Of a stretch of 64,000 nucleotides of DNA, positions 1 to 64,000 are shown in pieces; within the stretch, counting starts at the first letter, position 1; each line of letters starts with the position of its first letter. Source of the DNA: an uncultured Bacillota bacterium. Its GTDB lineage: Bacteria; Bacillota; Clostridia; Oscillospirales; Oscillospiraceae. Where the stretch lies: NCBI GenBank assembly GCA_947426945.1, contig CANEFX010000001.1, positions 77,238 through 141,237 of the forward strand, in the 5' to 3' direction. Made by a program: the position numbers and the translations under genes. The notes below the pieces were generated by a model, which saw only the letters and a program-made list of their open reading frames with translations, ran no database searches and had not been told where the DNA came from.

Positions 1-1965
1 AGTATGAAGGAGATTTTTCATTATTTATCCTCCGGGGCGGTCAAAGGGGTGGGCAAGACCACCGCCCGGCTGATTATCGAAGCGTTTGGCGAGGACTCCC
101 TCACCGTTATCGAGGAGGACCCGGAGCAGCTGGTTAAAATCAAGGGGATCACCAGGAAGCGGGCCCGGCAGATCGGCGAGGTGTTCCGCCAGCAGATGGG
201 CGCCCGGCGGCTGATGGAGTTCCTCACGGAGCACCAGCTGCCCCTGGAGCTGACGGCCCTCCTCCGACGGGCCTATGGAGACGTGGCCCTGGAGGTGGTG
301 AAGGCAAATCCCTACCTGCTGGTAAACGAGGAGTTTGAGGTGGAGTTCTCCCGGGCGGACGCGCTGGCGCTGTCCCTGGGAGTGGGGCGGGAGGATCCAC
401 TGCGGCTGGAGGCGGGGCTGCTTTTTGAGCTGGCCCACAACAACTACAACAACGGCCATACCTTTCTCCCGCGGCGCAAGCTGGTGGAGGCCACATCCAC
501 CCTGCTGGAGGTCTCCGGGGAGCTGCTGGAGGAATGTATGGAGGCCCTGGTCCGCCGGGGGGAGGCGGAGTGCGAGCAGGTGGCGGGCCAGGAGGCGGTA
601 TACCTCCCCGCCCTCCACGAGGCGGAGGTCTGCATTGCCCAGCGGGTCTTGGAGATGAGCCGGGCAGAGTTGCTGCCCCCCCAGGGACTGGACAAGCTGA
701 TCCGCCGCATTGAACAGGAGCAGCACATCTCCTACGCGCCCCAGCAGCGCGCCGCGGTGGAGCTGGCCGCCGGCCGGCAGGTGATGCTTCTCACAGGAGG
801 GCCGGGTACGGGCAAGACCACCTGTCTGCGGGGGGTGCTGGCCCTTTTTGAGATGATGGGGCTGGAGACCGCCCTGGCCGCCCCCACCGGCCGAGCGGCC
901 AAGCGGCTGGGAGAGCTGTGCTCCACCGACGCTTCCACCATCCACCGCCTGCTGGAGACGGGATTCGACCCCCGCACCGGCAGGCTGGTATTTACCCGCA
1001 ACTCCTACGACCCTCTCAAGGCGGACGCGGTGATCGTGGACGAGACCTCCATGGTGGATGTCCCACTTATGGCCGCTCTGCTGGACGCCCTCCGGGACGA
1101 CTGCAGACTGGTGCTGGTGGGCGATCCAGACCAACTGCCCTCGGTGGGGCCGGGAACGCTGTTCGCCGACCTGATCCGCAGCAGGGCGGTGCCCACTGTA
1201 CGGCTGACCGAAATCTTTCGCCAGGCCGCCCAGAGCGCCATTATACGAAGCGCCCACCTAATCAACCGGGGGGAAGTGCCTGACCTGCGGCGCAGCGAGG
1301 GGGACTTTTTCTGCCTGGTCCGACGGGAGCCGGAGGAGGTGCTAGACACCATTGTGGATTTGTGCCGCCGCCGCCTCCCTGAGCGGATGGGCATCCCCGC
1401 CGACCAGATCCAGGTGCTTTCCCCTACCCGGCGGCGGGGGACGGGTACCCGGGCTCTGAACCAGGTCCTCCAGACGGCGCTGAACCCGCCGCTGGAGGGA
1501 AAGGGGGAGCGGCGCTTTGGGGACTGGGTGTTCCGGGCAGGGGACCGGGTGATGCAGGTGCGCAACAACTACGACATCCTGTGGCGGGAGGAGGGAGGAA
1601 CCGATTCTGGTATGGGGATGTTTAACGGGGATATCGGCGTTATCCGCTCCGTCGAGAGGGAGGTCATCACCGTGGACTTTGATGGCAAGGTGGTGGAGTA
1701 TTCCCCCGACATGCTGGGGGAACTGGAGCCCGCCTTTGCCGTGACGGTACATAAGGCCCAAGGCAGCGAATATCGAGCGGTCATCCTGGCCGCTCTGGAT
1801 GGGGGGGCCATGCTTATGACTCGGGGGGTGTTGTATACCGCTGTCACCCGGGCCCGGGAGCTGTTTATTGTGGTGGGCGACCCCGCCGCAGTGGCCGGGA
1901 TGGTCCATAACAACCGCCAGACCCGCCGGTACTCAGGATTGCGGGCCAGGCTGGCAGAGGAATAA
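1..1965 (+). CDS. recD2: RecD2-type ATP-dependent DNA helicase, 5' end outside window
   Basis: SF1B helicase of the RecD2/TraA family, which unwinds DNA 5'-3' in repair and is not part of RecBCD. The frame is open to base 1. The first visible ATG (base 4) lies inside the helix-hairpin-helix region (SSGAVKGVGKTTARLI), so the N-terminal OB-like domain of about 80-90 residues is upstream of the window. Counting from base 4, the Walker A loop GGPGTGKTT is near residue 265, the Walker B/DETSMVD motif near 345, and the C-terminal motif VTVHKAQGSEY near 580. The family is usually 720-850 aa, against 653 visible. The gene ends in a strong hairpin terminator. Confidence 0.93.
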   Translation, partial: SMKEIFHYLSSGAVKGVGKTTARLIIEAFGEDSLTVIEEDPEQLVKIKGITRKRARQIGEVFRQQMGARRLMEFLTEHQLPLELTALLRRAYGDVALEVVKANPYLLVNEEFEVEFSRADALALSLGVGREDPLRLEAGLLFELAHNNYNNGHTFLPRRKLVEATSTLLEVSGELLEECMEALVRRGEAECEQVAGQEAVYLPALHEAEVCIAQRVLEMSRAELLPPQGLDKLIRRIEQEQHISYAPQQRAAVELAAGRQVMLLTGGPGTGKTTCLRGVLALFEMMGLETALAAPTGRAAKRLGELCSTDASTIHRLLETGFDPRTGRLVFTRNSYDPLKADAVIVDETSMVDVPLMAALLDALRDDCRLVLVGDPDQLPSVGPGTLFADLIRSRAVPTVRLTEIFRQAAQSAIIRSAHLINRGEVPDLRRSEGDFFCLVRREPEEVLDTIVDLCRRRLPERMGIPADQIQVLSPTRRRGTGTRALNQVLQTALNPPLEGKGERRFGDWVFRAGDRVMQVRNNYDILWREEGGTDSGMGMFNGDIGVIRSVEREVITVDFDGKVVEYSPDMLGELEPAFAVTVHKAQGSEYRAVILAALDGGAMLMTRGVLYTAVTRARELFIVVGDPAAVAGMVHNNRQTRRYSGLRARLAEE

Positions 1966-1966
1966 A

Positions 1967-2000
1967 AAAGACTTTCTCAATGAAAAGGAGAAAGTCTTTC
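1967..2000 (+). terminator. Terminator after recD2
   Basis: A perfect 12-bp inverted repeat (1967-1978 with 1988-1999) has a 9-nt loop. The A-rich left arm and T-rich right arm could act in both directions. It begins two bases after the recD2 stop codon. Confidence 0.7.
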
Positions 2001-2013
2001 AGAAAAGCGCCAA

Positions 2014-2200
2014 AAGCCTCCTTTTGAAAGGAGGTGCCCCAGTGCGCACACTGGGGCAGAGGATTGTGTTTTGGCGAAGCCAAAACGTGCGAAGCAAACA
2101 AGGTTTTGCAAGACTGCGTTTACTTCGTATGTTCGCTTCGCGAACGCAATCCTCAGTCAGCCTGCGGCTGACAGCTCCTTTCCAAAGGAGCCTTGCCCTG
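2014..2200. repeat. Composite hairpin-rich intergenic element
   Basis: About 190 bases between recD2 and the HAD gene consist of back-to-back palindromes: a CCTCCTTTT/GAAAGGAGG arm, GCCCCAGTG/CACTGGGGC, GTTTTGGC/GCCAAAAC, GTTCGC/GCGAAC, GTCAGCC/GGCTGAC and GCTCCTTT/AAAGGAGC. The outer parts also pair (GAGGATTG near 2057 with CAATCCTC near 2148), so the whole element could fold into one branched structure. No coding potential is seen. It resembles dispersed intergenic palindromic repeats of Clostridia, but one copy cannot prove it is repeated. Confidence 0.5.
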
Positions 2201-2216
2201 CGGGGGACGAAGGGGA

Positions 2217-2879
2217 TTATACCCCCAGCCACGTGGACAGAGCCGGATCATCCCAGCGGGTGATGTAGCAGTCGGCCAGGACTTTCAGCTGTTCCTGCTC
2301 AGCGGCAGAGTTTTCGTCGTAAATAACGCCCAGGGAGAAGCCCGCCTGTTTGGCGGTCCGGGCGGCCACCAGGATATCCTCAAAGATGACGGTGTTTTCC
2401 GGCACGCCGCCCAGCCGCCGGGCGGCCTCCAGGTAGACAGTGGGCCGGTTTTTCCCCTCGCCCACCTCCTCGCAGGACAGGAGGAACTGAAAATAGTCTC
2501 GTATGCCCAAGCGCCGCAGGCAGATGTCGATAAGTGACGGAGCGGTGGAGGAGGCGATGCACATTTTGAAGCCCGCCGCTTTCATCCGCTCCAGGAAAAC
2601 GGCGGCCCCCGGCTTCAGAGGGACGTCGGTGCGGTAGTGGGCCTCCATTAAACCGTTGACCTCGGCGCAGATCTGCTCCGGCGTGTCCGTCATGCGGTAG
2701 GTGCGGATAAACAGGTTGGCGGTACCCTCCATGGTCAGGGCGATGGACTCCTCCTGCAGCTCCGGCGGCAGCGGGGGAAAGCCCCGTCGGGCCAGAAATT
2801 CATCGGCCAGCCGGTTCCAGAAGCCCATGGAATCAATAAGGGTGCCGTCCATATCAAAAATCGCGAAAGCGTTTCTCAT
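2217..2879 (-). CDS. HAD-superfamily phosphatase (beta-phosphoglucomutase-like)
   Basis: A 220-aa haloacid dehalogenase-type hydrolase. The N-terminal nucleophile motif FDMDGTLIDS (residues 8-17) supplies the catalytic Asp pair. A Ser/Thr motif (CIASSTAP) lies mid-protein and the acidic motif VIFEDI near residue 166. The helical cap between motifs I and II fits subfamily IA, such as phosphoglycolate phosphatase or beta-phosphoglucomutase. The substrate cannot be read from sequence. It is transcribed away from cdd across a shared intergenic region. Confidence 0.85.
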   Translation of the reverse strand: MRNAFAIFDMDGTLIDSMGFWNRLADEFLARRGFPPLPPELQEESIALTMEGTANLFIRTYRMTDTPEQICAEVNGLMEAHYRTDVPLKPGAAVFLERMKAAGFKMCIASSTAPSLIDICLRRLGIRDYFQFLLSCEEVGEGKNRPTVYLEAARRLGGVPENTVIFEDILVAARTAKQAGFSLGVIYDENSAAEQEQLKVLADCYITRWDDPALSTWLGV

Positions 2880-2893
2880 TTTCTATCCCGTCC

Positions 2894-2922
2894 TTGCGTG
2901 AAAGTGTCAAAAGCATTATAAT
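2894..2922 (+). promoter_or_regulatory. Sigma-A promoter of cdd
   Basis: TTGCGT (2894-2899), a 17-nt spacer, and a perfect TATAAT (2917-2922), about 58 bases upstream of the cdd start codon. Confidence 0.65.
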
Positions 2923-2979
2923 GGAAGCGGGATTGATTCGCAAGTGTTTTGGATATACTTTTTAGAAGGAGGCGGTCCT

Positions 2980-3375
2980 ATGACCGACCGGGAACTGGTA
3001 AAAAAAGCCTTTGAAATGCACGAGTTTTCCTACGTGCCATACTCCCGTTTTCCGGTGGGGGCGGCACTGCTCGCAGGAGACGGCCGGGTGTTCACCGGCT
3101 GCAACGTGGAAAATGCTGCGTACGGCTCCACCATCTGCGCTGAGCGTACAGCCATCGTAAAGGCGGTGAGCGAGGGCTGCCTGGAGGGCTGGACCGCCAT
3201 TGCCATCGCCGGACAGGGAGCGGACTTCTGCTGGCCCTGCGGCGCCTGTCGGCAGATGCTCTATGAGTTTGCTCCCGGACTGCGGGTGTTGGCCGCCCGG
3301 GGGGACGGGGAGTTTAAGGCGGTTCCGCTCTCTGAGCTGCTGCCTTATGGATTTGGGCCCAAATCCCTGCAATAA
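2980..3375 (+). CDS. cdd: Cytidine deaminase
   Basis: Homotetrameric zinc enzyme that deaminates cytidine and deoxycytidine to the uridines for pyrimidine salvage. The 131 aa match the short tetrameric class. The zinc motifs are clear: CNVENAAYGSTICAERTA holds the C-A-E signature, with PCGACRQ downstream. The ATG at 2980 is chosen because AGAAGGAGG sits 7 bases upstream and the protein then begins MTDRELVKKAFE as in homologues. An upstream in-frame ATG at 2944 lacks a ribosome site. Confidence 0.96.
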   Translation: MTDRELVKKAFEMHEFSYVPYSRFPVGAALLAGDGRVFTGCNVENAAYGSTICAERTAIVKAVSEGCLEGWTAIAIAGQGADFCWPCGACRQMLYEFAPGLRVLAARGDGEFKAVPLSELLPYGFGPKSLQ

Positions 3376-3451
3376 AAAATTTCCATCTGTATAAAACCAC
3401 AGAAAACCGTATAAACTACCCCCGGAACCCGAGACAAGGAGGTGGTTTGAC

Positions 3452-3664
3452 GTGATGATGGACAAAATCGCACTGACACTGCTGATCATCGGCGGCCTGA
3501 ACTGGGGCAGTGTGGGCCTGTTTCAATTTGACCTGGTGGCCTTTGCCTGCGGCGGTTCCGGCAGCATGATCAGCCGGGTGATCTACACCTTGGTGGGGTT
3601 GTCCGCCGTGTGGTGCGTCTCCCTGCTGTTCCGCGACCGGGACCCTGTGGAGGAGCGCCGCTGA
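3452..3664 (+). CDS. DUF378 small membrane protein (YuzA-like)
   Basis: A 70-aa protein with two hydrophobic helices. It has the DUF378 pattern LTLLIIGGLNWGSVGLFQFD and a C-terminal VIYTLVGLSAVW segment. Function is unknown for the family. The start is GTG 3452 or the ATG codons at 3455/3458, all served by AAGGAGGT at 3436-3443. It stands alone and ends in a strong terminator. Confidence 0.85.
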   Translation: MMMDKIALTLLIIGGLNWGSVGLFQFDLVAFACGGSGSMISRVIYTLVGLSAVWCVSLLFRDRDPVEERR

Positions 3665-3692
3665 ATCCTGAATATGTTCCGTATCATGGTCG

Positions 3693-3727
3693 GAGGCCCG
3701 GAGCGCCTGCTCCGGGCCTCTCAGTTT
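3693..3727 (+). terminator. Terminator after the DUF378 gene
   Basis: A 12-bp perfect GC-rich stem (3693-3704 with 3709-3720) is followed by TCAGTTTTG. It separates this gene from the convergent ABC operon. Confidence 0.8.
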
Positions 3728-3758
3728 TGAAACAGCAATCAATGGAATGCGGAAAAAA

Positions 3759-4616
3759 TCAGCCCTTCACGCCGCCGGAGGCCAGACCGCTGACCAGGTT
3801 CTTCTCGATACACATGAACAGGATGACCACCGGGATAATGGCAAAGATGGAGGCGGCGAAGAGATACTGCCACTCGATAATGTTGTAGCCGTTGAAGATA
3901 TTGATACCCACGGTAAGGGGCTTGAGGGTGTCGGTGGAGATGAGGCACAGGGCTACGGTGTACTCATTCCAGGCGTTGATGAAAATGAAGATCAGGGTGG
4001 TGACAATACCGGGGGCGGCCACCGGCAGGAGGACCTTCATCATGGACTGGATGCGGTTGCAGCCATCGATGGTGGCGGCCTGCTCCATATCCGCCGAGAT
4101 GCCCATGAAGGTACCCCGAAGCAGCCAGATAGTAAAGGCCTGATTGAAGGCAGCGTTGATGAAGACCAGCCCCAGGATGCTGTCCGTCAGGTGCAGGACC
4201 TGCATCACCTGGTAGATGCCGATGAGCAGCACCACCGGGGCAAACATCTGAGAGACGATGACGAAGCCCAAAAAAGCGGTTTGGCCCTTGAACTTCATCC
4301 GGGCCAGGGCGTAGGCCGCCGGGATGCCGCACAGCATGGCGATAATGGTGGAGCCGCCGGCGATGAGGATGGAGTTAAGCATGTACTTGGCCATGGGGGC
4401 CCGGCTCCAGATGTCGATGAAGTTGGACCACAGGGCGGTGATGGGCAGGACGGTGCCGGCGGCGGAGAAGATCTCCTCCCGGCTCTTCAGGGCGGTGCAC
4501 AGCATGGCGAAGTAGGGGTACAGGGTGATGATGCACACATCCAGCACCACGAAATAGAGCAACAGGCGCAGAACCGTTTTTTTCACGGAGACAGGTTTTT
4601 TCACAGTCTGGGTCAC
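3759..4616 (-). CDS. Carbohydrate ABC transporter permease (MalG family)
   Basis: A 285-aa inner-membrane permease of the MalG/UgpE (CUT1) type with about six hydrophobic segments. The EAA loop that contacts the ATPase is visible as EQAATIDGCNRIQSMMKVLLP. The start codon overlaps the stop of the upstream permease by ATGA, so the two are translationally coupled. It is the last gene of the operon. No ATPase is encoded nearby, so a shared MsmK/MsiK-type ATPase elsewhere is inferred. The substrate is unknown. Confidence 0.92.
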   Translation of the reverse strand: MTQTVKKPVSVKKTVLRLLLYFVVLDVCIITLYPYFAMLCTALKSREEIFSAAGTVLPITALWSNFIDIWSRAPMAKYMLNSILIAGGSTIIAMLCGIPAAYALARMKFKGQTAFLGFVIVSQMFAPVVLLIGIYQVMQVLHLTDSILGLVFINAAFNQAFTIWLLRGTFMGISADMEQAATIDGCNRIQSMMKVLLPVAAPGIVTTLIFIFINAWNEYTVALCLISTDTLKPLTVGINIFNGYNIIEWQYLFAASIFAIIPVVILFMCIEKNLVSGLASGGVKG

Positions 4617-5572
4617 AGGTCCTCATCTCCTTTCCGCAGGGTGTAGATCATGTAGACGCTGGCGCACATCAGCAGGATAATGAAGCCAATGACGGATACG
4701 GCGGAGGCCTCGCCCTGCTTGCCGTTGTAGAAGGCCAGCTTGTACAGGTAGGTGACCAGGGTATCGGTGCGGTTGGCGGGGTCGCCCTTGGTCATGGTCC
4801 AGATGATGGGGAAGGAGTTGAACACGTAGATGATATTCAGTACAGTGGACACTGTTAGAGAGGATTTCACCAGAGGCAGGGTGATCTTGAACAGTTTTTG
4901 GAAGTAGCCCGCCCCGTCCACGGTGGCGGCCTCGTAGTAGGAGGCGTCGATGCTCTGCAGGCCGGACAGCACGCAGAAGCAGACGAAGGGTATAGTGACG
5001 AAGATGCCGCAGGCGATCTCCCAGCCGAACCAGGCGGCGGGGGTGGAGGTCCAGTTCATGGGGGCGCTGATGATGCCCATCCTCATGAGCAGGGTGTTCA
5101 GGGTGCCGTAGTCGGTGTTGACAATGAATTTCCAGGCGCTGGCCTGAATGACCAGGGTGGTGGCCCAGGGGAAGACCACGATGGCCCGGGCCACCTTCCG
5201 GCCCTTGAATTCATTGTTCAGGAAGAGGGCCAGAATAAAGCCCAGCAGGGTGGACAGAACTACCACGGCGACGGTCCAGAGGATGGTATTTTTCAGAACC
5301 AGGGCGAACGAGGGGTCCTTGATGACAGTGGTGAAGTTCTCAAAGTTGTTGAAGCCCTTCAACTTGCCCGCCCGGGTCACCTTGTTCATGGAGAGCTGAA
5401 AGACCTTGAAGATGGGGGTCACGATGAAGATAGCCATCAGGATGATGCTGGGGGCGATCCAAATGTAGGGCTCAATGGTGCGGAAGAACTTTCTGCTTCC
5501 GGGATTGGGCAGGCGGGGACTTGCTGTTTGAACCTGCCGGTCGGCGGGAGCCGCTGGGGTTTTTGTACTCAC
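4613..5572 (-). CDS. Carbohydrate ABC transporter permease (MalF family)
   Basis: A 319-aa CUT1 permease partner. It has an N-terminal cytoplasmic tail, six predicted membrane helices and the EAA motif YYEAATVDGAGYFQKLFKITLP. GTG at 5572 is the likely start: GGGAGGTG lies just upstream and the frame continues VSTKTPAAPAD. The longer frame to 5623 has no ribosome site. It sits between the binding protein and the MalG-type permease. A GC-rich hairpin precedes it, which probably lowers its expression relative to the binding protein. Confidence 0.9.
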   Translation of the reverse strand: MSTKTPAAPADRQVQTASPRLPNPGSRKFFRTIEPYIWIAPSIILMAIFIVTPIFKVFQLSMNKVTRAGKLKGFNNFENFTTVIKDPSFALVLKNTILWTVAVVVLSTLLGFILALFLNNEFKGRKVARAIVVFPWATTLVIQASAWKFIVNTDYGTLNTLLMRMGIISAPMNWTSTPAAWFGWEIACGIFVTIPFVCFCVLSGLQSIDASYYEAATVDGAGYFQKLFKITLPLVKSSLTVSTVLNIIYVFNSFPIIWTMTKGDPANRTDTLVTYLYKLAFYNGKQGEASAVSVIGFIILLMCASVYMIYTLRKGDEDL

Positions 5573-5670
5573 GGAGACACCTCCCATAATTTGATACATG
5601 AGCGCCTTCCGGCCGCTTTCCAAAGACGAAGAAGGGGCTTTGTCCTTGGAAAACGGCTGGAAGAGCCGGA

Positions 5671-5695
5671 GGGCCGGGCCGATATGGCCCGGCCC
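5671..5695 (-). terminator. Intercistronic hairpin between binding protein and permeases
   Basis: A 10-bp all-GC stem (5671-5680 with 5686-5695) with a 5-nt loop and no T-run. Such hairpins after the lipoprotein gene often protect its mRNA end or give partial termination. Confidence 0.5.
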
Positions 5696-5734
5696 CCGCG
5701 GTTATAAGCTGTTTCAGCGAAAGAATCGGGGAGA

Positions 5735-7027
5735 TCAGCCGGCGATCTTGGCCTGGAGACCGTCCAGCAGTTCCTTGACATTGCCGCCAAGGAGAGCCTG
5801 CTGCTCCACATCGATAACGCCCTGCTTCACATCGGCCCACTTGGCCTGAGCGGTGGGATAGAACTTGGCGGAGCCGACGATCTCGATCCAGCTGGCGGCG
5901 GCGGGGTCGGCGGCAGCCATGATCTCGCCGCCGGTGCTGGTGGCGGGCAGGAAGTTCTCCATGATGACCCAGTCGGAGTAGACCTTGTCCTCATAGAAGC
6001 AGTCAAAGAACTCCTTGATGGCGTCCACCTTGTCGTCGGTGTCCTCTTTGTCAAACACCATGAAACGGTCCATAACGCCCACGGAAGAGGTGCTCTTGCC
6101 CTCGTTGGCGGGGATGGAGGCGATGCCGAAGTTGATGGGGTTGTCCTTGCCTTCCACGTAGGAGGTGATCTGGTTGGGGCCGATCATCATGGCCAGCTTG
6201 CCGGCGGCGAACAGCTCCTGCAGGTCATAGCGGGTCTCGGTGGCGGGGTCGGAGTTGGTCAGACCGGCCTTGACCAGCCCAACGATGTACTCAACGGCCT
6301 CCACGTTCTCAGCGCTGTTCAAAGTCCAGTTGCCGGAGGCGTCCATGAAGTCGCCGCCGTTGGTCCAGGAGTAGTAGGCGAAGCAGGCCTGGCCCTCGTC
6401 GGTGGTCATATCCACGCCCCAGGGGTAGATGTTGGCGTCGTAGGCCTTGATCTTCTCGCAGGCGGTCTTCAGCTCGGCCCAGGTGGTGGGCACTTCGGCG
6501 CCGGCGGCCTCCAGAATGTCCGCGTTGTAGTACATGGCACGGGCGGAAGCCAGGTCAGGGATGGCCCAGATGGTGCCGTCGATATTGGACTGCTCCAGGA
6601 AGGCGGGGTAGAACTTGGCGTAGGTCTCGTCGGAGACAAAGTCCTTGATGGGCCGGAGCAGGTCGTCGGCCTGATAGTCGGCGAACACGTCGATATTCAG
6701 GATATCGGGGGCGGCGTTGTTGGAGATGCGGGTGTTGACCACGGTGTAGATGTCGTTCCAGGAGACGACCTCTACCTTCAGGTCGATGTTGTCATGGCTG
6801 CTGTTGAAGTCGCTCTCGAACTTGGCCCACCAGTCCTTGGTCAGATCGCCGTATTGGGCGGCGATGACGTTAAGGGAGGCCTTATCTCCGGAGGGAGCGG
6901 GGGCGGGGGAGGGAGTGCCGGAGCCGCCGGCGGGGGGCGTGTTGGACTGACCGCCGTTGCCACCGCCGCAGGCGGCGAGAGACAGGGTCATGGCTGCTGC
7001 AAGTAAGGCTGCAAGAATTTTCTTCAT
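5735..7027 (-). CDS. Extracellular sugar-binding lipoprotein of an ABC importer
   Basis: A 430-aa solute-binding protein of the MalE/UgpB (SBP_bac_1) type. The signal peptide MKKILAALLAAAMTLSLAAC ends in a lipobox, then comes a Gly/Pro/Ser linker and the binding domain. The ATG at 7027 is preferred, since AAGGAG lies 7 bases upstream. The ATG at 7033 is almost on top of the ribosome site. It is the first gene of the importer operon, and its promoter lies between it and the divergently positioned terminator of the regulator. Confidence 0.92.
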   Translation of the reverse strand: MKKILAALLAAAMTLSLAACGGGNGGQSNTPPAGGSGTPSPAPAPSGDKASLNVIAAQYGDLTKDWWAKFESDFNSSHDNIDLKVEVVSWNDIYTVVNTRISNNAAPDILNIDVFADYQADDLLRPIKDFVSDETYAKFYPAFLEQSNIDGTIWAIPDLASARAMYYNADILEAAGAEVPTTWAELKTACEKIKAYDANIYPWGVDMTTDEGQACFAYYSWTNGGDFMDASGNWTLNSAENVEAVEYIVGLVKAGLTNSDPATETRYDLQELFAAGKLAMMIGPNQITSYVEGKDNPINFGIASIPANEGKSTSSVGVMDRFMVFDKEDTDDKVDAIKEFFDCFYEDKVYSDWVIMENFLPATSTGGEIMAAADPAAASWIEIVGSAKFYPTAQAKWADVKQGVIDVEQQALLGGNVKELLDGLQAKIAG

Positions 7028-7109
7028 TTTCATTCTCCTTCTTTGATAATTTTGGCTGATGAAAAATTGACGCATAGGAAAAATCCACAAATGCGTCTTT
7101 TCATTTCTA

Positions 7110-7115
7110 ATTATA
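7110..7115 (-). promoter_or_regulatory. Candidate -10 box of the ABC importer operon
   Basis: A perfect TATAAT on the minus strand about 85 bases upstream of the lipoprotein start. No good -35 hexamer is found at 16-18 bases. This would suit activation by the adjacent AraC-type regulator. Confidence 0.4.
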
Positions 7116-7157
7116 CTTGTTCATTGTGTAAATAATAGTGTTAAAAGTTCAGAATAT

Positions 7158-7194
7158 AGAAAAATCGTACGAACCGATGAAAGTCCGTACGATT
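7158..7194 (-). terminator. Terminator of the PocR/AraC-type regulator gene
   Basis: Inverted repeat AATCGTACG/CGTACGATT (7163-7171 with 7186-7194). On the minus strand it is followed by a T-run. It lies 28 bases beyond the regulator stop codon. Confidence 0.65.
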
Positions 7195-7221
7195 ATATTC
7201 GTGTTTTTTAAGATGCAGGCC

Positions 7222-8061
7222 TCAGCCCCGCATCTGTTTGCGGAAGGCGCTGGGAGTGGTGCCGGTCATGGAGCGGAAAACCTTGGAAAAATAGTTGTAG
7301 TCGCTGATACCGACCTGTTCGGCCACGGCGGAGATAGGCAGGCTGCTCTGTACAAGCAGCCGCTTAGCGGCGCTGATGCGCCGCTGAGCGATGAGCTCAG
7401 ACAGGGTCTGTCCGCCGGACAACTCCTTGGCCAGGGCGCACAGCTTGGTGCGGCCGATGTGCAGGTGCTGGGAAATGGAGGCCAGGGACAGTTTTTCCAT
7501 ATAATGCTCGTCCAGATACAGCTCCAGCTTCTGGAGATCGGTCTGTTCTGTGGCCAGAATCATGCCCTTGAGCTGAATATAGGCGGACAGGGCCTCCAGG
7601 GTCTCGGTATACGCCTGAATCTCCTGCTGGGAGCACTGGCGGAACTGAAAAAAGGCGTCCTTCAGGGCTTCCGCCCCGCCGGGATACCAGTCCAGCAGGG
7701 AGCGGGTATACTCCCACTGCGCCTCTATGGGGGAGTCGTCCAGATAGCAGCCCACAGCCAGATAGGCCAGGGGATGTTTTTTGTCATAGAGGGGCATAAT
7801 GGCCTCGCAAATGCCGGCGTGGCAGCGGTAGAACTGAAAGCCTTTTTCTGCGGAGTAATGCTTGATTTTGCACATATCGCAGGCGACGCAGCGTTCGTGG
7901 CCCTCAGGCAGATCGTTGATTATCCGGCAGAAGGGGGGATGTCCCCGAAACAGGTTGATATCCCGGCCCTCCGGATCTAAAATATTGGCGGGCAGCCCGG
8001 TTAGTACGTTCAGGTTGGCGATCAGTCTGCGCAGCTGCTTTTCATCAAAGAGAATGTTCAA
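7222..8061 (-). CDS. AraC-family regulator with N-terminal PocR ligand-binding domain
   Basis: A 279-aa regulator. Residues about 1-170 look like a PocR sensory domain, with the characteristic cysteines in CVACDMCKIKH and a later HAGICE. Residues about 180-279 form an AraC double helix-turn-helix (LASISQHLHIGRTKLCALAK, then a second helix ending TPSAFRKQMRG). TTG at 8061 is the chosen start because AAAGGAGG lies 8 bases upstream; the longer frame to 8154 has no ribosome site. It reads into the sugar importer, so it probably controls that operon in response to a metabolite. Confidence 0.88.
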   Translation of the reverse strand: MNILFDEKQLRRLIANLNVLTGLPANILDPEGRDINLFRGHPPFCRIINDLPEGHERCVACDMCKIKHYSAEKGFQFYRCHAGICEAIMPLYDKKHPLAYLAVGCYLDDSPIEAQWEYTRSLLDWYPGGAEALKDAFFQFRQCSQQEIQAYTETLEALSAYIQLKGMILATEQTDLQKLELYLDEHYMEKLSLASISQHLHIGRTKLCALAKELSGGQTLSELIAQRRISAAKRLLVQSSLPISAVAEQVGISDYNYFSKVFRSMTGTTPSAFRKQMRG

Positions 8062-8317
8062 TTCCGCCGCCTCCTTTGATATTCCTATTGTAGCCCCTTC
8101 CAGAGGAATTGTGAAGAGGAGATTTTTACTTAAAAATAGAAATATCGTTCGCACGTGACGGGATTTTCATGGGGGGAGGGGCACAATCTACCCCTTCGCC
8201 AGGCGGATGAAAGGAAAATAGTCCTGAGCGCAGAGCCGTTGTCCGCATTTCCCCGCCCCGGCAGAGAAATGCAGATTAATCTGCTTAGAATATTTCCGGT
8301 GGAAGGGAAAGAAGAAG

Positions 8318-8515
8318 TTGAAAAGCCGGGTGAAAAAGGTAATCCGGAATGTCCGGACTCGGGAGGACGAGACGCTGATTGCCTGCAACACGCGGTTTGA
8401 CGGCAATCCCCGAATGATGCTTCGGGTGGCTGTCTGTGTCCCGACGGTGAAGGGGAGCGGCGCTATCCACTATAAGACGCCGGCCGCCGACATGCTGGCC
8501 CAGAGAAAAGTATAG
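8318..8515 (+). pseudogene. Unrecognised ORF remnant cut by the 50-bp palindrome
   Basis: An open frame of 65 codons with protein-like composition (for example RNVRTREDETLIACNTRFDG), but no credible start or ribosome site. Its stop lies inside the 50-bp repeat, and its last residues are encoded by the repeat. I do not recognise the family. It may be the end of a gene disrupted when the island rearranged, or a chance frame. Confidence 0.25.
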
Positions 8516-8555
8516 CGGTTTACCCGTTCATTAAATATAAACGGGTAAACCGCTA
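8506..8555. repeat. 50-bp palindromic repeat, copy A
   Basis: A 50-bp segment identical to 13035-13084. It is a 16-bp perfect stem (8513-8528 with 8540-8555) with an 11-nt AT-rich loop. Read on the minus strand the stem is followed by TTTTCTCT, so it would act as a terminator in that direction, although no minus-strand gene leads into it here. Confidence 0.85.
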
Positions 8556-8594
8556 CTGCTATTGTACTAATATTGCGTAACTGCATAAATGTTA

Positions 8595-8623
8595 TTGACA
8601 TTACTTTTAATTTTGTGTATAAT
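8595..8623 (+). promoter_or_regulatory. Perfect-consensus sigma-A promoter
   Basis: TTGACA (8595-8600), exactly 17 bases, then TATAAT (8618-8623) preceded by TGTG. It would start transcription about 25 bases before the ATG of the secreted-protein gene at 8655. Confidence 0.85.
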
Positions 8624-8654
8624 TATATCAAACAAATGATTGAAGGGTTCTATT

Positions 8655-9944
8655 ATGTATAAACGTATCGTCAGCAATTTTCTATGTATTACGATCCTTT
8701 TTTCAGCATTGGTTGCTCCATCCTATGCAATCAATAACAATGATGCCCTTTACTCTAATAATGAAACTAGCTATTGTATAGAATTCAATGATGGCATCAA
8801 CCTCTATTCCCCAGCAGTAGAATCCAATTTAGAATCAATTTCGCAAGAGCTTAAAGAAGTCGTTTTTAGTGTTGATGCGGGGGATGATGTTTTTACTATT
8901 GGTTATTATTTGGGCGATGAACCCTTTTCCATGGCGAAAATTACACAGGAACTTGAAAAGACTTTAGATAATATTCGTGACGATATAATAACCGATGAAC
9001 GACTTTCTTCTAACAATCAGGTCAATGCAGAAAATATGGAATTGGAATATGTCGTGATTAATACTACAGATTCAATCTCAAAAATAGAATCGAAATTATC
9101 TGAAGTAACATCCACTAATCACTTGGTTGATACTATAGAAGGGAAATATCAAAATCATAATATAGCGAAAAGCAATGTAGCAAAATCAGCCACAATCAAT
9201 GGAAGCTATCATGATAGAGACGTATTCAGAGAGCAACATGATATTGGCTGGTACAATCAAAACACCGGAAGATTTAGCGTGTGTACTACATCACCTACTG
9301 CTCCACATTCTGGTGATGGGAATAACCGTTATGAATCTGGATATCAGTGGTTTCCGGATTTAGTTGACGTCGATTTTTCTACCAATGTGACAGCAACCGA
9401 AAACAGAACAAAATTATGGTATTATTATTATCCAAACACCCTAAAAAACCTAAATGTTGACTCTAATGAAGCGTTAGAAATGGAAGTTGTGTTTTATAAT
9501 TATACAAGCTCATCTACAGAGGCATCCCTCAAAGGAAGCGCATTTCAATACATAAAGAGCGGTTCTACATGGGCAACAAATCAGCCAAATAGCTATAGAG
9601 ATACTTCTTTTGCCGATAGTAAAAATAAAGTTAGTTTTTGTGTTGGTGTAGATGACACCTCAGATTTGGTTGCCAACAAATGGTATTATTGGTATATTGA
9701 TGGGACTAAGGGAACAACAGCAAATAATTACAGACATGATGGTCGTTTTGTTGTCACTGCTCAAAGAGGGTATCGTTTAATTGGTAGTGGTGCATGGAGT
9801 GTCTTTGCTGAAGAACACGAGGGAATCCGTCGCCTTGGAGTTAATGAGGATCAGAACTGGGTTCCAGAAGGAACCACCGCTTGGTCTCTTGCAGCATCTA
9901 ATAGTACTTGGCATTTTAAATCATCAACTGATCCGGTAACATAG
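8655..9944 (+). CDS. Unknown secreted protein of the island (429 aa)
   Basis: I do not recognise this family. The protein starts with a clear signal peptide (MYKRIVSNFLCITILFSALV..SYA) and has no further membrane segment, so it should be exported. The mature part is rich in Asn, Ser, Thr and Tyr. A helical first part (to about residue 140) precedes a probably beta-rich second half with Trp/Tyr motifs (WYYYYPNT, KWYYWYIDGT). ATG 8655 is used with GAAGGG upstream; the in-frame TTG at 8640 is too close to the promoter. Codon use is AT-rich, unlike the backbone. It is followed after one base by a small membrane protein, and the pair shares a consensus promoter and a terminator. Confidence 0.75.
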   Translation: MYKRIVSNFLCITILFSALVAPSYAINNNDALYSNNETSYCIEFNDGINLYSPAVESNLESISQELKEVVFSVDAGDDVFTIGYYLGDEPFSMAKITQELEKTLDNIRDDIITDERLSSNNQVNAENMELEYVVINTTDSISKIESKLSEVTSTNHLVDTIEGKYQNHNIAKSNVAKSATINGSYHDRDVFREQHDIGWYNQNTGRFSVCTTSPTAPHSGDGNNRYESGYQWFPDLVDVDFSTNVTATENRTKLWYYYYPNTLKNLNVDSNEALEMEVVFYNYTSSSTEASLKGSAFQYIKSGSTWATNQPNSYRDTSFADSKNKVSFCVGVDDTSDLVANKWYYWYIDGTKGTTANNYRHDGRFVVTAQRGYRLIGSGAWSVFAEEHEGIRRLGVNEDQNWVPEGTTAWSLAASNSTWHFKSSTDPVT

Positions 9945-9945
9945 T

Positions 9946-10356
9946 ATGGGGTGGATATTAAGTGCTATTGTCTATACGATTCAAATATTGGGAATAGTAT
10001 TCTTTGCTAGTATCGCACCTACTCTGGTGTTTTTTATCAAAAAAAATAAAAAAGTCTTTTGTATGATATTTTGTCTTTGTCTAATGGTTGAGATGGTTGG
10101 AATATTCTTTTTAGCAAAACGACCGCTTTGGATATGTCCCTCCGAATATAATAAATATCTCTCACCAGAGGATAAGGATACTCTTATTGGTCTAAACTCA
10201 GGTATTTATAGTTACAGAATACCCATTATTGCAACTTGTGTCTTTGTTAAATATGCTGACCAAACCACTATTGAAGTCGAAACGTACTATTTGATGTTCG
10301 GGCGTACCGAGATGTCTCTCAGTGAAGATGGGATATATAGTACCGAGTTACGGTGA
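9946..10356 (+). CDS. Small membrane protein paired with the secreted protein
   Basis: A 136-aa protein with two hydrophobic helices near the N-terminus (WILSAIVYTIQILGIVFFAS and VFCMIFCLCLMVEMVGIFFL), then a soluble C-terminal half. It starts one base after the stop of the upstream gene, so translation is very likely coupled. The family is not recognised. The tight pairing with an exported protein is like an effector with its membrane partner or immunity protein, but this is inference from layout only. Confidence 0.7.
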   Translation: MGWILSAIVYTIQILGIVFFASIAPTLVFFIKKNKKVFCMIFCLCLMVEMVGIFFLAKRPLWICPSEYNKYLSPEDKDTLIGLNSGIYSYRIPIIATCVFVKYADQTTIEVETYYLMFGRTEMSLSEDGIYSTELR

Positions 10357-10363
10357 GCGATCC

Positions 10364-10410
10364 ACAACTCAGCCTTGCGATATATAGTTGCAAGGCTGAG
10401 TTGTTGTAAA
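10364..10410 (+). terminator. Terminator of the secreted/membrane protein pair
   Basis: A perfect 15-bp stem (10364-10378 with 10390-10404) with an 11-nt loop. It lies 8 bases after the stop codon and is followed by TGTAAACTTTT. Confidence 0.75.
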
Positions 10411-10413
10411 CTT

Positions 10414-10678
10414 TTACTGTAAATATTTCTGAAGCCCCATCCTTAAAATCTCATTAACCACCTCTGTCAACTTCTTGTCCTCTTCCAGTCCCATCTTCCG
10501 TAAAGCCTTATCCAAATCACGATCTATGAAATAAGACCTCTGTACCCGGTCTTTGTTCTTCCCTTCAGTCGCTACCGGCTGTCTGGCAGCGCTCGGCTCC
10601 TGTGTTGACTGCCGATCCGCCCCAACAATGACCTTGAACGCTGCCTCCTGGTCAAACTTTGCTTTTCCTGCATTCCCG
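10414..10678 (-). pseudogene. Ribbon-helix-helix type plasmid/ICE protein, frame disrupted at start
   Basis: Reading the minus strand to a TAA at 10414 gives about 88 codons (AGKAKFDQEAAFKVIVGAD..., then VQRSYFIDRDLDKALRKMG, and NEILRMGLQKYLQ). This resembles small DNA-binding proteins next to partition genes on plasmids and integrative elements. The only ATG (within GGGAATGCAGG) is one base out of frame, as if a G after ATG had been lost. The gene is therefore probably dead, unless an unusual start is used. Confidence 0.5.
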
Positions 10679-10683
10679 GTTAA

Positions 10684-10878
10684 TCAGCGCCTTTTTGTAA
10701 GAGTTTCATACTCGACCAACTCTGATTCATGATCACCTCGATACTGCTCCAGTTGCTCTCCGATCAGATCACTCAGGCTCCGCCGCTGTACATAGGCAAT
10801 TTTCTGGATATCCTCATAAAGACTTGGCAGCACCGACAAGCCGACCCGTTTCTTCGTCTCCCTGTCCTCTCTGGGCTG
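10684..10878 (-). pseudogene. 5'-truncated ribbon-helix-helix protein, copy 1
   Basis: An open frame of 64 codons on the minus strand containing RETKKRVGLSVLPSLYEDIQ and RRSLSDLIGEQLEQYR, typical of Arc-type ribbon-helix-helix proteins of mobile elements. The frame runs back into a TGA with no start codon. Its first part lies in the 207-bp repeat, so its true N-terminus was replaced by the end of araR. A paralogue truncated at the same point lies at 15740-15916. Confidence 0.5.
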
Positions 10879-11032
10879 TCAGGAACCAACCGGCCTCTCT
10901 GGAGACGGCGGAGATCCGGCTGGAGCTGCTGTGACGCAGACTCAGCCGCTCTCCCGTTCCACCAGCTGCCAGGGAACGGTCTCGGACCGGCATGTCTCTC
11001 CCCGGAGCAGGCGAAGCATCAGATTGGCGGCC
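10826..11032. repeat. 207-bp exact direct repeat, copy 1
   Basis: Identical over 207 bases to 15864-16070 in the same orientation, 5,038 bases apart. It contains the first codons of the truncated ribbon-helix-helix frame and the last 30 codons of araR. Both flanks differ from those of copy 2, so the duplication was followed by rearrangement. Confidence 0.95.
10942..11032 (-). pseudogene. Duplicated 3' end of araR
   Basis: Encodes only the last 30 residues of AraR (ending in TVPWQLVERESG) as part of the 207-bp repeat. Upstream of 11032 the frame joins unrelated sequence, so this is a non-functional remnant. Confidence 0.8.
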
Positions 11033-11217
11033 GCCGGTATGCCACCATCGCCGGAAAATACGGCGGGGGCGTATTCTGCAACCTGCCTGACGGCACCGTC
11101 TGCATGTGCAACTACTCCTACCAGCATGAGGGCTCCGACTTTATGGTGGGCGACACCGTGATCATCGTAGTCCAGCGGTTTGAGACGGAAAACGGCAGAT
11201 GTACGGGAAAATCATGA
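11033..11217 (+). pseudogene. C-terminal fragment of an S1-like (OB-fold) protein
   Basis: The plus strand encodes GKYGGGVFCNLPDGTVCMC, NYSYQHE and VGDTVIIVVQRFETE before a stop. This follows the layout of an S1-type RNA-binding domain (G-GxF-L-DG-xxC-hxxS---F-xGD-V-V-V). The N-terminal part is missing because the sequence breaks at the edge of the 207-bp repeat. Probably the tail of a mobile-element gene. Confidence 0.35.
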
Positions 11218-11230
11218 GCAAGTGGTGACA

Positions 11231-11270
11231 AAACGACAGCCCGGACGATGCACCGCACGTCCGGGTTGTT
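11231..11270 (+). terminator. Terminator after the S1-like fragment
   Basis: Stem CCCGGACG/CGTCCGGG (11240-11247 with 11258-11265), extended by AAC/GTT pairing and followed by TTGTTTGCTCT. Confidence 0.55.
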
Positions 11271-11365
11271 TGCTCTGCTGATTAATCCATCATAAGGACA
11301 TGATTTGGATAACACCAAATATCCCAGACAATAACACAGAAATCATCGAAAATCGCGTAACTCCT

Positions 11366-11536
11366 TTATTTATTTTTTTGTGAACGAGAAAAAAGGCCTA
11401 TAACCGCAAGAATAATTCCAAGAATAGCAGCATAACAGGCTACATCTCGGTAAATTAATCCTCCAAGAACCACACCAATAAGGCCGAAATTTACACCGAC
11501 CAGTTCAACCACAATACTAAAAAGCAATAACTTCAT
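11366..11536 (-). CDS. Small membrane protein (56 aa) coupled to the 279-aa secreted protein
   Basis: MKLLLFSIVVELVGVNFGLI begins a 56-residue protein with two hydrophobic helices and a short basic tail ending SRSQKNK. Its ATG overlaps the TGA of the upstream secreted-protein gene (ATGA), so translation is coupled. Length and codon use fit a real small gene. The family is not recognised. This is one of three small membrane proteins in the island that directly follow a secreted protein. Confidence 0.65.
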   Translation of the reverse strand: MKLLLFSIVVELVGVNFGLIGVVLGGLIYRDVACYAAILGIILAVIGLFSRSQKNK

Positions 11537-12372
11537 ATATCATAAGGAAATTCTGTATAAATTGCGGTGGACTCTGTGTTACCAGAAATATTACCACTTA
11601 CTGAAAATACACCGACATTAAATCCGACAGTTACTTCACCAGGGTCATCACAGTGAACATATTGCAAATTGACAGTTGTATTATGGGTCTCCCCATACGT
11701 ACCCGCATAATACATAGGAGCTCTTGTCTTCAAATTAAAATGGGCATAACCAACACGCGATTCGACAGCTCCCCAGCCATAATGTAACTTTGCTAAATAT
11801 CCTAATCCACCTTGAGTTAACTCTGTAGGTCTATTCCAAGAGTCGAGTTCCACATACCCTCCTTTTTCAAGGAATGCTCCTGATTCAGCTGAAAAACCTG
11901 TCGCATAAAAAAGAGAAGCATCCCAATTAATGGCTATTGTATCAGTCTTTTTAATTGATGGCCTTCCATTTGCCCATTCATAATTTATATATATCCCTAC
12001 AGATTCAATTTTTGCAATACCATCGCTCGTTACAGCCATGTTGAACACATGTGTAATTCCCACGCCTAGATAGTCAATGTCTCCCTGCGCATATGGTATA
12101 ATACTTCCAGTTCCACTCAATTTGCTAGTGGACGTTCCACCATAGAGAACAGTACCATCTTTTGCTCCAAGATAAAGTTCATCGAGATCTTCAGACCGAA
12201 GCGTTTCCAAAAATTCAATTGGAAATCCTCTGTCTTTCAGATAAGATATTTTATTCATATCATTTTCTGTCACAGCAAATGTGGGAACAGAAAGCAGGAT
12301 ACAAAGGACAAAACAAATTACTCCTTTAAAGCCATGTTTCATATAAAGTCCCTTCTGCAATGATGCTTTCAT
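11533..12372 (-). CDS. Unknown secreted protein of the island (279 aa)
   Basis: The N-terminus has a signal peptide (MKHGFKGVICFVLCILLSVP, cleavage after TFA). The mature part looks beta-rich, with many Gly, Tyr and Thr residues (YLGVGITHVFN, GGLGYLAKLHYGWGA, YAGTYGETHNTT). No family is recognised. ATG 12372 is served by AAGGAGG 8 bases upstream; an internal ATG ten codons later is possible. It is last-but-one in the sigma-headed array, after the second copy of the 120-aa gene, and overlaps its small membrane partner. Confidence 0.72.
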   Translation of the reverse strand: MKASLQKGLYMKHGFKGVICFVLCILLSVPTFAVTENDMNKISYLKDRGFPIEFLETLRSEDLDELYLGAKDGTVLYGGTSTSKLSGTGSIIPYAQGDIDYLGVGITHVFNMAVTSDGIAKIESVGIYINYEWANGRPSIKKTDTIAINWDASLFYATGFSAESGAFLEKGGYVELDSWNRPTELTQGGLGYLAKLHYGWGAVESRVGYAHFNLKTRAPMYYAGTYGETHNTTVNLQYVHCDDPGEVTVGFNVGVFSVSGNISGNTESTAIYTEFPYDI

Positions 12373-12451
12373 TTTGTTTTTCCTCCTTAGTAATTTTTAC
12401 CACCCAACAAGGACTTCACTTCAACCGTTGGTGGTCTGCACATGCAGCCCA

Positions 12452-12814
12452 TTAGCATTTACTCGCTGTCACCACTACTTCTGGCTGAACAGTTCCATTA
12501 ACTGTCGCCTCCAAAATTAGTGTATATGTTCCCTTTGCCAAAACAGTCTTGCTTTCAGATATCGTAACAGATCCTTTTCCGGAATCACTCCAGGAATCAA
12601 CGACTTCCGTTCCATACTTTAAAGTAAGCGTAACGGAAATATCGTTATCACGATTTCCAGAGCGGAAGATAGCCTCACAATACGCTGTATCTCCGCTGAT
12701 CCGTAATGTTGGTCTGCCCGAAATCACTCGGCTGCTCACCGCCGACGCAGTCGGCACAGTGATGGCCATTACAAGTAAAACCACCATCAGGAAGGGTACA
12801 ATACGTTTCTTCAT
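12452..12814 (-). CDS. Small secreted protein (120 aa), duplicated copy
   Basis: Signal peptide MKKRIVPFLMVVLLVMAITV..ASA, then a compact domain (RPTLRISGDTAYCEAIFRSG, GSVTISESKTVLAKGTYTLI) that looks like an Ig-like beta sandwich. It differs from the copy at 13967-14329 only in the last third. The first 75 codons lie in a 429-bp identical block, after which the sequences diverge abruptly. The ribosome site is GAGGAGG. The role is unknown. Its constant position before changing neighbours suggests a shared accessory of the cargo. Confidence 0.75.
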   Translation of the reverse strand: MKKRIVPFLMVVLLVMAITVPTASAVSSRVISGRPTLRISGDTAYCEAIFRSGNRDNDISVTLTLKYGTEVVDSWSDSGKGSVTISESKTVLAKGTYTLILEATVNGTVQPEVVVTASKC

Positions 12815-13016
12815 AAAAACACCTCCTCTCTACGCTGTACAAAAGCACCATTTCGTGCCTTTGCACTATTAACGCAGCGAGGAGGCCATTTCTTACAAAT
12901 TTTCAAAAATTTTTATTTTTCTGTCAATTTGCACAAAGACACACTGCCAGCCATCTTTAACAAATCTTCCTGGTCTACAAACCCATCAATCATAAATTGA
13001 ATCTTTTCCTGTTCAT
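12588..13016. repeat. 429-bp exact tandem repeat, copy 1
   Basis: Identical to 14103-14531, offset 1,515 bases, same orientation. It spans the 5' part and leader of the 120-aa gene and the 3' end of the anti-sigma gene. Both ends stop abruptly in sequence that is still partly similar (120-aa gene side) or unrelated (anti-sigma side). Confidence 0.95.
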
Positions 13017-13024
13017 TATACCAA
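12913..13024 (-). pseudogene. Duplicated 3' end of the anti-sigma gene
   Basis: Encodes the last 36 or so residues of the DUF4367 anti-sigma protein (FMIDGFVDQEDLLKMAGSVS to the stop) without the rest. It is the relic that shows how the second 120-aa gene arrived: as part of a homologous sigma/anti-sigma array joined by recombination. The interval 12815-13135 holds nothing else apart from the palindrome copy B. Confidence 0.8.
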
Positions 13025-13034
13025 CACTATTACC

Positions 13035-13087
13035 AAAAGTATAGCGGTTTACCCGTTCATTAAATATAAACGGGTAAACCGCTATAC
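13035..13087 (-). repeat. 50-bp palindromic repeat, copy B (terminator-like)
   Basis: Same 50 bp as 8506-8555; here the stem extends to 19 perfect pairs (13039-13057 with 13069-13087). On the minus strand it follows the 67-aa membrane protein gene and is followed by TTTTGG, so here it plausibly ends that transcript. Confidence 0.8.
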
Positions 13088-13135
13088 AGCGTGCAAGAGT
13101 AAGAAAACTTAAAAATCTTGTCCTCTTGGTTATCT

Positions 13136-13339
13136 CTATTTTTTATTTTTCAATCCATTTTGAAAAAACTTAATAATGCCTCTTGTCCCAAGAAAAAACC
13201 CAAAAATCGCTATTGCAATATACATTGTCAACTGAAGATAATTAGTGTCGCTTACTTTTATTATCGTCCATAATGATAGCGCCCCTACTGTAAGTTGAAT
13301 TAGCGAAAGTACCAAGGTATACGTTCTCTTATTAGCCAT
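13136..13339 (-). CDS. Small membrane protein (67 aa) following the 200-aa secreted protein
   Basis: Two hydrophobic helices (TYTLVLSLIQLTVGALSLW and LTMYIAIAIFGFFLGTRGII) and a basic tail FQNGLKNKK. It starts 15 bases after the stop of the 200-aa secreted protein gene. The family is not recognised. Position, size and topology match the other small membrane proteins of the island, suggesting a dedicated partner. Confidence 0.65.
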   Translation of the reverse strand: MANKRTYTLVLSLIQLTVGALSLWTIIKVSDTNYLQLTMYIAIAIFGFFLGTRGIIKFFQNGLKNKK

Positions 13340-13354
13340 TCAATGTATCCTCCA

Positions 13355-13957
13355 TCAATATGGATTCACACTAACTCCATTAGGATACCATCCATAGGTG
13401 TAGCGATCTTCTCTATGCCAGAAAATTCCCCTATACTCTAATTCAAGGTTAACTGCAATTCCCTTATTTCCGCAAAGCCCATTGACAAAGGCTGCTGCCC
13501 CCAAAAGCCACGAAGCGATATTTACTCCTGGAATAAAATTTGCTCCAAGCTTCTTAGTTATCGCATTCGCTACAATTGTTGCCGCCTTATTTGCTACTCC
13601 CAGTTTTAGCAAGGTATCTACCCCACCTACAATAAAACTCGGGGCTCCTATTGCTTCGTTTGAAATTCTAATTGTATACGTCTTCCTTGTTCCTAATTCT
13701 TCGGTAGGCGTCAAGCCTTGTACAGCAATGTTTCCGCTTGTTGAACTATAAATGTTTTCAATAATAGTAACATCTACAGTATTTCCTTCGCCATCATCAA
13801 CTTGAATTGTTTCTTCATTTGTTTCAACGAGGTACATTGATGTTTCGCTTGCTTCCATACTTGGAATCTCACTTGCACATGCAAAAGTAGTACACAAGGA
13901 CAGACAAACTGCAATTGTCAAAAACAGAGAAATTATCCTTTTCATAAAATATTTCAC
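13355..13957 (-). CDS. Unknown secreted protein of the island (200 aa)
   Basis: A signal peptide (MKRIISLFLTIAVCLSLCTT..ACA) is followed by an acidic stretch. Then comes a hydrophobic, Ala/Gly/Lys-rich helical region (LLKLGVANKAATIVANAITK, FIPGVNIASWLLGAAAFVNG) and a Tyr/Trp-rich tail ending WYPNGVSVNPY. The central region resembles membrane-active peptides in composition, which would fit a pore-forming or bacteriocin-like role, but no known family is recognised. It lies between the 120-aa gene and a small membrane protein gene. Confidence 0.72.
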   Translation of the reverse strand: MKYFMKRIISLFLTIAVCLSLCTTFACASEIPSMEASETSMYLVETNEETIQVDDGEGNTVDVTIIENIYSSTSGNIAVQGLTPTEELGTRKTYTIRISNEAIGAPSFIVGGVDTLLKLGVANKAATIVANAITKKLGANFIPGVNIASWLLGAAAFVNGLCGNKGIAVNLELEYRGIFWHREDRYTYGWYPNGVSVNPY

Positions 13958-13966
13958 TCCCTAATT

Positions 13967-14329
13967 TTACTTTTTCTCCGCAGTAACCACCGCTTCTGGT
14001 TGGACTACACCATTAATTGTGGCCTTTAAAATAAGGGTATAGCTTCCCTTCACCGAAACCGCTTTGCTTTTAGATATTGTAACAGATCCTTTTCCAGATT
14101 CGCTCCAGGAATCAACGACTTCCGTTCCATACTTTAAAGTAAGCGTAACGGAAATATCGTTATCACGATTTCCAGAGCGGAAGATAGCCTCACAATACGC
14201 TGTATCTCCGCTGATCCGTAATGTTGGTCTGCCCGAAATCACTCGGCTGCTCACCGCCGACGCAGTCGGCACAGTGATGGCCATTACAAGTAAAACCACC
14301 ATCAGGAAGGGTACAATACGTTTCTTCAT
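13967..14329 (-). CDS. Small secreted protein (120 aa), first copy
   Basis: Signal peptide and probable Ig-like domain as in the copy at 12452-12814. The first 75 codons are identical and the C-terminus diverges (SKAVSVKGSYTLILKATING, ending TAEKK). It lies directly downstream of the anti-sigma gene, with a leader of about 95 bases and an AGGAGG site. Likely a secreted product under control of the sigma factor. Confidence 0.75.
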   Translation of the reverse strand: MKKRIVPFLMVVLLVMAITVPTASAVSSRVISGRPTLRISGDTAYCEAIFRSGNRDNDISVTLTLKYGTEVVDSWSESGKGSVTISKSKAVSVKGSYTLILKATINGVVQPEAVVTAEKK

Positions 14330-14531
14330 AAAAACACCTCCTCTCTACGCTGTACAAAAGCACCATTTCGTGCCTTTGCACTATTAACGCAGCGAGGAGG
14401 CCATTTCTTACAAATTTTCAAAAATTTTTATTTTTCTGTCAATTTGCACAAAGACACACTGCCAGCCATCTTTAACAAATCTTCCTGGTCTACAAACCCA
14501 TCAATCATAAATTGAATCTTTTCCTGTTCAT
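14103..14531. repeat. 429-bp exact tandem repeat, copy 2
   Basis: Identical partner of 12588-13016. This copy is in the intact context: the 120-aa gene start, its leader, and the true 3' end of the anti-sigma gene. Confidence 0.95.
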
Positions 14532-15135
14532 CGTACCAAACTACAGCATTACTTTCTCCCAAATCCTTAGATAAATATAAATATCCAGCATGACCATTAA
14601 CCTCAACCTTCGTCGATTCTACCTCTTCCGTTTTAATCATAAGTGCAGAACCGCTCTCTACGTGAACATATTCAAAATAAATCGTATCTCCAACGCTATT
14701 TCTATATGTAACCGCTCTGCCGTCAATTAGCTCCTGAACCTCACCTGGTGCAACATACCCAGATGGTAATTCTCTAATTTCATACTCAGGAACAATCTCT
14801 GCATCTGGTTTTCCCGAAAATCTGTAAATAATATGGGTATCATACCACTCTATGAACCATGCTACGACTGCCGCTCTAACAGTCGGACTTGCTACCATAA
14901 TAGTTCCAAGGGTTAAGGAGCATACTAACAGAAAGACCGCAACACCTTGAATGCATCGTTGCCATAATGGCTTTTTGTTTCGCTCACCCCATTTCCTCGA
15001 TTTCTTCAGCAATTTATCAATCTGATTTTGAAAGCGCAGAGAGGTAGCTATTTGTTCAGTAGATGCCAGTTCATCGGCATATTCTTCCGCCGCAGCATCC
15101 AAAAAGATATCCCGCAAGATATAGTCATCTATCAT
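14428..15135 (-). CDS. Anti-sigma factor with DUF4367-like extracellular domain
   Basis: A 235-aa single-pass protein. A cytoplasmic N-terminal helix region (residues 1-75) would bind the sigma factor. A membrane segment lies near 80-100 (GVAVFLLVCSLTLGTIMVAS), and an extracellular DUF4367-like domain follows (GRAVTYRNSVGDTIYFEYV, VEVNGHAGYLYL). Its ATG overlaps the sigma stop by ATGA, the usual layout of a coupled sigma/anti-sigma pair. The signal it senses is unknown; a duplicated fragment of its 3' end lies at 12913-13024. Confidence 0.82.
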   Translation of the reverse strand: MIDDYILRDIFLDAAAEEYADELASTEQIATSLRFQNQIDKLLKKSRKWGERNKKPLWQRCIQGVAVFLLVCSLTLGTIMVASPTVRAAVVAWFIEWYDTHIIYRFSGKPDAEIVPEYEIRELPSGYVAPGEVQELIDGRAVTYRNSVGDTIYFEYVHVESGSALMIKTEEVESTKVEVNGHAGYLYLSKDLGESNAVVWYDEQEKIQFMIDGFVDQEDLLKMAGSVSLCKLTEK

Positions 15136-15653
15136 ACTGCATACCCCTCCTCTTCCAGCTTCTTCATCAGCAATATCCGTCCACGGTGAATCCGTGTATT
15201 TACCGTACTCTCTGTTAAATTCAATTTCTTTGCAATCTCTCGGGTATTACATTCCTCTACAAATCGCATCTCTAAAACCGCCCGATAGAGTTCCGGCATC
15301 TTATGGATTATCTCTAAAATCGGTTGACTGCTATCCTCTATGTCAAATTCTTCACCAACTATAGCTTCATTCAGCGGAATCTCCTTTCTCCGCTTACGAA
15401 TCATTGAAATAGCCTCATTCCTAACTATTATAACGAGGTAAGCACCTCTTTTCTTACACGGAACCGCTTGAATTTTGGAAAAATTTTCTACCACCCTTGT
15501 CCACGCATTCTGTACAGCATCCTCAGCCAACCCGTAATCTTGCCCGAAAAACTTTCTGGCAACCAAAAGCATCGCATTTCCGTATCGCTTATACAACTCT
15601 AAAAACTGTTGCCGCTCTATATCAGTCTCCAGCATAGATAAAAAAATCAGCAA
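15132..15653 (-). CDS. ECF-type RNA polymerase sigma factor
   Basis: A 173-aa sigma factor. Region 2 (FLELYKRYGNAMLLVARKFF, then DAVQNAWTRV) and region 4 (MRFVEECNTREIAKKLNLTE, STVNTRIHRGR) are clear, with no region 3. TTG at 15653 is the likely start, 8 bases after GGAGG. The TTG at 15668 overlaps the ribosome site, and the first ATG is too far. It heads the minus-strand array of anti-sigma and secreted-protein genes, so those are its likely targets. Confidence 0.88.
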   Translation of the reverse strand: MLIFLSMLETDIERQQFLELYKRYGNAMLLVARKFFGQDYGLAEDAVQNAWTRVVENFSKIQAVPCKKRGAYLVIIVRNEAISMIRKRRKEIPLNEAIVGEEFDIEDSSQPILEIIHKMPELYRAVLEMRFVEECNTREIAKKLNLTESTVNTRIHRGRILLMKKLEEEGYAV

Positions 15654-15739
15654 ATTTATTACCTCCAATTTTCTCTTTTTTACTGGAACAGCTGATATTC
15701 CTTCCTCCCTGCTGCAATTCTTATAATTCTTGCTTAATT

Positions 15740-15916
15740 TTATCGTACTCCAGCAATTCTGCCAAATGTTTTTTCGCTGTATTCACGCATAGCTGTACTT
15801 ACCGGTTCACTTATGCTTCTTCTCTGAGCATAAGAAATCTTCTGAAGATCCTCATAGAGGCTGGGCAGCACCGACAAGCCGACCCGTTTCTTCGTCTCCC
15901 TGTCCTCTCTGGGCTG
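15740..15916 (-). pseudogene. 5'-truncated ribbon-helix-helix protein, copy 2
   Basis: Same truncated start as the fragment at 10684-10878, because both begin in the 207-bp repeat. It then diverges (LYEDLQKISYAQRRSISEPV, EYSEKTFGRIAGVR). No start codon follows the upstream TGA. The two fragments are paralogues attached to the same scar. The interval 15654-15979 contains this fragment and the promoter region of the sigma factor, with nothing else recognised. Confidence 0.45.
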
Positions 15917-16070
15917 TCAGGAACCAACCGGCCTCTCTGGAGACGGCGGAGATCCGGCTGGAGCTGCTGTGACGCAGACTCAGCCGCTCTCCCGTTCCAC
16001 CAGCTGCCAGGGAACGGTCTCGGACCGGCATGTCTCTCCCCGGAGCAGGCGAAGCATCAGATTGGCGGCC
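15864..16070. repeat. 207-bp exact direct repeat, copy 2
   Basis: Partner of 10826-11032. Here the right part is the genuine 3' end of araR (stop at 15980), so this copy marks the original backbone side of the junction between the island and the arabinose locus. Confidence 0.95.
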
Positions 16071-17047
16071 AGCTCTCCCAAATTTCGGGAACCGTGAGAG
16101 AGAGAGGTCAGGTGTACCGGAGCCAGCTCACTGTACTGGCTGTTGTCAAAGCTGACCACCGCCATTTCCTCCGGCACCCGGACGCCCCGCTTCTGCAGCC
16201 GGGCGACCACCCGAACGGCCACCTCGTCGTTGTAGCACACGATGGCGGAGCAGTCCCGGAAGCCCTCCAGAATGGAGTCCACAAAGGCCTCGGACAGGAA
16301 GGCCTTCCGTTGTTCGGTATTGTACCAGCAGATGTGCTCGTCCTCGAAGGGAAGGCCCAGGTCCCGCAGGGCCTCCGCATAGCCGGCGTAGCGCAGGGTG
16401 CCCTGCATGTCGTCGATTTTGAAGATGCCCGCGATGTTCTGGTGCCCGTGCCGGTACAGGTGCTCGGTCAGCAGCCGCCCGCCGCCGTAGTTGTCGGCCA
16501 GCACGGAGGGGATGTGGGCCAGCTCGGGATAGACGCCGTTGATAAAGACCAGACGGACCCCCCGGTCGATCAGCTTCTGATACAGGTCCAGGTTGGGGTT
16601 GGGCAGAGCGGTTTTGGTGCCCTCCACCAGTATGCCGTCCAGCTCCTTCATGGTCAGCAGGGTCTGGAGGATCTTCCGCTCCACCGACAGCTGATTCTGG
16701 GTGGCGAATAGGAGAGGGGCGCTGCTGTTGGCAGCCAGAACGGTTTCCGTACCCCGCAGGATGCTGGGGAAAATATAGTCGCTGATATAGGTTGTAACCA
16801 CCGCAATGGAACAGTTCAGAAGAGCTTCCGGCTCTTTATGCTCCCGCAGGCGGGAGCCGCTGCCTTGGCGGCGGGTGATGAGACCCTCGCTTTCCAGCAG
16901 GGACAGGGCGCGGCGGACGGTCTGCCGGCTGATCTGAAAGCGCCGGCAAAGCAGCTGCTCGGTTGGAAGCAGCTGCTGATTGCTGTACTGGCCGTTTTCG
17001 ATCTCCTGCCGCAGGGCGTCGGCGATAGATTGGTACTTGGGCGCCAT
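15980..17047 (-). CDS. araR: AraR-type arabinose repressor (GntR HTH plus LacI-type sensor)
   Basis: A 355-aa chimeric repressor. Residues about 1-70 form a GntR winged helix (PTEQLLCRRFQISRQTVRRA, then SEGLITRRQGSGSRL); residues 75-355 form a LacI/GalR periplasmic-type sensor (SVLADNYGGGRLLTEHLYRH, VVSFDNSQYSE). This architecture is that of Bacillus AraR, released from DNA by L-arabinose. It is divergent from the arabinose transporter, and ATTTGTAC boxes overlap its own promoter, suggesting autorepression. Start ATG 17047 with GAGGAGG upstream. Its last 30 codons are duplicated at 10942-11032. Confidence 0.9.
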   Translation of the reverse strand: MAPKYQSIADALRQEIENGQYSNQQLLPTEQLLCRRFQISRQTVRRALSLLESEGLITRRQGSGSRLREHKEPEALLNCSIAVVTTYISDYIFPSILRGTETVLAANSSAPLLFATQNQLSVERKILQTLLTMKELDGILVEGTKTALPNPNLDLYQKLIDRGVRLVFINGVYPELAHIPSVLADNYGGGRLLTEHLYRHGHQNIAGIFKIDDMQGTLRYAGYAEALRDLGLPFEDEHICWYNTEQRKAFLSEAFVDSILEGFRDCSAIVCYNDEVAVRVVARLQKRGVRVPEEMAVVSFDNSQYSELAPVHLTSLSHGSRNLGELAANLMLRLLRGETCRSETVPWQLVERESG

Positions 17048-17075
17048 GATCGGGGCCTCCTCGCTGAGTGCATTA

Positions 17076-17114
17076 ATTTGTACTGATTATAGCATAGTGA
17101 CAGAATTTGTACAA
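17076..17114 (-). promoter_or_regulatory. araR promoter with two ATTTGTAC operator half-sites
   Basis: On the minus strand TATAAT lies at 17086-17091, and a weak TTGTAC -35 at 17109-17114 with a 17-nt spacer. ATTTGTAC occurs at 17105-17112 (on the -35) and 17076-17083 (next to the -10). The known Bacillus AraR box is built from this half-site, so autoregulation is inferred. Confidence 0.6.
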
Positions 17115-17234
17115 CAAGAAAATGACCTGTCTATGTATTTTGTGCAGAACGACGGAGGGGTCTGGAAGCTCTTGGAATTTCCTGAACAAATGAACAGCCT
17201 GAAAAAGTGGTGATATTTTGCCACAAAAGGAGCA

Positions 17235-17266
17235 AAATCTCACTTTTCAACAGAAAAGTGAGATTT
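17235..17266. repeat. Perfect 14-bp inverted repeat in the ara control region
   Basis: AAATCTCACTTTTC (17235-17248) and its complement (17253-17266) with a 4-nt loop; the right arm runs into an ATTTGTAC box (17263-17270). There is no T-run, so it is not an ordinary terminator. It may mark the boundary between the two divergent promoters. Confidence 0.5.
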
Positions 17267-17372
17267 GTACTCAACATACTGGAAATGTCCTTTAAATTTG
17301 TATTGTTTAATTCTCAGAAAATCAAAAAATAGAGTACAAATTATTGACCGCAAACAATACAAGTGATATACT
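17263..17372 (+). promoter_or_regulatory. Arabinose operon promoter and AraR-like operators
   Basis: TTGACC (17344-17349), 17 bases, TATACT (17367-17372). AraR-like half-sites surround it: ATTTGTAC 17263-17270, ATTTGTAT 17296-17303, GTACAAAT 17334-17341 directly before the -35, and ATACAAGT 17357-17364 between the -35 and -10. The 17296 and 17352-17364 elements are inverted copies (TTGTATTGTTT), which would suit looping repression. The rest of 17048-17422 shows nothing else. Confidence 0.65.
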
Positions 17373-17422
17373 GTCATCAGGTTAAACCCCGGCGCAAAAT
17401 TTTAGAAAGTGAGGAACCTAAA

Positions 17423-18469
17423 ATGAAAATGAAGAAGATTCTTGGTCTTGCTCTGGCCGCAGCCCTGGCCCTGTCTCTGACCGCCTGCGGCGGCGGCGAC
17501 AAGCCCTCCGACGCCAGCAAGAGCAACACCCCTGCCGGCGGCTCCACCAGCCAGCAGCCCTCCACCCCTGATCCCGCCCCCAGCGGCGAGCTGATCACCG
17601 TCGGCATCATCAACAACGACCCCAACGAGTCCGGCTACCGTACCGCCAACGACGCGGCCATGCGTGCCACCTTTACCGAGGACAATGGCTATAAGGCTAC
17701 GTTCTATAACAACAACGACGCCGCCCAGCAGATTGCCACTGCTCAGCAGATGGTTCAGGACGAGGTGGACTTCCTGCTCCTCTCCCCCGCCTCCACCACC
17801 GGCTGGGACACCGTGCTGAAGGACGCCCAGGCTGCCGGCACCCAGGTCATCCTCTTTGACCGTATGCTGGAGGCCGACGAGAGCATGTACGTGGCCGCCG
17901 TCGTGTCCGACATGCCTGCCGAGGGCAAGACTGCTGTGGACTGGCTGGCCGCCCAGGGCCTGAGCGAGTATAACATCATCCACATCCAGGGCCACATGGG
18001 CTCCGATGCCCAGCTGGGCCGTACCGGCGCTCTGGACGAGAAGGTAAACGCTGAGGCCAGCTGGAACTATGTGACCCAGCAGACCGCCGACTGGGATGAG
18101 GCCACCGCCAAGACCATCGTCCAGTCCGTCATCGACTCCAAGAAGCCCTTCAACGTGATCTACGCCGAGAACAACGGTATGGCTCGGGGCGCCGCGGCTG
18201 CTCTGGACGCCGCCGGCATCACCCACGGCAAGGACGGCGATGTCATCGTCATGGGCTTCGACAGCGACAAGTGGGCCTTTGAAGAGGTCCTGGCCGGCCG
18301 TTGGAACTACATGGGCCTGTGCAACCCCCTCCAGGCCGACACCGTTGACGCCATCATCAAGGACCTGGCCGCCGGCAAGCAGCCTGCCCAGAAGATCATC
18401 TACACACCCGAGCAGGGCTTCGACTGCGCTACCCTCACCCAGGCCGATGTGGACAAGTACGGCACCTGA
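17423..18469 (+). CDS. Sugar-binding lipoprotein of the arabinose importer (YtfQ-like)
   Basis: A 348-aa solute-binding protein of the Peripla_BP_4 type (YtfQ/AraF group). A lipoprotein signal peptide ends LSLTAC, then a Ser/Pro linker, then the sugar-binding fold (TVGIINNDPNESGYRTANDA, DVIVMGFDSDKWAFEEVLAG). Start ATG 17423 is chosen with GAGG upstream; a frame from 17363 lacks a site. It is the first gene of the arabinose operon, followed by a strong hairpin that should raise its level over the membrane components. Substrate L-arabinose (or a furanose form) is inferred from the operon. Confidence 0.9.
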   Translation: MKMKKILGLALAAALALSLTACGGGDKPSDASKSNTPAGGSTSQQPSTPDPAPSGELITVGIINNDPNESGYRTANDAAMRATFTEDNGYKATFYNNNDAAQQIATAQQMVQDEVDFLLLSPASTTGWDTVLKDAQAAGTQVILFDRMLEADESMYVAAVVSDMPAEGKTAVDWLAAQGLSEYNIIHIQGHMGSDAQLGRTGALDEKVNAEASWNYVTQQTADWDEATAKTIVQSVIDSKKPFNVIYAENNGMARGAAAALDAAGITHGKDGDVIVMGFDSDKWAFEEVLAGRWNYMGLCNPLQADTVDAIIKDLAAGKQPAQKIIYTPEQGFDCATLTQADVDKYGT

Positions 18470-18503
18470 TCTGAGGCAATCTGAATCATACATCACGTGA
18501 CCG

Positions 18504-18540
18504 ACACGCGGCGCGGCATGTCAGCCGCGCCGCGTGTTTT
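18504..18540 (+). terminator. Partial terminator after the arabinose-binding protein gene
   Basis: A 14-bp perfect GC-rich stem (18504-18517 with 18524-18537) followed by TTT. Its place between binding protein and ATPase fits attenuation inside the operon. Confidence 0.65.
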
Positions 18541-18569
18541 GAAATCTGAGAGAATGGAGGCGTATCCCT

Positions 18570-20087
18570 ATGCAGGAAGGCGCGGTATTGGAAATGCGCG
18601 GCATCTGCAAATACTTCCCGGGCGTACGCGCCCTTCAGGATGTAGATTTTACCCTGCGGGAGGGGGAAATCCACGCTCTGATGGGTGAGAACGGCGCGGG
18701 CAAGTCCACCCTGATCAAAGTGCTCACCGGCGTATACCCCAAGGACGGCGGCGAGGTCCATATCAGGGGCATTGAGGGCGCGGCGGTCATCCGCTCCCCC
18801 CAGGATGCACAGAACGCCGGCATCAGCACCGTCTACCAGGAGATTACCCTGTGCCCCAACCTGACGGTGGCAGAGAACATGTACATCGGCCGTACCAAAG
18901 GGGCCGTGACCAACTGGAAAGCCATGAACAGCGGCGCGGGAAAGATCCTGGAGTCCCTGGGCATTCCCGCCAGCCCCAGGCAGCAGCTGGGCTCCTGCTC
19001 CATCGCGGTGCAGCAGATGGTGGCCATTGCCCGGGCGGTGGATATGGAGTGCAAGGTGCTCATCCTGGACGAGCCCACTTCCTCCCTGGATGAGCAGGAG
19101 GTACAGAAGCTTTTTGGCCTGATGCGGGACCTGCGGGCCAAGGGAGTAGGCATTATCTTCGTCACACACTTCCTGGAGCAGGTCTATGAGGTCTGCGACC
19201 GGATTACCGTTCTCCGGGACGGACAGCTGGTGGGAGAGTATGTTATCGAGGACCTGCCCCGGGTTCAGCTGGTAAGCAAGATGCTGGGCAAGGAGCTGGA
19301 CGATATGGCCGACATCAAAGGAGAGTCAGGCGGTGCGGCTATCAGTCAGGAGGAGGCCCCTGTGCTGGAGGCTGAGGGCCTGTGCAGCAGCGCGGGCATC
19401 AAGCCCTTCGACTTCTCCATCCGTAAGGGTGAGGTCAACGGCTTTACCGGCCTGCTGGGCTCGGGGCGCAGCGAGTGTGTCCGGGCCATCTTCGGGGCGG
19501 ACCACGTTACCAGCGGCAATGTGAAGATGGACGGCAGGTCCGTCAAAATCAAAAAGCCTCTGGATGCCATGAAGTGCGGTATCGGCTATCTGCCCGAGGA
19601 CCGGAAGGGCGACGGCATCGTGGGCGACCTCAGCGTCCGAGAGAACATCATCCTGGCCTACCAGGTGATGAAGGGCTTTTTCCATCCCATCCCCCGGGCC
19701 CAGGCGGAGGCCTTTGCCGATAACTACATCGAGCTGCTGGAGATCAAGACCGCCTCCTCGGACACCCCTATCAAGTCCCTGTCCGGCGGCAACCAGCAGA
19801 AGTGCATCCTGGCCCGGTGGCTGCTCACCGACCCAAAGTACCTGATTCTGGACGAACCCACCCGGGGCATAGACATCGGCACCAAGATTGAAATCCAGAA
19901 GCTGGTTCTCAAGCTGGCGGAGAAGGGCAAGAGCGTTACCTTCATCTCTTCGGAGATCGACGAGATGCTGCGCACCTGTTCCCGCCTTCTCGTCATGCGG
20001 GACCGGAAGCTGGTGGGCCAGCTCAATGGAGAGGACCTGACCCAGAACAAGATCATGGCTACTATCGCAGGAGGTGATGAGAAATGA
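18570..20087 (+). CDS. Arabinose importer ATP-binding protein, two ABC domains (YtfR/AraG type)
   Basis: A 505-aa tandem ABC ATPase of the CUT2 sugar importers. Domain 1 has Walker A GENGAGKST and Walker B VLILDEPTSSLD. Domain 2 has the degenerate P-loop GLLGSGRSE, signature LSGGNQQK and YLILDEPTRGID, as is usual in this class. Length is typical (about 500). Start ATG 18570 with GGAGG. The ATG of the next permease overlaps its end. Confidence 0.94.
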   Translation: MQEGAVLEMRGICKYFPGVRALQDVDFTLREGEIHALMGENGAGKSTLIKVLTGVYPKDGGEVHIRGIEGAAVIRSPQDAQNAGISTVYQEITLCPNLTVAENMYIGRTKGAVTNWKAMNSGAGKILESLGIPASPRQQLGSCSIAVQQMVAIARAVDMECKVLILDEPTSSLDEQEVQKLFGLMRDLRAKGVGIIFVTHFLEQVYEVCDRITVLRDGQLVGEYVIEDLPRVQLVSKMLGKELDDMADIKGESGGAAISQEEAPVLEAEGLCSSAGIKPFDFSIRKGEVNGFTGLLGSGRSECVRAIFGADHVTSGNVKMDGRSVKIKKPLDAMKCGIGYLPEDRKGDGIVGDLSVRENIILAYQVMKGFFHPIPRAQAEAFADNYIELLEIKTASSDTPIKSLSGGNQQKCILARWLLTDPKYLILDEPTRGIDIGTKIEIQKLVLKLAEKGKSVTFISSEIDEMLRTCSRLLVMRDRKLVGQLNGEDLTQNKIMATIAGGDEK

Positions 20088-21193
20088 CAACTCCCGTGAA
20101 AAATCCTGAGACCCGGGTGAAGCGTCCCGAGGAAAGCCTCTTCAAGCGCCTCACCCGTCAGCAGCTGTTTATCCCTGTGGCGGCTCTGGTACTGCTGGTG
20201 CTGTTCAACCTGGTGGCGGATTACAAATTTTTTGCAGTCACAATTACGGAGAACAGCCTGGGCAACACGGTGCTCAGCGGCAACATCATCTCGGTGCTGG
20301 ACAACGCCTCCGAACTGGTCATCCTGGCCATCGGTATGACCTTGGTGACCGCCTCTTCCGGCGGACAGGACATCAGCGTGGGCGCCACCATGGCCATCGC
20401 CGGCAGCGTCATCCTCCGGATGGTCTGCGGCGGCCAGGTTACCGCAGACACCATGCAGATGAACCTGATCCTGGCTGTAATCATCGGCATTGCGGTAACT
20501 GCCCTCTTCGGCGCCTTTAACGGAACCCTGGTGGCCTATTTCAACATTCAGCCCATGGTGGCAACTCTCATCATGTACACTGCCGGCCGCTCCATCGCGG
20601 CCTGGATCAACAACAACCAGCTGCCCATCATCAACGATCTGGCCTTCAAGTACGCGGGCACCTTCCTCCCCGGCATCCCCGTGCCTACCCCTATTTTCAT
20701 CACTATCCTGGTGATCGCGGTGTTCTGGCTGGTGCTGAAGTTTACCAACCTGGGCCTTTACACCCAGTCGGTGGGCATCAATCCCAACTCCTCCCGCCTC
20801 AACGGCATTAATCCCCAGATGATCAAGCTGCTCACCTATGTGATCCTGGGTGTGTGTGTGGCGGTGGCCGGCTTCATCCGGGTCAGCCGCAGCGGTTCCA
20901 TCAATTACTCCCGCATTGCGGAGAATATCGAAATGGACGCCATTCTGGCCGTGGCCTTGGGAGGCAACGCCCTGTCCGGCGGCAAGTTCAATATCTACGG
21001 CTCTATCCTGGGCGCCTACGTGATTCAGTTCCTCACCACCACCCTCTACAAGTACGAGGTACCCTCCACGGCCCTGCCCGCTTATAAGGCGGTGGTGGTC
21101 ATCCTGCTGGTGGTCCTCAGCGCCCCGGCGGTGCGGGAGAAGCTGGCCAGCATGAAGAAAGCACCCGCCAAAACCGTAAAGGAGGTGTCCTGA
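20084..21193 (+). CDS. Arabinose importer permease 1 (YtfT-like)
   Basis: A 369-aa CUT2 permease (BPD_transp_2) with about nine hydrophobic segments. The family signature GGQDISVGATMAIAGSV is followed by ALGGNALSGGKFNIYGSILG near the C-terminus. It overlaps the ATPase stop by ATGA. Two different permeases in tandem is the layout of the E. coli galactofuranose system (YtfT, YjfF) and implies a heterodimeric channel. Confidence 0.92.
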   Translation: MTTPVKNPETRVKRPEESLFKRLTRQQLFIPVAALVLLVLFNLVADYKFFAVTITENSLGNTVLSGNIISVLDNASELVILAIGMTLVTASSGGQDISVGATMAIAGSVILRMVCGGQVTADTMQMNLILAVIIGIAVTALFGAFNGTLVAYFNIQPMVATLIMYTAGRSIAAWINNNQLPIINDLAFKYAGTFLPGIPVPTPIFITILVIAVFWLVLKFTNLGLYTQSVGINPNSSRLNGINPQMIKLLTYVILGVCVAVAGFIRVSRSGSINYSRIAENIEMDAILAVALGGNALSGGKFNIYGSILGAYVIQFLTTTLYKYEVPSTALPAYKAVVVILLVVLSAPAVREKLASMKKAPAKTVKEVS

Positions 21194-21194
21194 C

Positions 21195-22241
21195 ATGCCG
21201 AAAGGGATTGCAGTAGACAAACAGGGACGGCTCAAGGAACGGGTTGCTATGAGCGACACCAACCTGCTGCTCACTATCACGGTAGTGGTCTTTTTTATCC
21301 TGTATCTGTATGCAGTGTTTTTCCTGCAGGGCAGCTTCACCAAGCCCCAGAACTTCCTGAATATCCTGAACAACAACGCCTCTCTCATTGTTCTGTCCTG
21401 CGGCATGAGCATCGTCATGATTACCGGGGGCATCGACATCAGCGTGGGCGCCGTCACCTGCCTGGTGTGCATGACCAGTGCGGTGAACCTGGAGCGGCAG
21501 GGCGGCAATATCTTTACAGTTATCCTCATCGGCCTGGGAATCGGCCTGGCCTTCGGTGTGGTCCAGGGCTTTCTGGTGGCCCACCTGGGCATCCAGCCCT
21601 TTATTATCTCCCTGGCGGGCATGTTCTTCGCCAAGGGCATGACCACTATTGTCAGCAAGGAGCCTGTGCGGGTGACCGACGAGGCCTTCCTGGCGGTGAA
21701 GGATACCCGCATCACCGTGCCCGGTCTGGGTTCTCCCAACAAGCTTGGAGTGTATATCCCTGCCTATGTGGAGGTGGGCGTCGTCATTGCCCTGCTGGTG
21801 GTGGTCCTGCTGTTCTGCCTGCTGCGCTGGACCAAGCTGGGCCGTAATTTCTACGCTGTGGGCGGCAACAACCAGAGCGCCAACATGCTGGGCATCAACG
21901 TGCGCCGGACCAAGTTCCTGGCCCATGTGCTGTGCAGCCTGCTGGCCGGCCTGGGCGGTATCCTCTATTTCCTCCATGTGGGCAGCGGCGACGTAGCCAA
22001 TGCAGCAGGGGATGAGATGAACGCCATCGCCTCCTCCATTATCGGCGGTACCCTGCTCACCGGCGGCGTGGGCAACGTAGTCGGCACCTTCTTCGGCGTG
22101 CTGAGCCTGAACACCATCAAGCGCATCGTCTCCTCCCTGGGCTTTGACGAGGCCTGGTGGTCCAACATCACCGTGGCAGCCATGCTCTGCCTGTTCCTGG
22201 TGGTTCAGAGCATTGTTCTGCTACGCAAGAACAAGAAGTAA
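21195..22241 (+). CDS. Arabinose importer permease 2 (YjfF-like)
   Basis: A 348-aa CUT2 permease, one base after its partner's stop. It has the signature MITGGIDISVGAVTCLVCMT and a C-terminal IIGGTLLTGGVGNVVGTFFG. It pairs with the 20084-21193 product. YjfF is the closest familiar type, from gene order and motif spacing. Confidence 0.91.
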   Translation: MPKGIAVDKQGRLKERVAMSDTNLLLTITVVVFFILYLYAVFFLQGSFTKPQNFLNILNNNASLIVLSCGMSIVMITGGIDISVGAVTCLVCMTSAVNLERQGGNIFTVILIGLGIGLAFGVVQGFLVAHLGIQPFIISLAGMFFAKGMTTIVSKEPVRVTDEAFLAVKDTRITVPGLGSPNKLGVYIPAYVEVGVVIALLVVVLLFCLLRWTKLGRNFYAVGGNNQSANMLGINVRRTKFLAHVLCSLLAGLGGILYFLHVGSGDVANAAGDEMNAIASSIIGGTLLTGGVGNVVGTFFGVLSLNTIKRIVSSLGFDEAWWSNITVAAMLCLFLVVQSIVLLRKNKK

Positions 22242-22253
22242 GGGAGGATTGCC

Positions 22254-23780
22254 ATGAAAACCTGTTTGGGCATTGAGCTGGGCTCCACCCGCATCAAGGC
22301 GGTGGCCATTGACGAGGGCTTCAGGCCCGTCTCCTCCGGGGACTACACCTGGGCCTCCCGGTATGAAAACGGTGTGTGGACCTATCCCCTGGAGGAGGTA
22401 TGGACCGGTCTGAAGTCCGCCCTGTCTCAGGTGGAGGGTCGGCAGGGCATTGCCGCCGCCGGGGTGTCCGCCATGATGCACGGCTATCTGGCATTCGACA
22501 AGGACTGGAACCTGCTCACCCCCTTCCGCACCTGGCAGAACACCATCACAGGACAGGCTGCGGCGGAGTTGACCGGACTCTTCGGCTTCAATATTCCTCA
22601 GCGGTGGTCCGTAGCCCACCTGTATCAGGCGGTGCTGAGCGGCGAGAAGCACGTTTCTGAAATTGCGCACCTGACCACCCTGGCAGGGTATATTCACTAC
22701 ATGCTCACCGGCGTTCACGCTGTGGGAGTCGGCGAGGCCTCCGGTATGTTTCCCATTGACAGCGCGGCTCTGAATTACGATGCCGGGATGATGGCAAAGT
22801 TTAATGCCCTTCCGGCTGTCCGGGCTCTGCCCTGGAAGCTGGAGGACCTGCTTCCCAAGGTCCTGACGGCCGGCGAGAATGCGGGCGCGCTGACTGAGTC
22901 CGGTGCAGCTATGCTGGACGGCCTGCTTCCCGTGGGGATACCCTTTGCGCCCGCCGAGGGGGATGCGGGCACCGGTATGACCGCTACCAACGCCGTGGCT
23001 CCCCGTACCGGCAATGTGTCTGCCGGGACCTCTATTTTCTCCATGGTGGTGCTGGAACACCCCCTGGAGAAGGTCTACGAGGAGATTGACATGGTGACCA
23101 CCCCAACTGGAGCGCCGGTGGCCATGGTCCACTGCAACAACTGTACCAACGATACCAACGCCTGGGTGGGCGTTCTGGGAGAGGCCGCCCGGCTCTTTGG
23201 GGCGGAGCCCTCCACAGGAGACCTGTACACCAGACTCTATGAAAAGAGCCTGGAGGGCGACCCGGACTGCGGCGGCGTCATGGTGTGCAACTATCTGGCT
23301 GGGGAGGGTGTCACCCACATGGACGCCGGCCGTCCCCTGGTGGTCCGCACTCCGGAGAGCAGCTTTACCCTGGCCAACTTTTTCCGGGCCCAGCTCTATT
23401 CCACCATGTCCACCCTGAAGATCGGCATGGATATTCTGGCGGCGGAGCATGTGGCCATCGACTCCCTTACCGGCCACGGCGGGCTGTTCAAGACCCCCGT
23501 GGTGGGCCAGAGCTATATGGCTGCGGCCTGCGGCGCTCCGGTCACCTGTATGGAGACCGCCGGCGAAGGCGGGCCTTACGGCATGGCCCTGCTGGCCTCC
23601 TTCCTGCTGAACAGGGAGGAAGGAGAACGGCTGGAGGATTTCCTGTCCCGGGAGGTCTTTTCCGGGGCTTCCGGCTCGACCATCCAGCCTGATCCCGCCT
23701 GGGTGGAGGGCTTCAACACCTATATCAAGCGGTACAAGGCCCTGCTTGAGGTGGAAAAAACCGCCGTGGAAAAACTGTAA
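22254..23780 (+). CDS. FGGY-family carbohydrate kinase, probable L-ribulokinase
   Basis: A 508-aa FGGY kinase. The N-terminal phosphate motif IELGSTRIKAVAIDEGF and the C-terminal GHGGLFKTPVVGQSYMAAAC bind ATP. The sugar-site region is in between (MMHGYLAFDKDWNLLTPFRT). It lies directly before araA, so the inferred reaction is phosphorylation of L-ribulose to L-ribulose 5-phosphate. It is not a close match to the classical AraB pattern I know, so xylulose or another pentulose remains possible. Confidence 0.82.
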   Translation: MKTCLGIELGSTRIKAVAIDEGFRPVSSGDYTWASRYENGVWTYPLEEVWTGLKSALSQVEGRQGIAAAGVSAMMHGYLAFDKDWNLLTPFRTWQNTITGQAAAELTGLFGFNIPQRWSVAHLYQAVLSGEKHVSEIAHLTTLAGYIHYMLTGVHAVGVGEASGMFPIDSAALNYDAGMMAKFNALPAVRALPWKLEDLLPKVLTAGENAGALTESGAAMLDGLLPVGIPFAPAEGDAGTGMTATNAVAPRTGNVSAGTSIFSMVVLEHPLEKVYEEIDMVTTPTGAPVAMVHCNNCTNDTNAWVGVLGEAARLFGAEPSTGDLYTRLYEKSLEGDPDCGGVMVCNYLAGEGVTHMDAGRPLVVRTPESSFTLANFFRAQLYSTMSTLKIGMDILAAEHVAIDSLTGHGGLFKTPVVGQSYMAAACGAPVTCMETAGEGGPYGMALLASFLLNREEGERLEDFLSREVFSGASGSTIQPDPAWVEGFNTYIKRYKALLEVEKTAVEKL

Positions 23781-23792
23781 GGAGGAATTTTT

Positions 23793-25256
23793 ATGAATTA
23801 TTCATTCTGGTTTGTAGTTGGCAGTCAGTTCCTGTACGGTCCCGAAGTGCTGGAGACGGTAGCTGCCCGTGCCCGGGAGATGGCGGACGAGCTCAGCAGG
23901 GTTCTGCCGTTCCCCCTGCTCTACAAGGTGACAGCCAAGACCAACAAGGAGATTGCCGATGTGGTCAAGGAGGCCAACTACGACGACTCCTGCGCCGGCG
24001 TCATCACCTGGTGCCACACCTTTTCCCCCAGCAAGATGTGGATTAACGGCCTGGCCAGTCTGCAGAAGCCCTGGTGCCACTTTGCCACCCAGTATAACCG
24101 GGAAATACCTAACGAGGAGATCGATATGGACTTCATGAACCTGAACCAGGCCGCCCATGGCGACCGGGAGCATGGCTTCATCGGAGCCCGCCTGCGCAGC
24201 CGGAGGAAGGTCATTGCCGGGTACTGGAAGGACGAAGTCGCTCAGAAGCGCATCGGCAGCTGGATGAAGGCCGCCGTGGGCGTGGCCGTCTCCAAAGATC
24301 TGAGGGTTATGCGCTTTGGCGACAATATGCGGGAAGTGGCCGTCACCGAGGGCGACAAAGTGGAGGTCCAGACCAAGCTGGGCTGGCAGGTGAACACCTG
24401 GGCCGTGGGAGACCTGGTGAAAGTGATGAACGCCGTCACCGACGCAGAGATAGACGCCCTGATGGATATCTATAAGGCCAATTACGACATCGCTACCGAT
24501 AATATCGACGCTATTCGCTATCAGGCTCGGGAAGAGATTGCCATGAAAAAGATGCTGGACGAGCAGGGCTGCAAGGCCTTCTCCAACACTTTCCAGGATC
24601 TGTATGGCATGGAGCAGCTCCCCGGTCTGGCTTCTCAGCACCTGATGGCCCAGGGCTACGGCTATGGCGGCGAGGGCGACTGGAAGGTGTCCGCCATGAC
24701 CGCCATTATGAAGGCTATGGGCGAGGGCGGCAACGGCTGCTCACTGTTTATGGAGGACTACACCTATAACCTGGCAGAGGGGGCTGAGTACTCTCTGGGA
24801 GCCCACATGCTGGAGGTCTGTCCCTGCTGCGCCGCCGGAAAGCCCCGGATCGAGACCCATCACTTGGGCATCGGTATGAATGAGAAGGATCCCGCCCGCC
24901 TGGTGTTTGAGGGCAAGGAGGGGGACGCCATTGTGGTTTCCCTCATTGACATGGGCGGCCGCCTGCGCCTGATCTGCCAGGACATCCACTGTGTCAAGCC
25001 AATCCTGCCTATGCCCAACCTGCCTGTGGCCCGGGTGATGTGGCAGGCCGAGCCCAGCCTGACCACCGGAGTGGAGTGCTGGATTACTGCCGGCGGCGCT
25101 CACCACACCGTCCTCAGCTACGACGTGACAGCGGAGCAGATGAAGGACTGGGCCAATATGATGGACATTGAGTTCGTCCACATCGGCAAGGACACCACCG
25201 TGGAGAGTCTGGAGCACGACCTGTTCCTGTCTGATTTGGCCTGGAAGCTGAAGTAA
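23793..25256 (+). CDS. araA: L-arabinose isomerase
   Basis: A 487-aa metal-dependent isomerase converting L-arabinose to L-ribulose. Family features include FWFVVGSQFLYGPEVLE at the N-terminus, TWCHTFSPSKMWINGL, and the active-site region around GEGDWKVSAMTAIMK. The Glu/His metal ligands of the family fall in this last region and in the later CWITAGGAHHTV. Length is typical (about 490-500). GGAGG precedes the ATG. Confidence 0.96.
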   Translation: MNYSFWFVVGSQFLYGPEVLETVAARAREMADELSRVLPFPLLYKVTAKTNKEIADVVKEANYDDSCAGVITWCHTFSPSKMWINGLASLQKPWCHFATQYNREIPNEEIDMDFMNLNQAAHGDREHGFIGARLRSRRKVIAGYWKDEVAQKRIGSWMKAAVGVAVSKDLRVMRFGDNMREVAVTEGDKVEVQTKLGWQVNTWAVGDLVKVMNAVTDAEIDALMDIYKANYDIATDNIDAIRYQAREEIAMKKMLDEQGCKAFSNTFQDLYGMEQLPGLASQHLMAQGYGYGGEGDWKVSAMTAIMKAMGEGGNGCSLFMEDYTYNLAEGAEYSLGAHMLEVCPCCAAGKPRIETHHLGIGMNEKDPARLVFEGKEGDAIVVSLIDMGGRLRLICQDIHCVKPILPMPNLPVARVMWQAEPSLTTGVECWITAGGAHHTVLSYDVTAEQMKDWANMMDIEFVHIGKDTTVESLEHDLFLSDLAWKLK

Positions 25257-25259
25257 TAA

Positions 25260-25293
25260 AATAATTCCTCCCCCGGATGGGGGAGGAATTATT
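25260..25293 (+). terminator. araA-araD intercistronic hairpin
   Basis: A 15-bp perfect stem (25260-25274 with 25279-25293), 4-nt loop, followed by AAAAAGGGGG, which is the araD ribosome site. No T-run follows, so mRNA stabilisation or partial termination is more likely than full stop. Confidence 0.55.
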
Positions 25294-25310
25294 AAAAAGG
25301 GGGAAATTAC

Positions 25311-26009
25311 ATGTTAGAGCAACTCAAGCAAGCGGTTTTGGAGGCCAATCTCCTTCTGCCCCGATACGGCCTGGTCACTTTCACCTGGGGCAACGTATCC
25401 GCCGTAGACCGGGACAAGGGGCTCATGGTCATCAAGCCCTCTGGGGTGGACTATGAGGGCATGACTGCCGGGGATATGGTAGTGGTGGAGCTGGAGACCG
25501 GCAAGGTGGCGGAGGGTAAATGGAAGCCCTCCAGCGACACCAAGACGCACCTGGAGCTGTACAAGGCCTTCCCCGGTGTGGGCGGCATCGTCCACACCCA
25601 CAGCCCCCACGCGGTGGCCTGGGCCCAGGCCGGGGAGGATATCCCGTGCTTCGGCACCACCCACGCCGACTATTTCTACGGTTCCATCCCCTGTGCCCGG
25701 CACCTGACCCAGGGGGAACTGGAGGAGGACTATGAGAAAAACACCGGAAGGATCATCGTAGAGACGTTCCGGGAGCGATGCATTGAGCCCACTGCCGTCC
25801 CCGGGGTAATCTGCGCCAGCCATGGCCCCTTCACCTGGGGCAAGGATGCGGCACAGGCGGTATACCACGCGGTGGTGCTGGAGGAGGTGGCCAAAATGGC
25901 CATTCTCACCCGGCAGATCAAGCCATCTGCCGGCCCCGCCCCCCAGCGTATCCAGGATAAGCACTATTTCCGCAAGCACGGCCCCGGTGCCTACTACGGT
26001 CAGGGCTGA
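25311..26009 (+). CDS. araD: L-ribulose-5-phosphate 4-epimerase
   Basis: A 232-aa class II aldolase-fold epimerase making D-xylulose 5-phosphate. The zinc histidines are visible in [15 protein letters not shown] and later [24 protein letters not shown] and the SGVDYEG segment bind phosphate. Length is typical (231). It closes the arabinose operon. Confidence 0.95.
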
Positions 26010-26060
26010 CACACAGGCAAAGGGTCCCGGCCAGCCGGCCGGGACCCTTTGCCTGTGTGT
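26009..26060 (+). terminator. Terminator of the arabinose operon
   Basis: A perfect 24-bp stem (26009-26032 with 26037-26060) with a 4-nt loop, starting at the last base of the araD stop codon. Exceptionally long for an intrinsic terminator. Confidence 0.8.
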
Positions 26061-26199
26061 TGTAAAAGGAGAGGGAGAAATGGGAGATACATGAAGTAGC
26101 TTATTGCTACAATGACAGCATAGAGGATAAATGCGGCAATTTCATGACATTCCCGTGAATTTTCTGTGAATTATAAAGGATTGTTTCCCACTCAGCCGG

Positions 26200-26227
26200 A
26201 AAGGGACGCCCCTGCGGGCGTCCCTTT
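26200..26227 (-). terminator. Terminator of the hydroxyacid dehydrogenase gene
   Basis: A 12-bp perfect stem (26200-26211 with 26216-26227) 14 bases beyond the minus-strand stop codon; the right arm ends in TTT on that strand. Confidence 0.6.
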
Positions 26228-26241
26228 GGTTAATGGTAAGC

Positions 26242-27183
26242 TTATTTCAGATCCAGGGCCTCTTTCACCTTGTTAATGATGTGGGCCCCGATATCCCGGG
26301 AGGCGTCGGTAGTCTGAGCGCCCAAGTGGGGGGTGACGATAAAGTTATCGCACTGGAAGAGGGGGGAGTCGAAGCCCGCGTCCTCGGTGAGACCGCCGCC
26401 GGCCAACTCATTCTCCATTACGTCGGAGGCGTATCCGCCGATCTTGCCGGCTTTCAACGCCTCATACATGTCCTTCTCGTTGACGATGCCGCCCCGGGCC
26501 ATGTTCAGTACCACAGCGTCGTCCTTCATTTCCGCAATGGACTTGGCGTTGAACAGGTTGCGGGTCTCGTCGTTGAGGGGCATATGGATGGTGACAAAGT
26601 CGGAGACCTTGAGCACCTCGTCAATGGACATGCTCTTGGCGTGCTGCTGCTCAAAAACCTCGGCGGGAAGATAGGGATCGTAAGCCACCACGTCCATCAG
26701 GAAGGCCCGGGCCAGCTCGCCCACTCTCTGGCCGATGCGGCCGAAGCCCAGCACACCCAGGGTCTTGCCCCGGAGTTCACGGCCCACGAACTTATACTTG
26801 TCCCAGTTCTTGTTAATTTTTACGTCGTTGCAGGCGGGGATGGTATGGCGGGACATATCCAGCATCTTGGAGATGGTCAGCTCGGCCACGGCGTTGCCGT
26901 TAAGGCCGGGAGCGTTGAATACCTGAATTCCGTTGGCCTTGGCGGTGTCCATGTCGATGTGGTTCAGGCCCACGGAGCAAACGCCAATGACCTTCAGCTT
27001 CTTGGCGGCATCCAGGATGTCCTTGTTGATGGCAGGGTCCACCCGCATGATGAGAACCTCATAGTCGCCGATCATGCCGGCCAGTTCCTCCTGAGTGGGG
27101 AGAATCTTGGTGTCGACCTCCATGTACTTGCCCAGTTCCTCAGCGATAGCGGGGGATACGACGTCGATGATGAGACATTTCAT
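26242..27183 (-). CDS. D-2-hydroxyacid dehydrogenase (phosphoglycerate dehydrogenase-like)
   Basis: A 313-aa NAD(P)-dependent dehydrogenase. The Rossmann motif is GVLGFGRIGQRVG (about residue 142). The catalytic triad elements are NMARGGIVNE (Arg), the following conserved Glu region, and TPHLGAQT (His). It lacks the C-terminal ACT domain of serine-pathway SerA, so it may act on another 2-hydroxyacid such as hydroxypyruvate or lactate. The divergent LysR gene may regulate it. Confidence 0.88.
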   Translation of the reverse strand: MKCLIIDVVSPAIAEELGKYMEVDTKILPTQEELAGMIGDYEVLIMRVDPAINKDILDAAKKLKVIGVCSVGLNHIDMDTAKANGIQVFNAPGLNGNAVAELTISKMLDMSRHTIPACNDVKINKNWDKYKFVGRELRGKTLGVLGFGRIGQRVGELARAFLMDVVAYDPYLPAEVFEQQHAKSMSIDEVLKVSDFVTIHMPLNDETRNLFNAKSIAEMKDDAVVLNMARGGIVNEKDMYEALKAGKIGGYASDVMENELAGGGLTEDAGFDSPLFQCDNFIVTPHLGAQTTDASRDIGAHIINKVKEALDLK

Positions 27184-27301
27184 AAGCCAACATTCCTTCC
27201 TTAATCAATTATTTTCGGGCCGCAGCCCGGGTTTCATACCGTTATCTATTGAATATTATGCCATATTTTCACCGATTTGGGAAGTATCTTTTTGTCGAGG
27301 G

Positions 27302-27330
27302 TTGCCACAATCTTTTGACTGTGGTATAAT
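27302..27330 (+). promoter_or_regulatory. Promoter of the LysR gene
   Basis: TTGCCA (27302-27307), 17 bases, TATAAT (27325-27330), about 33 bases before the GTG start. Confidence 0.7.
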
Positions 27331-27362
27331 GACTTATACACCAAAAAAGGCGAGGTGTTTTT

Positions 27363-28295
27363 GTGAACTTTCAACATTTAAAGTACTTTCTGATGGTGGC
27401 GGAGGAGCTGAACATCACCCGGGCGGCGGAGCGGCTGTACATCTCTCAGCAGTCTCTCTCCAATCACATCGGCAACCTGGAGCGGGAGCTGGACGTGAAG
27501 CTGTTCACCCGGTCGCCCAAGCTGTCCCTCACCTACGCGGGGGGGCTGCTGGTGGATACGGCGTCCCAGATTCTGGATCTGCACAGCCAGTATCTGTCCA
27601 AGGTGGGGGATATCAACAAGCAGTACCTGGGGGTGCTGCGGGTGGGCATTTCCCATACCTGCGGGCTGGCCCTGCTGCCCGATATCCTGCCCCGGTTTCG
27701 AGCGGAATTTCCCCAGGTGGAGTTTTCCCTGTTCGAGGGTAACTCCACCCAGCTGGAGGATGAGCTGTCCCACGGCAGGACCGACCTGATCATCTGCTTC
27801 CAGCCGATCATCATGGAGGGCGTGGCCGCTATTCCCCTGACGGAGCAGCGGCTGGCGATGGTGGTGCCCCGGACCTTTACCGACGAACTTTTCGGACCTC
27901 AGGCAGAGGAAATCCGCCGTCAGTACGCCCAGGGGGCGGACATCCGCGTCTTTGAGCACCTGCCCTTTGTCCTGATTAAGCGGGGAAACCGCACCCGGAA
28001 CATCGTGGACCAGTATTTCAGCCGGTATTACTTTAAGCCCCAGCTTATTTTGGAAACGGAGAATACCGTCACCACCCTGGCCATGGCCCAGGCGGGAGTG
28101 GGGATTACCATCTGCCCGGAGTTGTTCCTGCGGGCTATCCCTGCGCCCCCCCACGACTCGGCGGGGGTGGACCTCTTCCCCCTTACCGACCCTTCTACCT
28201 TCAGCAAGCTGGTGGCGGGATACCGAAAGAGCCGGTACTTGTCTCATTTCGGTCAGCGATTTATTGAGATTACACAGGATATTCTGGGGGAGTAA
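27363..28295 (+). CDS. LysR-family transcriptional regulator
   Basis: A 310-aa LTTR. N-terminal helix-turn-helix (LNITRAAERLYISQQSLSNH), then a type 2 periplasmic effector domain from about residue 90 (LRVGISHTCGLALLPDILPR). The start is GTG 27363 with GGCGAGGTG upstream. It is divergent from the hydroxyacid dehydrogenase, the usual arrangement for an LTTR and its target. Confidence 0.92.
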   Translation: MNFQHLKYFLMVAEELNITRAAERLYISQQSLSNHIGNLERELDVKLFTRSPKLSLTYAGGLLVDTASQILDLHSQYLSKVGDINKQYLGVLRVGISHTCGLALLPDILPRFRAEFPQVEFSLFEGNSTQLEDELSHGRTDLIICFQPIIMEGVAAIPLTEQRLAMVVPRTFTDELFGPQAEEIRRQYAQGADIRVFEHLPFVLIKRGNRTRNIVDQYFSRYYFKPQLILETENTVTTLAMAQAGVGITICPELFLRAIPAPPHDSAGVDLFPLTDPSTFSKLVAGYRKSRYLSHFGQRFIEITQDILGE

Positions 28296-28316
28296 CAGGT
28301 GCGGGGACCGGGCGTA

Positions 28317-28691
28317 TCAGTCCGCTTTGTGTCCCAAAGCGTGGGCCTTGATTTTCTCAAAGGTCTCGTCGCTGAGATCGTGCTCCATCTTGCAGGCGTC
28401 AGCGGCGGCCACATCCTCGCTGACGCCCAGGGCCGTGAGAAACCGGGTGAGCAGCTTGTGGCGGCCGTATATGCGCTGGGCAATCTCCTCGCCGGGGGGG
28501 AGCAGGGTGATAAAGCCGTCAGCGTCCATCTCAATGTAGCCGTTCTCCCGGAACCGTTTCATGGCCACGCTGACGCTGGGCTTGGTCAGTTCCAGCTGGT
28601 GAACTACGTCGATGGACCGCACCGTCCCCTGGCGCTCCCGCAGGATTAGAATGGCCTCTAGATAATCCTCTGCAGATTCGTGAATATTCAT
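28317..28691 (-). CDS. DtxR/MntR-family metal-dependent repressor
   Basis: A 124-aa metalloregulator with a winged helix (SIDVVHQLELTKPSVSVAMK) and a metal-binding dimerisation domain (ALGVSEDVAAADACKMEHDL, with Cys, Glu and His ligands). No SH3 domain is present, so it is of the short MntR/IdeR type. Start ATG 28691 with AAGGGG 9 bases upstream. It is divergent from the feo operon, whose promoter carries palindromes of the DtxR type, so an iron-responsive repressor is inferred. Confidence 0.9.
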   Translation of the reverse strand: MNIHESAEDYLEAILILRERQGTVRSIDVVHQLELTKPSVSVAMKRFRENGYIEMDADGFITLLPPGEEIAQRIYGRHKLLTRFLTALGVSEDVAAADACKMEHDLSDETFEKIKAHALGHKAD

Positions 28692-28761
28692 AATTTTCAT
28701 CCCCTTTGGGACTAAGATTATCATACATAAACGCAAAAATCAAGAAATTTCCTCCGGAGAC

Positions 28762-28819
28762 TTGACAAGGAAGGTTAGTTATATTAAACTAAAGACGAAA
28801 TGAGTTAGTAATAGCTAAC
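28762..28819 (+). promoter_or_regulatory. feo promoter with two DtxR-type operators
   Basis: TTGACA at 28762-28767; a weak -10 (TAAACT) at 28785-28790. A palindrome TTAGTT-N6-AACTAA (28775-28792) covers the spacer and -10, and a second GTTAG-N6-CTAAC (28804-28819) covers the likely start region. The TTAG/CTAA halves match the DtxR consensus family (TTAGGTTAGCCTAACCTAA). Confidence 0.65.
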
Positions 28820-28837
28820 CAAAAGGAGGGAGTATGG

Positions 28838-29047
28838 ATGCCGCTGACAATGGCAAGAGCGGGAGAGACTGTCACCGTCCGCAGGGTGACGGGGAAGGAG
28901 GAGGCCCGCCGGCACCTGGCTGAGCTGGGGTTTGTGGCGGACAGCGCCGTCACGGTGGTCAGCAAGGTGGCGGGCAGTCTGATTGTCCAGGTGAAGGACA
29001 GCAGGGTAGCCCTGAACCAGAGCATGGCCAGCCGAATCATAATATAA
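28838..29047 (+). CDS. feoA: FeoA domain protein 1
   Basis: A 69-aa SH3-like FeoA protein (MARAGETVTVRRVTGKEEAR, ELGFVADSAVTVVSK). FeoA proteins assist the FeoB ferrous iron transporter. Start ATG 28838 with AAGGAGGG upstream. First gene of the feo operon, directly after two repressor operators. Confidence 0.9.
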   Translation: MPLTMARAGETVTVRRVTGKEEARRHLAELGFVADSAVTVVSKVAGSLIVQVKDSRVALNQSMASRIII

Positions 29048-29061
29048 AAGGAGAGGTAAGT

Positions 29062-29283
29062 ATGAAAACACTGAAAGAAGTCAAGGTGGGGCAGACCGCC
29101 ACGGTGACCCGTCTCTGCGGCGAGGGAGCGGTCAAGCGCCGGATCATGGATATGGGAATTACCAGAGGGACGGAGATTTTCATCCGCAAGGTGGCCCCTC
29201 TGGGAGACCCGATGGAACTGAGGGTCCGGGGCTATGAGCTGAGCATCCGGAAAGCTGACGCTGAAATGATTGAGGTCGACTGA
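29062..29283 (+). CDS. feoA: FeoA domain protein 2
   Basis: A 73-aa SH3-like FeoA protein (GQTATVTRLCGEGAVKRRIM, DMGITRGTEIFIRKVAPLG, GYELSIRKADAEMIEV). Two distinct FeoA proteins before FeoB is common in Clostridia. It is better conserved to the family pattern than the first. Confidence 0.93.
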   Translation: MKTLKEVKVGQTATVTRLCGEGAVKRRIMDMGITRGTEIFIRKVAPLGDPMELRVRGYELSIRKADAEMIEVD

Positions 29284-29297
29284 TTTTTAAGCAAAGG

Positions 29298-29311
29298 TTA
29301 GTTGTAACTAA
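29298..29311 (+). promoter_or_regulatory. DtxR-type operator before feoB
   Basis: TTAGTTGTAACTAA, a perfect 14-bp palindrome of the same TTAG-N6-CTAA form as the operators before feoA. It sits in the feoA-feoB gap, so feoB may have additional iron control. Confidence 0.55.
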
Positions 29312-29336
29312 TTAAAAGAAAAGGAGAGAATCTGCA

Positions 29337-31409
29337 ATGAGCATCAGAATTGCTCTGGCGGGCAACCCCAACTGCGGCAAGACAACTCTGTTCAACGCCT
29401 TGACGGGCTCCAGCCAGTACGTGGGCAACTGGCCGGGCGTTACGGTGGAGCGGAAGGAGGGCAGACTGAAGGGACGCAAGGATGTAGTGATTCAGGACCT
29501 GCCCGGCATTTACTCCCTGTCCCCCTATAGCCTGGAGGAGGTGGTGGCCCGGGACTACCTGGTAAAGGAGCGGCCCGACGCCATCCTGAACATTGTGGAC
29601 GGTACCAACATTGAACGCAACTTGTATCTCACCACCCAGCTCATTGAACTGGGGCTGCCGGTAGTGGTGGCGGTGAACATGATGGACCTGGTGCGGAAGA
29701 ACGGCGACCGGATCGACCTGAAAAAGCTGGGAGAGGGTCTGGGCTGCCGGGTGGTAGAGATATCCGCCCTGAGAAACGAGGGGGTTGAGGATGCTGCTGC
29801 CGCCGCTCTGGCCGCGGCCAGAGGGCCCGCGCCGGAACGCCGTCCCGCCTTTGCGGTGAACGAGGCGGATTTGGAGGAGGGCGACGACGCGGAGAGCGCC
29901 GCTGCCGCCGCCCGGTACGATTTTATCGGGGCGGTGGTATCCGGCTCGGTAAAGAAAAGGGCGGCCGCGGGAGCGCTGTCCGTCTCGGACCGGATTGACC
30001 GGGTCGTCACCAACCGCGTTCTGGCCCTGCCCATCTTCGCCGCCGTGATGTTCCTGGTGTATGCCGTTGCTATGGGGAGCTTTGCCATTGAGCTTTCGGA
30101 GGATTTCAGTATCCCCATCTCCATCGGAACCGCCGCCACCGACTGGGCCAACGATACCCTGTTCGGCGAGTGGGTTCCCGGCCTCTTTGACAGCCTCCTG
30201 GGCGCGCTGGGCGTGGGCGGGGAGAGTTGGGTCTACGGCCTGGTGCAGGACGGCGTTGTGGCCGGCGTGGGGGCTGTGCTGGGCTTCGTGCCCCAGATGC
30301 TGGTGCTGTTCCTGCTGCTGGCCGTTCTGGAGGACTGCGGCTATATGGCCCGGATCGCCTTCATCATGGACCGCATTTTCCGCCGCTTCGGCCTGAGCGG
30401 AAAGAGCTTTATCCCCATGCTGGTGGCCACCGGCTGCGGCGTGCCCGGCATCATGGCCTCCCGAACCATTGAGCAGGACCGTGACCGGAAGATGACCATC
30501 ATGACCACCGGCTTTATCCCCTGCGGGGCCAAAATGCCCATCATTGGCCTGTTTGCCGGGGCGGTGTTCGGCGGCTCCCCCTGGGTGGCCACCTCCGCTT
30601 TCTTTATCGGCGTCGCCGCCGTGGTGATTTCCGGCATTATGCTCAAGAAGTTCAGAGCTTTCGCCGGGGAGCCCGCCCCCTTCGTCATGGAGCTGCCCGC
30701 CTACCACGCCCCTTCCGCCGGCAACGTGCTGCGGGCCACTTGGGAGCGGGGCTGGTCCTTCATCAAGCGGGCGGGAACCATCATCCTCCTGAGTTCCATC
30801 GTTCTCTGGTTCCTCATGGGGTACGGCGTTGTGGACGGTGTGTTCCGGGCGGTGGAGGACAACAATACCTCCTTGCTGGCCGCTATCGGCAGCGGTGTCG
30901 CTGTAATCTTTGTCCCGCTGGGCTGGGTTGGCGACATGGCCTGGAAGGCCACCACCGCCACTTTCACCGGCCTGATCGCCAAGGAGGAGGTCGTCAACTT
31001 CTTCGGTGTGGCCTACCACTACGCCGGCGAGGCCGATCTGATGGAGGACGCCAGTGGCATCTATGCTGCCGTAGGCGCGGACTTCGGCGCTATGGCCGCG
31101 TACTCCTTCATGATCTTTAACCTGCTGTGCGCCCCCTGCTTCGCCGCCATGGGCGCTATCCGCCGGGAGATGAACAACGCCAAATGGACCGCCGCCGCCA
31201 TCGGCTATATGTGCGGGTTTGCCTATGTGGTCTCTATGATTGTCTATCAGCTGGGCGGGCTGATTACCGGAGAGGCGGCCTTCGGTCCCCTGACTGTGAT
31301 TGCCGTCCTGCTGCTGGCCGGGCTGGTGTACATGCTGGTGCGCAGGGGCTGTCAGGGGGAGGAGAGAGCCCGGCTCCTGACCGGCCTCTCTGCGGCGGCG
31401 AATCGGTGA
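29337..31409 (+). CDS. feoB: Ferrous iron transport protein B
   Basis: A 690-aa inner-membrane Fe(II) transporter with an N-terminal G domain: G1 GNPNCGKTTLFN (residue 8), G3 DLPGIYSLSPY, and G4 NMMD. The membrane part contains the two Gate motifs (GCGVPGIMASRTIEQDRDRK and the second region around AGTIILLSSIVLWFLMG) and ends in a basic tail. Length is slightly below E. coli FeoB (773). Part of the feoA-feoA-feoB-Cys-rich protein operon. Confidence 0.96.
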   Translation: MSIRIALAGNPNCGKTTLFNALTGSSQYVGNWPGVTVERKEGRLKGRKDVVIQDLPGIYSLSPYSLEEVVARDYLVKERPDAILNIVDGTNIERNLYLTTQLIELGLPVVVAVNMMDLVRKNGDRIDLKKLGEGLGCRVVEISALRNEGVEDAAAAALAAARGPAPERRPAFAVNEADLEEGDDAESAAAAARYDFIGAVVSGSVKKRAAAGALSVSDRIDRVVTNRVLALPIFAAVMFLVYAVAMGSFAIELSEDFSIPISIGTAATDWANDTLFGEWVPGLFDSLLGALGVGGESWVYGLVQDGVVAGVGAVLGFVPQMLVLFLLLAVLEDCGYMARIAFIMDRIFRRFGLSGKSFIPMLVATGCGVPGIMASRTIEQDRDRKMTIMTTGFIPCGAKMPIIGLFAGAVFGGSPWVATSAFFIGVAAVVISGIMLKKFRAFAGEPAPFVMELPAYHAPSAGNVLRATWERGWSFIKRAGTIILLSSIVLWFLMGYGVVDGVFRAVEDNNTSLLAAIGSGVAVIFVPLGWVGDMAWKATTATFTGLIAKEEVVNFFGVAYHYAGEADLMEDASGIYAAVGADFGAMAAYSFMIFNLLCAPCFAAMGAIRREMNNAKWTAAAIGYMCGFAYVVSMIVYQLGGLITGEAAFGPLTVIAVLLLAGLVYMLVRRGCQGEERARLLTGLSAAANR

Positions 31410-31422
31410 AAGGAGGAGAACC

Positions 31423-31563
31423 ATGAACCCTGGAGAGATTGCCGTCATCCTGGCGCTGGCCTGCGCGGCGGGGCTGGCGGTCCGTTCCCTGTGGAGAAAC
31501 CGCAAGGCGGGCGGACGTTGCGACGGCGATTGCAGCCGGTGCGGCGGCTGCAGTCATCACTAG
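31423..31563 (+). CDS. FeoB-associated Cys-rich membrane protein
   Basis: A 46-aa protein of the FeoB-associated Cys-rich family. One membrane helix (EIAVILALACAAGLAVRSLW) is followed by a short tail with four cysteines (GRCDGDCSRCGGCSHH). AAAGGAGG lies 8 bases upstream of the ATG. It ends the feo operon and is thought to play a FeoC-like role, perhaps binding iron or stabilising FeoB. Confidence 0.88.
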   Translation: MNPGEIAVILALACAAGLAVRSLWRNRKAGGRCDGDCSRCGGCSHH

Positions 31564-31572
31564 GCCATAGAG

Positions 31573-31612
31573 AACCGGCCTCCTGAGCTTCTCGGAAGGC
31601 CGGTTTCCTCTG
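31573..31612 (+). terminator. Terminator of the feo operon
   Basis: Stem AACCGGCC/GGCCGGTT (31573-31580 with 31598-31605), larger loop, followed by TTCCTCTGTG. Confidence 0.6.
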
Positions 31613-31722
31613 TGTCAGAACGGCGTTAAGAAGTCGGCGGCGCGGTTGACACAGACGGATAAATCTGGTAAAAGTAAAATGGGGGAAATCGGGAAAGATT
31701 TGAAAAAGGAGAAAAAGAGGAA

Positions 31723-33366
31723 ATGAAGCTTTTGGAATTATTGGGCGTCTTTGGCGGTCTGGCGCTGTTTCTCCATGGGATGCAGATGATGAGCTCCGGC
31801 CTGGAGGCCGCCGCCGGCAGCCGGATGAAGGCCATTTTGGAAAAGCTGACCGCCAACCGCGTTATGGGGGTGCTGGTGGGTGCGCTGATTACCGCCGCCG
31901 TCCAGTCCTCCTCGGCTACCACTGTCATGGTGGTGGGCTTTGTCAACGCCGGAATGATGACCCTGAACCAGGCGGTCTGGCTTATTATGGGGGCCAACGT
32001 GGGCACCACCATCACCGGCCTGCTCATTGCCCTGGACGTGGGGGCACTGGCTCCTGTGGTCGCCTTTGCCGGCGTGTTTTTGATGGTCTTTGTCAAGCGG
32101 GCAAAATTACAGCATGTCGGCCAGATTCTGGCCGGCCTGGGCATTCTCTTTATCGGCATGGACACCATGAGCGCCGCCATGGCCCCCTTGCGGGAATTTC
32201 CGCTCTTTATCCGATTGATGTCCACCCTGTCCAATCCCCTGCTGGGTATCCTGTTCGGGGCGCTGTTCACCGCCCTGATCCAGTCTTCCTCCGCCTCGGT
32301 GGGCATTCTGCAAACCCTGGCTGCCGGCGGCGTTATCCAATTCTCCGGGGCTGTCTTTGTCCTTTTCGGCCAGAACATCGGCACCTGCATTACTGCCGTG
32401 CTGGCGTCTCTGGGCGCCAGCCGGAGCGCTAAGCGGACCACCTGCATCCACCTGCTGTTCAACGTAATCGGTACGGTGATGTTCACGGCCGCGGTGATGG
32501 TGTTTCCCATTATCCCCATGATTGAGGCAGCCGTGCCCAGTCCCAAGGCGGAAATTGCCGTGATGCACGTGGTGTTTAACCTGGTGACCACCATTCTGCT
32601 CCTGCCTCTGGGGAACTGGCTGGCCAGGCTGGCCACCCGGCTTCTGCCCGACCGGGAGGAGGCTCCTGGCGGGACGGAGATGCGTCTGGCCTATCTCACT
32701 CCTGTAACCGCAGGGGGGAAGGACGGCGGTCTGGGCGTCTCCGCAATTGTGGTGGACCAGCTGCGCAACGAGCTGCACCGGATGCTGGAGATGGCCCGGC
32801 AGAATGTGGAGACCAGCTTCCGGACGGTGCTGGACCGGGACGTGGAGCCCCTGGGCCGGGTAGAGCAGCGGGAGGAGTATATCGACTTTTTGAATCAGGA
32901 GATCTCCCGATATGTCTCCCGGCTTATCGCCATTGAGACCAACGAGCAGGGCTCCCGGACGGTGAGCAGCTTCTTTACCATTGCGGGGAATATCGAGCGA
33001 ATCGGCGACCACGCCGACAATTTGGCCGGCTACACCCGCCTGCTGGCGGAAAAGGACATTTTCTTCTCTCAAAACGCTCAGGAGGAGATCCGGCAGATGC
33101 GGGATGTGACCCTTCGGACGGTGTCCGCCCTGTTCTCCGGCGAAGCGGGGAATAATGGCTGGCTGTCCCAGGTGGCCCGGCTGGAACAAAAAATTGACGA
33201 CATGACCGCCGATTTCCGCCGGGAACAGCTGGGTCGGATGCGGGAAGGCGCCTGTTCGGCCGAGGCCTGCATCCTGTTCTCTGAGCTGCTCACCGACTTT
33301 GAGCGGATCGGTGACCATGTGCTCAATATCGCCCAGGAGCTGACCCGGGCGGGAACTACTCTGTAA
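31723..33366 (+). CDS. Na+/phosphate cotransporter with PhoU-like tail
   Basis: A 547-aa NptA/YjbB-type protein. Two inverted PNaS repeats carry the QSSSATTVMVVGFVNAG and QSSSASVGILQTLAAGG motifs. The C-terminal part (about residue 340-547) is a PhoU-like helical domain (IERIGDHADNLAGYTRLLAE, FERIGDHVLNIAQEL). It imports or exports phosphate with sodium; the tail likely regulates flux. Single gene with an AGGAGA site. Confidence 0.9.
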   Translation: MKLLELLGVFGGLALFLHGMQMMSSGLEAAAGSRMKAILEKLTANRVMGVLVGALITAAVQSSSATTVMVVGFVNAGMMTLNQAVWLIMGANVGTTITGLLIALDVGALAPVVAFAGVFLMVFVKRAKLQHVGQILAGLGILFIGMDTMSAAMAPLREFPLFIRLMSTLSNPLLGILFGALFTALIQSSSASVGILQTLAAGGVIQFSGAVFVLFGQNIGTCITAVLASLGASRSAKRTTCIHLLFNVIGTVMFTAAVMVFPIIPMIEAAVPSPKAEIAVMHVVFNLVTTILLLPLGNWLARLATRLLPDREEAPGGTEMRLAYLTPVTAGGKDGGLGVSAIVVDQLRNELHRMLEMARQNVETSFRTVLDRDVEPLGRVEQREEYIDFLNQEISRYVSRLIAIETNEQGSRTVSSFFTIAGNIERIGDHADNLAGYTRLLAEKDIFFSQNAQEEIRQMRDVTLRTVSALFSGEAGNNGWLSQVARLEQKIDDMTADFRREQLGRMREGACSAEACILFSELLTDFERIGDHVLNIAQELTRAGTTL

Positions 33367-33382
33367 CGTTTTTTGAGCAAAA

Positions 33383-33410
33383 CGGCCCGCTCCCTCCGGG
33401 GAGCGGGCCG
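33383..33410. terminator. Bidirectional terminator between convergent genes
   Basis: A 12-bp perfect GC stem (33383-33394 with 33399-33410). On the plus strand it is followed by CAGACTTTTATTTTG; on the minus strand AAAACG pairs give TTTTGCTC. It serves both the Na/Pi transporter and the FNT gene. Confidence 0.75.
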
Positions 33411-33417
33411 CAGACTT

Positions 33418-34221
33418 TTATTTTGTTTTGTGGCAGGCCCGGATCAGCGCCCCAAAGCCGCAGCCGCCAATAATATTGCCGATGGTGACGGGGATCAGGT
33501 TGGCAAAGAATCCGGCCAAAGTCAGGGCGGACAGGTCCACTCCGGCCTCCACGGCCAGCCGGGCGTATTGGGGGACCCCTGCCGCCATCAGACCGGCGGG
33601 GATGTAATACATGTTGGCCACGCAGTGCTCAAAGCCGCCGATGACAAAGAAGCTCACCGGCACGAAGGCCCCGATAGCCCGCCCGGCCAGGCTCTTGCCG
33701 CACAGAGAGCACATTACCCCGGCGCACACCAGGATGTTGCACAGGATGCCCAGCACTGCCGCTTTCCCGAAGGGGAGGGCGCACTTGGCGGCAGCGGTGC
33801 GGATGGTGTGTACTGCCAACGCTCCGACCGACAGGTCCAGCTGCCCGCAGTATACAATAGCCCAGGCCAGCAGCAGGGCCCCCGACAGGTTTCCGGCGTA
33901 GACAATCACCAAATTCCGGGCCATCCCAGCCAGAGAGACCTTTTTCTCCAGCAGGGAGATGGTAATGAGGCAGTTGCCGGTAAACAGCTCCGCTCCGGTG
34001 ATGATGACCATAATCAACCCAAAGGGAAACAGCAGACCGCACACTACCCGGGACAGTCCGGCGTTGGTGAGCAGGTGTCCCGCCGTGTTGGCTGCTACCG
34101 CTCCGGCGGCGATGAAAAATCCGGCCAGCACCGCCGACAGACACAGCTTCACGGCGCTGTTGGAGGCTTTTTTTACCCCAACCTGGGTGTAGAAATTGAC
34201 AAATTCTCCCGGGCTCAGCAT
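33418..34221 (-). CDS. Formate/nitrite transporter family channel (FocA-like)
   Basis: A 267-aa FNT pentameric channel with six hydrophobic helices (AVLAGFFIAAGAVAANTAGH, LVIVYAGNLSGALLLAWAI). Conserved elements include GCGFGALIRA near the end. Start ATG 34221 (AAAGGCGGG upstream). It ends an operon of one-carbon folate genes (ftcD, fchA, folT, hutD, folC), so export of formate released by Fhs from histidine breakdown is the inferred role. Nitrite or hydrosulfide transport cannot be excluded. Confidence 0.88.
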   Translation of the reverse strand: MLSPGEFVNFYTQVGVKKASNSAVKLCLSAVLAGFFIAAGAVAANTAGHLLTNAGLSRVVCGLLFPFGLIMVIITGAELFTGNCLITISLLEKKVSLAGMARNLVIVYAGNLSGALLLAWAIVYCGQLDLSVGALAVHTIRTAAAKCALPFGKAAVLGILCNILVCAGVMCSLCGKSLAGRAIGAFVPVSFFVIGGFEHCVANMYYIPAGLMAAGVPQYARLAVEAGVDLSALTLAGFFANLIPVTIGNIIGGCGFGALIRACHKTK

Positions 34222-34245
34222 AAGCGTCCCGCCTTTCTCTTTCAA

Positions 34246-35514
34246 TCAGCACAGGCCCAACAGGTGCCGTACTTCGCCAATCATATACAGCGACCCGCAG
34301 GCACACACCGCATCCTCCGGACCCGCCGCCGCCAGCGCCCTGTCCACGCCCTCCCGGGTGGAGCCGCAGGGGAACGCCTTCGCCCCCCGGTCCTCCAGCC
34401 AGACGGCCAGTTCAGCGGCGGACATGGCCCGGTCGCTGTCCGGGGTGATGGTGTAAAGCTCCTTCGCCAGGGGCAGAAGCTCTCCCATCATGGCGGGGTA
34501 GTCCTTATCGGCCAGCACGCCGGTGAGAAAAATCAGCTTCTTCTCCGGGTACAACTCCCGCAGCGCCCTCCCAAGGGCCTCCATACACTGGGGGTTGTGC
34601 CCACCGTCCAGAATCACATCCGGATTTCGCCGGACCAGTTCCATCCGGGCGGGCCACACCGTTTTGGACAATCCCCCAACGACGGCCTCCTCAGAAATCT
34701 CCCATCCCCGCCCGCGGAGGACGTATATCGTCTCCAGAGCGGCGGCGGCGTTGTAACGCTGGTGCTCCCCCAGCAGGGGAATGTGGTAGGGTCCTCTGCC
34801 CCGGTAGGTGAAGCGCTGTCCCTCCAGCCCGGAGGCCAGCGCCTTCAGCTCCTCGGGGGCTGTCTTGGTGAGGGGGACGTTCTGCTCCCGGCAGGTCGCC
34901 TCCACCACCTCCTCCACCTCACGGCTCTGGCCGTAAAGGACGGCGCTGCAGCCCGGCTTGATAATTCCCGCCTTCTCGGCGGCAATAAGAGCACGCGTGT
35001 TGCCCAGCTCGGCGGTGTGCTCCAGCCCGATGTTGGTGATGACCGCCGCCTCCGGGGCGGGAATCACGTTGGTGGAGTCCAGCCGGCCTCCCAGGCCCAC
35101 CTCCAGCACCACGATATCGCAGTTTTCCTCCAGAAAGTACAGCATTCCGACAGCGGTCATCAGTTCAAACTCGGTGGCCGGGTCGTCCATGCCTTTACCC
35201 GCCGCAATCACCCGTTCCGCGATGCGGCCCAAGGCCTCGTCGGAAATGGGCCGGCCATTCACCTGGAACCGCTCGTGGAAGGTCCACAGGTGAGGAGAGG
35301 TGGACAGTCCGGTTTTCAGGCCCGCCTCCGCCAGCACAGAGGCGATCATGGCGGCGGTGGAACCCTTGCCGTTGGTTCCGGTGATGTGGACATATTTCAG
35401 CTTTTGATGGGGATTGCCCACTTTTTCCAGCAGTTCCAGAGTCCGGCTCAGACCGGGCTTGCGGCCCGTCCAGGCCTCCTGGTGGATAAGATCAACCGCC
35501 TCCTGTCCCGTCAT
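34246..35514 (-). CDS. folC: Folylpolyglutamate synthase / dihydrofolate synthase
   Basis: A 422-aa Mur-ligase-type enzyme adding glutamates to folates. ATP loop HITGTNGKGSTAAMIASVL (residue about 44), the folate region SPHLWTFHERFQVNGRPIS, and C-terminal domain motif DGGHNPQCMEALGRAL. Polyglutamylation retains folates taken up by FolT, encoded two genes upstream. It begins 3 bases after hutD. Confidence 0.94.
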   Translation of the reverse strand: MTGQEAVDLIHQEAWTGRKPGLSRTLELLEKVGNPHQKLKYVHITGTNGKGSTAAMIASVLAEAGLKTGLSTSPHLWTFHERFQVNGRPISDEALGRIAERVIAAGKGMDDPATEFELMTAVGMLYFLEENCDIVVLEVGLGGRLDSTNVIPAPEAAVITNIGLEHTAELGNTRALIAAEKAGIIKPGCSAVLYGQSREVEEVVEATCREQNVPLTKTAPEELKALASGLEGQRFTYRGRGPYHIPLLGEHQRYNAAAALETIYVLRGRGWEISEEAVVGGLSKTVWPARMELVRRNPDVILDGGHNPQCMEALGRALRELYPEKKLIFLTGVLADKDYPAMMGELLPLAKELYTITPDSDRAMSAAELAVWLEDRGAKAFPCGSTREGVDRALAAAGPEDAVCACGSLYMIGEVRHLLGLC

Positions 35515-35517
35515 CGG

Positions 35518-36099
35518 TCATACCTCCTTGACGGAGGCCAGCAGGACAAGCCCGGCCTCACAGACCAGTCTGACCGGCCCGCCTTCAAATCCCCGGCACA
35601 GCAGGGTCTGTCCGGCCCGGGTCTCCATGGCGAACTCAGGCAGGCGGACCGTTCCGGAGGCGCAGTAAATGGCCAAATCTCCCGGGTCAGGGGCCCAGGT
35701 CCCGTCGTGGGTGTGGGTGTTGGACAGGACAGTCACCGCCCCCTGGGCCTTTCCCTTGCGGACCATCAGGTTAAAGTCCACGCACCTCCCCCAGCTCTCC
35801 ACCGGCACGCCGCCGTCAAAAGCCGCCACCTTTCCAGGCGCTACTGAAAGGGGTTCATCCTGGTCAATTTTCAGCTGGATTTCCCCCTCAAGCACGGAGA
35901 GGAGCCGGTCATAGTCGGGGAGGGGGGTAAAGTCGGAGTGCTCCAGCTCCACTGTGGCGGAGCTGAGCCGCCAGAGAAAGTCCCGGTCTGCGTACGCCGC
36001 CCCCTCCGGCGAAATCGCCAGCTGGGTGGTGGTTCCGCCGGACCAGGCGGTGGTCACATAATCGGCTTTGGTCAGCAGCTTCCATTCTGCAGTGCTCAT
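35518..36099 (-). CDS. hutD: HutD-family protein
   Basis: A 193-aa cupin-like protein of the HutD/Ves family (YVTTAWSGGTTTQLAISPEG, FLWRLSSATVELEHSDFTPL, SVLEGEIQLKI). HutD is linked to histidine utilisation genes and may limit formimino-group overload, though the exact function is unsettled. ATG 36099 overlaps the folT stop by ATGA; a longer frame to 36213 overlaps folT and has no ribosome site. It ties this operon to the hut genes further right. Confidence 0.88.
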   Translation of the reverse strand: MSTAEWKLLTKADYVTTAWSGGTTTQLAISPEGAAYADRDFLWRLSSATVELEHSDFTPLPDYDRLLSVLEGEIQLKIDQDEPLSVAPGKVAAFDGGVPVESWGRCVDFNLMVRKGKAQGAVTVLSNTHTHDGTWAPDPGDLAIYCASGTVRLPEFAMETRAGQTLLCRGFEGGPVRLVCEAGLVLLASVKEV

Positions 36100-36602
36100 G
36101 CGAATACCTCTTTTCTGTAATGGGCAAAGGCCCTGGACATGGCCATCATCACGACGAACTCCAGCGGAGCGAGGATCATACACTGTCCAACACGGCTGAT
36201 CAGAAGGGGCCAATAGGCTGAGCCGTACAGGAAGGAGATCCAGAAGGTAGTAATAAACAGGCTGATTCCAAACTGATTTACCAAAACCGCTGCCAAAATG
36301 CGGAGCCAGGTCTGCTTTTTATGGAAAAACAGGCCGTAAAGCACGCCGGTCAGGGTACAGGTGAGGGTGAAGCCGGGAAAATAAGGGCCGATGGGAAAGA
36401 GAATCGCGCCCAGAAAATCTCCCAGTCCGCCCACAATCCCCGCCTGCACCGGACCGTAAAAGTAGGCGGCCACAAACACCGGCACAAAGGTAAAGCCAAT
36501 TTTCAGATAGGGTGTGTTGATGGACAGAAAACGGGACAGGATGATGTGAACAGCCACCAGCAGTCCAAGAGTAACGACCATTTTTGTACTGAATTTTTTC
36601 AT
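36096..36602 (-). CDS. folT: Folate ECF transporter substrate-binding subunit
   Basis: A 168-aa S component of an energy-coupling-factor importer with about six hydrophobic segments (VVTLGLLVAVHIILSRFLSI, AGIVGGLGDFLGAILFPIGP, SRVGQCMILAPLEFVVMMAM). A THF riboswitch directly upstream identifies folates as the likely substrate. The ATPase and T subunits are not in this window. The AAGGAG site before its ATG lies in a hairpin arm that the riboswitch can control. Confidence 0.9.
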   Translation of the reverse strand: MKKFSTKMVVTLGLLVAVHIILSRFLSINTPYLKIGFTFVPVFVAAYFYGPVQAGIVGGLGDFLGAILFPIGPYFPGFTLTCTLTGVLYGLFFHKKQTWLRILAAVLVNQFGISLFITTFWISFLYGSAYWPLLISRVGQCMILAPLEFVVMMAMSRAFAHYRKEVFA

Positions 36603-36608
36603 AATAAT

Positions 36609-36757
36609 ACGCTCCTTTCACGGCGTGTTGCCATGAAAGGAGCGCACTCCCCCATGGCAGCGGATGCGGCACAGCAACGCGGACCTTTGGGTCCTTCGTC
36701 CGCCGGCAACTTCCCATCCGACGGCACTTGACGCGCTGAGCCTACTCTGGCCAGGTA
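36609..36757 (-). promoter_or_regulatory. Tetrahydrofolate riboswitch before folT
   Basis: The minus strand carries the conserved pieces of the folT-type THF aptamer in order: GAGTAGG (36741-36747), GCGTCAAGTGCC (36723-36734), GGATGGGAAGTTGCC (36705-36719), GGACGAA, and GCATCCGCT (36659-36667). The expression platform is an 11-bp hairpin (36610-36620 with 36634-36644) that buries the folT AAGGAG site. Translation control is inferred. It starts about 10 bases after the fchA stop codon, so it is internal to the operon. Confidence 0.85.
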
Positions 36758-36766
36758 CTTATTTGA

Positions 36767-37393
36767 TTACATTGCCTTGACTACGGTATCGTAAATTTGA
36801 TCGGCCAGGGGCAGGGCCTTGACAAGCAGGGCCTCACCCTTCTTGCGGTAGTCCTCGGCCAGCTCCTTGTTCTTCAGGCTGCCGATGTTGATGAGCACGT
36901 TGAGCCACGCGCCCTGAATGGCGGCGCGCAGGGAAAGGGCAGACACCCCCAGGTCGCTGGCGGCGCTGTCGTTGCTCTTGCCCAGGATGGAGGCGGTGAG
37001 CTCCAGGGTCTCCACGGCCAGCTCCATCATCTCAAAGGGGGTCTTGGTGCAGCCCTCCAGACCATTCTGGATGGCTGCAGAGCGGGCGGCCTTCTCCTCA
37101 TCAGTGGCCTTGGGCATGCCAAAGGCGGCGCTGACCACGTTGAAGGCCGCGGTGTCACGGTCCATCACGTCCACAAAGCGGGCCTTCAGCTCCAGAGCCT
37201 TAACCTGGGCGGACTCAGCCAGCTCCTGGTACTCGGCGTACTTCTTCTTGCCCACGGTGAGGCCGCAAACCATAGCAGTAAGGGCGGCGCCCAAAGCGCC
37301 CTCCAGGGCGGCGGCGGACCCGCCGCCGGGGGCGGGGGCGTCGGAGGCCAGCAGATCCACAAACTCAGCAGTTTTCAATTCAGCCAATTTCAT
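36767..37393 (-). CDS. fchA: Formiminotetrahydrofolate cyclodeaminase / methenyl-THF cyclohydrolase family
   Basis: A 208-aa all-helical FTCD_C protein (VDLLASDAPAPGGGSAAALE, ALGAALTAMVCGLTVGKKKY). It deaminates formimino-THF to 5,10-methenyl-THF with release of ammonia. The PGGGSAAA motif binds folate. It follows the glutamate formimidoyltransferase gene and precedes the THF riboswitch. Length is typical of the free-standing bacterial enzyme. Confidence 0.93.
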   Translation of the reverse strand: MKLAELKTAEFVDLLASDAPAPGGGSAAALEGALGAALTAMVCGLTVGKKKYAEYQELAESAQVKALELKARFVDVMDRDTAAFNVVSAAFGMPKATDEEKAARSAAIQNGLEGCTKTPFEMMELAVETLELTASILGKSNDSAASDLGVSALSLRAAIQGAWLNVLINIGSLKNKELAEDYRKKGEALLVKALPLADQIYDTVVKAM

Positions 37394-37425
37394 AGCCTAA
37401 TTTCTCCTCGTCTATTGTTTTTGTG

Positions 37426-37449
37426 CCCCGCCCCCCCTGCGGGGGCGGG
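37426..37449 (-). repeat. GC-rich hairpin between ftcD and fchA
   Basis: CCCGCCCCC (37427-37435) pairs with GGGGGCGGG (37441-37449). A close relative (CCGCCCCCTGCGGGGGGGCG) lies at 48601-48620 before the PH-like gene. No T-run follows on the minus strand; probably an mRNA-stabilising or dispersed element. Confidence 0.5.
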
Positions 37450-37464
37450 AACGGGCAGTTTGTC

Positions 37465-38379
37465 TTACTTCATATCCAGGAGGTGATACTCCATAATCTG
37501 GTTGTGGCAGTCGAAGTCGCGGGCCTTCAGGTAGAATTCAGCGCAGTCGATCATGGCCTTGCCGGGGGTAAGGCCAACGATCTCGCTGTCCACAATATAG
37601 GTGCCGTAGCGCTCAGCCAGGGATTTGACCATCTCATAGACCACGTACAGGGGGGTGTCCTCATAGTTGACCATGTTCATGGACACCTGGGCGATGCCCC
37701 GGTCCTCCATCATGAAGCCCATGGCCTTGCAGCTGCGGAAGCCGCCGGAGGAGCCGCGGATGACCTTGGCGATCTTCTTGGCGACCTCCACGTCGGAGGT
37801 GGCCAGGTTGATGTTGAAGGCCACCAGAGGCATGCGGGCGCCGATGGCGGTGATGCCGGCGGTGGGGTGGATCTTCCGCTCGCCAAAATCGGGAGCCCAC
37901 TCCTCCTGGAGCAGCTTCTCGGGCATGCCCTCGAACTCGCCCTTGCGGCAGGTGGCCAGGTTGCGGCGCTCGGGCCGGGTGGCGGAGTCCTCATACAGGA
38001 AGGAGGGCACCTTCAGCTCATCCCAGATGCGCTGGCCCAGACGCTTGGTCAGCTCTACGCATTCCTCCACGGTGACGTCCTTGGACTGGGGAACGAAGGG
38101 GATCACGTCGGTGGCGCCCATGCGCTTGTGCTCGCCCTTGTGCTTGGTCATGTCGATGCGCTCGGTGGCCACCTTGGTCAGCCGGAAAGCGACCTCCTCA
38201 ATGGCGTCGATGCTGCCGATCAGGGTAAACACGCAGCGGTTGTGGTTGCCGTCGGTCTGGGCGTCGAACAGGGTGCAGCCGGGCACGCTGCTGGCGGCCT
38301 CCACCAGGGCGTTATAAGTGGCCTCGTCCTTCTCCTTGCTGCAGCTGAAATTGGGGATGCACTCGACTAACTTTGCCAT
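37465..38379 (-). CDS. ftcD: Glutamate formimidoyltransferase
   Basis: A 304-aa enzyme moving the formimino group from N-formimino-L-glutamate to THF, giving glutamate. Family patterns: LVECIPNFSCSKEKDEATYN at the start, MTKHKGEHKRMGATDVIPFV (catalytic His and folate contacts), and HPTAGITAIGARMPLVAFNI. It corresponds to the N-terminal half of animal FTCD; the deaminase half is encoded by the next gene. First gene of the operon, with its own promoter. Confidence 0.95.
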   Translation of the reverse strand: MAKLVECIPNFSCSKEKDEATYNALVEAASSVPGCTLFDAQTDGNHNRCVFTLIGSIDAIEEVAFRLTKVATERIDMTKHKGEHKRMGATDVIPFVPQSKDVTVEECVELTKRLGQRIWDELKVPSFLYEDSATRPERRNLATCRKGEFEGMPEKLLQEEWAPDFGERKIHPTAGITAIGARMPLVAFNINLATSDVEVAKKIAKVIRGSSGGFRSCKAMGFMMEDRGIAQVSMNMVNYEDTPLYVVYEMVKSLAERYGTYIVDSEIVGLTPGKAMIDCAEFYLKARDFDCHNQIMEYHLLDMK

Positions 38380-38430
38380 GTTGATTTCCTCCTAAATGTA
38401 TTTTTCGCCAGGTATTTTTCAGGTGCCACC

Positions 38431-38459
38431 ATTATATTGCATTCGCGCCAAATTAGCAA
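38431..38459 (-). promoter_or_regulatory. Promoter of the ftcD-fchA-folT-hutD-folC-fnt operon
   Basis: Minus-strand TTGCTA (38454-38459), 17 bases, TATAAT (38431-38436), about 50 bases before ftcD. Confidence 0.65.
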
Positions 38460-38499
38460 TGTGTGGATGAAGGTTTTTTTGGCAAACCGCTTAAATTTA

Positions 38500-39387
38500 T
38501 TAAGCCTGCGCCGCTGCCAGTTCCAGAAAGCGCCTGACGCAGCCGCTCTGATAAGGGTCGTCCTCCCACACCAGAATGGGGCAGGAACGGGCGGAGAACT
38601 CCAGCACCGGCTTTGTGTAGACGGGGGAGCCTGGGTGGGCGGCCGCAACGGATCTGGGCAGAAAGCCCACCCCGAACCCCGCCTGGACCATCTGCATCTC
38701 CATAGGGGCGTCGTAGCAGTGGCAGACCACGTTAGGGGTAAAGCCAGCCCTGCGGCACTCCTCCAGCAGGTCCCGGCTGTAGCCCCACAGGTCGTCGCTG
38801 CGCAGCAGGCACATGGGCGCGTCCCGCAGAGCGCGGATGGGGACGGCCTCCCGTCCCGGGGCGGGATCGGTGCTCTCGCACATGACCAGTTCCAGGGGAT
38901 CCTCCCCCAGCACCTGCTCCCGCAGGCCGCAGGATCGGTCGGACTGGCTGCGCAGGAACAGCGCGTGCAGTTCTCCCCGGCCCAGGTCGTCCAGCAGGTC
39001 GCCGGGGGCTCCCATCCGGACATACAGCTCTACCTGGGGGTATTTTTCGTGGTATTTTTTCAGCAGCTGGGTGGCAATCTGCACATCGGAATAGACGACC
39101 CCAAGCTTCAACTGGCCACGGGTTCCGGCATCCACAGCCCGGACGCTGTCCGCCATGGTCCGCAGGCTCTGGAACATCTGCCGGCTTTGCTGGTAGAGGC
39201 ACCGGCCCGCCTCGGTCAGATCCACCCCCTTATTGGTGCGCAGAAAAAGGGTAACCCCCAGTTCGTCCTCCAGAAGGGCCAGCTGGCGGCTGATGGGGGG
39301 CTGGGCCACATGGAGCTCCCGGGAAGCCCCGGAAATGCTTCCCTCCTCCGCTACGGCGGCAAAATATTCCAGCTGCTTAAAGTTCAT
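38500..39387 (-). CDS. LysR-family regulator, probable hut regulator
   Basis: A 295-aa LTTR: helix-turn-helix GSISGASRELHVAQPPISRQ and LEDELGVTLFLRTNKGVDLT, then an effector-binding domain. It is divergent from hutU and directly upstream of the ftcD operon, so control of histidine breakdown is inferred. Start ATG 39387. Confidence 0.9.
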   Translation of the reverse strand: MNFKQLEYFAAVAEEGSISGASRELHVAQPPISRQLALLEDELGVTLFLRTNKGVDLTEAGRCLYQQSRQMFQSLRTMADSVRAVDAGTRGQLKLGVVYSDVQIATQLLKKYHEKYPQVELYVRMGAPGDLLDDLGRGELHALFLRSQSDRSCGLREQVLGEDPLELVMCESTDPAPGREAVPIRALRDAPMCLLRSDDLWGYSRDLLEECRRAGFTPNVVCHCYDAPMEMQMVQAGFGVGFLPRSVAAAHPGSPVYTKPVLEFSARSCPILVWEDDPYQSGCVRRFLELAAAQA

Positions 39388-39528
39388 AGGCGGCCTCCAT
39401 ACCTTTTTTATATGGCTAATATATAATACAAGTGCTTTTCATTTTACCATGCTTTTGTTAAAATACAATACACAGAAAGCAGTTCTTAACGCTACACTTA
39501 AAAAATTTAAGAAACGGAGGAACCACTT

Positions 39529-41544
39529 ATGAATCTAGCAGACGCCATGACCATCAAGCTGGACTACGACCTGCCCGAGTATCCCGCCTTTGAGGAGGGC
39601 TACCGCCGGGCTCCCCGCCGTGAGTCCCACCTGTCCCAGGCCGACAAGGCTTTGGCAATCAAGAACGCTCTGCGGTATATCCACCCTGACCATCACGCCC
39701 AGATGGCCAAGGAGTTTGCCCAGGAGCTGGAAGAGCACGGCCGCATTTACGGCTACCGCTTCCGCCCCGCAGGCAGGCTGTACGGCAAGCCCATTGAGGA
39801 ATACAAGGGCAACTGCACCGAGGCCAAGGCCTTCCAGGTGATGATTGACAACAACCTGGATTTTGATATCGCCCTCTACCCCTATGAGCTGGTCACCTAC
39901 GGCGAGACCGGCCAGGTCTGCCAGAACTGGATGCAGTACCGCCTGATCAAGAAGTATCTGGAGGTTATGACCGACGAGCAGACCCTGGTGGTCATGTCCG
40001 GCCACCCCCTGGGTCTGTTCCACAGCCATAAGATGGCCCCCCGGTGCATCATCTCCAATGGCCTGATGGTGGGCATGTACGACAACCAGAAGGACTTCAA
40101 CCGGGCAGCCGCTATCGGCGTGGCCAACTACGGGCAGATGACCGCCGGCGGCTGGATGTACATCGGCCCCCAGGGCATCGTCCACGGCACCTTCAACACC
40201 CTGCTTAACGCCGGCCGTCTGAAGCTGGGCATCCCCGAGGATGGAAATCTGGCCGGCCGCCTGTTCATCTCCGCCGGTCTGGGCGGCATGTCGGGCGCGC
40301 AGGGCAAGGCCGCCGAGATTGCCGGGGCCGCATCCATCATCGCCGAGGTGGACGACTCCCGCATTGAGACCCGGTACACTCAGGGCTGGGTGAGCCACCG
40401 CACCGCCGACCTGGCCGAGGCCGTAAAGATTGCCCAGGAGCACCAGGCCTCCAAGCAGCCCTGCGCTGTGGCCTACCACGGCAACATCGTGGACCTGCTG
40501 GAGTACGTCTACGACAACAATATCCATGTGGACCTGCTGTCCGACCAGACCTCCTGCCACGTGCCCTACGACGGCGGCTACTGCCCCCAGGGCCTGACCT
40601 TTGAGCAGCGCACCGAGATGCTGGACAAGGATCCCGAGGGCTTCGCCAAGCTGGTGGACAAGACCCTCCAGCACCACTATGAGATGATCTGCAAGCTCCA
40701 CGACAAGGGCACCTACTTCTTCGATTACGGCAACAGCTTCCTGAAGGCGGTGTACGACACCGGCGTGAAGTCCATCTGCAAGAACGGCGAAAACGACCTG
40801 GACGGCTTTGTGTTCCCCTCCTACGTGGAGGACATCCTGGGTCCCTGCCTCTTTGACTTCGGCTACGGTCCCTTCCGCTGGTGCTGCCTGTCCCGGAACC
40901 CCGAGGATCTGGATAAGACCGACGCGGCCGCAGCTGAGTATATCAAGGCTCATAACCGCCGCTATCAGGACTATGACAACTATGTCTGGTGCCGGGACGC
41001 CAAGAAGAACAAGCTGGTTGTGGGCACCCAGTGCCGCATTCTGTATCAGGATGCCATGGGCCGCATGAACATCGCCCTGAAGTTTAATGAGATGGTCCGC
41101 AACGGCGAGATCGGCCCCGTCATGCTGGGCCGAGACCACCACGACACCGGCGGAACCGACTCCCCCTTCCGTGAGACCTCCAACATCAAGGACGGCTCCA
41201 ACATCATGGCCGAGATGGCCACCCAGTGCTACGCGGGCAACGCCGCCCGGGGCATGAGTCTTATCGCCCTGCACAACGGCGGCGGCACCGGCATCGGAAA
41301 GGCCATCAACGGCGGGTTCGGTATGGTGCTGGACGGCTCTGAGCGGGTGGACACCATCCTGCGCATGTCCATGCCCTGGGATACCATGGTGGGCGTCTCC
41401 CGCCGCAACTGGGCGGGCAACCCCAACTCCATGTCCACCGTGGCCGAGTACAACGAGATGTACAAGGGTCAGGACCACATTACCATGCCTTATATTGCCG
41501 ACGACGCTGTGGTTACCGAGGCGCTCAAGAGCGTTCAAGGCTGA
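39529..41544 (+). CDS. hutU: Urocanate hydratase (long form)
   Basis: A 671-aa NAD-dependent urocanase converting urocanate to imidazolonepropionate. Recognisable regions: VMSGHPLGLFHSHKMAPRCI, NYGQMTAGGWMYIGPQGIVH, and the NAD-binding stretch around GLGGMSGAQGKAAEIAG. The length matches the long (about 670 aa) class also found in animals, not the 550-560 aa Pseudomonas/Bacillus class. Start ATG 39529 after AACGGAGG. Confidence 0.95.
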   Translation: MNLADAMTIKLDYDLPEYPAFEEGYRRAPRRESHLSQADKALAIKNALRYIHPDHHAQMAKEFAQELEEHGRIYGYRFRPAGRLYGKPIEEYKGNCTEAKAFQVMIDNNLDFDIALYPYELVTYGETGQVCQNWMQYRLIKKYLEVMTDEQTLVVMSGHPLGLFHSHKMAPRCIISNGLMVGMYDNQKDFNRAAAIGVANYGQMTAGGWMYIGPQGIVHGTFNTLLNAGRLKLGIPEDGNLAGRLFISAGLGGMSGAQGKAAEIAGAASIIAEVDDSRIETRYTQGWVSHRTADLAEAVKIAQEHQASKQPCAVAYHGNIVDLLEYVYDNNIHVDLLSDQTSCHVPYDGGYCPQGLTFEQRTEMLDKDPEGFAKLVDKTLQHHYEMICKLHDKGTYFFDYGNSFLKAVYDTGVKSICKNGENDLDGFVFPSYVEDILGPCLFDFGYGPFRWCCLSRNPEDLDKTDAAAAEYIKAHNRRYQDYDNYVWCRDAKKNKLVVGTQCRILYQDAMGRMNIALKFNEMVRNGEIGPVMLGRDHHDTGGTDSPFRETSNIKDGSNIMAEMATQCYAGNAARGMSLIALHNGGGTGIGKAINGGFGMVLDGSERVDTILRMSMPWDTMVGVSRRNWAGNPNSMSTVAEYNEMYKGQDHITMPYIADDAVVTEALKSVQG

Positions 41545-41565
41545 ATTTTACTGCGACAACATTTC

Positions 41566-41594
41566 AGAGGGGGCGTTTTACGCCCCCTCTTTTG
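41566..41594 (+). terminator. hutU-hutI intercistronic terminator
   Basis: An 11-bp perfect stem (41566-41576 with 41580-41590) with TTT loop, followed by TTTTGG. Since hutI starts only 16 bases later, partial termination in the operon is likely. Confidence 0.65.
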
Positions 41595-41609
41595 GAAAGG
41601 AATGACAAT

Positions 41610-42827
41610 ATGAAAACCATTGTCACCAACATCGGTATGCTGGCCACCCCCCAGGGTTTCGGGCCCAAGAAGGGAAATGAGCAGGGAAATATTCAGATTC
41701 TCAAAGATGCCTGGGTCCTGATGGAGGACGGCGTCATCTCTCAGATTGGGACCGGTTCCGCCCCGGCGGCGGACCAGGTCGTCGACGCCCGGGGCAGTCT
41801 GGTCACCCCCGGCCTGGTGGACGCCCATACCCATCTGATTTTCGGCGGCTGGCGGCAGAATGAGTTGGGCCTGAAGCTCCACGGCAAGAGCTATCTGGAG
41901 ATTCAGAACGCTGGCGGCGGCATCCAGTCCACCACCAACGCCACCCGCCAGGCCACCGAGGAGGAACTGACCCAGAAGGCCGCCCGGGCTCTGGACGAGA
42001 TGATGGGCTTCGGCGTTACCACCTGCGAGGCCAAGAGCGGCTACGGCCTGGCCACCGAGCACGAGCTGAAGGCCCTGCGGGTTATCAAGAACCTGAACGA
42101 CCGCCACGCCATGGACATCGTGGCCACTTTTATGGGGGCCCATCTGGTCCCTGCCGAGTACAAGGCCAACCGGGCCGAGTACATTCGCCTGGTGTGTGAG
42201 GAGATGATGCCCCTGGTGGCCGAACAGGGTATTGCCAAATACTGCGATGTGTTCTGCGAGGCGGACACCTTCACCGTGGAGGAGTCCCGCCAGGTGCTGG
42301 AGGCGGGCAAGCGGTACGGCCTGATCCCGAAAATTCACGCCGACGAGATTGAGGCCATCGGCGGCTCCCAGCTGGCCGGCGAGATCGGGGCTATCTCCGC
42401 CGAGCACCTTATCGTCTGTCCCCCGGAGGGCGTCGCCAGCATGGCGCAGGGCGGGGTCATCGCCTGCCTGCTGCCTGCCACCAGCTTCTATCTGGGGGCG
42501 GTATTTGCCCCTGCCCGGGATATGGTCAACGCCGGCGTGCCGGTGGCCATGGCCTCTGACTTCAACCCCGGCTCCTGCCCCTGCCTGAATCTTCAGTTCG
42601 TCATCAACCTGGGCTGCCTGAAGTACAAACTTACACCGGAGGAGGTTCTCACCGCCGTCACGCTCAACGCCGCCTCCGCCATCGGCATGGCGGACAAGGT
42701 GGGCTCCGTGGAACCGGGGAAGCAGGGCGATCTGGTGATCTGGGACGCACCCGACCTGGATTATATCTGCTACCGCATGGGCAGCAATCTGGTCCGGACC
42801 GTCATCAAGAAGGGCGCTGTTATCTGA
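41610..42827 (+). CDS. hutI: Imidazolonepropionase
   Basis: A 405-aa amidohydrolase turning imidazolonepropionate into N-formimino-L-glutamate. Metal site VDAHTHLIFGG, substrate region KSGYGLATEHELKALRVIKN, HADEIEAIGGSQLAGEIGAI (metal His), and the catalytic Asp in MASDFNPGSCP. Start ATG 41610 with GAAAGGA upstream; the TTG at 41592 would put the start on the ribosome site. Confidence 0.95.
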   Translation: MKTIVTNIGMLATPQGFGPKKGNEQGNIQILKDAWVLMEDGVISQIGTGSAPAADQVVDARGSLVTPGLVDAHTHLIFGGWRQNELGLKLHGKSYLEIQNAGGGIQSTTNATRQATEEELTQKAARALDEMMGFGVTTCEAKSGYGLATEHELKALRVIKNLNDRHAMDIVATFMGAHLVPAEYKANRAEYIRLVCEEMMPLVAEQGIAKYCDVFCEADTFTVEESRQVLEAGKRYGLIPKIHADEIEAIGGSQLAGEIGAISAEHLIVCPPEGVASMAQGGVIACLLPATSFYLGAVFAPARDMVNAGVPVAMASDFNPGSCPCLNLQFVINLGCLKYKLTPEEVLTAVTLNAASAIGMADKVGSVEPGKQGDLVIWDAPDLDYICYRMGSNLVRTVIKKGAVI

Positions 42828-42842
42828 GAGGAGGGGCGGAGT

Positions 42843-43280
42843 ATGGATAGAACGGACTATCAAATTCTGAACCTGCTCCAGGCGGACAGCCGTACTACCT
42901 TAAAGACCATCGGGGACAGGGTGGGACTCACCGCTCCTGCCGTCTCCGAGCGTATCCGGCGCATGGAGGAGAAAGGGGTCATCAAAAACTTCTCCGTCAG
43001 CGTGGACCGCACCCTGCTGGACAGCAGCCTGACCGGATTTATCCTGGTGGCGGTCTTTCCGGAGAAGTACAACCAGTTCTGCCGGTTCTGTGAGGAGACC
43101 TCCGCCATTATTGCGCACCACCACCTGGTGGGAAAGCTCAATGCGCTGCTGCGCTTCGCGGTAAAGGATACCCGGGAGCTGGATGTCCTGCTGGCCGCCA
43201 TCAAGCAGTACGGTGACTCCCAGACCTCGGTGGAACTGGGGGCCTGCTTTGAGCGGAAGGACATCCCCCTCCCCAAATAA
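42843..43280 (+). CDS. Lrp/AsnC-family regulator
   Basis: A 145-aa feast/famine regulator. Helix-turn-helix TTLKTIGDRVGLTAPAVSER, and a RAM effector domain with HHHLVGKLNALLRFAVKD. It is the last gene of the hutU-hutI transcript and could sense histidine, glutamate or another amino acid. Confidence 0.92.
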   Translation: MDRTDYQILNLLQADSRTTLKTIGDRVGLTAPAVSERIRRMEEKGVIKNFSVSVDRTLLDSSLTGFILVAVFPEKYNQFCRFCEETSAIIAHHHLVGKLNALLRFAVKDTRELDVLLAAIKQYGDSQTSVELGACFERKDIPLPK

Positions 43281-43296
43281 CGCACTGAAAGTGAAA

Positions 43297-43336
43297 GCGG
43301 CCAGCCGGAGTATTCCGGCTGGCCGCCTGTTTTGTT
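43297..43336 (+). terminator. Terminator of the hutU-hutI-lrp transcript
   Basis: A 13-bp perfect stem (43297-43309 with 43314-43326) followed by CTGTTTTGTT. It separates this transcript from a convergent gene. Confidence 0.8.
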
Positions 43337-44706
43337 CAGGACATTTTTTCCGCGCAGAAGGCGTCGATTTTCTGCTTGATCTCATCGGGTCTCAGGTATT
43401 TCAGCAGATAGCCCGCCGGCTTCAGGGAGAGCAGTTCCCGTACAATATCCGGGTCGCTCCTTCCGGTGAGGAAGATCACCGGAATTTTGGCGAACTCCTT
43501 CGCCGAGCGGAGCATCTCCAGAGTCTGCTTTCCGTTGCACACGGGCATCTCATAGTCCAGCAGGATCAGATCGGGCTTGTCCAGAGTAATGGTCCGGATG
43601 GCAGCCACCCCGGATTCGGCCAAAACCACCTGATAATCCTCTGCCAGCAGATTTTTGATGCCCTCCCGCACTGTCATGGAGTCGTCTACCACCAGTACCT
43701 TCAGCCGGGGGTCAGACTCCTCCTGGGTCACCTGCTTCTCCCGCTTTGCCAGGTATTTCTCCACCTCAGACAGGGCGTTTTCCTGCTCAATGGGGGTACC
43801 GACGCCGTTTTCCAGCAGATGAGGCGCAATCGCGCAGTAGGCGAAATATCCTGCCCCGCCCGTGTTGAACAGCAGGCTGACCTGGGGGTGCTCCCGCTCG
43901 AATATCTTTCGGAACTGCTCATAGGACAGGAGATTTTCCTCCTTCAGCTCATAGGCCTTCACATCCGGGAGGTGCTCCATAACCCGGCCCACGAACTGCC
44001 GCGCCATGTATCTGGCAGCGTTGACCAGCATGGAGTCCAGTTTGCCGGTCTGAAGGCCCATGACCTTGCCCACCGTATTAATCAGCAGCTTTTCCTCAAA
44101 GGCCAGAACGACCTCCTGCTTTTTCTCACCCTGATTGGTGCCGTAAACCAAGCGGTAGTATACGCCTTTGCCAAACTTCTCTCCGCCGTAGACGTCGCTG
44201 ATGACCTGGGATTCCAGGTGGAACATGTCAAACACCAGCTGTACGATCACCTTTTTTACGGCGGCCAGCTCCTCCCCGGGCAGAAGGTGTTTCCAGGTGC
44301 TGATCCGTTCGCCTGTAATGGCCTGGTCCTCCGTCATGGTGTGGCCAATCAGCCACCCGGTGCAGACGCCCAGAAAGTGGTCCACCGCATCGGGAGAGTA
44401 GCCGGTCTTTTCCAGCTCCTGCTCCAGAGCGGGGAGGGTGTTTTCCCGAAAGCCCCGGTGAATGCGGCGGTGCTGTTCCAGGTCCTCATAGCCGATAGAT
44501 TCCATGTACGCCTCTTCATCCGCGAAGTGTTTTACGGCGTGGCCCTTGAAGTATTTGATTCCCTCCTGACAGGTCCATTGGCTGTCCTTTTCCTCCTCGC
44601 GGAAAGTGAACAGCTTGTTGATGATTTTAAACAGGCGCCGGTGCTCCTGGTCAATCACCTCTACGCCGATGTTAAATTCGTCCCGCCACTCAAAATGGGT
44701 CTCCAT
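43336..44706 (-). CDS. Hemerythrin - CheX-like - response regulator fusion
   Basis: A 456-aa protein. Residues 1-135 are a bacteriohemerythrin with all diiron ligands in place: His22, His56, His60/Glu64, His79, His83, and His122/Asp127. Residues about 140-320 resemble a CheX/CheC-type domain (KLDSMLVNAARYMARQFVGR), with lower certainty. Residues about 335-456 are a receiver domain with VLVVDDSM and phospho-Asp in LILLDYEMPVCNG. Start ATG 44706 (GGGAGG upstream). It probably couples oxygen, NO or redox sensing to a phosphorelay. No DNA-binding or output domain follows the receiver. Confidence 0.85.
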   Translation of the reverse strand: METHFEWRDEFNIGVEVIDQEHRRLFKIINKLFTFREEEKDSQWTCQEGIKYFKGHAVKHFADEEAYMESIGYEDLEQHRRIHRGFRENTLPALEQELEKTGYSPDAVDHFLGVCTGWLIGHTMTEDQAITGERISTWKHLLPGEELAAVKKVIVQLVFDMFHLESQVISDVYGGEKFGKGVYYRLVYGTNQGEKKQEVVLAFEEKLLINTVGKVMGLQTGKLDSMLVNAARYMARQFVGRVMEHLPDVKAYELKEENLLSYEQFRKIFEREHPQVSLLFNTGGAGYFAYCAIAPHLLENGVGTPIEQENALSEVEKYLAKREKQVTQEESDPRLKVLVVDDSMTVREGIKNLLAEDYQVVLAESGVAAIRTITLDKPDLILLDYEMPVCNGKQTLEMLRSAKEFAKIPVIFLTGRSDPDIVRELLSLKPAGYLLKYLRPDEIKQKIDAFCAEKMS

Positions 44707-44799
44707 AGCACAGCCTCCCTGTGAAAATATGTTTATGGGGCAATTATACAATATCAGACCCTTTTTTGCAAGGGACTTCCGGCGGCAGAGAGGAAAAAA

Positions 44800-44825
44800 G
44801 CCCGCTCCCGATTTCGGGAGCGGGC
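44800..44825 (-). terminator. Terminator of fhs
   Basis: A 12-bp perfect stem (44800-44811 with 44814-44825) followed on the minus strand by TTTTTTCC, 16 bases after the fhs stop codon. Confidence 0.8.
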
Positions 44826-44840
44826 CGGAGGTCAGATATT

Positions 44841-46514
44841 TTAGAACAGGCCGGTAATTTTTCCGTTTTCATCCACATCGATCTTCTCGGCGGAGGGTAC
44901 CTTGGGCAGACCGGGCATGGTCATGATATCGCCGGTGAGGGCGACAATGAATCCGGCGCCGGCGCACACCTTCAGGTTGCGGACGGTGACCTCGAAGCCC
45001 TTGGGCGCGCCCAGCAGTGCCTGGTTGTCGGAGAAGGAGTACTGGGTCTTGGCCATGCAGATGGGCAGATCGCCAAAGCCCAGATCGGTGAGCTGCTGGG
45101 CCTGCTTCCTGGCGTTGGGGGTGAGAACCACCCGGTCGCCGTGGTATACCTTGGTGACGATGGTGTTCAGCTTGTCCTGGATGGAGGCCCCGTCCTCATA
45201 GACGAAGGAGAACTGGTTGGGCTCCTCACACAGCCGGACGACCTCCTCGGCCAGGGCCACGCCGCCCTCGCCGCCCTTGGCCCACACCTCGGACAGGGCC
45301 ACATTGACGCCCAGCTCATTGCACTTCTTCTCCACCAGGTCCAGCTCGGCCTTGGTGTCGGTGGGGAAGGCGTTAATGGCCACCACGCAGGGCAGGCCGT
45401 AGACGTTCTTCACGTTGTCCACGTGCTGAAGCAGGTTGGGCAGACCCTTCTCCAGGGCCTCCAGGTTCTCGCTGTTCAGTTCGGGCTTGGGCACGCCGCC
45501 GTGGTACTTCAGGGCGCGGACGGTGGCGACAATCACAACGGCGGAGGGCTTCAGCCCTGCCTTGCGGCACTTGATGTCAATGAATTTCTCCGCGCCCAGG
45601 TCGGCGGCGAAGCCGGCCTCAGTAACGGCGTAGTCGGCCACTTTCAGGGCCATGCGGGTGGCCATGACGGAGTTGCAGCCGTGGGCGATGTTGGCGAAGG
45701 GGCCGCCGTGGATGAAGGCGGGGGTGCCCTCCAGAGTCTGGACCAGGTTGGGTTTGACGGCGTCCTTCAGCAGAGCGGCCATAGCGCCCTCGGCCTTCAG
45801 GTCGTGGGCGGTGACGGGCTTGCCGTCATAGGTGTAGGCCACGATCATTTTGCCCAGCCGTTCCTTCAAATCGGAGATGGAGGTGGACAGGCACAGCACG
45901 GCCATGATCTCGCTGGCCACGGTAATCTCAAAGCCGTCCTCACGGGGCACGCCCTGCATTTTGCCGCCCAGGCCGTTGATAATATGGCGCAGCTGACGGT
46001 CGTTCATGTCCACAGCCCGCTTCCAGGTGATCTGCTTGACGTCGATGCCCAGAGCGTTGCCCTGCTGAATGTGGTTGTCCAGCATGGCGGCCATCAGGTT
46101 GTTGGCGGCCCCGATGGCGTGGAAGTCGCCGGTAAAGTGGAGATTGATGTCCTCCATGGGCACCACCTGGGCGTAGCCGCCGCCGGCGGCGCCGCCCTTC
46201 ACGCCGAACACGGGGCCCAGGGAGGGCTCCCGCAGGGCGACGGCGGATTTCTTGCCGATCTTGCGCAGGCCGTCGGCCAGACCCACAGAGGTGGTGGTCT
46301 TGCCCTCGCCGGCAGGGGTGGGGGTGATGGCGGTGACCAGGATCAGCTTGCCGTCGGGAGCGGCGGTCTCATTGAGCAGCTTGTAGTCGATCTTGGCCTT
46401 GTAGTTGCCGTACATCTCCAGGTACTTTTCGTCGATGCCGGCGGCGGCGGCGATCTCAGTGATGCGCTTCGGGGTATGTTCCTGGGCGATCTCAATATCG
46501 GATTTGATGCTCAT
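44841..46514 (-). CDS. fhs: Formate-tetrahydrofolate ligase
   Basis: A 557-aa enzyme linking formate, ATP and THF to 10-formyl-THF, reversibly. The P-loop [20 protein letters not shown] is diagnostic, with downstream [20 protein letters not shown] and FDIKCR-type region [23 protein letters not shown] 46514 is chosen with AGGAGG upstream; a longer frame begins before the promoter leader. With FtcD and FchA it can run backward, giving formate plus ATP from the histidine-derived one-carbon unit. Confidence 0.96.
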
Positions 46515-46583
46515 GTCTGTGGGCCTCCTGCTTTCTGTAAATTTTTGTTTCTCCGGGGACGGTCCCGGCTTTTGACTGTCACC

Positions 46584-46612
46584 ATTATAACGCACAAAGC
46601 AGCTCCCGTAAA
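46584..46612 (-). promoter_or_regulatory. Promoter of fhs
   Basis: Minus-strand TTTACG (46607-46612), 17 bases, TATAAT (46584-46589), about 70 bases before the ATG. The interval 46515-46971 carries this and the nhaC promoter; no gene is seen. Confidence 0.65.
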
Positions 46613-46810
46613 TAATATTTTTTTGTCACATCGGGACAATTACTTTTTTTCATAAAGCAAACGGCCGGTTTTACAAAAAAGTAGACCAGGGCCGCTTCAA
46701 TCCCCTGTCCTGCAAGGGCTCTTTTATAAAGTGCTGTACCGCCGTACTGACACATCAGCAGTAGACTATGATACTGTACAAGCAACTTTCATTTTCTCAG
46801 CACATTTTTG

Positions 46811-46839
46811 TTGATTTTAACAATCCGTTGTGATATGAT
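46811..46839 (+). promoter_or_regulatory. Promoter of the NhaC gene
   Basis: TTGATT (46811-46816), 17 bases, TATGAT (46834-46839). The leader of about 125 bases contains a 10-bp hairpin, TTTTCCGGGA/TCCCGGAAAA (46876-46885 with 46895-46904). Confidence 0.65.
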
Positions 46840-46971
46840 ACTTTTCGTATCGGGGCTCTGTTGGAGAGGGGCTCTTTTTCCGGGAAAACCATCCTCCCGG
46901 AAAAGGAGATCCGGCCGGGCCGCGAAAAATCGGAAGAGGAAACATATTCAAGAAAGAGGGGTACATTATCT

Positions 46972-48570
46972 ATGGCAAGTAACGAAAAAACCCGCAGCGT
47001 GCGGCTCCCCAACGTCGTCGAGGCGTTGATCCCCATCATCGTGATGATGGGCCTGATGATCTACGGCCTGAACTTCACCGACGGCACCTATGTGGACGCC
47101 CACATGCCTCTGGCCGTGTCCATCGTGGTGGCCTGCATTGTAGGCTGCCTCTGCGGCCACAGCTTCTCCGACATGCTGGCCGGCATGATCGACCGGCTGA
47201 ACGCTACCATGGAGGCCATCCTGATCCTGTGCACCGTAGGTCTGCTGGTCGCCTCCTTCCTCATGTCGGGCACCATTCCCGCCCTGATCTACTACGGGCT
47301 GAACCTCCTGACTCCCCAGCTGTTCCTGCCTGTGGGCTGCGTCCTGTGCGCCATCGTCGGCCTGGCCTGCGGCTCCTCCTGGACCGCCACCGCCACCATG
47401 GGCATCGCCATGCTGGGCATCGGCGCCGGCCTGGGCATCCCCGCCCCCATCACCGCCGGTATGGCTATCTCCGGCGCCTATGTGGGCGACAAGTTCTCCC
47501 CCCTGTCCGACACCACCAACCTGGCCGCCGCCGTGTCTGAGACCGGCCTGTTCGACCACGTGACCGCCATGGTGTCCACCACCGCCCCCACCTTCGTCCT
47601 GGCCCTGATCGGCTATGCCATCCTGGGCGTGGCCACCAGCTCCGGCAGCTACGATCCCACCGTGGCCAAGGACATCCAGACCGTGATCGCCTCCGGCTTC
47701 AACATCAACCCCTTCCTGCTGGTCCCCATCCTGGTGGTTATCGCCGCCTGCGTGATGCGGCTCCCCGGCCTGGTGGGCGTTACCATCTCCATCGTGACCG
47801 GCGTGCTCTTCGCGGTCATCTTCCAGGGCGTGGGCAGCCTGGCCGACCTGTTCGACATGCTGCACTACGGCTTCGGCTTCGGCGTTGACACCGCCGACGA
47901 GGTCCTGGTCGCGGCGGAGGCCGCTGCTCTGGGCGTGGGCCAGGACGCTTACGTCACTGTCTGCGACCTGCTCAACCGGGGCGGCATGGACCACACCATG
48001 TGGACCATCAACCTGATCCTGCTGGCTGTGGCCTACGGTGGCGCTCTGGAGCGCTGCGGCTGCACCGAGGCTCTGTTCGGCAAGCTGAAGAGCAAGATCA
48101 GCTCCGTGGGCAGCCTGATTCTGGCCACCATGGTTACCTCTCTGTTCTGCGACGCCACCATGTGCGACCAGTTCCTGGGCATCGGCGTTCCCGCTCCCCT
48201 GTATGTGGAGAAATATGACGAGATGGGCCTGGGCCGGAACATGATGTCCCGCACCCTGGAGGACTGCGGCACCCTGTGGGCCGCCATGTTCCCCTGGACC
48301 GGTTGCGGCGCCTATCAGCAGGGCGTGTTCGGCATGAGCCCCTTCACCTACTTCCCCTTCGCTTTCGTGAACCTGCTCAACCCCATCTACGCCGCCATCA
48401 CCGCTTTCATGGGCCGCAATATCTTCTGGGCTGACGGCTCTTACACCAATATCCTGGGCAAGACCAAGGCCGGCAAGCCCGCCGGCGCCCCTGCCGAGGC
48501 GCATGAGAAGGCCCTGAAGAATCTGGAAGCCCGCCGCGCCGCCGGCAAGGCCCCCAAGATCAGCGCCTGA
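46972..48570 (+). CDS. NhaC-family Na+/H+ antiporter-type transporter
   Basis: A 532-aa membrane protein with about eleven hydrophobic segments. NhaC-family patterns: GSSWTATATMGIAMLGIGAG, ITAGMAISGAYVGDKFSPLS, DTTNLAAAV. ATG 46972 is preferred (GAGGGG upstream); the frame from 46861 lies in the leader. Location between fhs and hutH suggests a role in histidine metabolism, such as sodium/proton balance or amino-acid exchange; some NhaC-fold proteins exchange organic acids. Substrate is open. Confidence 0.87.
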   Translation: MASNEKTRSVRLPNVVEALIPIIVMMGLMIYGLNFTDGTYVDAHMPLAVSIVVACIVGCLCGHSFSDMLAGMIDRLNATMEAILILCTVGLLVASFLMSGTIPALIYYGLNLLTPQLFLPVGCVLCAIVGLACGSSWTATATMGIAMLGIGAGLGIPAPITAGMAISGAYVGDKFSPLSDTTNLAAAVSETGLFDHVTAMVSTTAPTFVLALIGYAILGVATSSGSYDPTVAKDIQTVIASGFNINPFLLVPILVVIAACVMRLPGLVGVTISIVTGVLFAVIFQGVGSLADLFDMLHYGFGFGVDTADEVLVAAEAAALGVGQDAYVTVCDLLNRGGMDHTMWTINLILLAVAYGGALERCGCTEALFGKLKSKISSVGSLILATMVTSLFCDATMCDQFLGIGVPAPLYVEKYDEMGLGRNMMSRTLEDCGTLWAAMFPWTGCGAYQQGVFGMSPFTYFPFAFVNLLNPIYAAITAFMGRNIFWADGSYTNILGKTKAGKPAGAPAEAHEKALKNLEARRAAGKAPKISA

Positions 48571-48658
48571 TTATCTACACTGTAATTTACTGTATCAACT
48601 CCGCCCCCTGCGGGGGGGCGGGTGCCAAAAGGCATTTGGTGAAGAAAGGAATCTGCCT

Positions 48659-49153
48659 GTGAGCGCGAAACCTCTCCCTTGGGCTGATCTGTCCGGCCCT
48701 ATCTATATTCCCCGGGAGCTGAAGCCCCGGAAGCCTTACGTTGTCTACACCTGCTGGGCTATGGTGGCGCTTCTGCTGATAGGGGGTATTTTCACCCGGT
48801 TTAAGATTGCCCTGATTTTCGGCGTGCTCTACACCCTTACCCTGCTGACCAAAAAGGATGTGGCGGTGACAGAGCGAGGGCTGGAAATCTTCTATCAGAT
48901 GAAGATTACCACCAACTACAACTTTTGGCCCTGGGAAGAGATCAACGCTATCGTGGTGGAGGACCGCAACCATCCTGAGCTCATCGCTCTCCACATCGGG
49001 CGGGGCAGCGCCAGCAAACGTTTTTTCTTCACCCGGCCCGACACCGAAAAGATTCTGGTCCTGGCCCGGGAGAAGCATCCCGGCGTCCCGGTGCGCCAGG
49101 CAACTGACAACCCCCGTTCCGGCGGCTTTTCCCGCAAGAGTAAGGGGCTGTGA
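48659..49153 (+). CDS. Membrane protein with bacterial PH-like domain
   Basis: A 164-aa protein. Two hydrophobic helices (VVYTCWAMVALLLIGGIFTR, IALIFGVLYTLTLLT) are followed by a beta-rich YcxB/PH-like part (GLEIFYQMKITTNYNFWPWE, RFFFTRPDTEKILVLA). Function unknown. GTG 48659 is the start with AAAGGAA upstream. It lies between nhaC and hutH. Confidence 0.65.
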   Translation: MSAKPLPWADLSGPIYIPRELKPRKPYVVYTCWAMVALLLIGGIFTRFKIALIFGVLYTLTLLTKKDVAVTERGLEIFYQMKITTNYNFWPWEEINAIVVEDRNHPELIALHIGRGSASKRFFFTRPDTEKILVLAREKHPGVPVRQATDNPRSGGFSRKSKGL

Positions 49154-49159
49154 CCATTC

Positions 49160-49206
49160 GCGGCCCCCAGAGGGACCCCTACCCTTTGGGGGCCGCCCTT
49201 TAACTT
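49160..49206 (+). terminator. Terminator before hutH
   Basis: A 10-bp GC stem (49160-49169 with 49187-49196) followed by CCTTTAACTTT. Confidence 0.6.
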
Positions 49207-49261
49207 TGTAAGCTACCGGCCCAGGCCGGATAAAATAATAAAAGAAATGAGGTAGTTCCCT

Positions 49262-50830
49262 ATGATTATGAATCCTTCTGCCATCAAAAATGTCGTCCTG
49301 GACGGCCACAGCCTGAACCTGGAGAGCTTCGTTGCCGTCGCTCGGTACAGCGCCGCTGTGGAGCTGGCTCCCTCCGCCATGGAGGCCATGAAGAAGTCCC
49401 GGGCCCTGGCCGAGAAGATCGCCGAGGAGGGCCGTGTGGCCTATGGCATCACCACCGGCTTCGGCGACTTCCAGAAGGTGGCCGTCCCAGAGGAGATGAG
49501 CAACCAGCTGTCCACCAACCTGATCCTTAGCCACTGCACCGGCGCAGGCGAGCCCTATGCCGAGGAGGTGGTGCGCGGTATGCTCCTGCTCCGGGCCAAC
49601 GCCCTGTGCGGCGGCGTGTCCGGCGTGCGCCCCCTGCTGGTGGAGATGATGATCCAGATGCTCAACGCCGGCGTTCACCCCTGGGTTCCCCAGAAGGGCT
49701 CCCTGGGCTCCTCCGGCGACCTGGCCCCCCTGGCCCACATGACCCTGCCCATGCTGGGCAAGGGCCAGGCCTTCTACAAGGGCGAGCTCATGTCCGGCGC
49801 CGACGCCATGGCCAAGGCCGGCATCGACACTCTGGACACCCTGGTATGCAAAGAGGGCCTGGGCATGACCAACGGCACCTGCGCCATGACCAGCGTGGGC
49901 TCCCTGGCCCTGTACGACACCATCTGTGCCGCCCAGCTGGGCGATGTCATCGGTTCCCTGGACTTTGAGGGCCTTACCGGACTGCGCAACGCCTTTGACC
50001 CCCGCATCCATCAGGTCCGGGGACAGAAGGGCCAGATGCTGGTGGCCGAGAACATGCGCAAGCTGCTGGCCGGCTCTGAGATTCTGGACAACTGCCAGAA
50101 GGACCGGGTGCAGGACGCCTACGCCCTGCGGTGCATCCCCCAGCTCCACGGCGCCGTCCGCGACGCCCTGGACTACGTCCGGGAGAAGGTGGAGATCGAG
50201 CTCAACGCCGTCACCGACAACCCCCTCATCTTCCTGGAGGACGAGGCGGTCATCTCCGGCGGCAACTTCCACGGTGAACCTATGGCCATCCCCTTCGACA
50301 CCCTGGGCATCGCCTGCTCTGAGATCGCCAACGCCTCCGAGCGCCGCACAGAGCGGATGGTCAACGCCGCTCTGTCCAACGGCCTGACCCCCTTCCTCAC
50401 CACCAAGCCCGGCGTCAACTCCGGCTTCATGATCGTACAGTATGCAGCCGCCTCCATGGTGTCTGAGAACAAGGTGCTGGCCCACCCGGCCAGCGTGGAC
50501 TCCATCCCCTCCTCTGCCAATCAGGAGGACATTGTGTCCATGGGCACCACCGCCGGCCGCAAGGCGGGCATGATTGTCCAGAACACCTTCTCCGTGCTGG
50601 CCGACGAGCTGCTCACCGCCTGCCAGGCCGTCGATATCCGCCGCCGGCTGAACACCCACGGCCAGGGCATCGCCCCCGTCCACGAGGCCATCCTCAAGCA
50701 CGTCCGGGAGAAGGTGGACTTCTACGAGATCGACCGGGAGATCTGGCCCGACATCCTGGAGGTGGAGAAGATGATCCGCAGCGGCGAGCTGCTGGATATC
50801 GTGAAGGAATACATCCCCGACTTCCATTAA
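49262..50830 (+). CDS. hutH: Histidine ammonia-lyase
   Basis: A 522-aa aromatic amino acid lyase producing urocanate and ammonia. Family patterns: AYGITTGFGDFQKVAVPEEM, SNQLSTNLILSHCTGAGEPY, GSLGSSGDLAPLAHM, and NPLIFLEDEAVISGGNFHGE. The prosthetic MIO group normally forms from Ala-Ser-Gly; here residues 150-152 are Ser-Ser-Gly. Ser151 and Gly152 are kept, so cyclisation is still plausible. Start ATG 49262 (GAGG upstream). It heads a unit with a racemase-like gene and a YerC-type gene. Confidence 0.95.
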   Translation: MIMNPSAIKNVVLDGHSLNLESFVAVARYSAAVELAPSAMEAMKKSRALAEKIAEEGRVAYGITTGFGDFQKVAVPEEMSNQLSTNLILSHCTGAGEPYAEEVVRGMLLLRANALCGGVSGVRPLLVEMMIQMLNAGVHPWVPQKGSLGSSGDLAPLAHMTLPMLGKGQAFYKGELMSGADAMAKAGIDTLDTLVCKEGLGMTNGTCAMTSVGSLALYDTICAAQLGDVIGSLDFEGLTGLRNAFDPRIHQVRGQKGQMLVAENMRKLLAGSEILDNCQKDRVQDAYALRCIPQLHGAVRDALDYVREKVEIELNAVTDNPLIFLEDEAVISGGNFHGEPMAIPFDTLGIACSEIANASERRTERMVNAALSNGLTPFLTTKPGVNSGFMIVQYAAASMVSENKVLAHPASVDSIPSSANQEDIVSMGTTAGRKAGMIVQNTFSVLADELLTACQAVDIRRRLNTHGQGIAPVHEAILKHVREKVDFYEIDREIWPDILEVEKMIRSGELLDIVKEYIPDFH

Positions 50831-50833
50831 GCC

Positions 50834-51616
50834 GTGAAGCTGAGCGTCCTGCGGGCCGATCCCGCGGGCAATATCACCCTCTTCGTTCTGGACCCGGTCC
50901 CTGTGGGGGACCGGGCCGGAATTGCGGCCCGACTGATGGCCCTGCCCGGCACGGACGTGGAACAAGTGGGCTATGTATGTCTGCCCTTCTGCGGAGGTGC
51001 CGGCCGGATGGAGATGGCCGGGGGTGAGTTCTGCGGCAACGCCACCCGTGCCTTCGGAATGCTGACGGCCCGGCGGCTGGGCGGCCTGTCCCAGGTACAG
51101 GTGGAGGTCAGCGGCTGTAACAATCCGGTGACGGTAGACGTGGGCCTGAACCTGGGTACGGCCCGGGCCCGGATGCCTCTGCCCCGGGCTGTGGGACGTG
51201 CTGAGGTGGGCGGCCATATTGGCACTCTGGTGGATCTGGGAGGCATTGCCCACCTTGTGGTAGAAAACATCCCTCCCAGTCTGGCGTTTTTTGAGCAGGC
51301 TGAGCCGCTGTTTTGGGATATTTCCGGCCTGGAGGCCTACGGAGTTGTATTTCTGAACAGCGAAAAGGGGACTATGACCCCTCTGGTGAAGGTTCCGTCC
51401 GCCGGTACGCTGGTGTGGGAGGGCAGCTGCGGCTCCGGCTCTCTGGCTGCCGCCGTTGCCCAGAGCCGGAACATTCCGAACAGCCCCTTTGTCCGCGCCT
51501 ATGTTCAGCCTGCCGGGGTGATAGAGGCCGCGGTCCTCCGCCGGGAGGGCGAAATTGTATCCGCCCATATCGGCGGCCCGGTTACCCTGGATCCCCCTTG
51601 CGAGATAGAGATATAA
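50834..51616 (+). CDS. DapF-like amino acid racemase/epimerase, possibly histidine racemase
   Basis: A 260-aa cofactor-independent racemase of the diaminopimelate epimerase fold. Both catalytic cysteines are visible: GGEFCGNATRAFG (first) and WEGSCGSGSLAAAV (second). True DapF keeps longer conserved stretches and lies in lysine genes; this one follows hutH by 3 bases with a GTG start. DapF relatives acting on histidine are known (CntK of staphylopine synthesis, a fusobacterial enzyme), so a D/L-histidine racemase feeding HutH is inferred. Confidence 0.75.
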   Translation: MKLSVLRADPAGNITLFVLDPVPVGDRAGIAARLMALPGTDVEQVGYVCLPFCGGAGRMEMAGGEFCGNATRAFGMLTARRLGGLSQVQVEVSGCNNPVTVDVGLNLGTARARMPLPRAVGRAEVGGHIGTLVDLGGIAHLVVENIPPSLAFFEQAEPLFWDISGLEAYGVVFLNSEKGTMTPLVKVPSAGTLVWEGSCGSGSLAAAVAQSRNIPNSPFVRAYVQPAGVIEAAVLRREGEIVSAHIGGPVTLDPPCEIEI

Positions 51617-51631
51617 GGAGGAGCTTCGGCT

Positions 51632-51934
51632 ATGCCTCGTATCCGTAATGACCGCAACGATTCCATCGATCAGCTGTTCCGCGCCATTCTGTCCCTTCAG
51701 GATCTGGACGAGTGCTACCGCTTTTTCGGCGACCTGCTTACCGTACAGGAGCTGTCCGCCTTTGGCCAGCGGCTCCAGGTGGCCCGGATGCTCTCCGAGG
51801 GCAAAACCTATGAGACCATCCGCGGGGAGATTGCCACCAGCAGCTCCACTATTACCCGGGTGAATACCGAGCTGCGCTACGGCTCCGGGGGCTATCAGAT
51901 GGTCCTGGACCGGCTGCGGGACACAACAGAATAA
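51632..51934 (+). CDS. YerC/TrpR-like regulator
   Basis: A 100-aa TrpR-superfamily protein of the YerC/YecD type (DLLTVQELSAFGQRLQVARM, ATSSSTITRVNTELRYGSGG). It would bind DNA as a dimer, perhaps with an amino acid corepressor. Last gene of the hutH unit, with AAGGAGG upstream. Confidence 0.88.
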   Translation: MPRIRNDRNDSIDQLFRAILSLQDLDECYRFFGDLLTVQELSAFGQRLQVARMLSEGKTYETIRGEIATSSSTITRVNTELRYGSGGYQMVLDRLRDTTE

Positions 51935-51939
51935 AGTGT

Positions 51940-51978
51940 ACCGCCCGGAGCTTCACGGCTCCGGGCGGTTTCATGTTT
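51940..51978 (+). terminator. Terminator of the hutH unit
   Basis: A 12-bp perfect stem (51940-51951 with 51958-51969) followed by TTCATGTTTT. It also lies just past the stop of the convergent gene. Confidence 0.75.
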
Positions 51979-53042
51979 TATAAATAGACGCGCAGGCAGT
52001 CCGGGTGGTAAAGCAGTTCATCCAGAGTGCAGGGCTGGCCATCCTTCGACGCGAATCCCAGTCCACTTGGCCAGACAGTCGCATAGCTGTAAAGACCCGG
52101 CTTGCTGCCGGGATGCAGCTCTATATGGTCGTTTAGAACGATGCTCCCGTCTACGACCTCGATTTCCGCATTGCCCTCTAAGGAATACTCCGTCCAGGTT
52201 CCGTTTTCCAGATATTGCTCAAATGTGTCCCAGCCCTGCTCGTCCTGTTCCAGTGTGTTAGAAAACATTCCGGTTAGACTCCGCTCTAAATGGAACTGCT
52301 CTGGCGTGTCGTTTCTCATGTTGTTATACTGCCGGTACTCTCCCTGTCCCAGGAAAATGTAATAGTCGTCAGATTGAGAAAGCTCACCCATATAAATATT
52401 GGAAAAGGGGGTATCTGCTCCAAAACTCAGGCCGCCGGAATAACCTATCCCCCAGGTCCCCTCCCGGCGCTGGCTGCCGCGCTGAAAATAGGTAATCATC
52501 GTATGGTACGACAGCTGGTAAGGCGTGGTAACGGGATCCCCCTGAAATATCCTGTAAAAGAAGTTTAAAGCCGGGACGCCGCCTGGTTCCGGCGTCATGG
52601 CAGAACCGTCGTAATAGACCTCGTCGGGCAGATTCTCCTGGCGCAGTGCCTGACGATAGGGCTCCATACACTCGGTCCAGAATTCTCCCGCCATAGGGGA
52701 GGTTGCCAGCTGGCATATTGTCAAGTCGTCCTCTGCCCCGCAGGCCTCTATAATATCGTCCAGATAGGCCCGGTACTCGGCGGTAAAGTTCTCCGGCTGG
52801 GGAAACTCCGCGGCCGCAGGGGCGGGAGCGGGGATACTCAGGGCAACCGTGACCGTCACTGCCGCGGCGGCGGCAAACACCAGCCCGGGGACCCGCCGCC
52901 GCTTTTTGGGCGGGACGGCCATGCCTGCCGGTTGCCCGAACTCCCGGTCGGAGCGGTTATGCTCCCGTCCCGGCGGGGCGAATTCGGGGACGGGCGGGCT
53001 GAACTCCTCTCCGGGGGAGGAAAATTCCCTGTCAATTATCAT
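51978..53042 (-). CDS. Unknown membrane-anchored extracellular protein
   Basis: A 354-aa protein of unrecognised family. The cytoplasmic N-terminus (about 45 residues) is Pro/Glu/Phe-rich with an irregular repeat (EFSSPGEEFSPPVPEFAPPG). A KKRRR cluster and one membrane helix near 50-70 follow (VPGLVFAAAAAVTVTVALSI), and the rest is outside. That part has two early Cys and a Tyr/Trp/Gly-rich C-terminal half. A type II orientation is inferred. It follows mscS by 4 bases, so they are co-transcribed. Confidence 0.65.
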   Translation of the reverse strand: MIIDREFSSPGEEFSPPVPEFAPPGREHNRSDREFGQPAGMAVPPKKRRRVPGLVFAAAAAVTVTVALSIPAPAPAAAEFPQPENFTAEYRAYLDDIIEACGAEDDLTICQLATSPMAGEFWTECMEPYRQALRQENLPDEVYYDGSAMTPEPGGVPALNFFYRIFQGDPVTTPYQLSYHTMITYFQRGSQRREGTWGIGYSGGLSFGADTPFSNIYMGELSQSDDYYIFLGQGEYRQYNNMRNDTPEQFHLERSLTGMFSNTLEQDEQGWDTFEQYLENGTWTEYSLEGNAEIEVVDGSIVLNDHIELHPGSKPGLYSYATVWPSGLGFASKDGQPCTLDELLYHPDCLRVYL

Positions 53043-53046
53043 GCGG

Positions 53047-53937
53047 TTACTCCTCGACCACCTTCAGCTCGGCCACGGGGTTGGGGATACCCACTTCCTC
53101 GAAGGCCAGCAGCAGCGTGCGGTTCAGCACCCGCTGGGCGGAGTAGATATTTTGCTCGGCCACCTTGGCGGAGATGCGCAGGATTACCGCGTCGTTGGCG
53201 TTATCCATGGATTGGACGCCCAGATATCGGGGGGCCTCCTGGAAAAGATCGGGCCGCTCCTGGTGCAGGGCGGGCAGGACTTCCGCCAGCTTCGCTTCTG
53301 CCCGGAGCAGATAGCCCTGATAGGGAATGCCAATATCGCACACGGCGAAGGAGCTGTCGTTAGAGCGGTTGATCAGGCTGCGGATGTCGGAGTTGTTGAT
53401 GATCTTCACATTGCCGCCGGTGTCGGTAATGCTGGTGGTGCGGATGCCGATCTGTGTGACTGTTCCCCGAAAGTCGTCCACCACGATAATGTCGCCCACC
53501 TCGTACTGGTGCTCAAAGAGCATGAAGGTGCCGGTAACCACGTCGGCAATCAGGCTCTCCGCGCCAAAGCCGATGATCAGGGCCATCACCCCGGCGGCGG
53601 CCAGAAGGGCCTTTACGTCCACGCCCAGGATGCTCAGGCCCCACAGCAGCCCGATCAGCATCACCAGGTAGCGCAGGGCGCTGCCTGCCAGGGTGCGGAT
53701 GGTGCGGCCGTGTCCGGTGGCCGGGGCCCAGCGGTCCAGCAGCAGCTGGATCAGGCTGGAGGCCAGCGCCAGTCCGGCAATCAGCATGACCAGCCGGGAA
53801 CCGGTTCCCCAGAGCATCCGGAGGGCTTCGGGAGATTCCGGCAACGCTTTGGACACAGGAGTAGATAGGATCAATACCGCCGCCAGCACTGCGGCAGATA
53901 CAAAAAATTTTGCGAGTGGCGAACGACGCTGTTTCAT
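53047..53937 (-). CDS. mscS: Small-conductance mechanosensitive channel
   Basis: A 296-aa MscS-family channel. Membrane helices are followed by the pore-lining TM3 (LLAAAGVMALIIGFGAESLI) and the beta domain (GDIIVVDDFRGTVTQIGIRT). The C-terminal alpha/beta domain ends AELKVVEE. It releases solutes on hypo-osmotic shock. First gene of a two-gene unit. Confidence 0.92.
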   Translation of the reverse strand: MKQRRSPLAKFFVSAAVLAAVLILSTPVSKALPESPEALRMLWGTGSRLVMLIAGLALASSLIQLLLDRWAPATGHGRTIRTLAGSALRYLVMLIGLLWGLSILGVDVKALLAAAGVMALIIGFGAESLIADVVTGTFMLFEHQYEVGDIIVVDDFRGTVTQIGIRTTSITDTGGNVKIINNSDIRSLINRSNDSSFAVCDIGIPYQGYLLRAEAKLAEVLPALHQERPDLFQEAPRYLGVQSMDNANDAVILRISAKVAEQNIYSAQRVLNRTLLLAFEEVGIPNPVAELKVVEE

Positions 53938-54023
53938 TATATATCATCTCTCTTGCAATCGAATTTTGCCGATACTATATAAAAATTTTACCATATCCCT
54001 CCGGAGGAAATCAAGGGTGGCTG

Positions 54024-54058
54024 CAAAAAAATACCCCGACTGTTTTTCGCAGGCGGGG
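54024..54058 (-). terminator. Terminator of the stomatin-like gene
   Basis: A 9-bp stem with one mismatch (54034-54042 with 54050-54058), followed on the minus strand by TATTTTTTTG. Confidence 0.7.
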
Positions 54059-54071
54059 CAGTGTTTGACGC

Positions 54072-55055
54072 TTACTGCTTGGGAACCGTTTTGGTGACGG
54101 TGGCCTTGGGGTCCTCCGTGTCAAAGACAGTCTTGGCGGCGGCGGCCAGCCCGGCGATGCCCTGGAGCTCGGAGGGGATAATGATCTTGGTGGCCTTGCC
54201 GTTCGCGATGGTCTGGAAAGCCTCCAGGGCCTTGATGGTGAGTACGCCCTGGCCGGGGTTGGCCTGGTTGATGAGACGGATAGCATCGGCAGTGGCCTGC
54301 TGCACCTTCAAAATGGCCTCAGCCTCAGCCTCAGCCTCCAGAATTTTGGCCTGCTTGGCGCCCTCGGCCTGGAGAATGGCCGCCTGCTTGGCTGCGTCGG
54401 CCCGAAGGATTTCGGACTGCTTTTCACCTTCGGCCACCAGAATCTGAGACTGCTTCTGTCCCTCGGCCTGGAGGATGGCCTCTCGACGCTCCCGCTCGGC
54501 CCGCATCTGCTTCTCCATGGATTCCTGAATGTCCCGGGGCGGCATAATGTTTTTCAGCTCAACCCGGTTGACCTTGATGCCCCAGGGGTCGGTGGCCTCG
54601 TCCAGCAGGGCCCGCATTTTGGCGTTAATGTGGTCCCGGCTGGTGAGAGTCTGGTCCAGCTCCAGGTCGCCGATAATGTTGCGCAGGGTGGTGGCGGTAA
54701 GGTTCTCAATGGCGGACATGGGGTTTTCGATGCCGTAGGTATACAGTTTGGGGTCGGTAATCTGGAAGTAGACCACCGAGTCGATCTGCATGGTTACATT
54801 GTCCTTAGTGATGACAGGCTGAGGAGCGAAGTCCACCACCTGCTCCTTCAGAGAGACGTTCTTTGCCACCCGGTCGATGAAGGGGACCTTAAATTTCAGA
54901 CCCTCGTTCCACACGGCGTAAAATACGCCCAGCCGGGTAACAACGTAAGCCCGGGACTGGGGCACGATTTTTACGCAGGAGCCAAAGATAATCAGCAGCA
55001 CAATGACAAGGCCGACAACAGGCAGAACAATTTTTAAAATTTCCATAGGACCCAT
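54072..55055 (-). CDS. SPFH-domain (stomatin/paraslipin-like) membrane protein
   Basis: A 327-aa protein with an N-terminal membrane helix (IVLPVVGLVIVLLIIFGSCV) and SPFH domain (QSRAYVVTRLGVFYAVWNEG, FQITDPKLYTYGIENPMSAI). A long charged coiled coil follows, with repeating AEGEKQSEILRAD-like units and AEAEAEAILK. It scaffolds membrane microdomains or protease control. It is coupled to an NfeD gene 35 bases upstream, the classic stomatin operon partner. Confidence 0.93.
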   Translation of the reverse strand: MGPMEILKIVLPVVGLVIVLLIIFGSCVKIVPQSRAYVVTRLGVFYAVWNEGLKFKVPFIDRVAKNVSLKEQVVDFAPQPVITKDNVTMQIDSVVYFQITDPKLYTYGIENPMSAIENLTATTLRNIIGDLELDQTLTSRDHINAKMRALLDEATDPWGIKVNRVELKNIMPPRDIQESMEKQMRAERERREAILQAEGQKQSQILVAEGEKQSEILRADAAKQAAILQAEGAKQAKILEAEAEAEAILKVQQATADAIRLINQANPGQGVLTIKALEAFQTIANGKATKIIIPSELQGIAGLAAAAKTVFDTEDPKATVTKTVPKQ

Positions 55056-55089
55056 GATAAGCTCTCCTTTTCTGATACAAATATTTTTG

Positions 55090-55518
55090 TCACAGGGTTT
55101 CTACAAACAGCTTTACGCCCTCGATACGCCGGACCTTTACCTGGGTTCCGGCGGGGATGACCACGCCCAACTCGCTGCGGGCGGTCCAAACCTGTCCCAA
55201 AACGCTGACCTGACCGGTGCCAGCCTCATTGTCCACGGGCTGGGTGACCAGGGCGGTCTGGTCTACCACGCGGTCGGCGTTGGTGGGGGAGCGCCGGGGC
55301 CGAATGTGCCGCGCTGCCGCCGGGCGAATCAGCGCCAGAGCCAGGGCGGATACCACCGCGAACACGATAAGCTGTAGCCAGAAATGTCCGCCCAGCAGAG
55401 CCGCCAGGAACGCGCCCAGGGCTCCCGCGGCAAACCAGATACAGACCAGGCCTACTGTGGCCGCTTCGCCTGCGCAAAGGGCGATTAAAAGAGCCAGCCA
55501 AAAAACCTTAAATCCCAC
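55090..55518 (-). CDS. NfeD-like membrane protein
   Basis: A 142-aa short NfeD. Three hydrophobic helices (residues 1-62) are followed by an OB-fold (GQVSVLGQVWTARSELGVVI, GTQVKVRRIEGVKLFVETL). It lacks the protease domain of long NfeD. Partner of the downstream SPFH protein. Start ATG 55518 with AGGAGG upstream. Confidence 0.9.
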   Translation of the reverse strand: MGFKVFWLALLIALCAGEAATVGLVCIWFAAGALGAFLAALLGGHFWLQLIVFAVVSALALALIRPAAARHIRPRRSPTNADRVVDQTALVTQPVDNEAGTGQVSVLGQVWTARSELGVVIPAGTQVKVRRIEGVKLFVETL

Positions 55519-55650
55519 GACGATTCCTCCTTTCGGGTCAATGGGTATACTGGAACATTTCTATCATATCATACTGTCGTGGAAAATACCACTGTTTCCA
55601 AAAAAATTTTAACAGATTTTAATAAATCGGCTGATGGAAACTGCTGCCGA

Positions 55651-56637
55651 TTATGGCAATTCCTCCAACGCCGCGGCCAGTTTCCGGCGGTAGGCACCCA
55701 CCGCCTCTTTGGGCCCTGCGAGGGTGACGCTGCCGTCCAGCCCCATCAGCCAGCCGAAGAACTGGGGGCTTATCACCACGGGCAGTGTGACGGTAAAACG
55801 GTCCTCTCCGTCTGGAACCAGGATTACGTCCTGACCGAACCGGTCCCACACCAGATGGGCCTTGTCCCGCCGGCCCCGGAGGGTGACCTTCATCTCTGGG
55901 CCGCTGTACATGCCAAAGTGCTTCTGACCGTACTCGGCCAGCTGGAAATTGGGGTACTGCTCCGTCCCCTCCCGCGCCAGACAGGCGACCACAATTTCGG
56001 TCATCTTGTCCACCCGGTAATGGCGCATCTCCCGGTGGGTGTGGTGGAAGGCCACCAGGTAGTAATTCTCGCTGTTCCAGATCAGGCCGTAGGGGGAGAC
56101 CACGTACCGCTTCCCCTCCTGCCGGAACACCTTTTTCCGGGCAATGTCGTAGTCAAAGTATTTGAAGGTAATGGCTTTCCGCCCGGCGATGGCGGTATGA
56201 AGCTTATCCACATTGTAGTAAATGCTCTCATTCATCACCTTGATGCGGCCTGAGACATACACCTGCCGCTGGAGCTGGCCCGCCTGATGGGTGCTGGCCA
56301 GCCCCTCCAGCTTGCGGATGAGGACGTCGCTTTTCTTCTGGGTGAGGAAGCGGGAAGACTGGACCGCATCCATGAGCAGTTTCACCTCGGGCAGCTCAAA
56401 ATCCCGCTCCCCTACGAACCAGCCCGGAGATTTGCCCTTGCGGCACTGGACGTCAAGACCGAACTGGCGCAGAGCCTCCAGGTCGTCATAGACGCTTTTG
56501 CGCTCGGCCCTGATGTTCTGCCGGGCCAGCCCCTCAATAATCTGGGCCACAGTGAGGGGGTGGTCCTCGTCGGTCTGCTGCAGGAGCATGCGGCACAGGT
56601 GGAGCAGCTTGGTCTTTTGATTGGAGCTTTTTGACAT
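55651..56637 (-). CDS. WYL-domain transcriptional regulator
   Basis: A 328-aa regulator with an N-terminal winged helix (LTVAQIIEGLARQNIRAERK, VYDDLEALRQFGLDVQCRKG) and a WYL domain (KRYVVSPYGLIWNSENYYLV, HYRVDKMTEIVVA), then a WCX C-terminal part. WYL proteins bind nucleic acid or nucleotide ligands. It is monocistronic, so its target is not evident. Confidence 0.9.
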   Translation of the reverse strand: MSKSSNQKTKLLHLCRMLLQQTDEDHPLTVAQIIEGLARQNIRAERKSVYDDLEALRQFGLDVQCRKGKSPGWFVGERDFELPEVKLLMDAVQSSRFLTQKKSDVLIRKLEGLASTHQAGQLQRQVYVSGRIKVMNESIYYNVDKLHTAIAGRKAITFKYFDYDIARKKVFRQEGKRYVVSPYGLIWNSENYYLVAFHHTHREMRHYRVDKMTEIVVACLAREGTEQYPNFQLAEYGQKHFGMYSGPEMKVTLRGRRDKAHLVWDRFGQDVILVPDGEDRFTVTLPVVISPQFFGWLMGLDGSVTLAGPKEAVGAYRRKLAAALEELP

Positions 56638-56737
56638 TGACGATATCCTCCTTTCCGGGTTTCAGGCCCCAGTATAGCGGAGGCGGTGTCCGTAAAACCG
56701 GACTTTTTATGTTCTGCACTCCGTAGGGGGCGGCCTC

Positions 56738-57070
56738 CTATGTCCACTTCTCCCAAACCTCAGGGCAGTATCCCACGGTGGCATGCTTTCCATTGCGGAC
56801 CACGGGGGTGCGCAGAAGGGAGGGAACTTCAAAGAGCTTCTCCAGTTTGGCCTGGTCAGAGGCCAGATAGGATACCAGAATCGCGTCCGGGTGTTTCGGG
56901 TCCACCATGGCCTCCAGTCCCACCGCGTTTTTCACGCTGGTCAGCTCTCCCAGGCTCATTCCCTGCTTTTTCAGGTTCACCGCCTGAAATTTGACCTGCC
57001 GTTCCTTAAACCACCGCTCTGCTTTTTTTGTGTCGAAGCACTTGCTTTTTCCAAAAATCTGAATATTCAT
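56738..57070 (-). CDS. ArsC/Spx-family thioredoxin-fold protein
   Basis: A 110-aa protein with the ArsC-like pattern FGKSKCFDTKKAERWFKERQ (single redox Cys near residue 10) and C-terminal LRTPVVRNGKHATVGY. It lacks the second N-terminal Cys of Spx (CxxC). ATG 57070 overlaps the stop of the DUF1653 gene by ATGA, and AGGAGA precedes it. A reductase or adaptor role cannot be decided. Confidence 0.85.
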   Translation of the reverse strand: MNIQIFGKSKCFDTKKAERWFKERQVKFQAVNLKKQGMSLGELTSVKNAVGLEAMVDPKHPDAILVSYLASDQAKLEKLFEVPSLLRTPVVRNGKHATVGYCPEVWEKWT

Positions 57071-57285
57071 GTCTCGTCTCCTGTGTAAATAAATCTGGGC
57101 CCGGAGTATTCTTCCCGTTCCACCTGCTCGGTCCACATGGCGGCGGGGCGGACCCACAGGCCGCCCTCTCCGTACAACGCCCGGTAGACCACCATGGGTT
57201 CCAGAGTCTCCGAGTGGGAGGCCACCCCGATAACCTCATATTCCTTCCCCTTGAAGTGGCGGTATCTGCCCGATTTGATGTTCAT
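57067..57285 (-). CDS. DUF1653 protein
   Basis: A 72-aa protein with the DUF1653 signature (GRYRHFKGKEYEVIGVASHS, EPMVVYRALYG). Function unknown in the family. Translationally coupled to the ArsC-like gene. Confidence 0.88.
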   Translation of the reverse strand: MNIKSGRYRHFKGKEYEVIGVASHSETLEPMVVYRALYGEGGLWVRPAAMWTEQVEREEYSGPRFIYTGDET

Positions 57286-57310
57286 AACAAGGCCCCCTCA
57301 TTTTTTCGCC

Positions 57311-57339
57311 ATTATACCATATATTGTTTTTGGGGACAA
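57311..57339 (-). promoter_or_regulatory. Promoter of the DUF1653-arsC-like unit
   Basis: Minus-strand TTGTCC (57334-57339), 17 bases, TATAAT (57311-57316). Confidence 0.65.
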
Positions 57340-57341
57340 GG

Positions 57342-57370
57342 TTGAAACACCGCAATACAAGCCATACTAT
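57342..57370 (+). promoter_or_regulatory. Candidate promoter of the nucleotidyltransferase fusion gene
   Basis: TTGAAA (57342-57347), 17 bases, TACTAT (57365-57370), back to back with the divergent promoter. Confidence 0.45.
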
Positions 57371-57391
57371 CCGTACCTGACTAACGGAAGG

Positions 57392-59761
57392 ATGGCGAAG
57401 CGTTTGAAAGCAGTGATTATGGCGGGCGGGGAGGGCACCCGCCTGCGTCCCCTGTCCCTGGGGAGCCCCAAGCCCATGACCTCTCTGCTGGGTCGGCCGG
57501 TGATGGAGCACATCATTAACCTGCTGAAAGAGCACGGGATCACCGACATCTGCGTCACCCTGTGCTACAGGCCCCAGGGGATCATGGATTATTTCGGCGG
57601 CGGGGACCGGCTGGGGGTCCGGCTGACCTACTTCACCGAGGACGAGCCGCTGGGCACGGCGGGCAGCGTAAAAAACTGTATGGACCACCTGGGGGAGGAG
57701 GATTTTCTGGTCATCAGCGGGGACTGCGTCTGCGACTTGGACCTGACCGCTCTGTTCCGCTTTCACCGGGAACGGGAGGCCCGGGCCACCCTGGGGCTCT
57801 ACCGCCGTCAAAACCCGCTGGAGTACGGTCTGGTCCTCACCGGCCAGGACGGAAGGGTGGAGCGTTTTGTGGAGAAGCCGGCCTGGGGCCAGGTGTTCAC
57901 CGACCAGATTAACACCGGGATCTATGTGCTCTCGCCTGCCGCCATGGAGCGGGTCCCCGGCGGTACGGCGTGGGATTTCGGCAAGGACCTGTTTCCCGCC
58001 CTGCTCCGGGAAAACGCCCCTCTCTATGGACTGCCGCTGGAGGGCTACTGGTGCGACATGGGGGACTGCAAGGCCTATCTGGACTGCGTGTGCGACGCCC
58101 TGTCCGGCAAGGTGAAGCTGGATATGGGTCTGCCCCGCCGGCAGGCCGGGGTCTGGTCGGCCCGCCCCATTCCGGAGGGGTTGAACCTGGTGCCCCCCTG
58201 CTGGATCGGCGACGGAGCGGAGCTGGAGCAGGGGTGTCTCATCGGCCCCCACACCGTGCTGGAGCGAGGGACGCGGGTGGGAGAGCGGGCCATGGTCCAG
58301 CGCTCCGTTTTGCTGGAAAACGCCACGGCTGGCTCCAGGACCACCCTGTACGGGGCCATTCTGTGCCGGAACGCCTCAGTCCGAAAGGGGGCTGTGCTCA
58401 ACGAGGGGGCGGTGCTGGGGGAAAACGCCCTGGCAGAGGAGGAGGCTGTCCTGCAGGAGCGGGTGCGCCTCTGGCCGGGGCAGACCGCACCCGCCGGCTG
58501 CCGCCTGGCCCGGTCTATCACCAGTGGGAGCCAGAAGGGGTCCCTGCGCTTCGGAGACGGCGGGGTCATCCAGGGGGTGCTGGGAGAGGACATGGGTCCG
58601 GAGGCCCTGCTTGCCCTGGGCAGCGTGTTGGGCGGAGAGGGCCGGGTGGGCCTGGGCTGTTCCTCTGCTCCCGGAGCCGGAATGCTGGCCCGGGCCGCGG
58701 CGGCGGGGGTGGCCGCCGCGGGGGGCGAGGTGCTCGCCCACTCTCTGGACAGTCCCGTTCAGGGGGCGGGGGCTGCCGCCTTTCACCAGCTGCCTGTCTC
58801 TCTTTTCGTGGAGGAGAGCGGGGGGACGGTTTACCTCCATTTATTTGACAAGGAGGGGCTGCCTCTGGGCCGGGCCAGGGAGCGGAAGCTGGAGCATGCT
58901 CTCCTCCAAGGGGAGCTGCGCCGGGTTCGGGGCGGCCAGGTGGGCCGAATGCGGCAGATGGAGCTGAGCCAGGAGGAGTGGGCCGCCCGGACGGCAGATG
59001 AGGCCAGGCTCCGACGTCCGGGACTGCGGCGAATCACCGTCGCCGTAGAGGATTCCACCCCTGAGGACCGGGCGCTGCGGGCGGCGCTGTCCGCCCTGGG
59101 CTGTAAGCTGGAGAAAAAATGGCAGCCCGGCATCCCCGCCTTCCACGCCGGGCGAGGGGGCTTTGTTCTTACCGCCCAGGATGAGCGGGGGGCCGTGTTG
59201 GACGGAGGCCGGCTGCTGGCCCTTTTGGCCCTGGTGGAGATGGAAAATGGCTCCGGCAAGGTGGCCGTCCCCGCCGGAGCCAGTGCAGCGGTGGAGCTGG
59301 TGGCCGCCGGCTACGGGGGGACCGTCCTGCGCCTGGACCGGGACGGGGACCAGGCCCGGGAGCTGTACGCCGCCCAGCCGTGGCTGAGGCAGGCCCCCGC
59401 CGCCGCCGTCCGCATCTGCTCCCGGATGGCCGTTTCGGGCCAGAAACTGGAGGCGCTGGCGGCCAAGACGCCCCGTTTCTCCACTTGGCGGAGAGAGGTG
59501 TCCCTCAGCTCTGACCGGGGCCGGGTGATGCAGGCGCTGGCTCGGGAGCACGCCCGCACCCCCGCCGGGGAGGGGCTGCGGATGCGCACCGGGAGCGGCT
59601 GGGTCTACCTTACTCCCATGGCCCGCCGGTCCGCCCTGCGCATTGTGGCCGAGGGGCCAGACCTGGAGCTGGCCGCCGAGCTGTGCGACTTTTACGCCGG
59701 CCGGGCGGCGGAGATCGACAGGACAATTTCTGAGCAATGTGCCCAAGAAGAGGACAAGTAG
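57392..59761 (+). CDS. Sugar-phosphate nucleotidyltransferase fused to a degenerate phosphomannomutase
   Basis: A 789-aa protein. Residues 1-235 are a nucleotidyltransferase (KAVIMAGGEGTRLRPLSLGS, SPKPM, VISGDCVCDLDL), probably making GDP-mannose or a related NDP-sugar. Residues about 250-370 are left-handed beta-helix repeats. Residues 380-789 align in layout with phosphohexomutase domains (SSAPGAGMLARAAAAGVAAA, DGGRLLALLALVEME). However, the catalytic TASHNP loop and the DGDxDR metal loop are not found where expected. Start ATG 57392 overlaps its GGAAGG; the TTG at 57404 (giving KAVIMAGG at once) is a good alternative. Confidence 0.82.
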   Translation: MAKRLKAVIMAGGEGTRLRPLSLGSPKPMTSLLGRPVMEHIINLLKEHGITDICVTLCYRPQGIMDYFGGGDRLGVRLTYFTEDEPLGTAGSVKNCMDHLGEEDFLVISGDCVCDLDLTALFRFHREREARATLGLYRRQNPLEYGLVLTGQDGRVERFVEKPAWGQVFTDQINTGIYVLSPAAMERVPGGTAWDFGKDLFPALLRENAPLYGLPLEGYWCDMGDCKAYLDCVCDALSGKVKLDMGLPRRQAGVWSARPIPEGLNLVPPCWIGDGAELEQGCLIGPHTVLERGTRVGERAMVQRSVLLENATAGSRTTLYGAILCRNASVRKGAVLNEGAVLGENALAEEEAVLQERVRLWPGQTAPAGCRLARSITSGSQKGSLRFGDGGVIQGVLGEDMGPEALLALGSVLGGEGRVGLGCSSAPGAGMLARAAAAGVAAAGGEVLAHSLDSPVQGAGAAAFHQLPVSLFVEESGGTVYLHLFDKEGLPLGRARERKLEHALLQGELRRVRGGQVGRMRQMELSQEEWAARTADEARLRRPGLRRITVAVEDSTPEDRALRAALSALGCKLEKKWQPGIPAFHAGRGGFVLTAQDERGAVLDGGRLLALLALVEMENGSGKVAVPAGASAAVELVAAGYGGTVLRLDRDGDQARELYAAQPWLRQAPAAAVRICSRMAVSGQKLEALAAKTPRFSTWRREVSLSSDRGRVMQALAREHARTPAGEGLRMRTGSGWVYLTPMARRSALRIVAEGPDLELAAELCDFYAGRAAEIDRTISEQCAQEEDK

Positions 59762-59795
59762 CGGTATATTTGTTCTTCTGAAACGCATAGTATAC

Positions 59796-59824
59796 TTTTG
59801 AGGAAAAGTGTGGTAAAATATAAA
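59796..59824 (+). promoter_or_regulatory. Promoter before the structured leader/RNA upstream of rnj
   Basis: TTTTGA (59796-59801), 17 bases, TATAAA (59819-59824). Confidence 0.45.
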
Positions 59825-59830
59825 AGACAA

Positions 59831-60062
59831 TTTGTTGATTTAAACGCTGAATGGGGCAGGGAGAGGTTCTCCCGCCCCGGCGTCTAAATATTTTCCGCAG
59901 CGCCCGAACCGTAGGACAGGCGGGAACGGGCTGCGGGTCAACCAGACAGAGGATCAGGCGAAAGGATACAGCACCCCAACGGCGAGGCAGGGCCGGAAAC
60001 GGGTGCAGCCGTTCGTCTGAACTGCTGTGCCGGGGGCACGGCAGCTTTCTATGGGCTTTTTC
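59831..60062 (+). ncRNA. Candidate structured RNA between the nucleotidyltransferase and rnj genes
   Basis: The 386 bases between genes hold a promoter, several GC-rich stems and a terminator. Stem 1 is GGGGC-GGGAGA with TCTCCC-GCCCC (59853-59878). Stem 2 is CCGCAG/CTGCGG with CCCG/CGGG inside (59895-59936). A terminator stem (60022-60031 with 60035-60044) is followed by CTTTCTATGGGCTTTTTC. No reading frame of note. It does not match the THF, FMN, TPP, c-di-AMP, SRP or tmRNA patterns that I can recall. It may be a free RNA or an attenuating leader of rnj. Confidence 0.35.
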
Positions 60063-60147
60063 TGTCTGAATACATCAATAAAACCAGCTTTCCCCTGTCC
60101 CGCCTGGGATATCGGGGAAAACACGGGAACATTTTAAAGGAGTTATT

Positions 60148-61806
60148 ATGGCAGAAAAACTGAAAATTATTTCCCTTGGCGGTCTCAACGAGATCGGCAA
60201 GAACCTCACCGTCTACGAGTACGGCAGCGACATGATTGTGGTGGACTGCGGCATGGGCTTCCCCGACGACGACATGTACGGCATCGACGTGGTTATCCCC
60301 GACGTGAGCTACCTCATCAAGAATCAGAACAAGATTCGGGGCATTTTCATCACCCACGGCCATGAAGATCACATCGGGGCTCTGCCCTACGTGCTGCGGT
60401 CCATCAACGCCCCCATCTACGCCACCCGCATGTCTGCGGGGCTTATCAAGCTGAAGCTGGAGGAGCACCGCCTGCTGGACAGGACCAAGCTTATCACATG
60501 CGAGGCGGGCCAGGTGGTGAAGGCGGGGCGGTTTACCGTGGAATTCATCCATGTAAACCACTCCATCGCCGACGCGGTGGCGTTCGCCATCCGGTGCCCG
60601 GCGGGCGTCTGCGTCCACACCGGAGACTTCAAGATTGACGCCACCCCCATCCAGGGGGGCATGATGGACCTGGCCCGGCTGGGTGAGCTGGGGAAGGAGG
60701 GTGTGCTGGCCCTGCTGGCCGACTCCACCAACGTGGAGCGCCCGGGCTATACCCGTTCTGAGCGCAGCGTAGGAGCCTCCTTTGACGCCCTGTTCCGGGG
60801 ATGCGAGGAGCGCATCATCGTCACCACCTTCGCCTCCAATGTGGACCGAATCCAGCAGATTATCGATGTGGCCGCCCGGTACGGGCGGAAGGTGGCCGTC
60901 ACCGGCCGGTCCATGGAGAATGTGATGAAGGTGTCCACTGAACTGGGCTACATGAGCATCCCAGACGGCATTCTGATGGACCTGAATCACATCAAATCTC
61001 TGCCCAAACACAAGGTCTGCATCATTACCACCGGCAGCCAGGGCGAAACCATGTCCGCCCTCACCCGGATGGCCTTCAACACCCACCGGCAGGTGGATCT
61101 GCTCCCCGGAGACCGGGTGATTATTTCCGCCTCCGCCATTCCGGGCAATGAGAACGCCATCGGTAACGTGGTCAACGAGCTGTACCGCAAGGGTGTGGAA
61201 GTGATGAACGAGGGGAACATGTCCCTGCATGTCTCGGGCCACGCCTGCCAGGAGGAGCTGAAAATTGTTCACGCCCTGGTGAAGCCCAAATTCTTCATCC
61301 CTGTCCACGGCGAACAGCGGATGCTTCAGATTCACGCCAAGCTGGCCCGGCAGATGGGGATGGAGCCCAATCAGATTCTCATCAGCGACATCGGGCGGGT
61401 GATAGAGCTCACCCCCAATTCCGCCCGGCTGGCCGGAACTGTCACCGCCGGACAGGTTTTTGTAGACGGCTACGGTGTAGGCGACGTAGGCAGCGTGGTC
61501 CTGCGGGACCGAAAGCACCTGGCCGAGGACGGCATGATCGTGGTGGCCCTGTCCATGTCCGGAGAGGACGGCGCGCTGGTGTCCGGCCCGGATATCATCA
61601 CCCGGGGCTTCGTCTATGTGAAGGAGTCTGAAGGGCTGCTGGAGGAGCTGCGCCAGGTGGCTCTGGAGGCCATCCAGCACGTGGATACCCGGTATTCCAC
61701 CGACTGGTCCGCTATCAAGGGGGCGATTAAGGGCGATCTGTCCGGTTATCTGTACAAGAAAACCAAGCGCTCTCCCATGATCCTGCCTGTCATCATGGAG
61801 GTTTAA
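60148..61806 (+). CDS. rnj: Ribonuclease J
   Basis: A 552-aa metallo-beta-lactamase/beta-CASP nuclease with 5'-3' exo- and endonuclease action on mRNA. The zinc motif FITHGHEDHIGALPY is near residue 71, then VHTGDFKID, LLADSTNVERPGYT, and the beta-CASP region VTTFASNVDRIQQIID. The motif HVSGHACQEELK and PVHGEQRML follow. Length is typical. ATG 60148 has AAAGGAG upstream. Confidence 0.96.
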   Translation: MAEKLKIISLGGLNEIGKNLTVYEYGSDMIVVDCGMGFPDDDMYGIDVVIPDVSYLIKNQNKIRGIFITHGHEDHIGALPYVLRSINAPIYATRMSAGLIKLKLEEHRLLDRTKLITCEAGQVVKAGRFTVEFIHVNHSIADAVAFAIRCPAGVCVHTGDFKIDATPIQGGMMDLARLGELGKEGVLALLADSTNVERPGYTRSERSVGASFDALFRGCEERIIVTTFASNVDRIQQIIDVAARYGRKVAVTGRSMENVMKVSTELGYMSIPDGILMDLNHIKSLPKHKVCIITTGSQGETMSALTRMAFNTHRQVDLLPGDRVIISASAIPGNENAIGNVVNELYRKGVEVMNEGNMSLHVSGHACQEELKIVHALVKPKFFIPVHGEQRMLQIHAKLARQMGMEPNQILISDIGRVIELTPNSARLAGTVTAGQVFVDGYGVGDVGSVVLRDRKHLAEDGMIVVALSMSGEDGALVSGPDIITRGFVYVKESEGLLEELRQVALEAIQHVDTRYSTDWSAIKGAIKGDLSGYLYKKTKRSPMILPVIMEV

Positions 61807-61812
61807 TGAAAA

Positions 61813-61856
61813 GCGGGAGCTCCTGTGTTTTCAGGGCTTCCCGCCTTTTGTTTTTG
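61813..61856 (+). terminator. Terminator of rnj
   Basis: Imperfect GC stem (61813-61825 with 61832-61844) followed by CTTTTGTTTTTG. Confidence 0.75.
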
Positions 61857-61858
61857 TG

Positions 61859-61966
61859 TTGGACCAAGGGAGTGTCCTAAACGCAGAGATATTGTTTGTG
61901 TTTCCCCAGCCTTCGGTGGGGGAAACACGTCAATATATCTTCTCTGTGGACACTTCCTTAGTCCAA
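61859..61966. repeat. 108-nt long imperfect hairpin element
   Basis: Outer arms of 19 bp pair with one mismatch and one G-U (61859-61877 with 61948-61966); a weaker middle stem lies around AGAGATATTG; an inner 10-bp stem GTGTTTCCCC (61898-61907 with 61919-61928) has a TTCGG-containing loop. No coding potential. It looks like a stand-alone palindromic element inserted between rnj and gap. The rest of 61807-62153 contains terminators only. Confidence 0.6.
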
Positions 61967-62117
61967 TATCAGGTACCCTGATGTACAGGGGCACAAACCG
62001 CTTGCCGTTTATCGGTAGCACCATAAACAGAATACCATAAAAATCGACAAAAGGCAGCCTGCTCAAAGCGCCCCGGAACTTTCGTTCCAGGGCGCTTTTC
62101 CGCTCTTCTTGAAAAAA

Positions 62118-62139
62118 GAGCGCCGCGTCAGCGGCGCTC
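62118..62139 (-). terminator. Terminator of gap
   Basis: A 9-bp perfect stem (62118-62126 with 62131-62139) followed on the minus strand by TTTTTTC. A second stem at about 62065-62097 lies further downstream. Confidence 0.8.
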
Positions 62140-62153
62140 CAAAGGGAGGACGA

Positions 62154-63188
<1,035 letters not shown>

Positions 63189-63368
63189 TTACCCGCGGCG
63201 GCCCGCGGCTTTGAAAGCGTACATATTATACCCCGGAAGTATTCATTTTCCTAGTGCTTTTTTTCATAGTTTTCAGGGAAAAAATAACCAAAATTTTGCC
63301 ATAGAGGCGGATTAAGGCGGCTGAGGCGGGAGGACATCAATTTCTTCGACATTTTTCGACTTTTTCTC

Positions 63369-63397
63369 TTGCCGCAGACGGAAAATTTTGATATACT
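63369..63397 (+). promoter_or_regulatory. Promoter of the truncated kinase gene
   Basis: TTGCCG (63369-63374), 17 bases, TATACT (63392-63397), leaving a leader of about 85 bases. Confidence 0.6.
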
Positions 63398-63490
63398 AAA
63401 ACGGTTATAGCCGGAAACGTTCCGGCGCATGCTACGACAAAATAAAATTTGCGGCCGTGCAGGTTGGCTCCAGTTTGTAAAGGGGTATTT

Positions 63491-64000
63491 ATGCTAGATT
63501 CTATCCAGTCCCTGTTGGACGCCTTTCCTGAGGGTGTGGTCCGAGTTAGCGGGGGAGTTGTCCGGTGCTGCAGTGAAAAAGCCCGCCAATACCTGCCCCA
63601 GCTTGCCGCAGGAGAGCCGGTTCCAGATATTCTGGCCCTGTTTGCGGAGAATGGCAGCGGGACAGGGGAATTTTCCCAGGGGCCGGCCACCTATACCTGC
63701 AGCTATTCTGCCGCTGGCGGGGAGCAGATTATTCTTTTCCGACCCGCCTCCAAAAGCGCCCTTACCGGCCGTCAGCTGGGGGGGGTCGTGTATCAGCTGC
63801 GTACACTCCTGGGCGATGTCCTGACCGAGGTGGGCCCTTCCACGACGGAGGGGGGCAGTCCGCTGTCCGCCGGCGACTTTGGGAAGACCTTTCACCGGCT
63901 GTTCCGGCTGCTGGACAACCTGGAGCTGCTTCAAGAGACAGAATCCTTCCGGCCGGTGACCATAGACCTGGCCGGCCTGTGCCGGGATGTGGAGCGGCTG
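63491..64000 (+). CDS. Probable sensor histidine kinase, 3' end outside window
   Basis: An open frame of 170 codons from ATG 63491 (AAAGGGG upstream) runs off the window end. The N-terminus (MLDSIQSLLDAFPEGVVRVS) looks like a PAS-type sensor. It is followed by a helical part (QLGGVVYQLRTLLGDVLTEV, FHRLFRLLDNLELLQE) and the pattern ESFRPVTIDLAGLCRDVERL, typical of the linker before a kinase HATPase domain. The HATPase part is beyond the edge, so the call rests on this pattern. Confidence 0.6.
   Translation, partial: MLDSIQSLLDAFPEGVVRVSGGVVRCCSEKARQYLPQLAAGEPVPDILALFAENGSGTGEFSQGPATYTCSYSAAGGEQIILFRPASKSALTGRQLGGVVYQLRTLLGDVLTEVGPSTTEGGSPLSAGDFGKTFHRLFRLLDNLELLQETESFRPVTIDLAGLCRDVERL

Follow-up and report, generated by a model that had tools for sequence, protein, structure and literature searches.

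Predicted promoters in a hairpin and within the sigma gene of an ECF sigma/anti-sigma island with apparently exchangeable secreted-protein cassettes

Related systems and the layout of the island

Polymorphic or exchangeable toxin-immunity cassettes combine a constant head with a changing effector and partner, and Gram-positive producers of secreted bacteriocins protect themselves by membrane proteins or ABC sets (SDP, lactococcin 972, lantibiotic LanFEG). Protection against read-through is known from IS10 and IS50. In the late-gene switch of phage T4 (genes e, I-TevI and soc), the 5′ strand of a hairpin contains a promoter and its 3′ strand occludes the ribosome-binding site: long transcripts stay silent, and those begun at this promoter are translated (PMC3014915, PMC2988022). 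In Caulobacter, sigV is driven from a promoter within the preceding cabp gene (PMC13171946).

The island described here shares with the T4 switch a predicted promoter in the 5′ strand of a predicted hairpin over the ribosome-binding site. It differs in having a promoter of the ECF type that lies on bacterial chromosomes, is repeated at many loci in versions of different sequence and often has a T-run after it, and in a second promoter copy within the sigma gene. As in known ECF sigma/DUF4367 anti-sigma pairs, a Sigma70_r2/r4 gene is followed by one for a one-helix DUF4367 protein, but the island often adds a secreted Ig-like protein of 120 aa (named K120 here), the nested promoter-hairpin, the promoter copy in region 2 and a changing cargo. 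The island and the Caulobacter system both have a promoter in coding sequence near an ECF sigma gene, but the Caulobacter promoter is in the gene before sigV and drives sigV, whereas the predicted copy described here is within the sigma gene and would serve the anti-sigma gene. Like the bacteriocins, the island has a small membrane protein, or in a relative an ABC set, next to a secreted effector, although no known bacteriocin domain was found here. The constant head, changing cargo and recombination inside the shared head recall toxin-immunity cassettes; in contrast to these, the window has no recognised toxin domain, and the partner was not common to both members of the one comparable case. 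Neither the promoter-in-hairpin nor the sigma-internal device was reported in the parts of the literature searched, which took in few subscription journals and included PMC8450116 and PMC6448022, and DUF4367 was not found in that literature.

Islands of this kind occur in gut Clostridia. In the window, the whole 64,000-nt stretch of DNA that was analysed, the island occupies the minus strand. The sigma gene (15132-15668) encodes 178 aa if translation starts at TTG 15668 and 173 aa if it starts at 15653, and its product is an ECF sigma factor, a short protein with Sigma70 regions 2 and 4 (Pfam Sigma70_r2, 8.7e-10, and Sigma70_r4_2, 2.3e-16, both above cut-off; TIGR02937, 79 bits versus a cut-off of 42.9). 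The gene directly after it (14428-15135) encodes a DUF4367 anti-sigma (Pfam, 5.2e-14, 53.1 bits versus a cut-off of 22.1) with one membrane helix near residue 64. Cassette 1 opens with an ECF-type promoter found by motif scan (TGTAAG ... CGTT, 14386-14412) inside a predicted hairpin (14325-14414), and continues with K120 copy 1 (13967-14329), the 200-aa secreted cargo A with a hydrophobic segment near its C-terminus (13355-13957) and partner A, a 67-aa two-helix membrane protein (13136-13339). At the joint between the cassettes lies a terminator-like 50-nt hairpin followed by a T-run (13035-13084, strand not assigned), with an identical copy at 8506-8555. Cassette 2 comprises a promoter and hairpin identical to those of copy 1 (12810-12899, promoter 12871-12897), K120 copy 2 (12452-12814, protein 91% identical to copy 1), the 279-aa secreted cargo B (11533-12372) and the 56-aa two-helix membrane partner B (11366-11536), which overlaps cargo B by ATGA. 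Secreted and membrane assignments come from a hydropathy script, not a signal-peptide predictor. The original prediction of a sigma/anti-sigma/120-aa array with pairs of secreted and small membrane proteins proved correct for every gene that it named, coordinates included.

The two cassettes share 429 identical nt (14103-14531 and 12588-13016, minus strand) that run from the anti-sigma tail to the middle of K120 and hold the promoter, the hairpin and the K120 5′ part. Past this block the K120 3′ parts differ at 35 of 136 ungapped positions, a sharp break of identity inside the gene. Because identity to the first cassette gives way to divergence, the second looks like the result of cassette capture.

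A third pair, which had been listed with the other two, lies on the plus strand (8595-10356 including its promoter; 429 aa, 8655-9944; 136 aa, 9946-10356). Its two genes are indeed one base apart under their own promoter (8595-8623), which matches the sigma-70 consensus TTGACA-17-TATAAT at 12 of 12 positions. With this perfect housekeeping promoter and on the opposite strand, the pair is probably a neighbour outside the control of this sigma.

The predicted promoter-hairpin ahead of K120

Hypotheses were drawn from a first set of loci; hold-out 1, from the same taxonomic family as the first set, hold-out 2 and 27 new sigma loci were independent. Four of the 14 K120s of hold-out 2 repeated earlier loci and were removed, leaving 10. 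The second, identical upstream of the window was counted once in the own-partner pairing and in the close and distant hairpin counts, and twice in the 61-upstream pairing, motif, T-fraction and neighbour counts. L055 (an unrelated 649-aa protein) and L056 (a broken frame) did not fit the K120 profile and were dropped, L084 and L088 had no called K120, and the K120 starts of L114 and L151 were probably misplaced by the gene caller.

The ECF motif was found in 30 of the 61 K120 upstreams versus 28 of 440 other genes. In the window, the 5′ strand of the predicted hairpin runs from the promoter −35 to the −10 and the 3′ strand holds the K120 Shine-Dalgarno (SD) sequence, the U-tract and the start codon; its minimum free energy is −47.1, versus −24.77 ± 3.1 for shuffles (z −7.2). 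The SD region paired with upstream DNA at p≤0.01 in 24/61 K120 upstreams and 15/440 other genes, and by the same test at 0/53 anti-sigma and 2/47 sigma starts. A cruder first test gave a weaker contrast (12/46 K120s below −15 kcal/mol versus 30/310 others). Within the first set the hairpin was present in 15 of 25 close relatives and missing or weak in the other 10 and in 27 of 35 distant ones. It recurred in hold-out 1 (6/20 versus 2/147 others; missing or weak in 4/9 close and 10/11 distant K120s) and in hold-out 2 (4/10 versus 11/300 sampled genes; missing or weak in 6/10). Hairpin arms paired better with their own partners than with those of other loci (−14.8 versus −10.8 kcal/mol; 80 distinct upstreams, 0/20000 permutations). 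As far as folding predicts, then, the window has the arrangement of T4 gene e, a promoter in the 5′ strand of a hairpin covering the ribosome-binding site, and many relatives do without it.

Since the promoter constitutes the 5′ strand and the K120 ribosome-binding site the 3′ strand, only transcripts from the nested promoter should escape the hairpin. Of the 24 loci that combine hairpin and motif, 23 have their predicted transcript start downstream of the 5′ arm; the mean predicted unpaired probability of the SD in these loci was 0.09 in read-through RNA and 0.40 in promoter-started RNA. For the window the predicted values were 0.17 and 0.28, and a predicted gain above 0.3 was reached in only 10 of the 24 loci. 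Predicted SD accessibility also rose, from 0.29 to 0.54, in 13 loci with the motif and without the hairpin.

The predicted promoter copy within the sigma gene

A scan of the window for the promoter also returned, with one mismatch, a site within the sigma gene (TGTAAGAAA-N14-CGTT, 15432-15458, minus strand), which covers codons 66-74 of the 173-aa form; none of 100 shuffles reached 3 matches. In 57 of the 61 loci (L118, L083, L122 and L125 lacked the sigma segment), this copy matched the K120 promoter of its own locus at 12.63 of 19 positions versus 10.70 for swapped promoters, and 36 control windows in the same sigma genes gave at most 11.47 matches. The result was replicated in the 27 new loci (13.43 versus 11.85; 4 of 75 sigma genes removed as repeats of earlier loci). 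No permutation out of 20000 reached the observed value in either group. All permutation counts given here overstate the certainty, because members of a clade share sigma specificity and the loci are not independent. The own pairing was the single best promoter match in only 10/57 and 6/27 loci.

Codon usage pointed to the same segment. The Val column of the motif used GTT in 27 of 37 cases versus 142 of 558 (30/44 versus 148/634 in the new loci), and the three most codon-biased of 35 tested column/residue combinations all fell within the motif. Third-base dominance taken regardless of amino acid showed no motif peak, with 4 of the top 12 columns in the motif and the top two outside.

The internal copy probably makes an mRNA for the anti-sigma only. 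Both devices, which had escaped the original prediction, held as sequence patterns in loci outside the discovery set, with many loci lacking the hairpin, and they are better supported than the toxin-immunity reading of the cargo. We give an even chance to a broader reading, in which the genes of a class of ECF sigma factors would have the promoter that the factor recognises spelled out in their region-2 codons. The internal start would yield anti-sigma only and hence a pulse, and the second copy, in the hairpin, would keep weapon cassettes from leaking. In that case both the residue next to the conserved Cys on its C-terminal side (Pro, His, Lys, Ser and others) and the synonymous Val and Thr codons would track the recognised promoter.

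Cargo, mechanism and rival explanations

Among the 35 close relatives of K120, a number that includes the two copies of the window, 31 had the anti-sigma gene immediately upstream. The next gene after K120 was scored secreted in 20 of 34 close loci with enough sequence versus 34 of 283 control genes, and the gene after the secreted cargo was anchored, secreted or a lipoprotein in 14/20 versus 11/34; the control genes belong to these very loci, cargo genes among them. The other 14 of the 34 loci had no gene scored secreted next, by a crude script that misses some (e.g. L040, L083). Listing the genes downstream of homologous sigma/anti-sigma/K120 sets showed no fixed cargo: Oscillospiraceae relatives often keep the three genes and change the cargo, and cargos of different loci have almost no sequence similarity. 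Of 56 further sigma/anti-sigma loci only 14 had K120, which reduces the constant set from three genes to two. Of the proposal of constant control genes with changing effector/partner pairs, the part on control genes and cargo stood across relatives.

The window cargo had been called unrecognised, and so it remained after a check for known families: the eight proteins other than sigma and anti-sigma had no match above cut-off in Pfam or NCBIfam. The lowest E among them was 0.017 (K120 copy 2 to NF041538), and cargo A reached E 0.026 with NF038340, 'SAR2788 family putative toxin' (14.3 bits versus a cut-off of 50). For seven of the eight (K120 copy 2 left out), PADLOC gave nothing at E 0.1 and PHROGs only weak matches, the best at 0.002 for K120. 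In its AlphaFold2 model (blocks from residue 31 on at pLDDT 92-98), K120 is predicted to be a generic Ig-like beta-sandwich. Membership in DUF6147 (PF19644) was rejected, as the window K120 had no Pfam match to it at E≤1 and the distant relative L119 scored under the curated cut-off (E 0.013, 16.1 bits versus 24). The structure model of cargo B failed (pLDDT 35.2). The membrane partner differed in the sole comparable case: cargo B has a relative in L139 at 31% identity, accompanied by a 152-aa anchored protein and not by a 56-aa two-helix one.

From the genes, the hairpin, the promoter covariation, the codon constraint and the cassette duplication, as read in the DNA itself, we infer promoter activity, feedback, a block of translation and a cargo function, and we lean towards an island whose exchangeable secreted-protein cassettes are under tight and self-limiting control. 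In the off state, a low-level sigma/anti-sigma transcript from outside would reach the K120 gene, the promoter sequence in this RNA would pair with the K120 ribosome-binding site, and hairpin and T-run would block translation and may end transcription. A signal would then free the sigma factor, RNA polymerase would start at the promoter within the hairpin, and the new mRNA, devoid of the 5′ strand, would allow K120, cargo and membrane partner to be made. For shut-down, the same sigma would use the copy in its own gene, giving an mRNA with the whole anti-sigma and part of sigma. The cargo is probably aimed at bacterial competitors, and the small membrane protein would shield the producer from it.

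Somewhat doubtful, to our mind, is that the hairpin is a plain intrinsic terminator of the sigma/anti-sigma operon whose overlap with promoter and SD is mere economy, with no translational role. The T fraction over the 8 nt that precede the start (0.51 in the 24 hairpin loci, 0.25 in the 440 other genes), best duplexes with a median of 17 pairs (30 loci) and, at several loci, an A-tract before and a T-tract after would fit a terminator, yet TTTT occurred within the last 10 nt in only 12 of the 24, and a terminator need not sit on the SD (though the test covered only the SD). The window hairpin was absent from the output of a simple terminator scan of 8300-16300, perhaps owing to the loop limit of the scan. 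Both roles may coexist. That the sigma-gene site is a decoy or pause site for sigma-RNA polymerase, and not a working promoter, seems unlikely: many sigma sites within genes are silent or take part in pausing (PMC10771440), but this one is in sense orientation, precedes the anti-sigma gene and has −35, −10 and spacing kept, and its variants track those of the K120 promoter, which a pause site would not obviously need. Hardly credible is a K120 promoter copied from sigma-gene DNA and alike by ancestry rather than function; all 19 compared positions are identical at two loci (L051, L085), but the 14-nt spacers match at a mean of only 4.4 of 14 positions (14 well-matched loci), unusual −35/−10 forms (ACTCAC, CATTT, GATTAT) recur as matching pairs at different loci, and synonymous sites are biased.

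The function of the cargo is the point on which a rival comes closest. Cargo and K120 could serve in envelope protection, adhesion or nutrient scavenging under envelope stress and not as weapons, although we place this a little below an even chance. It would suit the absence of a recognised toxin domain in the window (Pfam, NCBIfam, PADLOC, PHROGs), the generic fold of K120, the differing partners of cargo B and its relative, and the loci with no secreted gene next; the variation of cargo from locus to locus and the seemingly tight gating speak against it. Against it too, some relatives carry cell-wall hydrolases (Amidase_6, Phage_lysozyme2), papain-like proteases or an ABC set resembling lantibiotic protection, which makes a secreted-weapon reading of the window cargo plausible but unproven. 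The ATPase of that set, in L116, resembles the lantibiotic protection ABC transporter TIGR03740 but was not accepted as a member, with 163.4 bits versus a curated cut-off of 309.75. Of the toxin-immunity reading, what stands is this plausibly weapon-like cargo in some relatives, together with the changing cargo and the identity break inside K120; a toxin or immunity domain was not recognised in the window, whose cargo may yet be a toxin of a new kind.

If the favoured reading of a tight, self-limiting island is true, each such sigma gene would reveal the promoter that its product targets, which would bear directly on the hard problem of which promoter an uncharacterised ECF sigma uses. The nested promoter-hairpin would be an example of the T4 late-gene switch on bacterial chromosomes, employed over and over in versions of different sequence, and its occurrence after an anti-sigma gene would be a simple marker for secreted-effector cassettes in gut Clostridia.

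Gene order, cassette history and distribution

The array has the gene order of the original prediction, with the ECF sigma gene (15132-15668), the DUF4367 anti-sigma gene (14428-15135) and two cassettes on the minus strand, each headed by a copy of K120 (13967-14329 and 12452-12814), the gene for a 120-aa secreted Ig-like protein, with a secreted cargo protein next to it. The sigma and anti-sigma proteins are clear members of their families in Pfam. The pair of genes for 429-aa and 136-aa proteins (8655-10356) had been counted with the array, but it is encoded on the plus strand, downstream of a TTGACA-17-TATAAT promoter without mismatch, and we therefore regard it as a neighbour outside the sigma-controlled array.

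Alignment of the two cassettes revealed 429 identical nucleotides (14103-14531 and 12588-13016), a block that starts in the anti-sigma tail, takes in the promoter and ends midway in K120. Beyond this block the 3' parts of the two K120 copies diverge (35 of 136 ungapped positions are unlike), and the cargo genes are unrelated. Recombination within the shared head had been suspected, and the sequence pattern indeed looks like its result. A 50-nt hairpin with a T-run marks the cassette joint (13035-13084) and recurs as an identical copy beside the plus-strand pair (8506-8555); a search with its 39-nt core pattern, allowing up to three mismatches, found just these two copies genome-wide. The whole array is bracketed by a 264-nt direct repeat (94% identity; 10769-11032 and 15807-16070), which corresponds to the 3'-terminal part of the regulator gene next to the array (15980-17047), presumably of the GntR/LacI type from the look of its sequence. 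The repeat is possibly the footprint of an insertion at the 3' end of that gene.

Within the family, a single-sequence search detected K120 in 17 of 200 genomes, a profile search in 29 of 200 and a search at a stricter threshold in 50 of 400; in the order, 34 of 394 genomes were positive. DUF4367 is more widespread (73 of 200 genomes). The loci that suggested our hypotheses (set 1) comprised 61 K120 genes at 58 loci, including the window, and hold-out 1 comprised 20 genes at 20 loci. Directly upstream of K120 there is an anti-sigma gene in 31 of the 35 close relatives and in 35 of the 44 distant ones. A wider sample took the best 80 relatives of sigma from named genomes; an anti-sigma gene is present at 56 of these loci, and K120 at 14 of the 56. 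The cultured relative Evtepia gabavorous KLE1738 carries all three genes at locus L174.

A predicted promoter nested in a hairpin ahead of K120

The DNA upstream of K120 carries putative TGTNNN-N17-CGTN promoters, in which the spacer and the -10 element are complementary to the Shine-Dalgarno (SD) sequence of K120. The promoter motif was present in 30 of 61 K120 upstream regions of set 1 versus 28 of 440 other genes, in 11 of 20 versus 9 of 147 in hold-out 1, and in 5 of 10 versus 21 of 300 sampled genes in hold-out 2. In the window, the predicted stem covers the entire promoter and pairs with the SD, a U-tract and the AUG (-47.1 kcal/mol, z -7.2). Pairing at p≤0.01 against dinucleotide shuffles was obtained for 24 of 61 K120 genes in set 1, versus 0 of 53 anti-sigma genes, 2 of 47 sigma genes and 15 of 440 other starts; the corresponding values were 6/20, 0/19, 2/21 and 2/147 in hold-out 1, and 4 of 10 K120 genes versus 11 of 300 sampled genes in hold-out 2. 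The hairpin is commonest in close K120 relatives (15/25 in set 1 and 5/9 in hold-out 1) and rarer in distant ones (8/35 and 1/11). Exchange of arms between loci weakened the pairing from -14.8 to -10.8 kcal/mol (80 upstream regions), which none of 20,000 permutations matched, and for 12 loci, including the window, the locus's own 5' side was the best partner among all 80.

The predicted transcription start lies beyond the 5' arm in 23 of the 24 loci with both hairpin and motif; therefore, RNA started at this promoter could not form the stem. Mean predicted SD accessibility rose from 0.09 in read-through RNA to 0.40 in promoter-started RNA, a weaker result than the pairing, since the gain exceeded 0.3 in just 10 of the 24 loci, and in the window accessibility rose only from 0.17 to 0.28. 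Such a nested promoter would work like the late-gene switch of T4, and we count it as a variant of that switch. The T fraction before the K120 start is 0.51 in hairpin loci versus 0.25 in other genes; this T-rich tail also fits a terminator, and the sequence is compatible with either role.

The nested hairpin is not confined to K120, since at another locus (L165) a strong one (E -31.1, 0/300 shuffles) occurs at a 156-aa secreted gene that follows the anti-sigma gene and does not match the profile of K120; this gene is the single case among 19 such unmatched first genes. At locus L151, the 5' arm upstream of K120 occurs twice in tandem, an arrangement that might either adjust the switch or disable it. 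The sigma gene of locus L104 shows the same idea with a housekeeping-like promoter: the TTGACA-type promoter region upstream of this gene is predicted to base-pair with the gene's ribosome-binding site (z -4.9).

A putative promoter copy inside the sigma gene

Among 72 labelled sigma genes, 15 contained a match to the motif, 13 of them at nt 192-207, and the same five -35 letters occurred in the sigma gene and the K120 promoter at 13 of 14 loci with the motif in both. In the sigma gene of the window the copy occupies codons 66-74. For 57 loci aligned by protein, the sigma copy and the K120 promoter were compared at 19 positions. Own pairs gave 12.63 matches versus 10.70 for swapped pairs (0/20,000 permutations, a count that, like the other permutation counts here, assumes an independence that the loci lack), and 36 control windows in the same sigma genes averaged 10.24, with a maximum of 11.47. 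Safer than the permutations is the argument from unusual motif forms, which recur in matched pairs at separate loci: ACTCAC (L040), CATTT (L113 and L037), GATTAT (L097) and TGTAGT (L089) were each found at both sites. The spacers between the elements are alike at just 4.4 of 14 positions (14 loci), indicating that the likeness is not that of a plain copy.

Codon usage also marks the site. In the Val column of the motif, 27 of 37 codons are GTT versus 142 of 558 elsewhere, the base preceding this codon is C in 36 of 57, and the three most codon-biased of 35 column/residue combinations (Val GTT, Thr ACT and Pro CCA) all fall within the motif. Third-base dominance regardless of amino acid did not single out the motif (4 of the top 12 columns). 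In 71 further, previously unused sigma genes, GTT was found in 30 of 44 cases versus 148 of 634 and C in 42 of 71; for the 27 with a usable downstream gene, own pairs scored 13.43 versus 11.85 for swapped pairs (0/20,000).

Given its position on the sense strand, ahead of the anti-sigma gene, the copy would most simply serve to start an anti-sigma-only transcript, which would provide negative feedback; a decoy or pausing site is another possible role of the same sequence. The literature on intragenic promoters with ECF/anti-sigma genes, as covered here outside most subscription journals, contained no match to a promoter copy within a sigma gene.

Cargo proteins and their possible function

As originally predicted, the cargo belongs to no recognised family: no match above a cut-off was obtained in Pfam or NCBIfam for eight proteins, and for seven of the eight PADLOC gave nothing at E 0.1 and PHROGs gave weak hits (the best, at 0.002, for K120). 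The gene after K120 was judged to encode a secreted protein or a lipoprotein at 20 of 34 close and 13 of 41 distant loci, versus 34 of 283 control genes. For the gene after the cargo, an anchored or secreted protein or a lipoprotein was called in 14 of 20 close and 11 of 13 distant cases, versus 11 of 34 controls. In the best-80 sigma set, 18 of 27 judgeable genes after the anti-sigma gene had a signal-like start, and thus cargo often lies directly after the anti-sigma gene, without K120. Similarity between loci at E<0.01 was limited to four pairs among the 96 proteins encoded downstream in set 1, and in one of these pairs the likeness lies in the signal peptide. Just one relative of the 279-aa cargo looks real (31%; L139, 1-1101), and an unrelated 152-aa anchored protein starts 16 nt downstream of it. 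K120 itself was modelled as a confident Ig-like sandwich, and its fold comparison returned no informative matches.

A Pfam scan of 20 chosen downstream proteins from other loci detected Amidase_6 (L047, 4.7e-11), Phage_lysozyme2 (L115, 1.2e-29), Peptidase_C70 (L113, 1.9e-5; L090, 4.5e-5) and a sub-threshold C39 (L046). At five loci (L116, L118, L089, L101 and L111), sigma, anti-sigma and K120 are followed by small secreted or lipoproteins and membrane permeases. Three of them (L116, L118 and L111) have ABC ATPase sequences; the profile scan covers that of L116, for which the top NCBIfam model is lantibiotic protection, with a score under its cut-off. These permease/ABC sets are candidates for bacteriocin self-protection.

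The function of the cargo is something we infer from relatives and layout. We consider the regulatory anatomy described here probable, and that the cargo proteins are weapons is a tentative reading, to which we give slightly less than an even chance.
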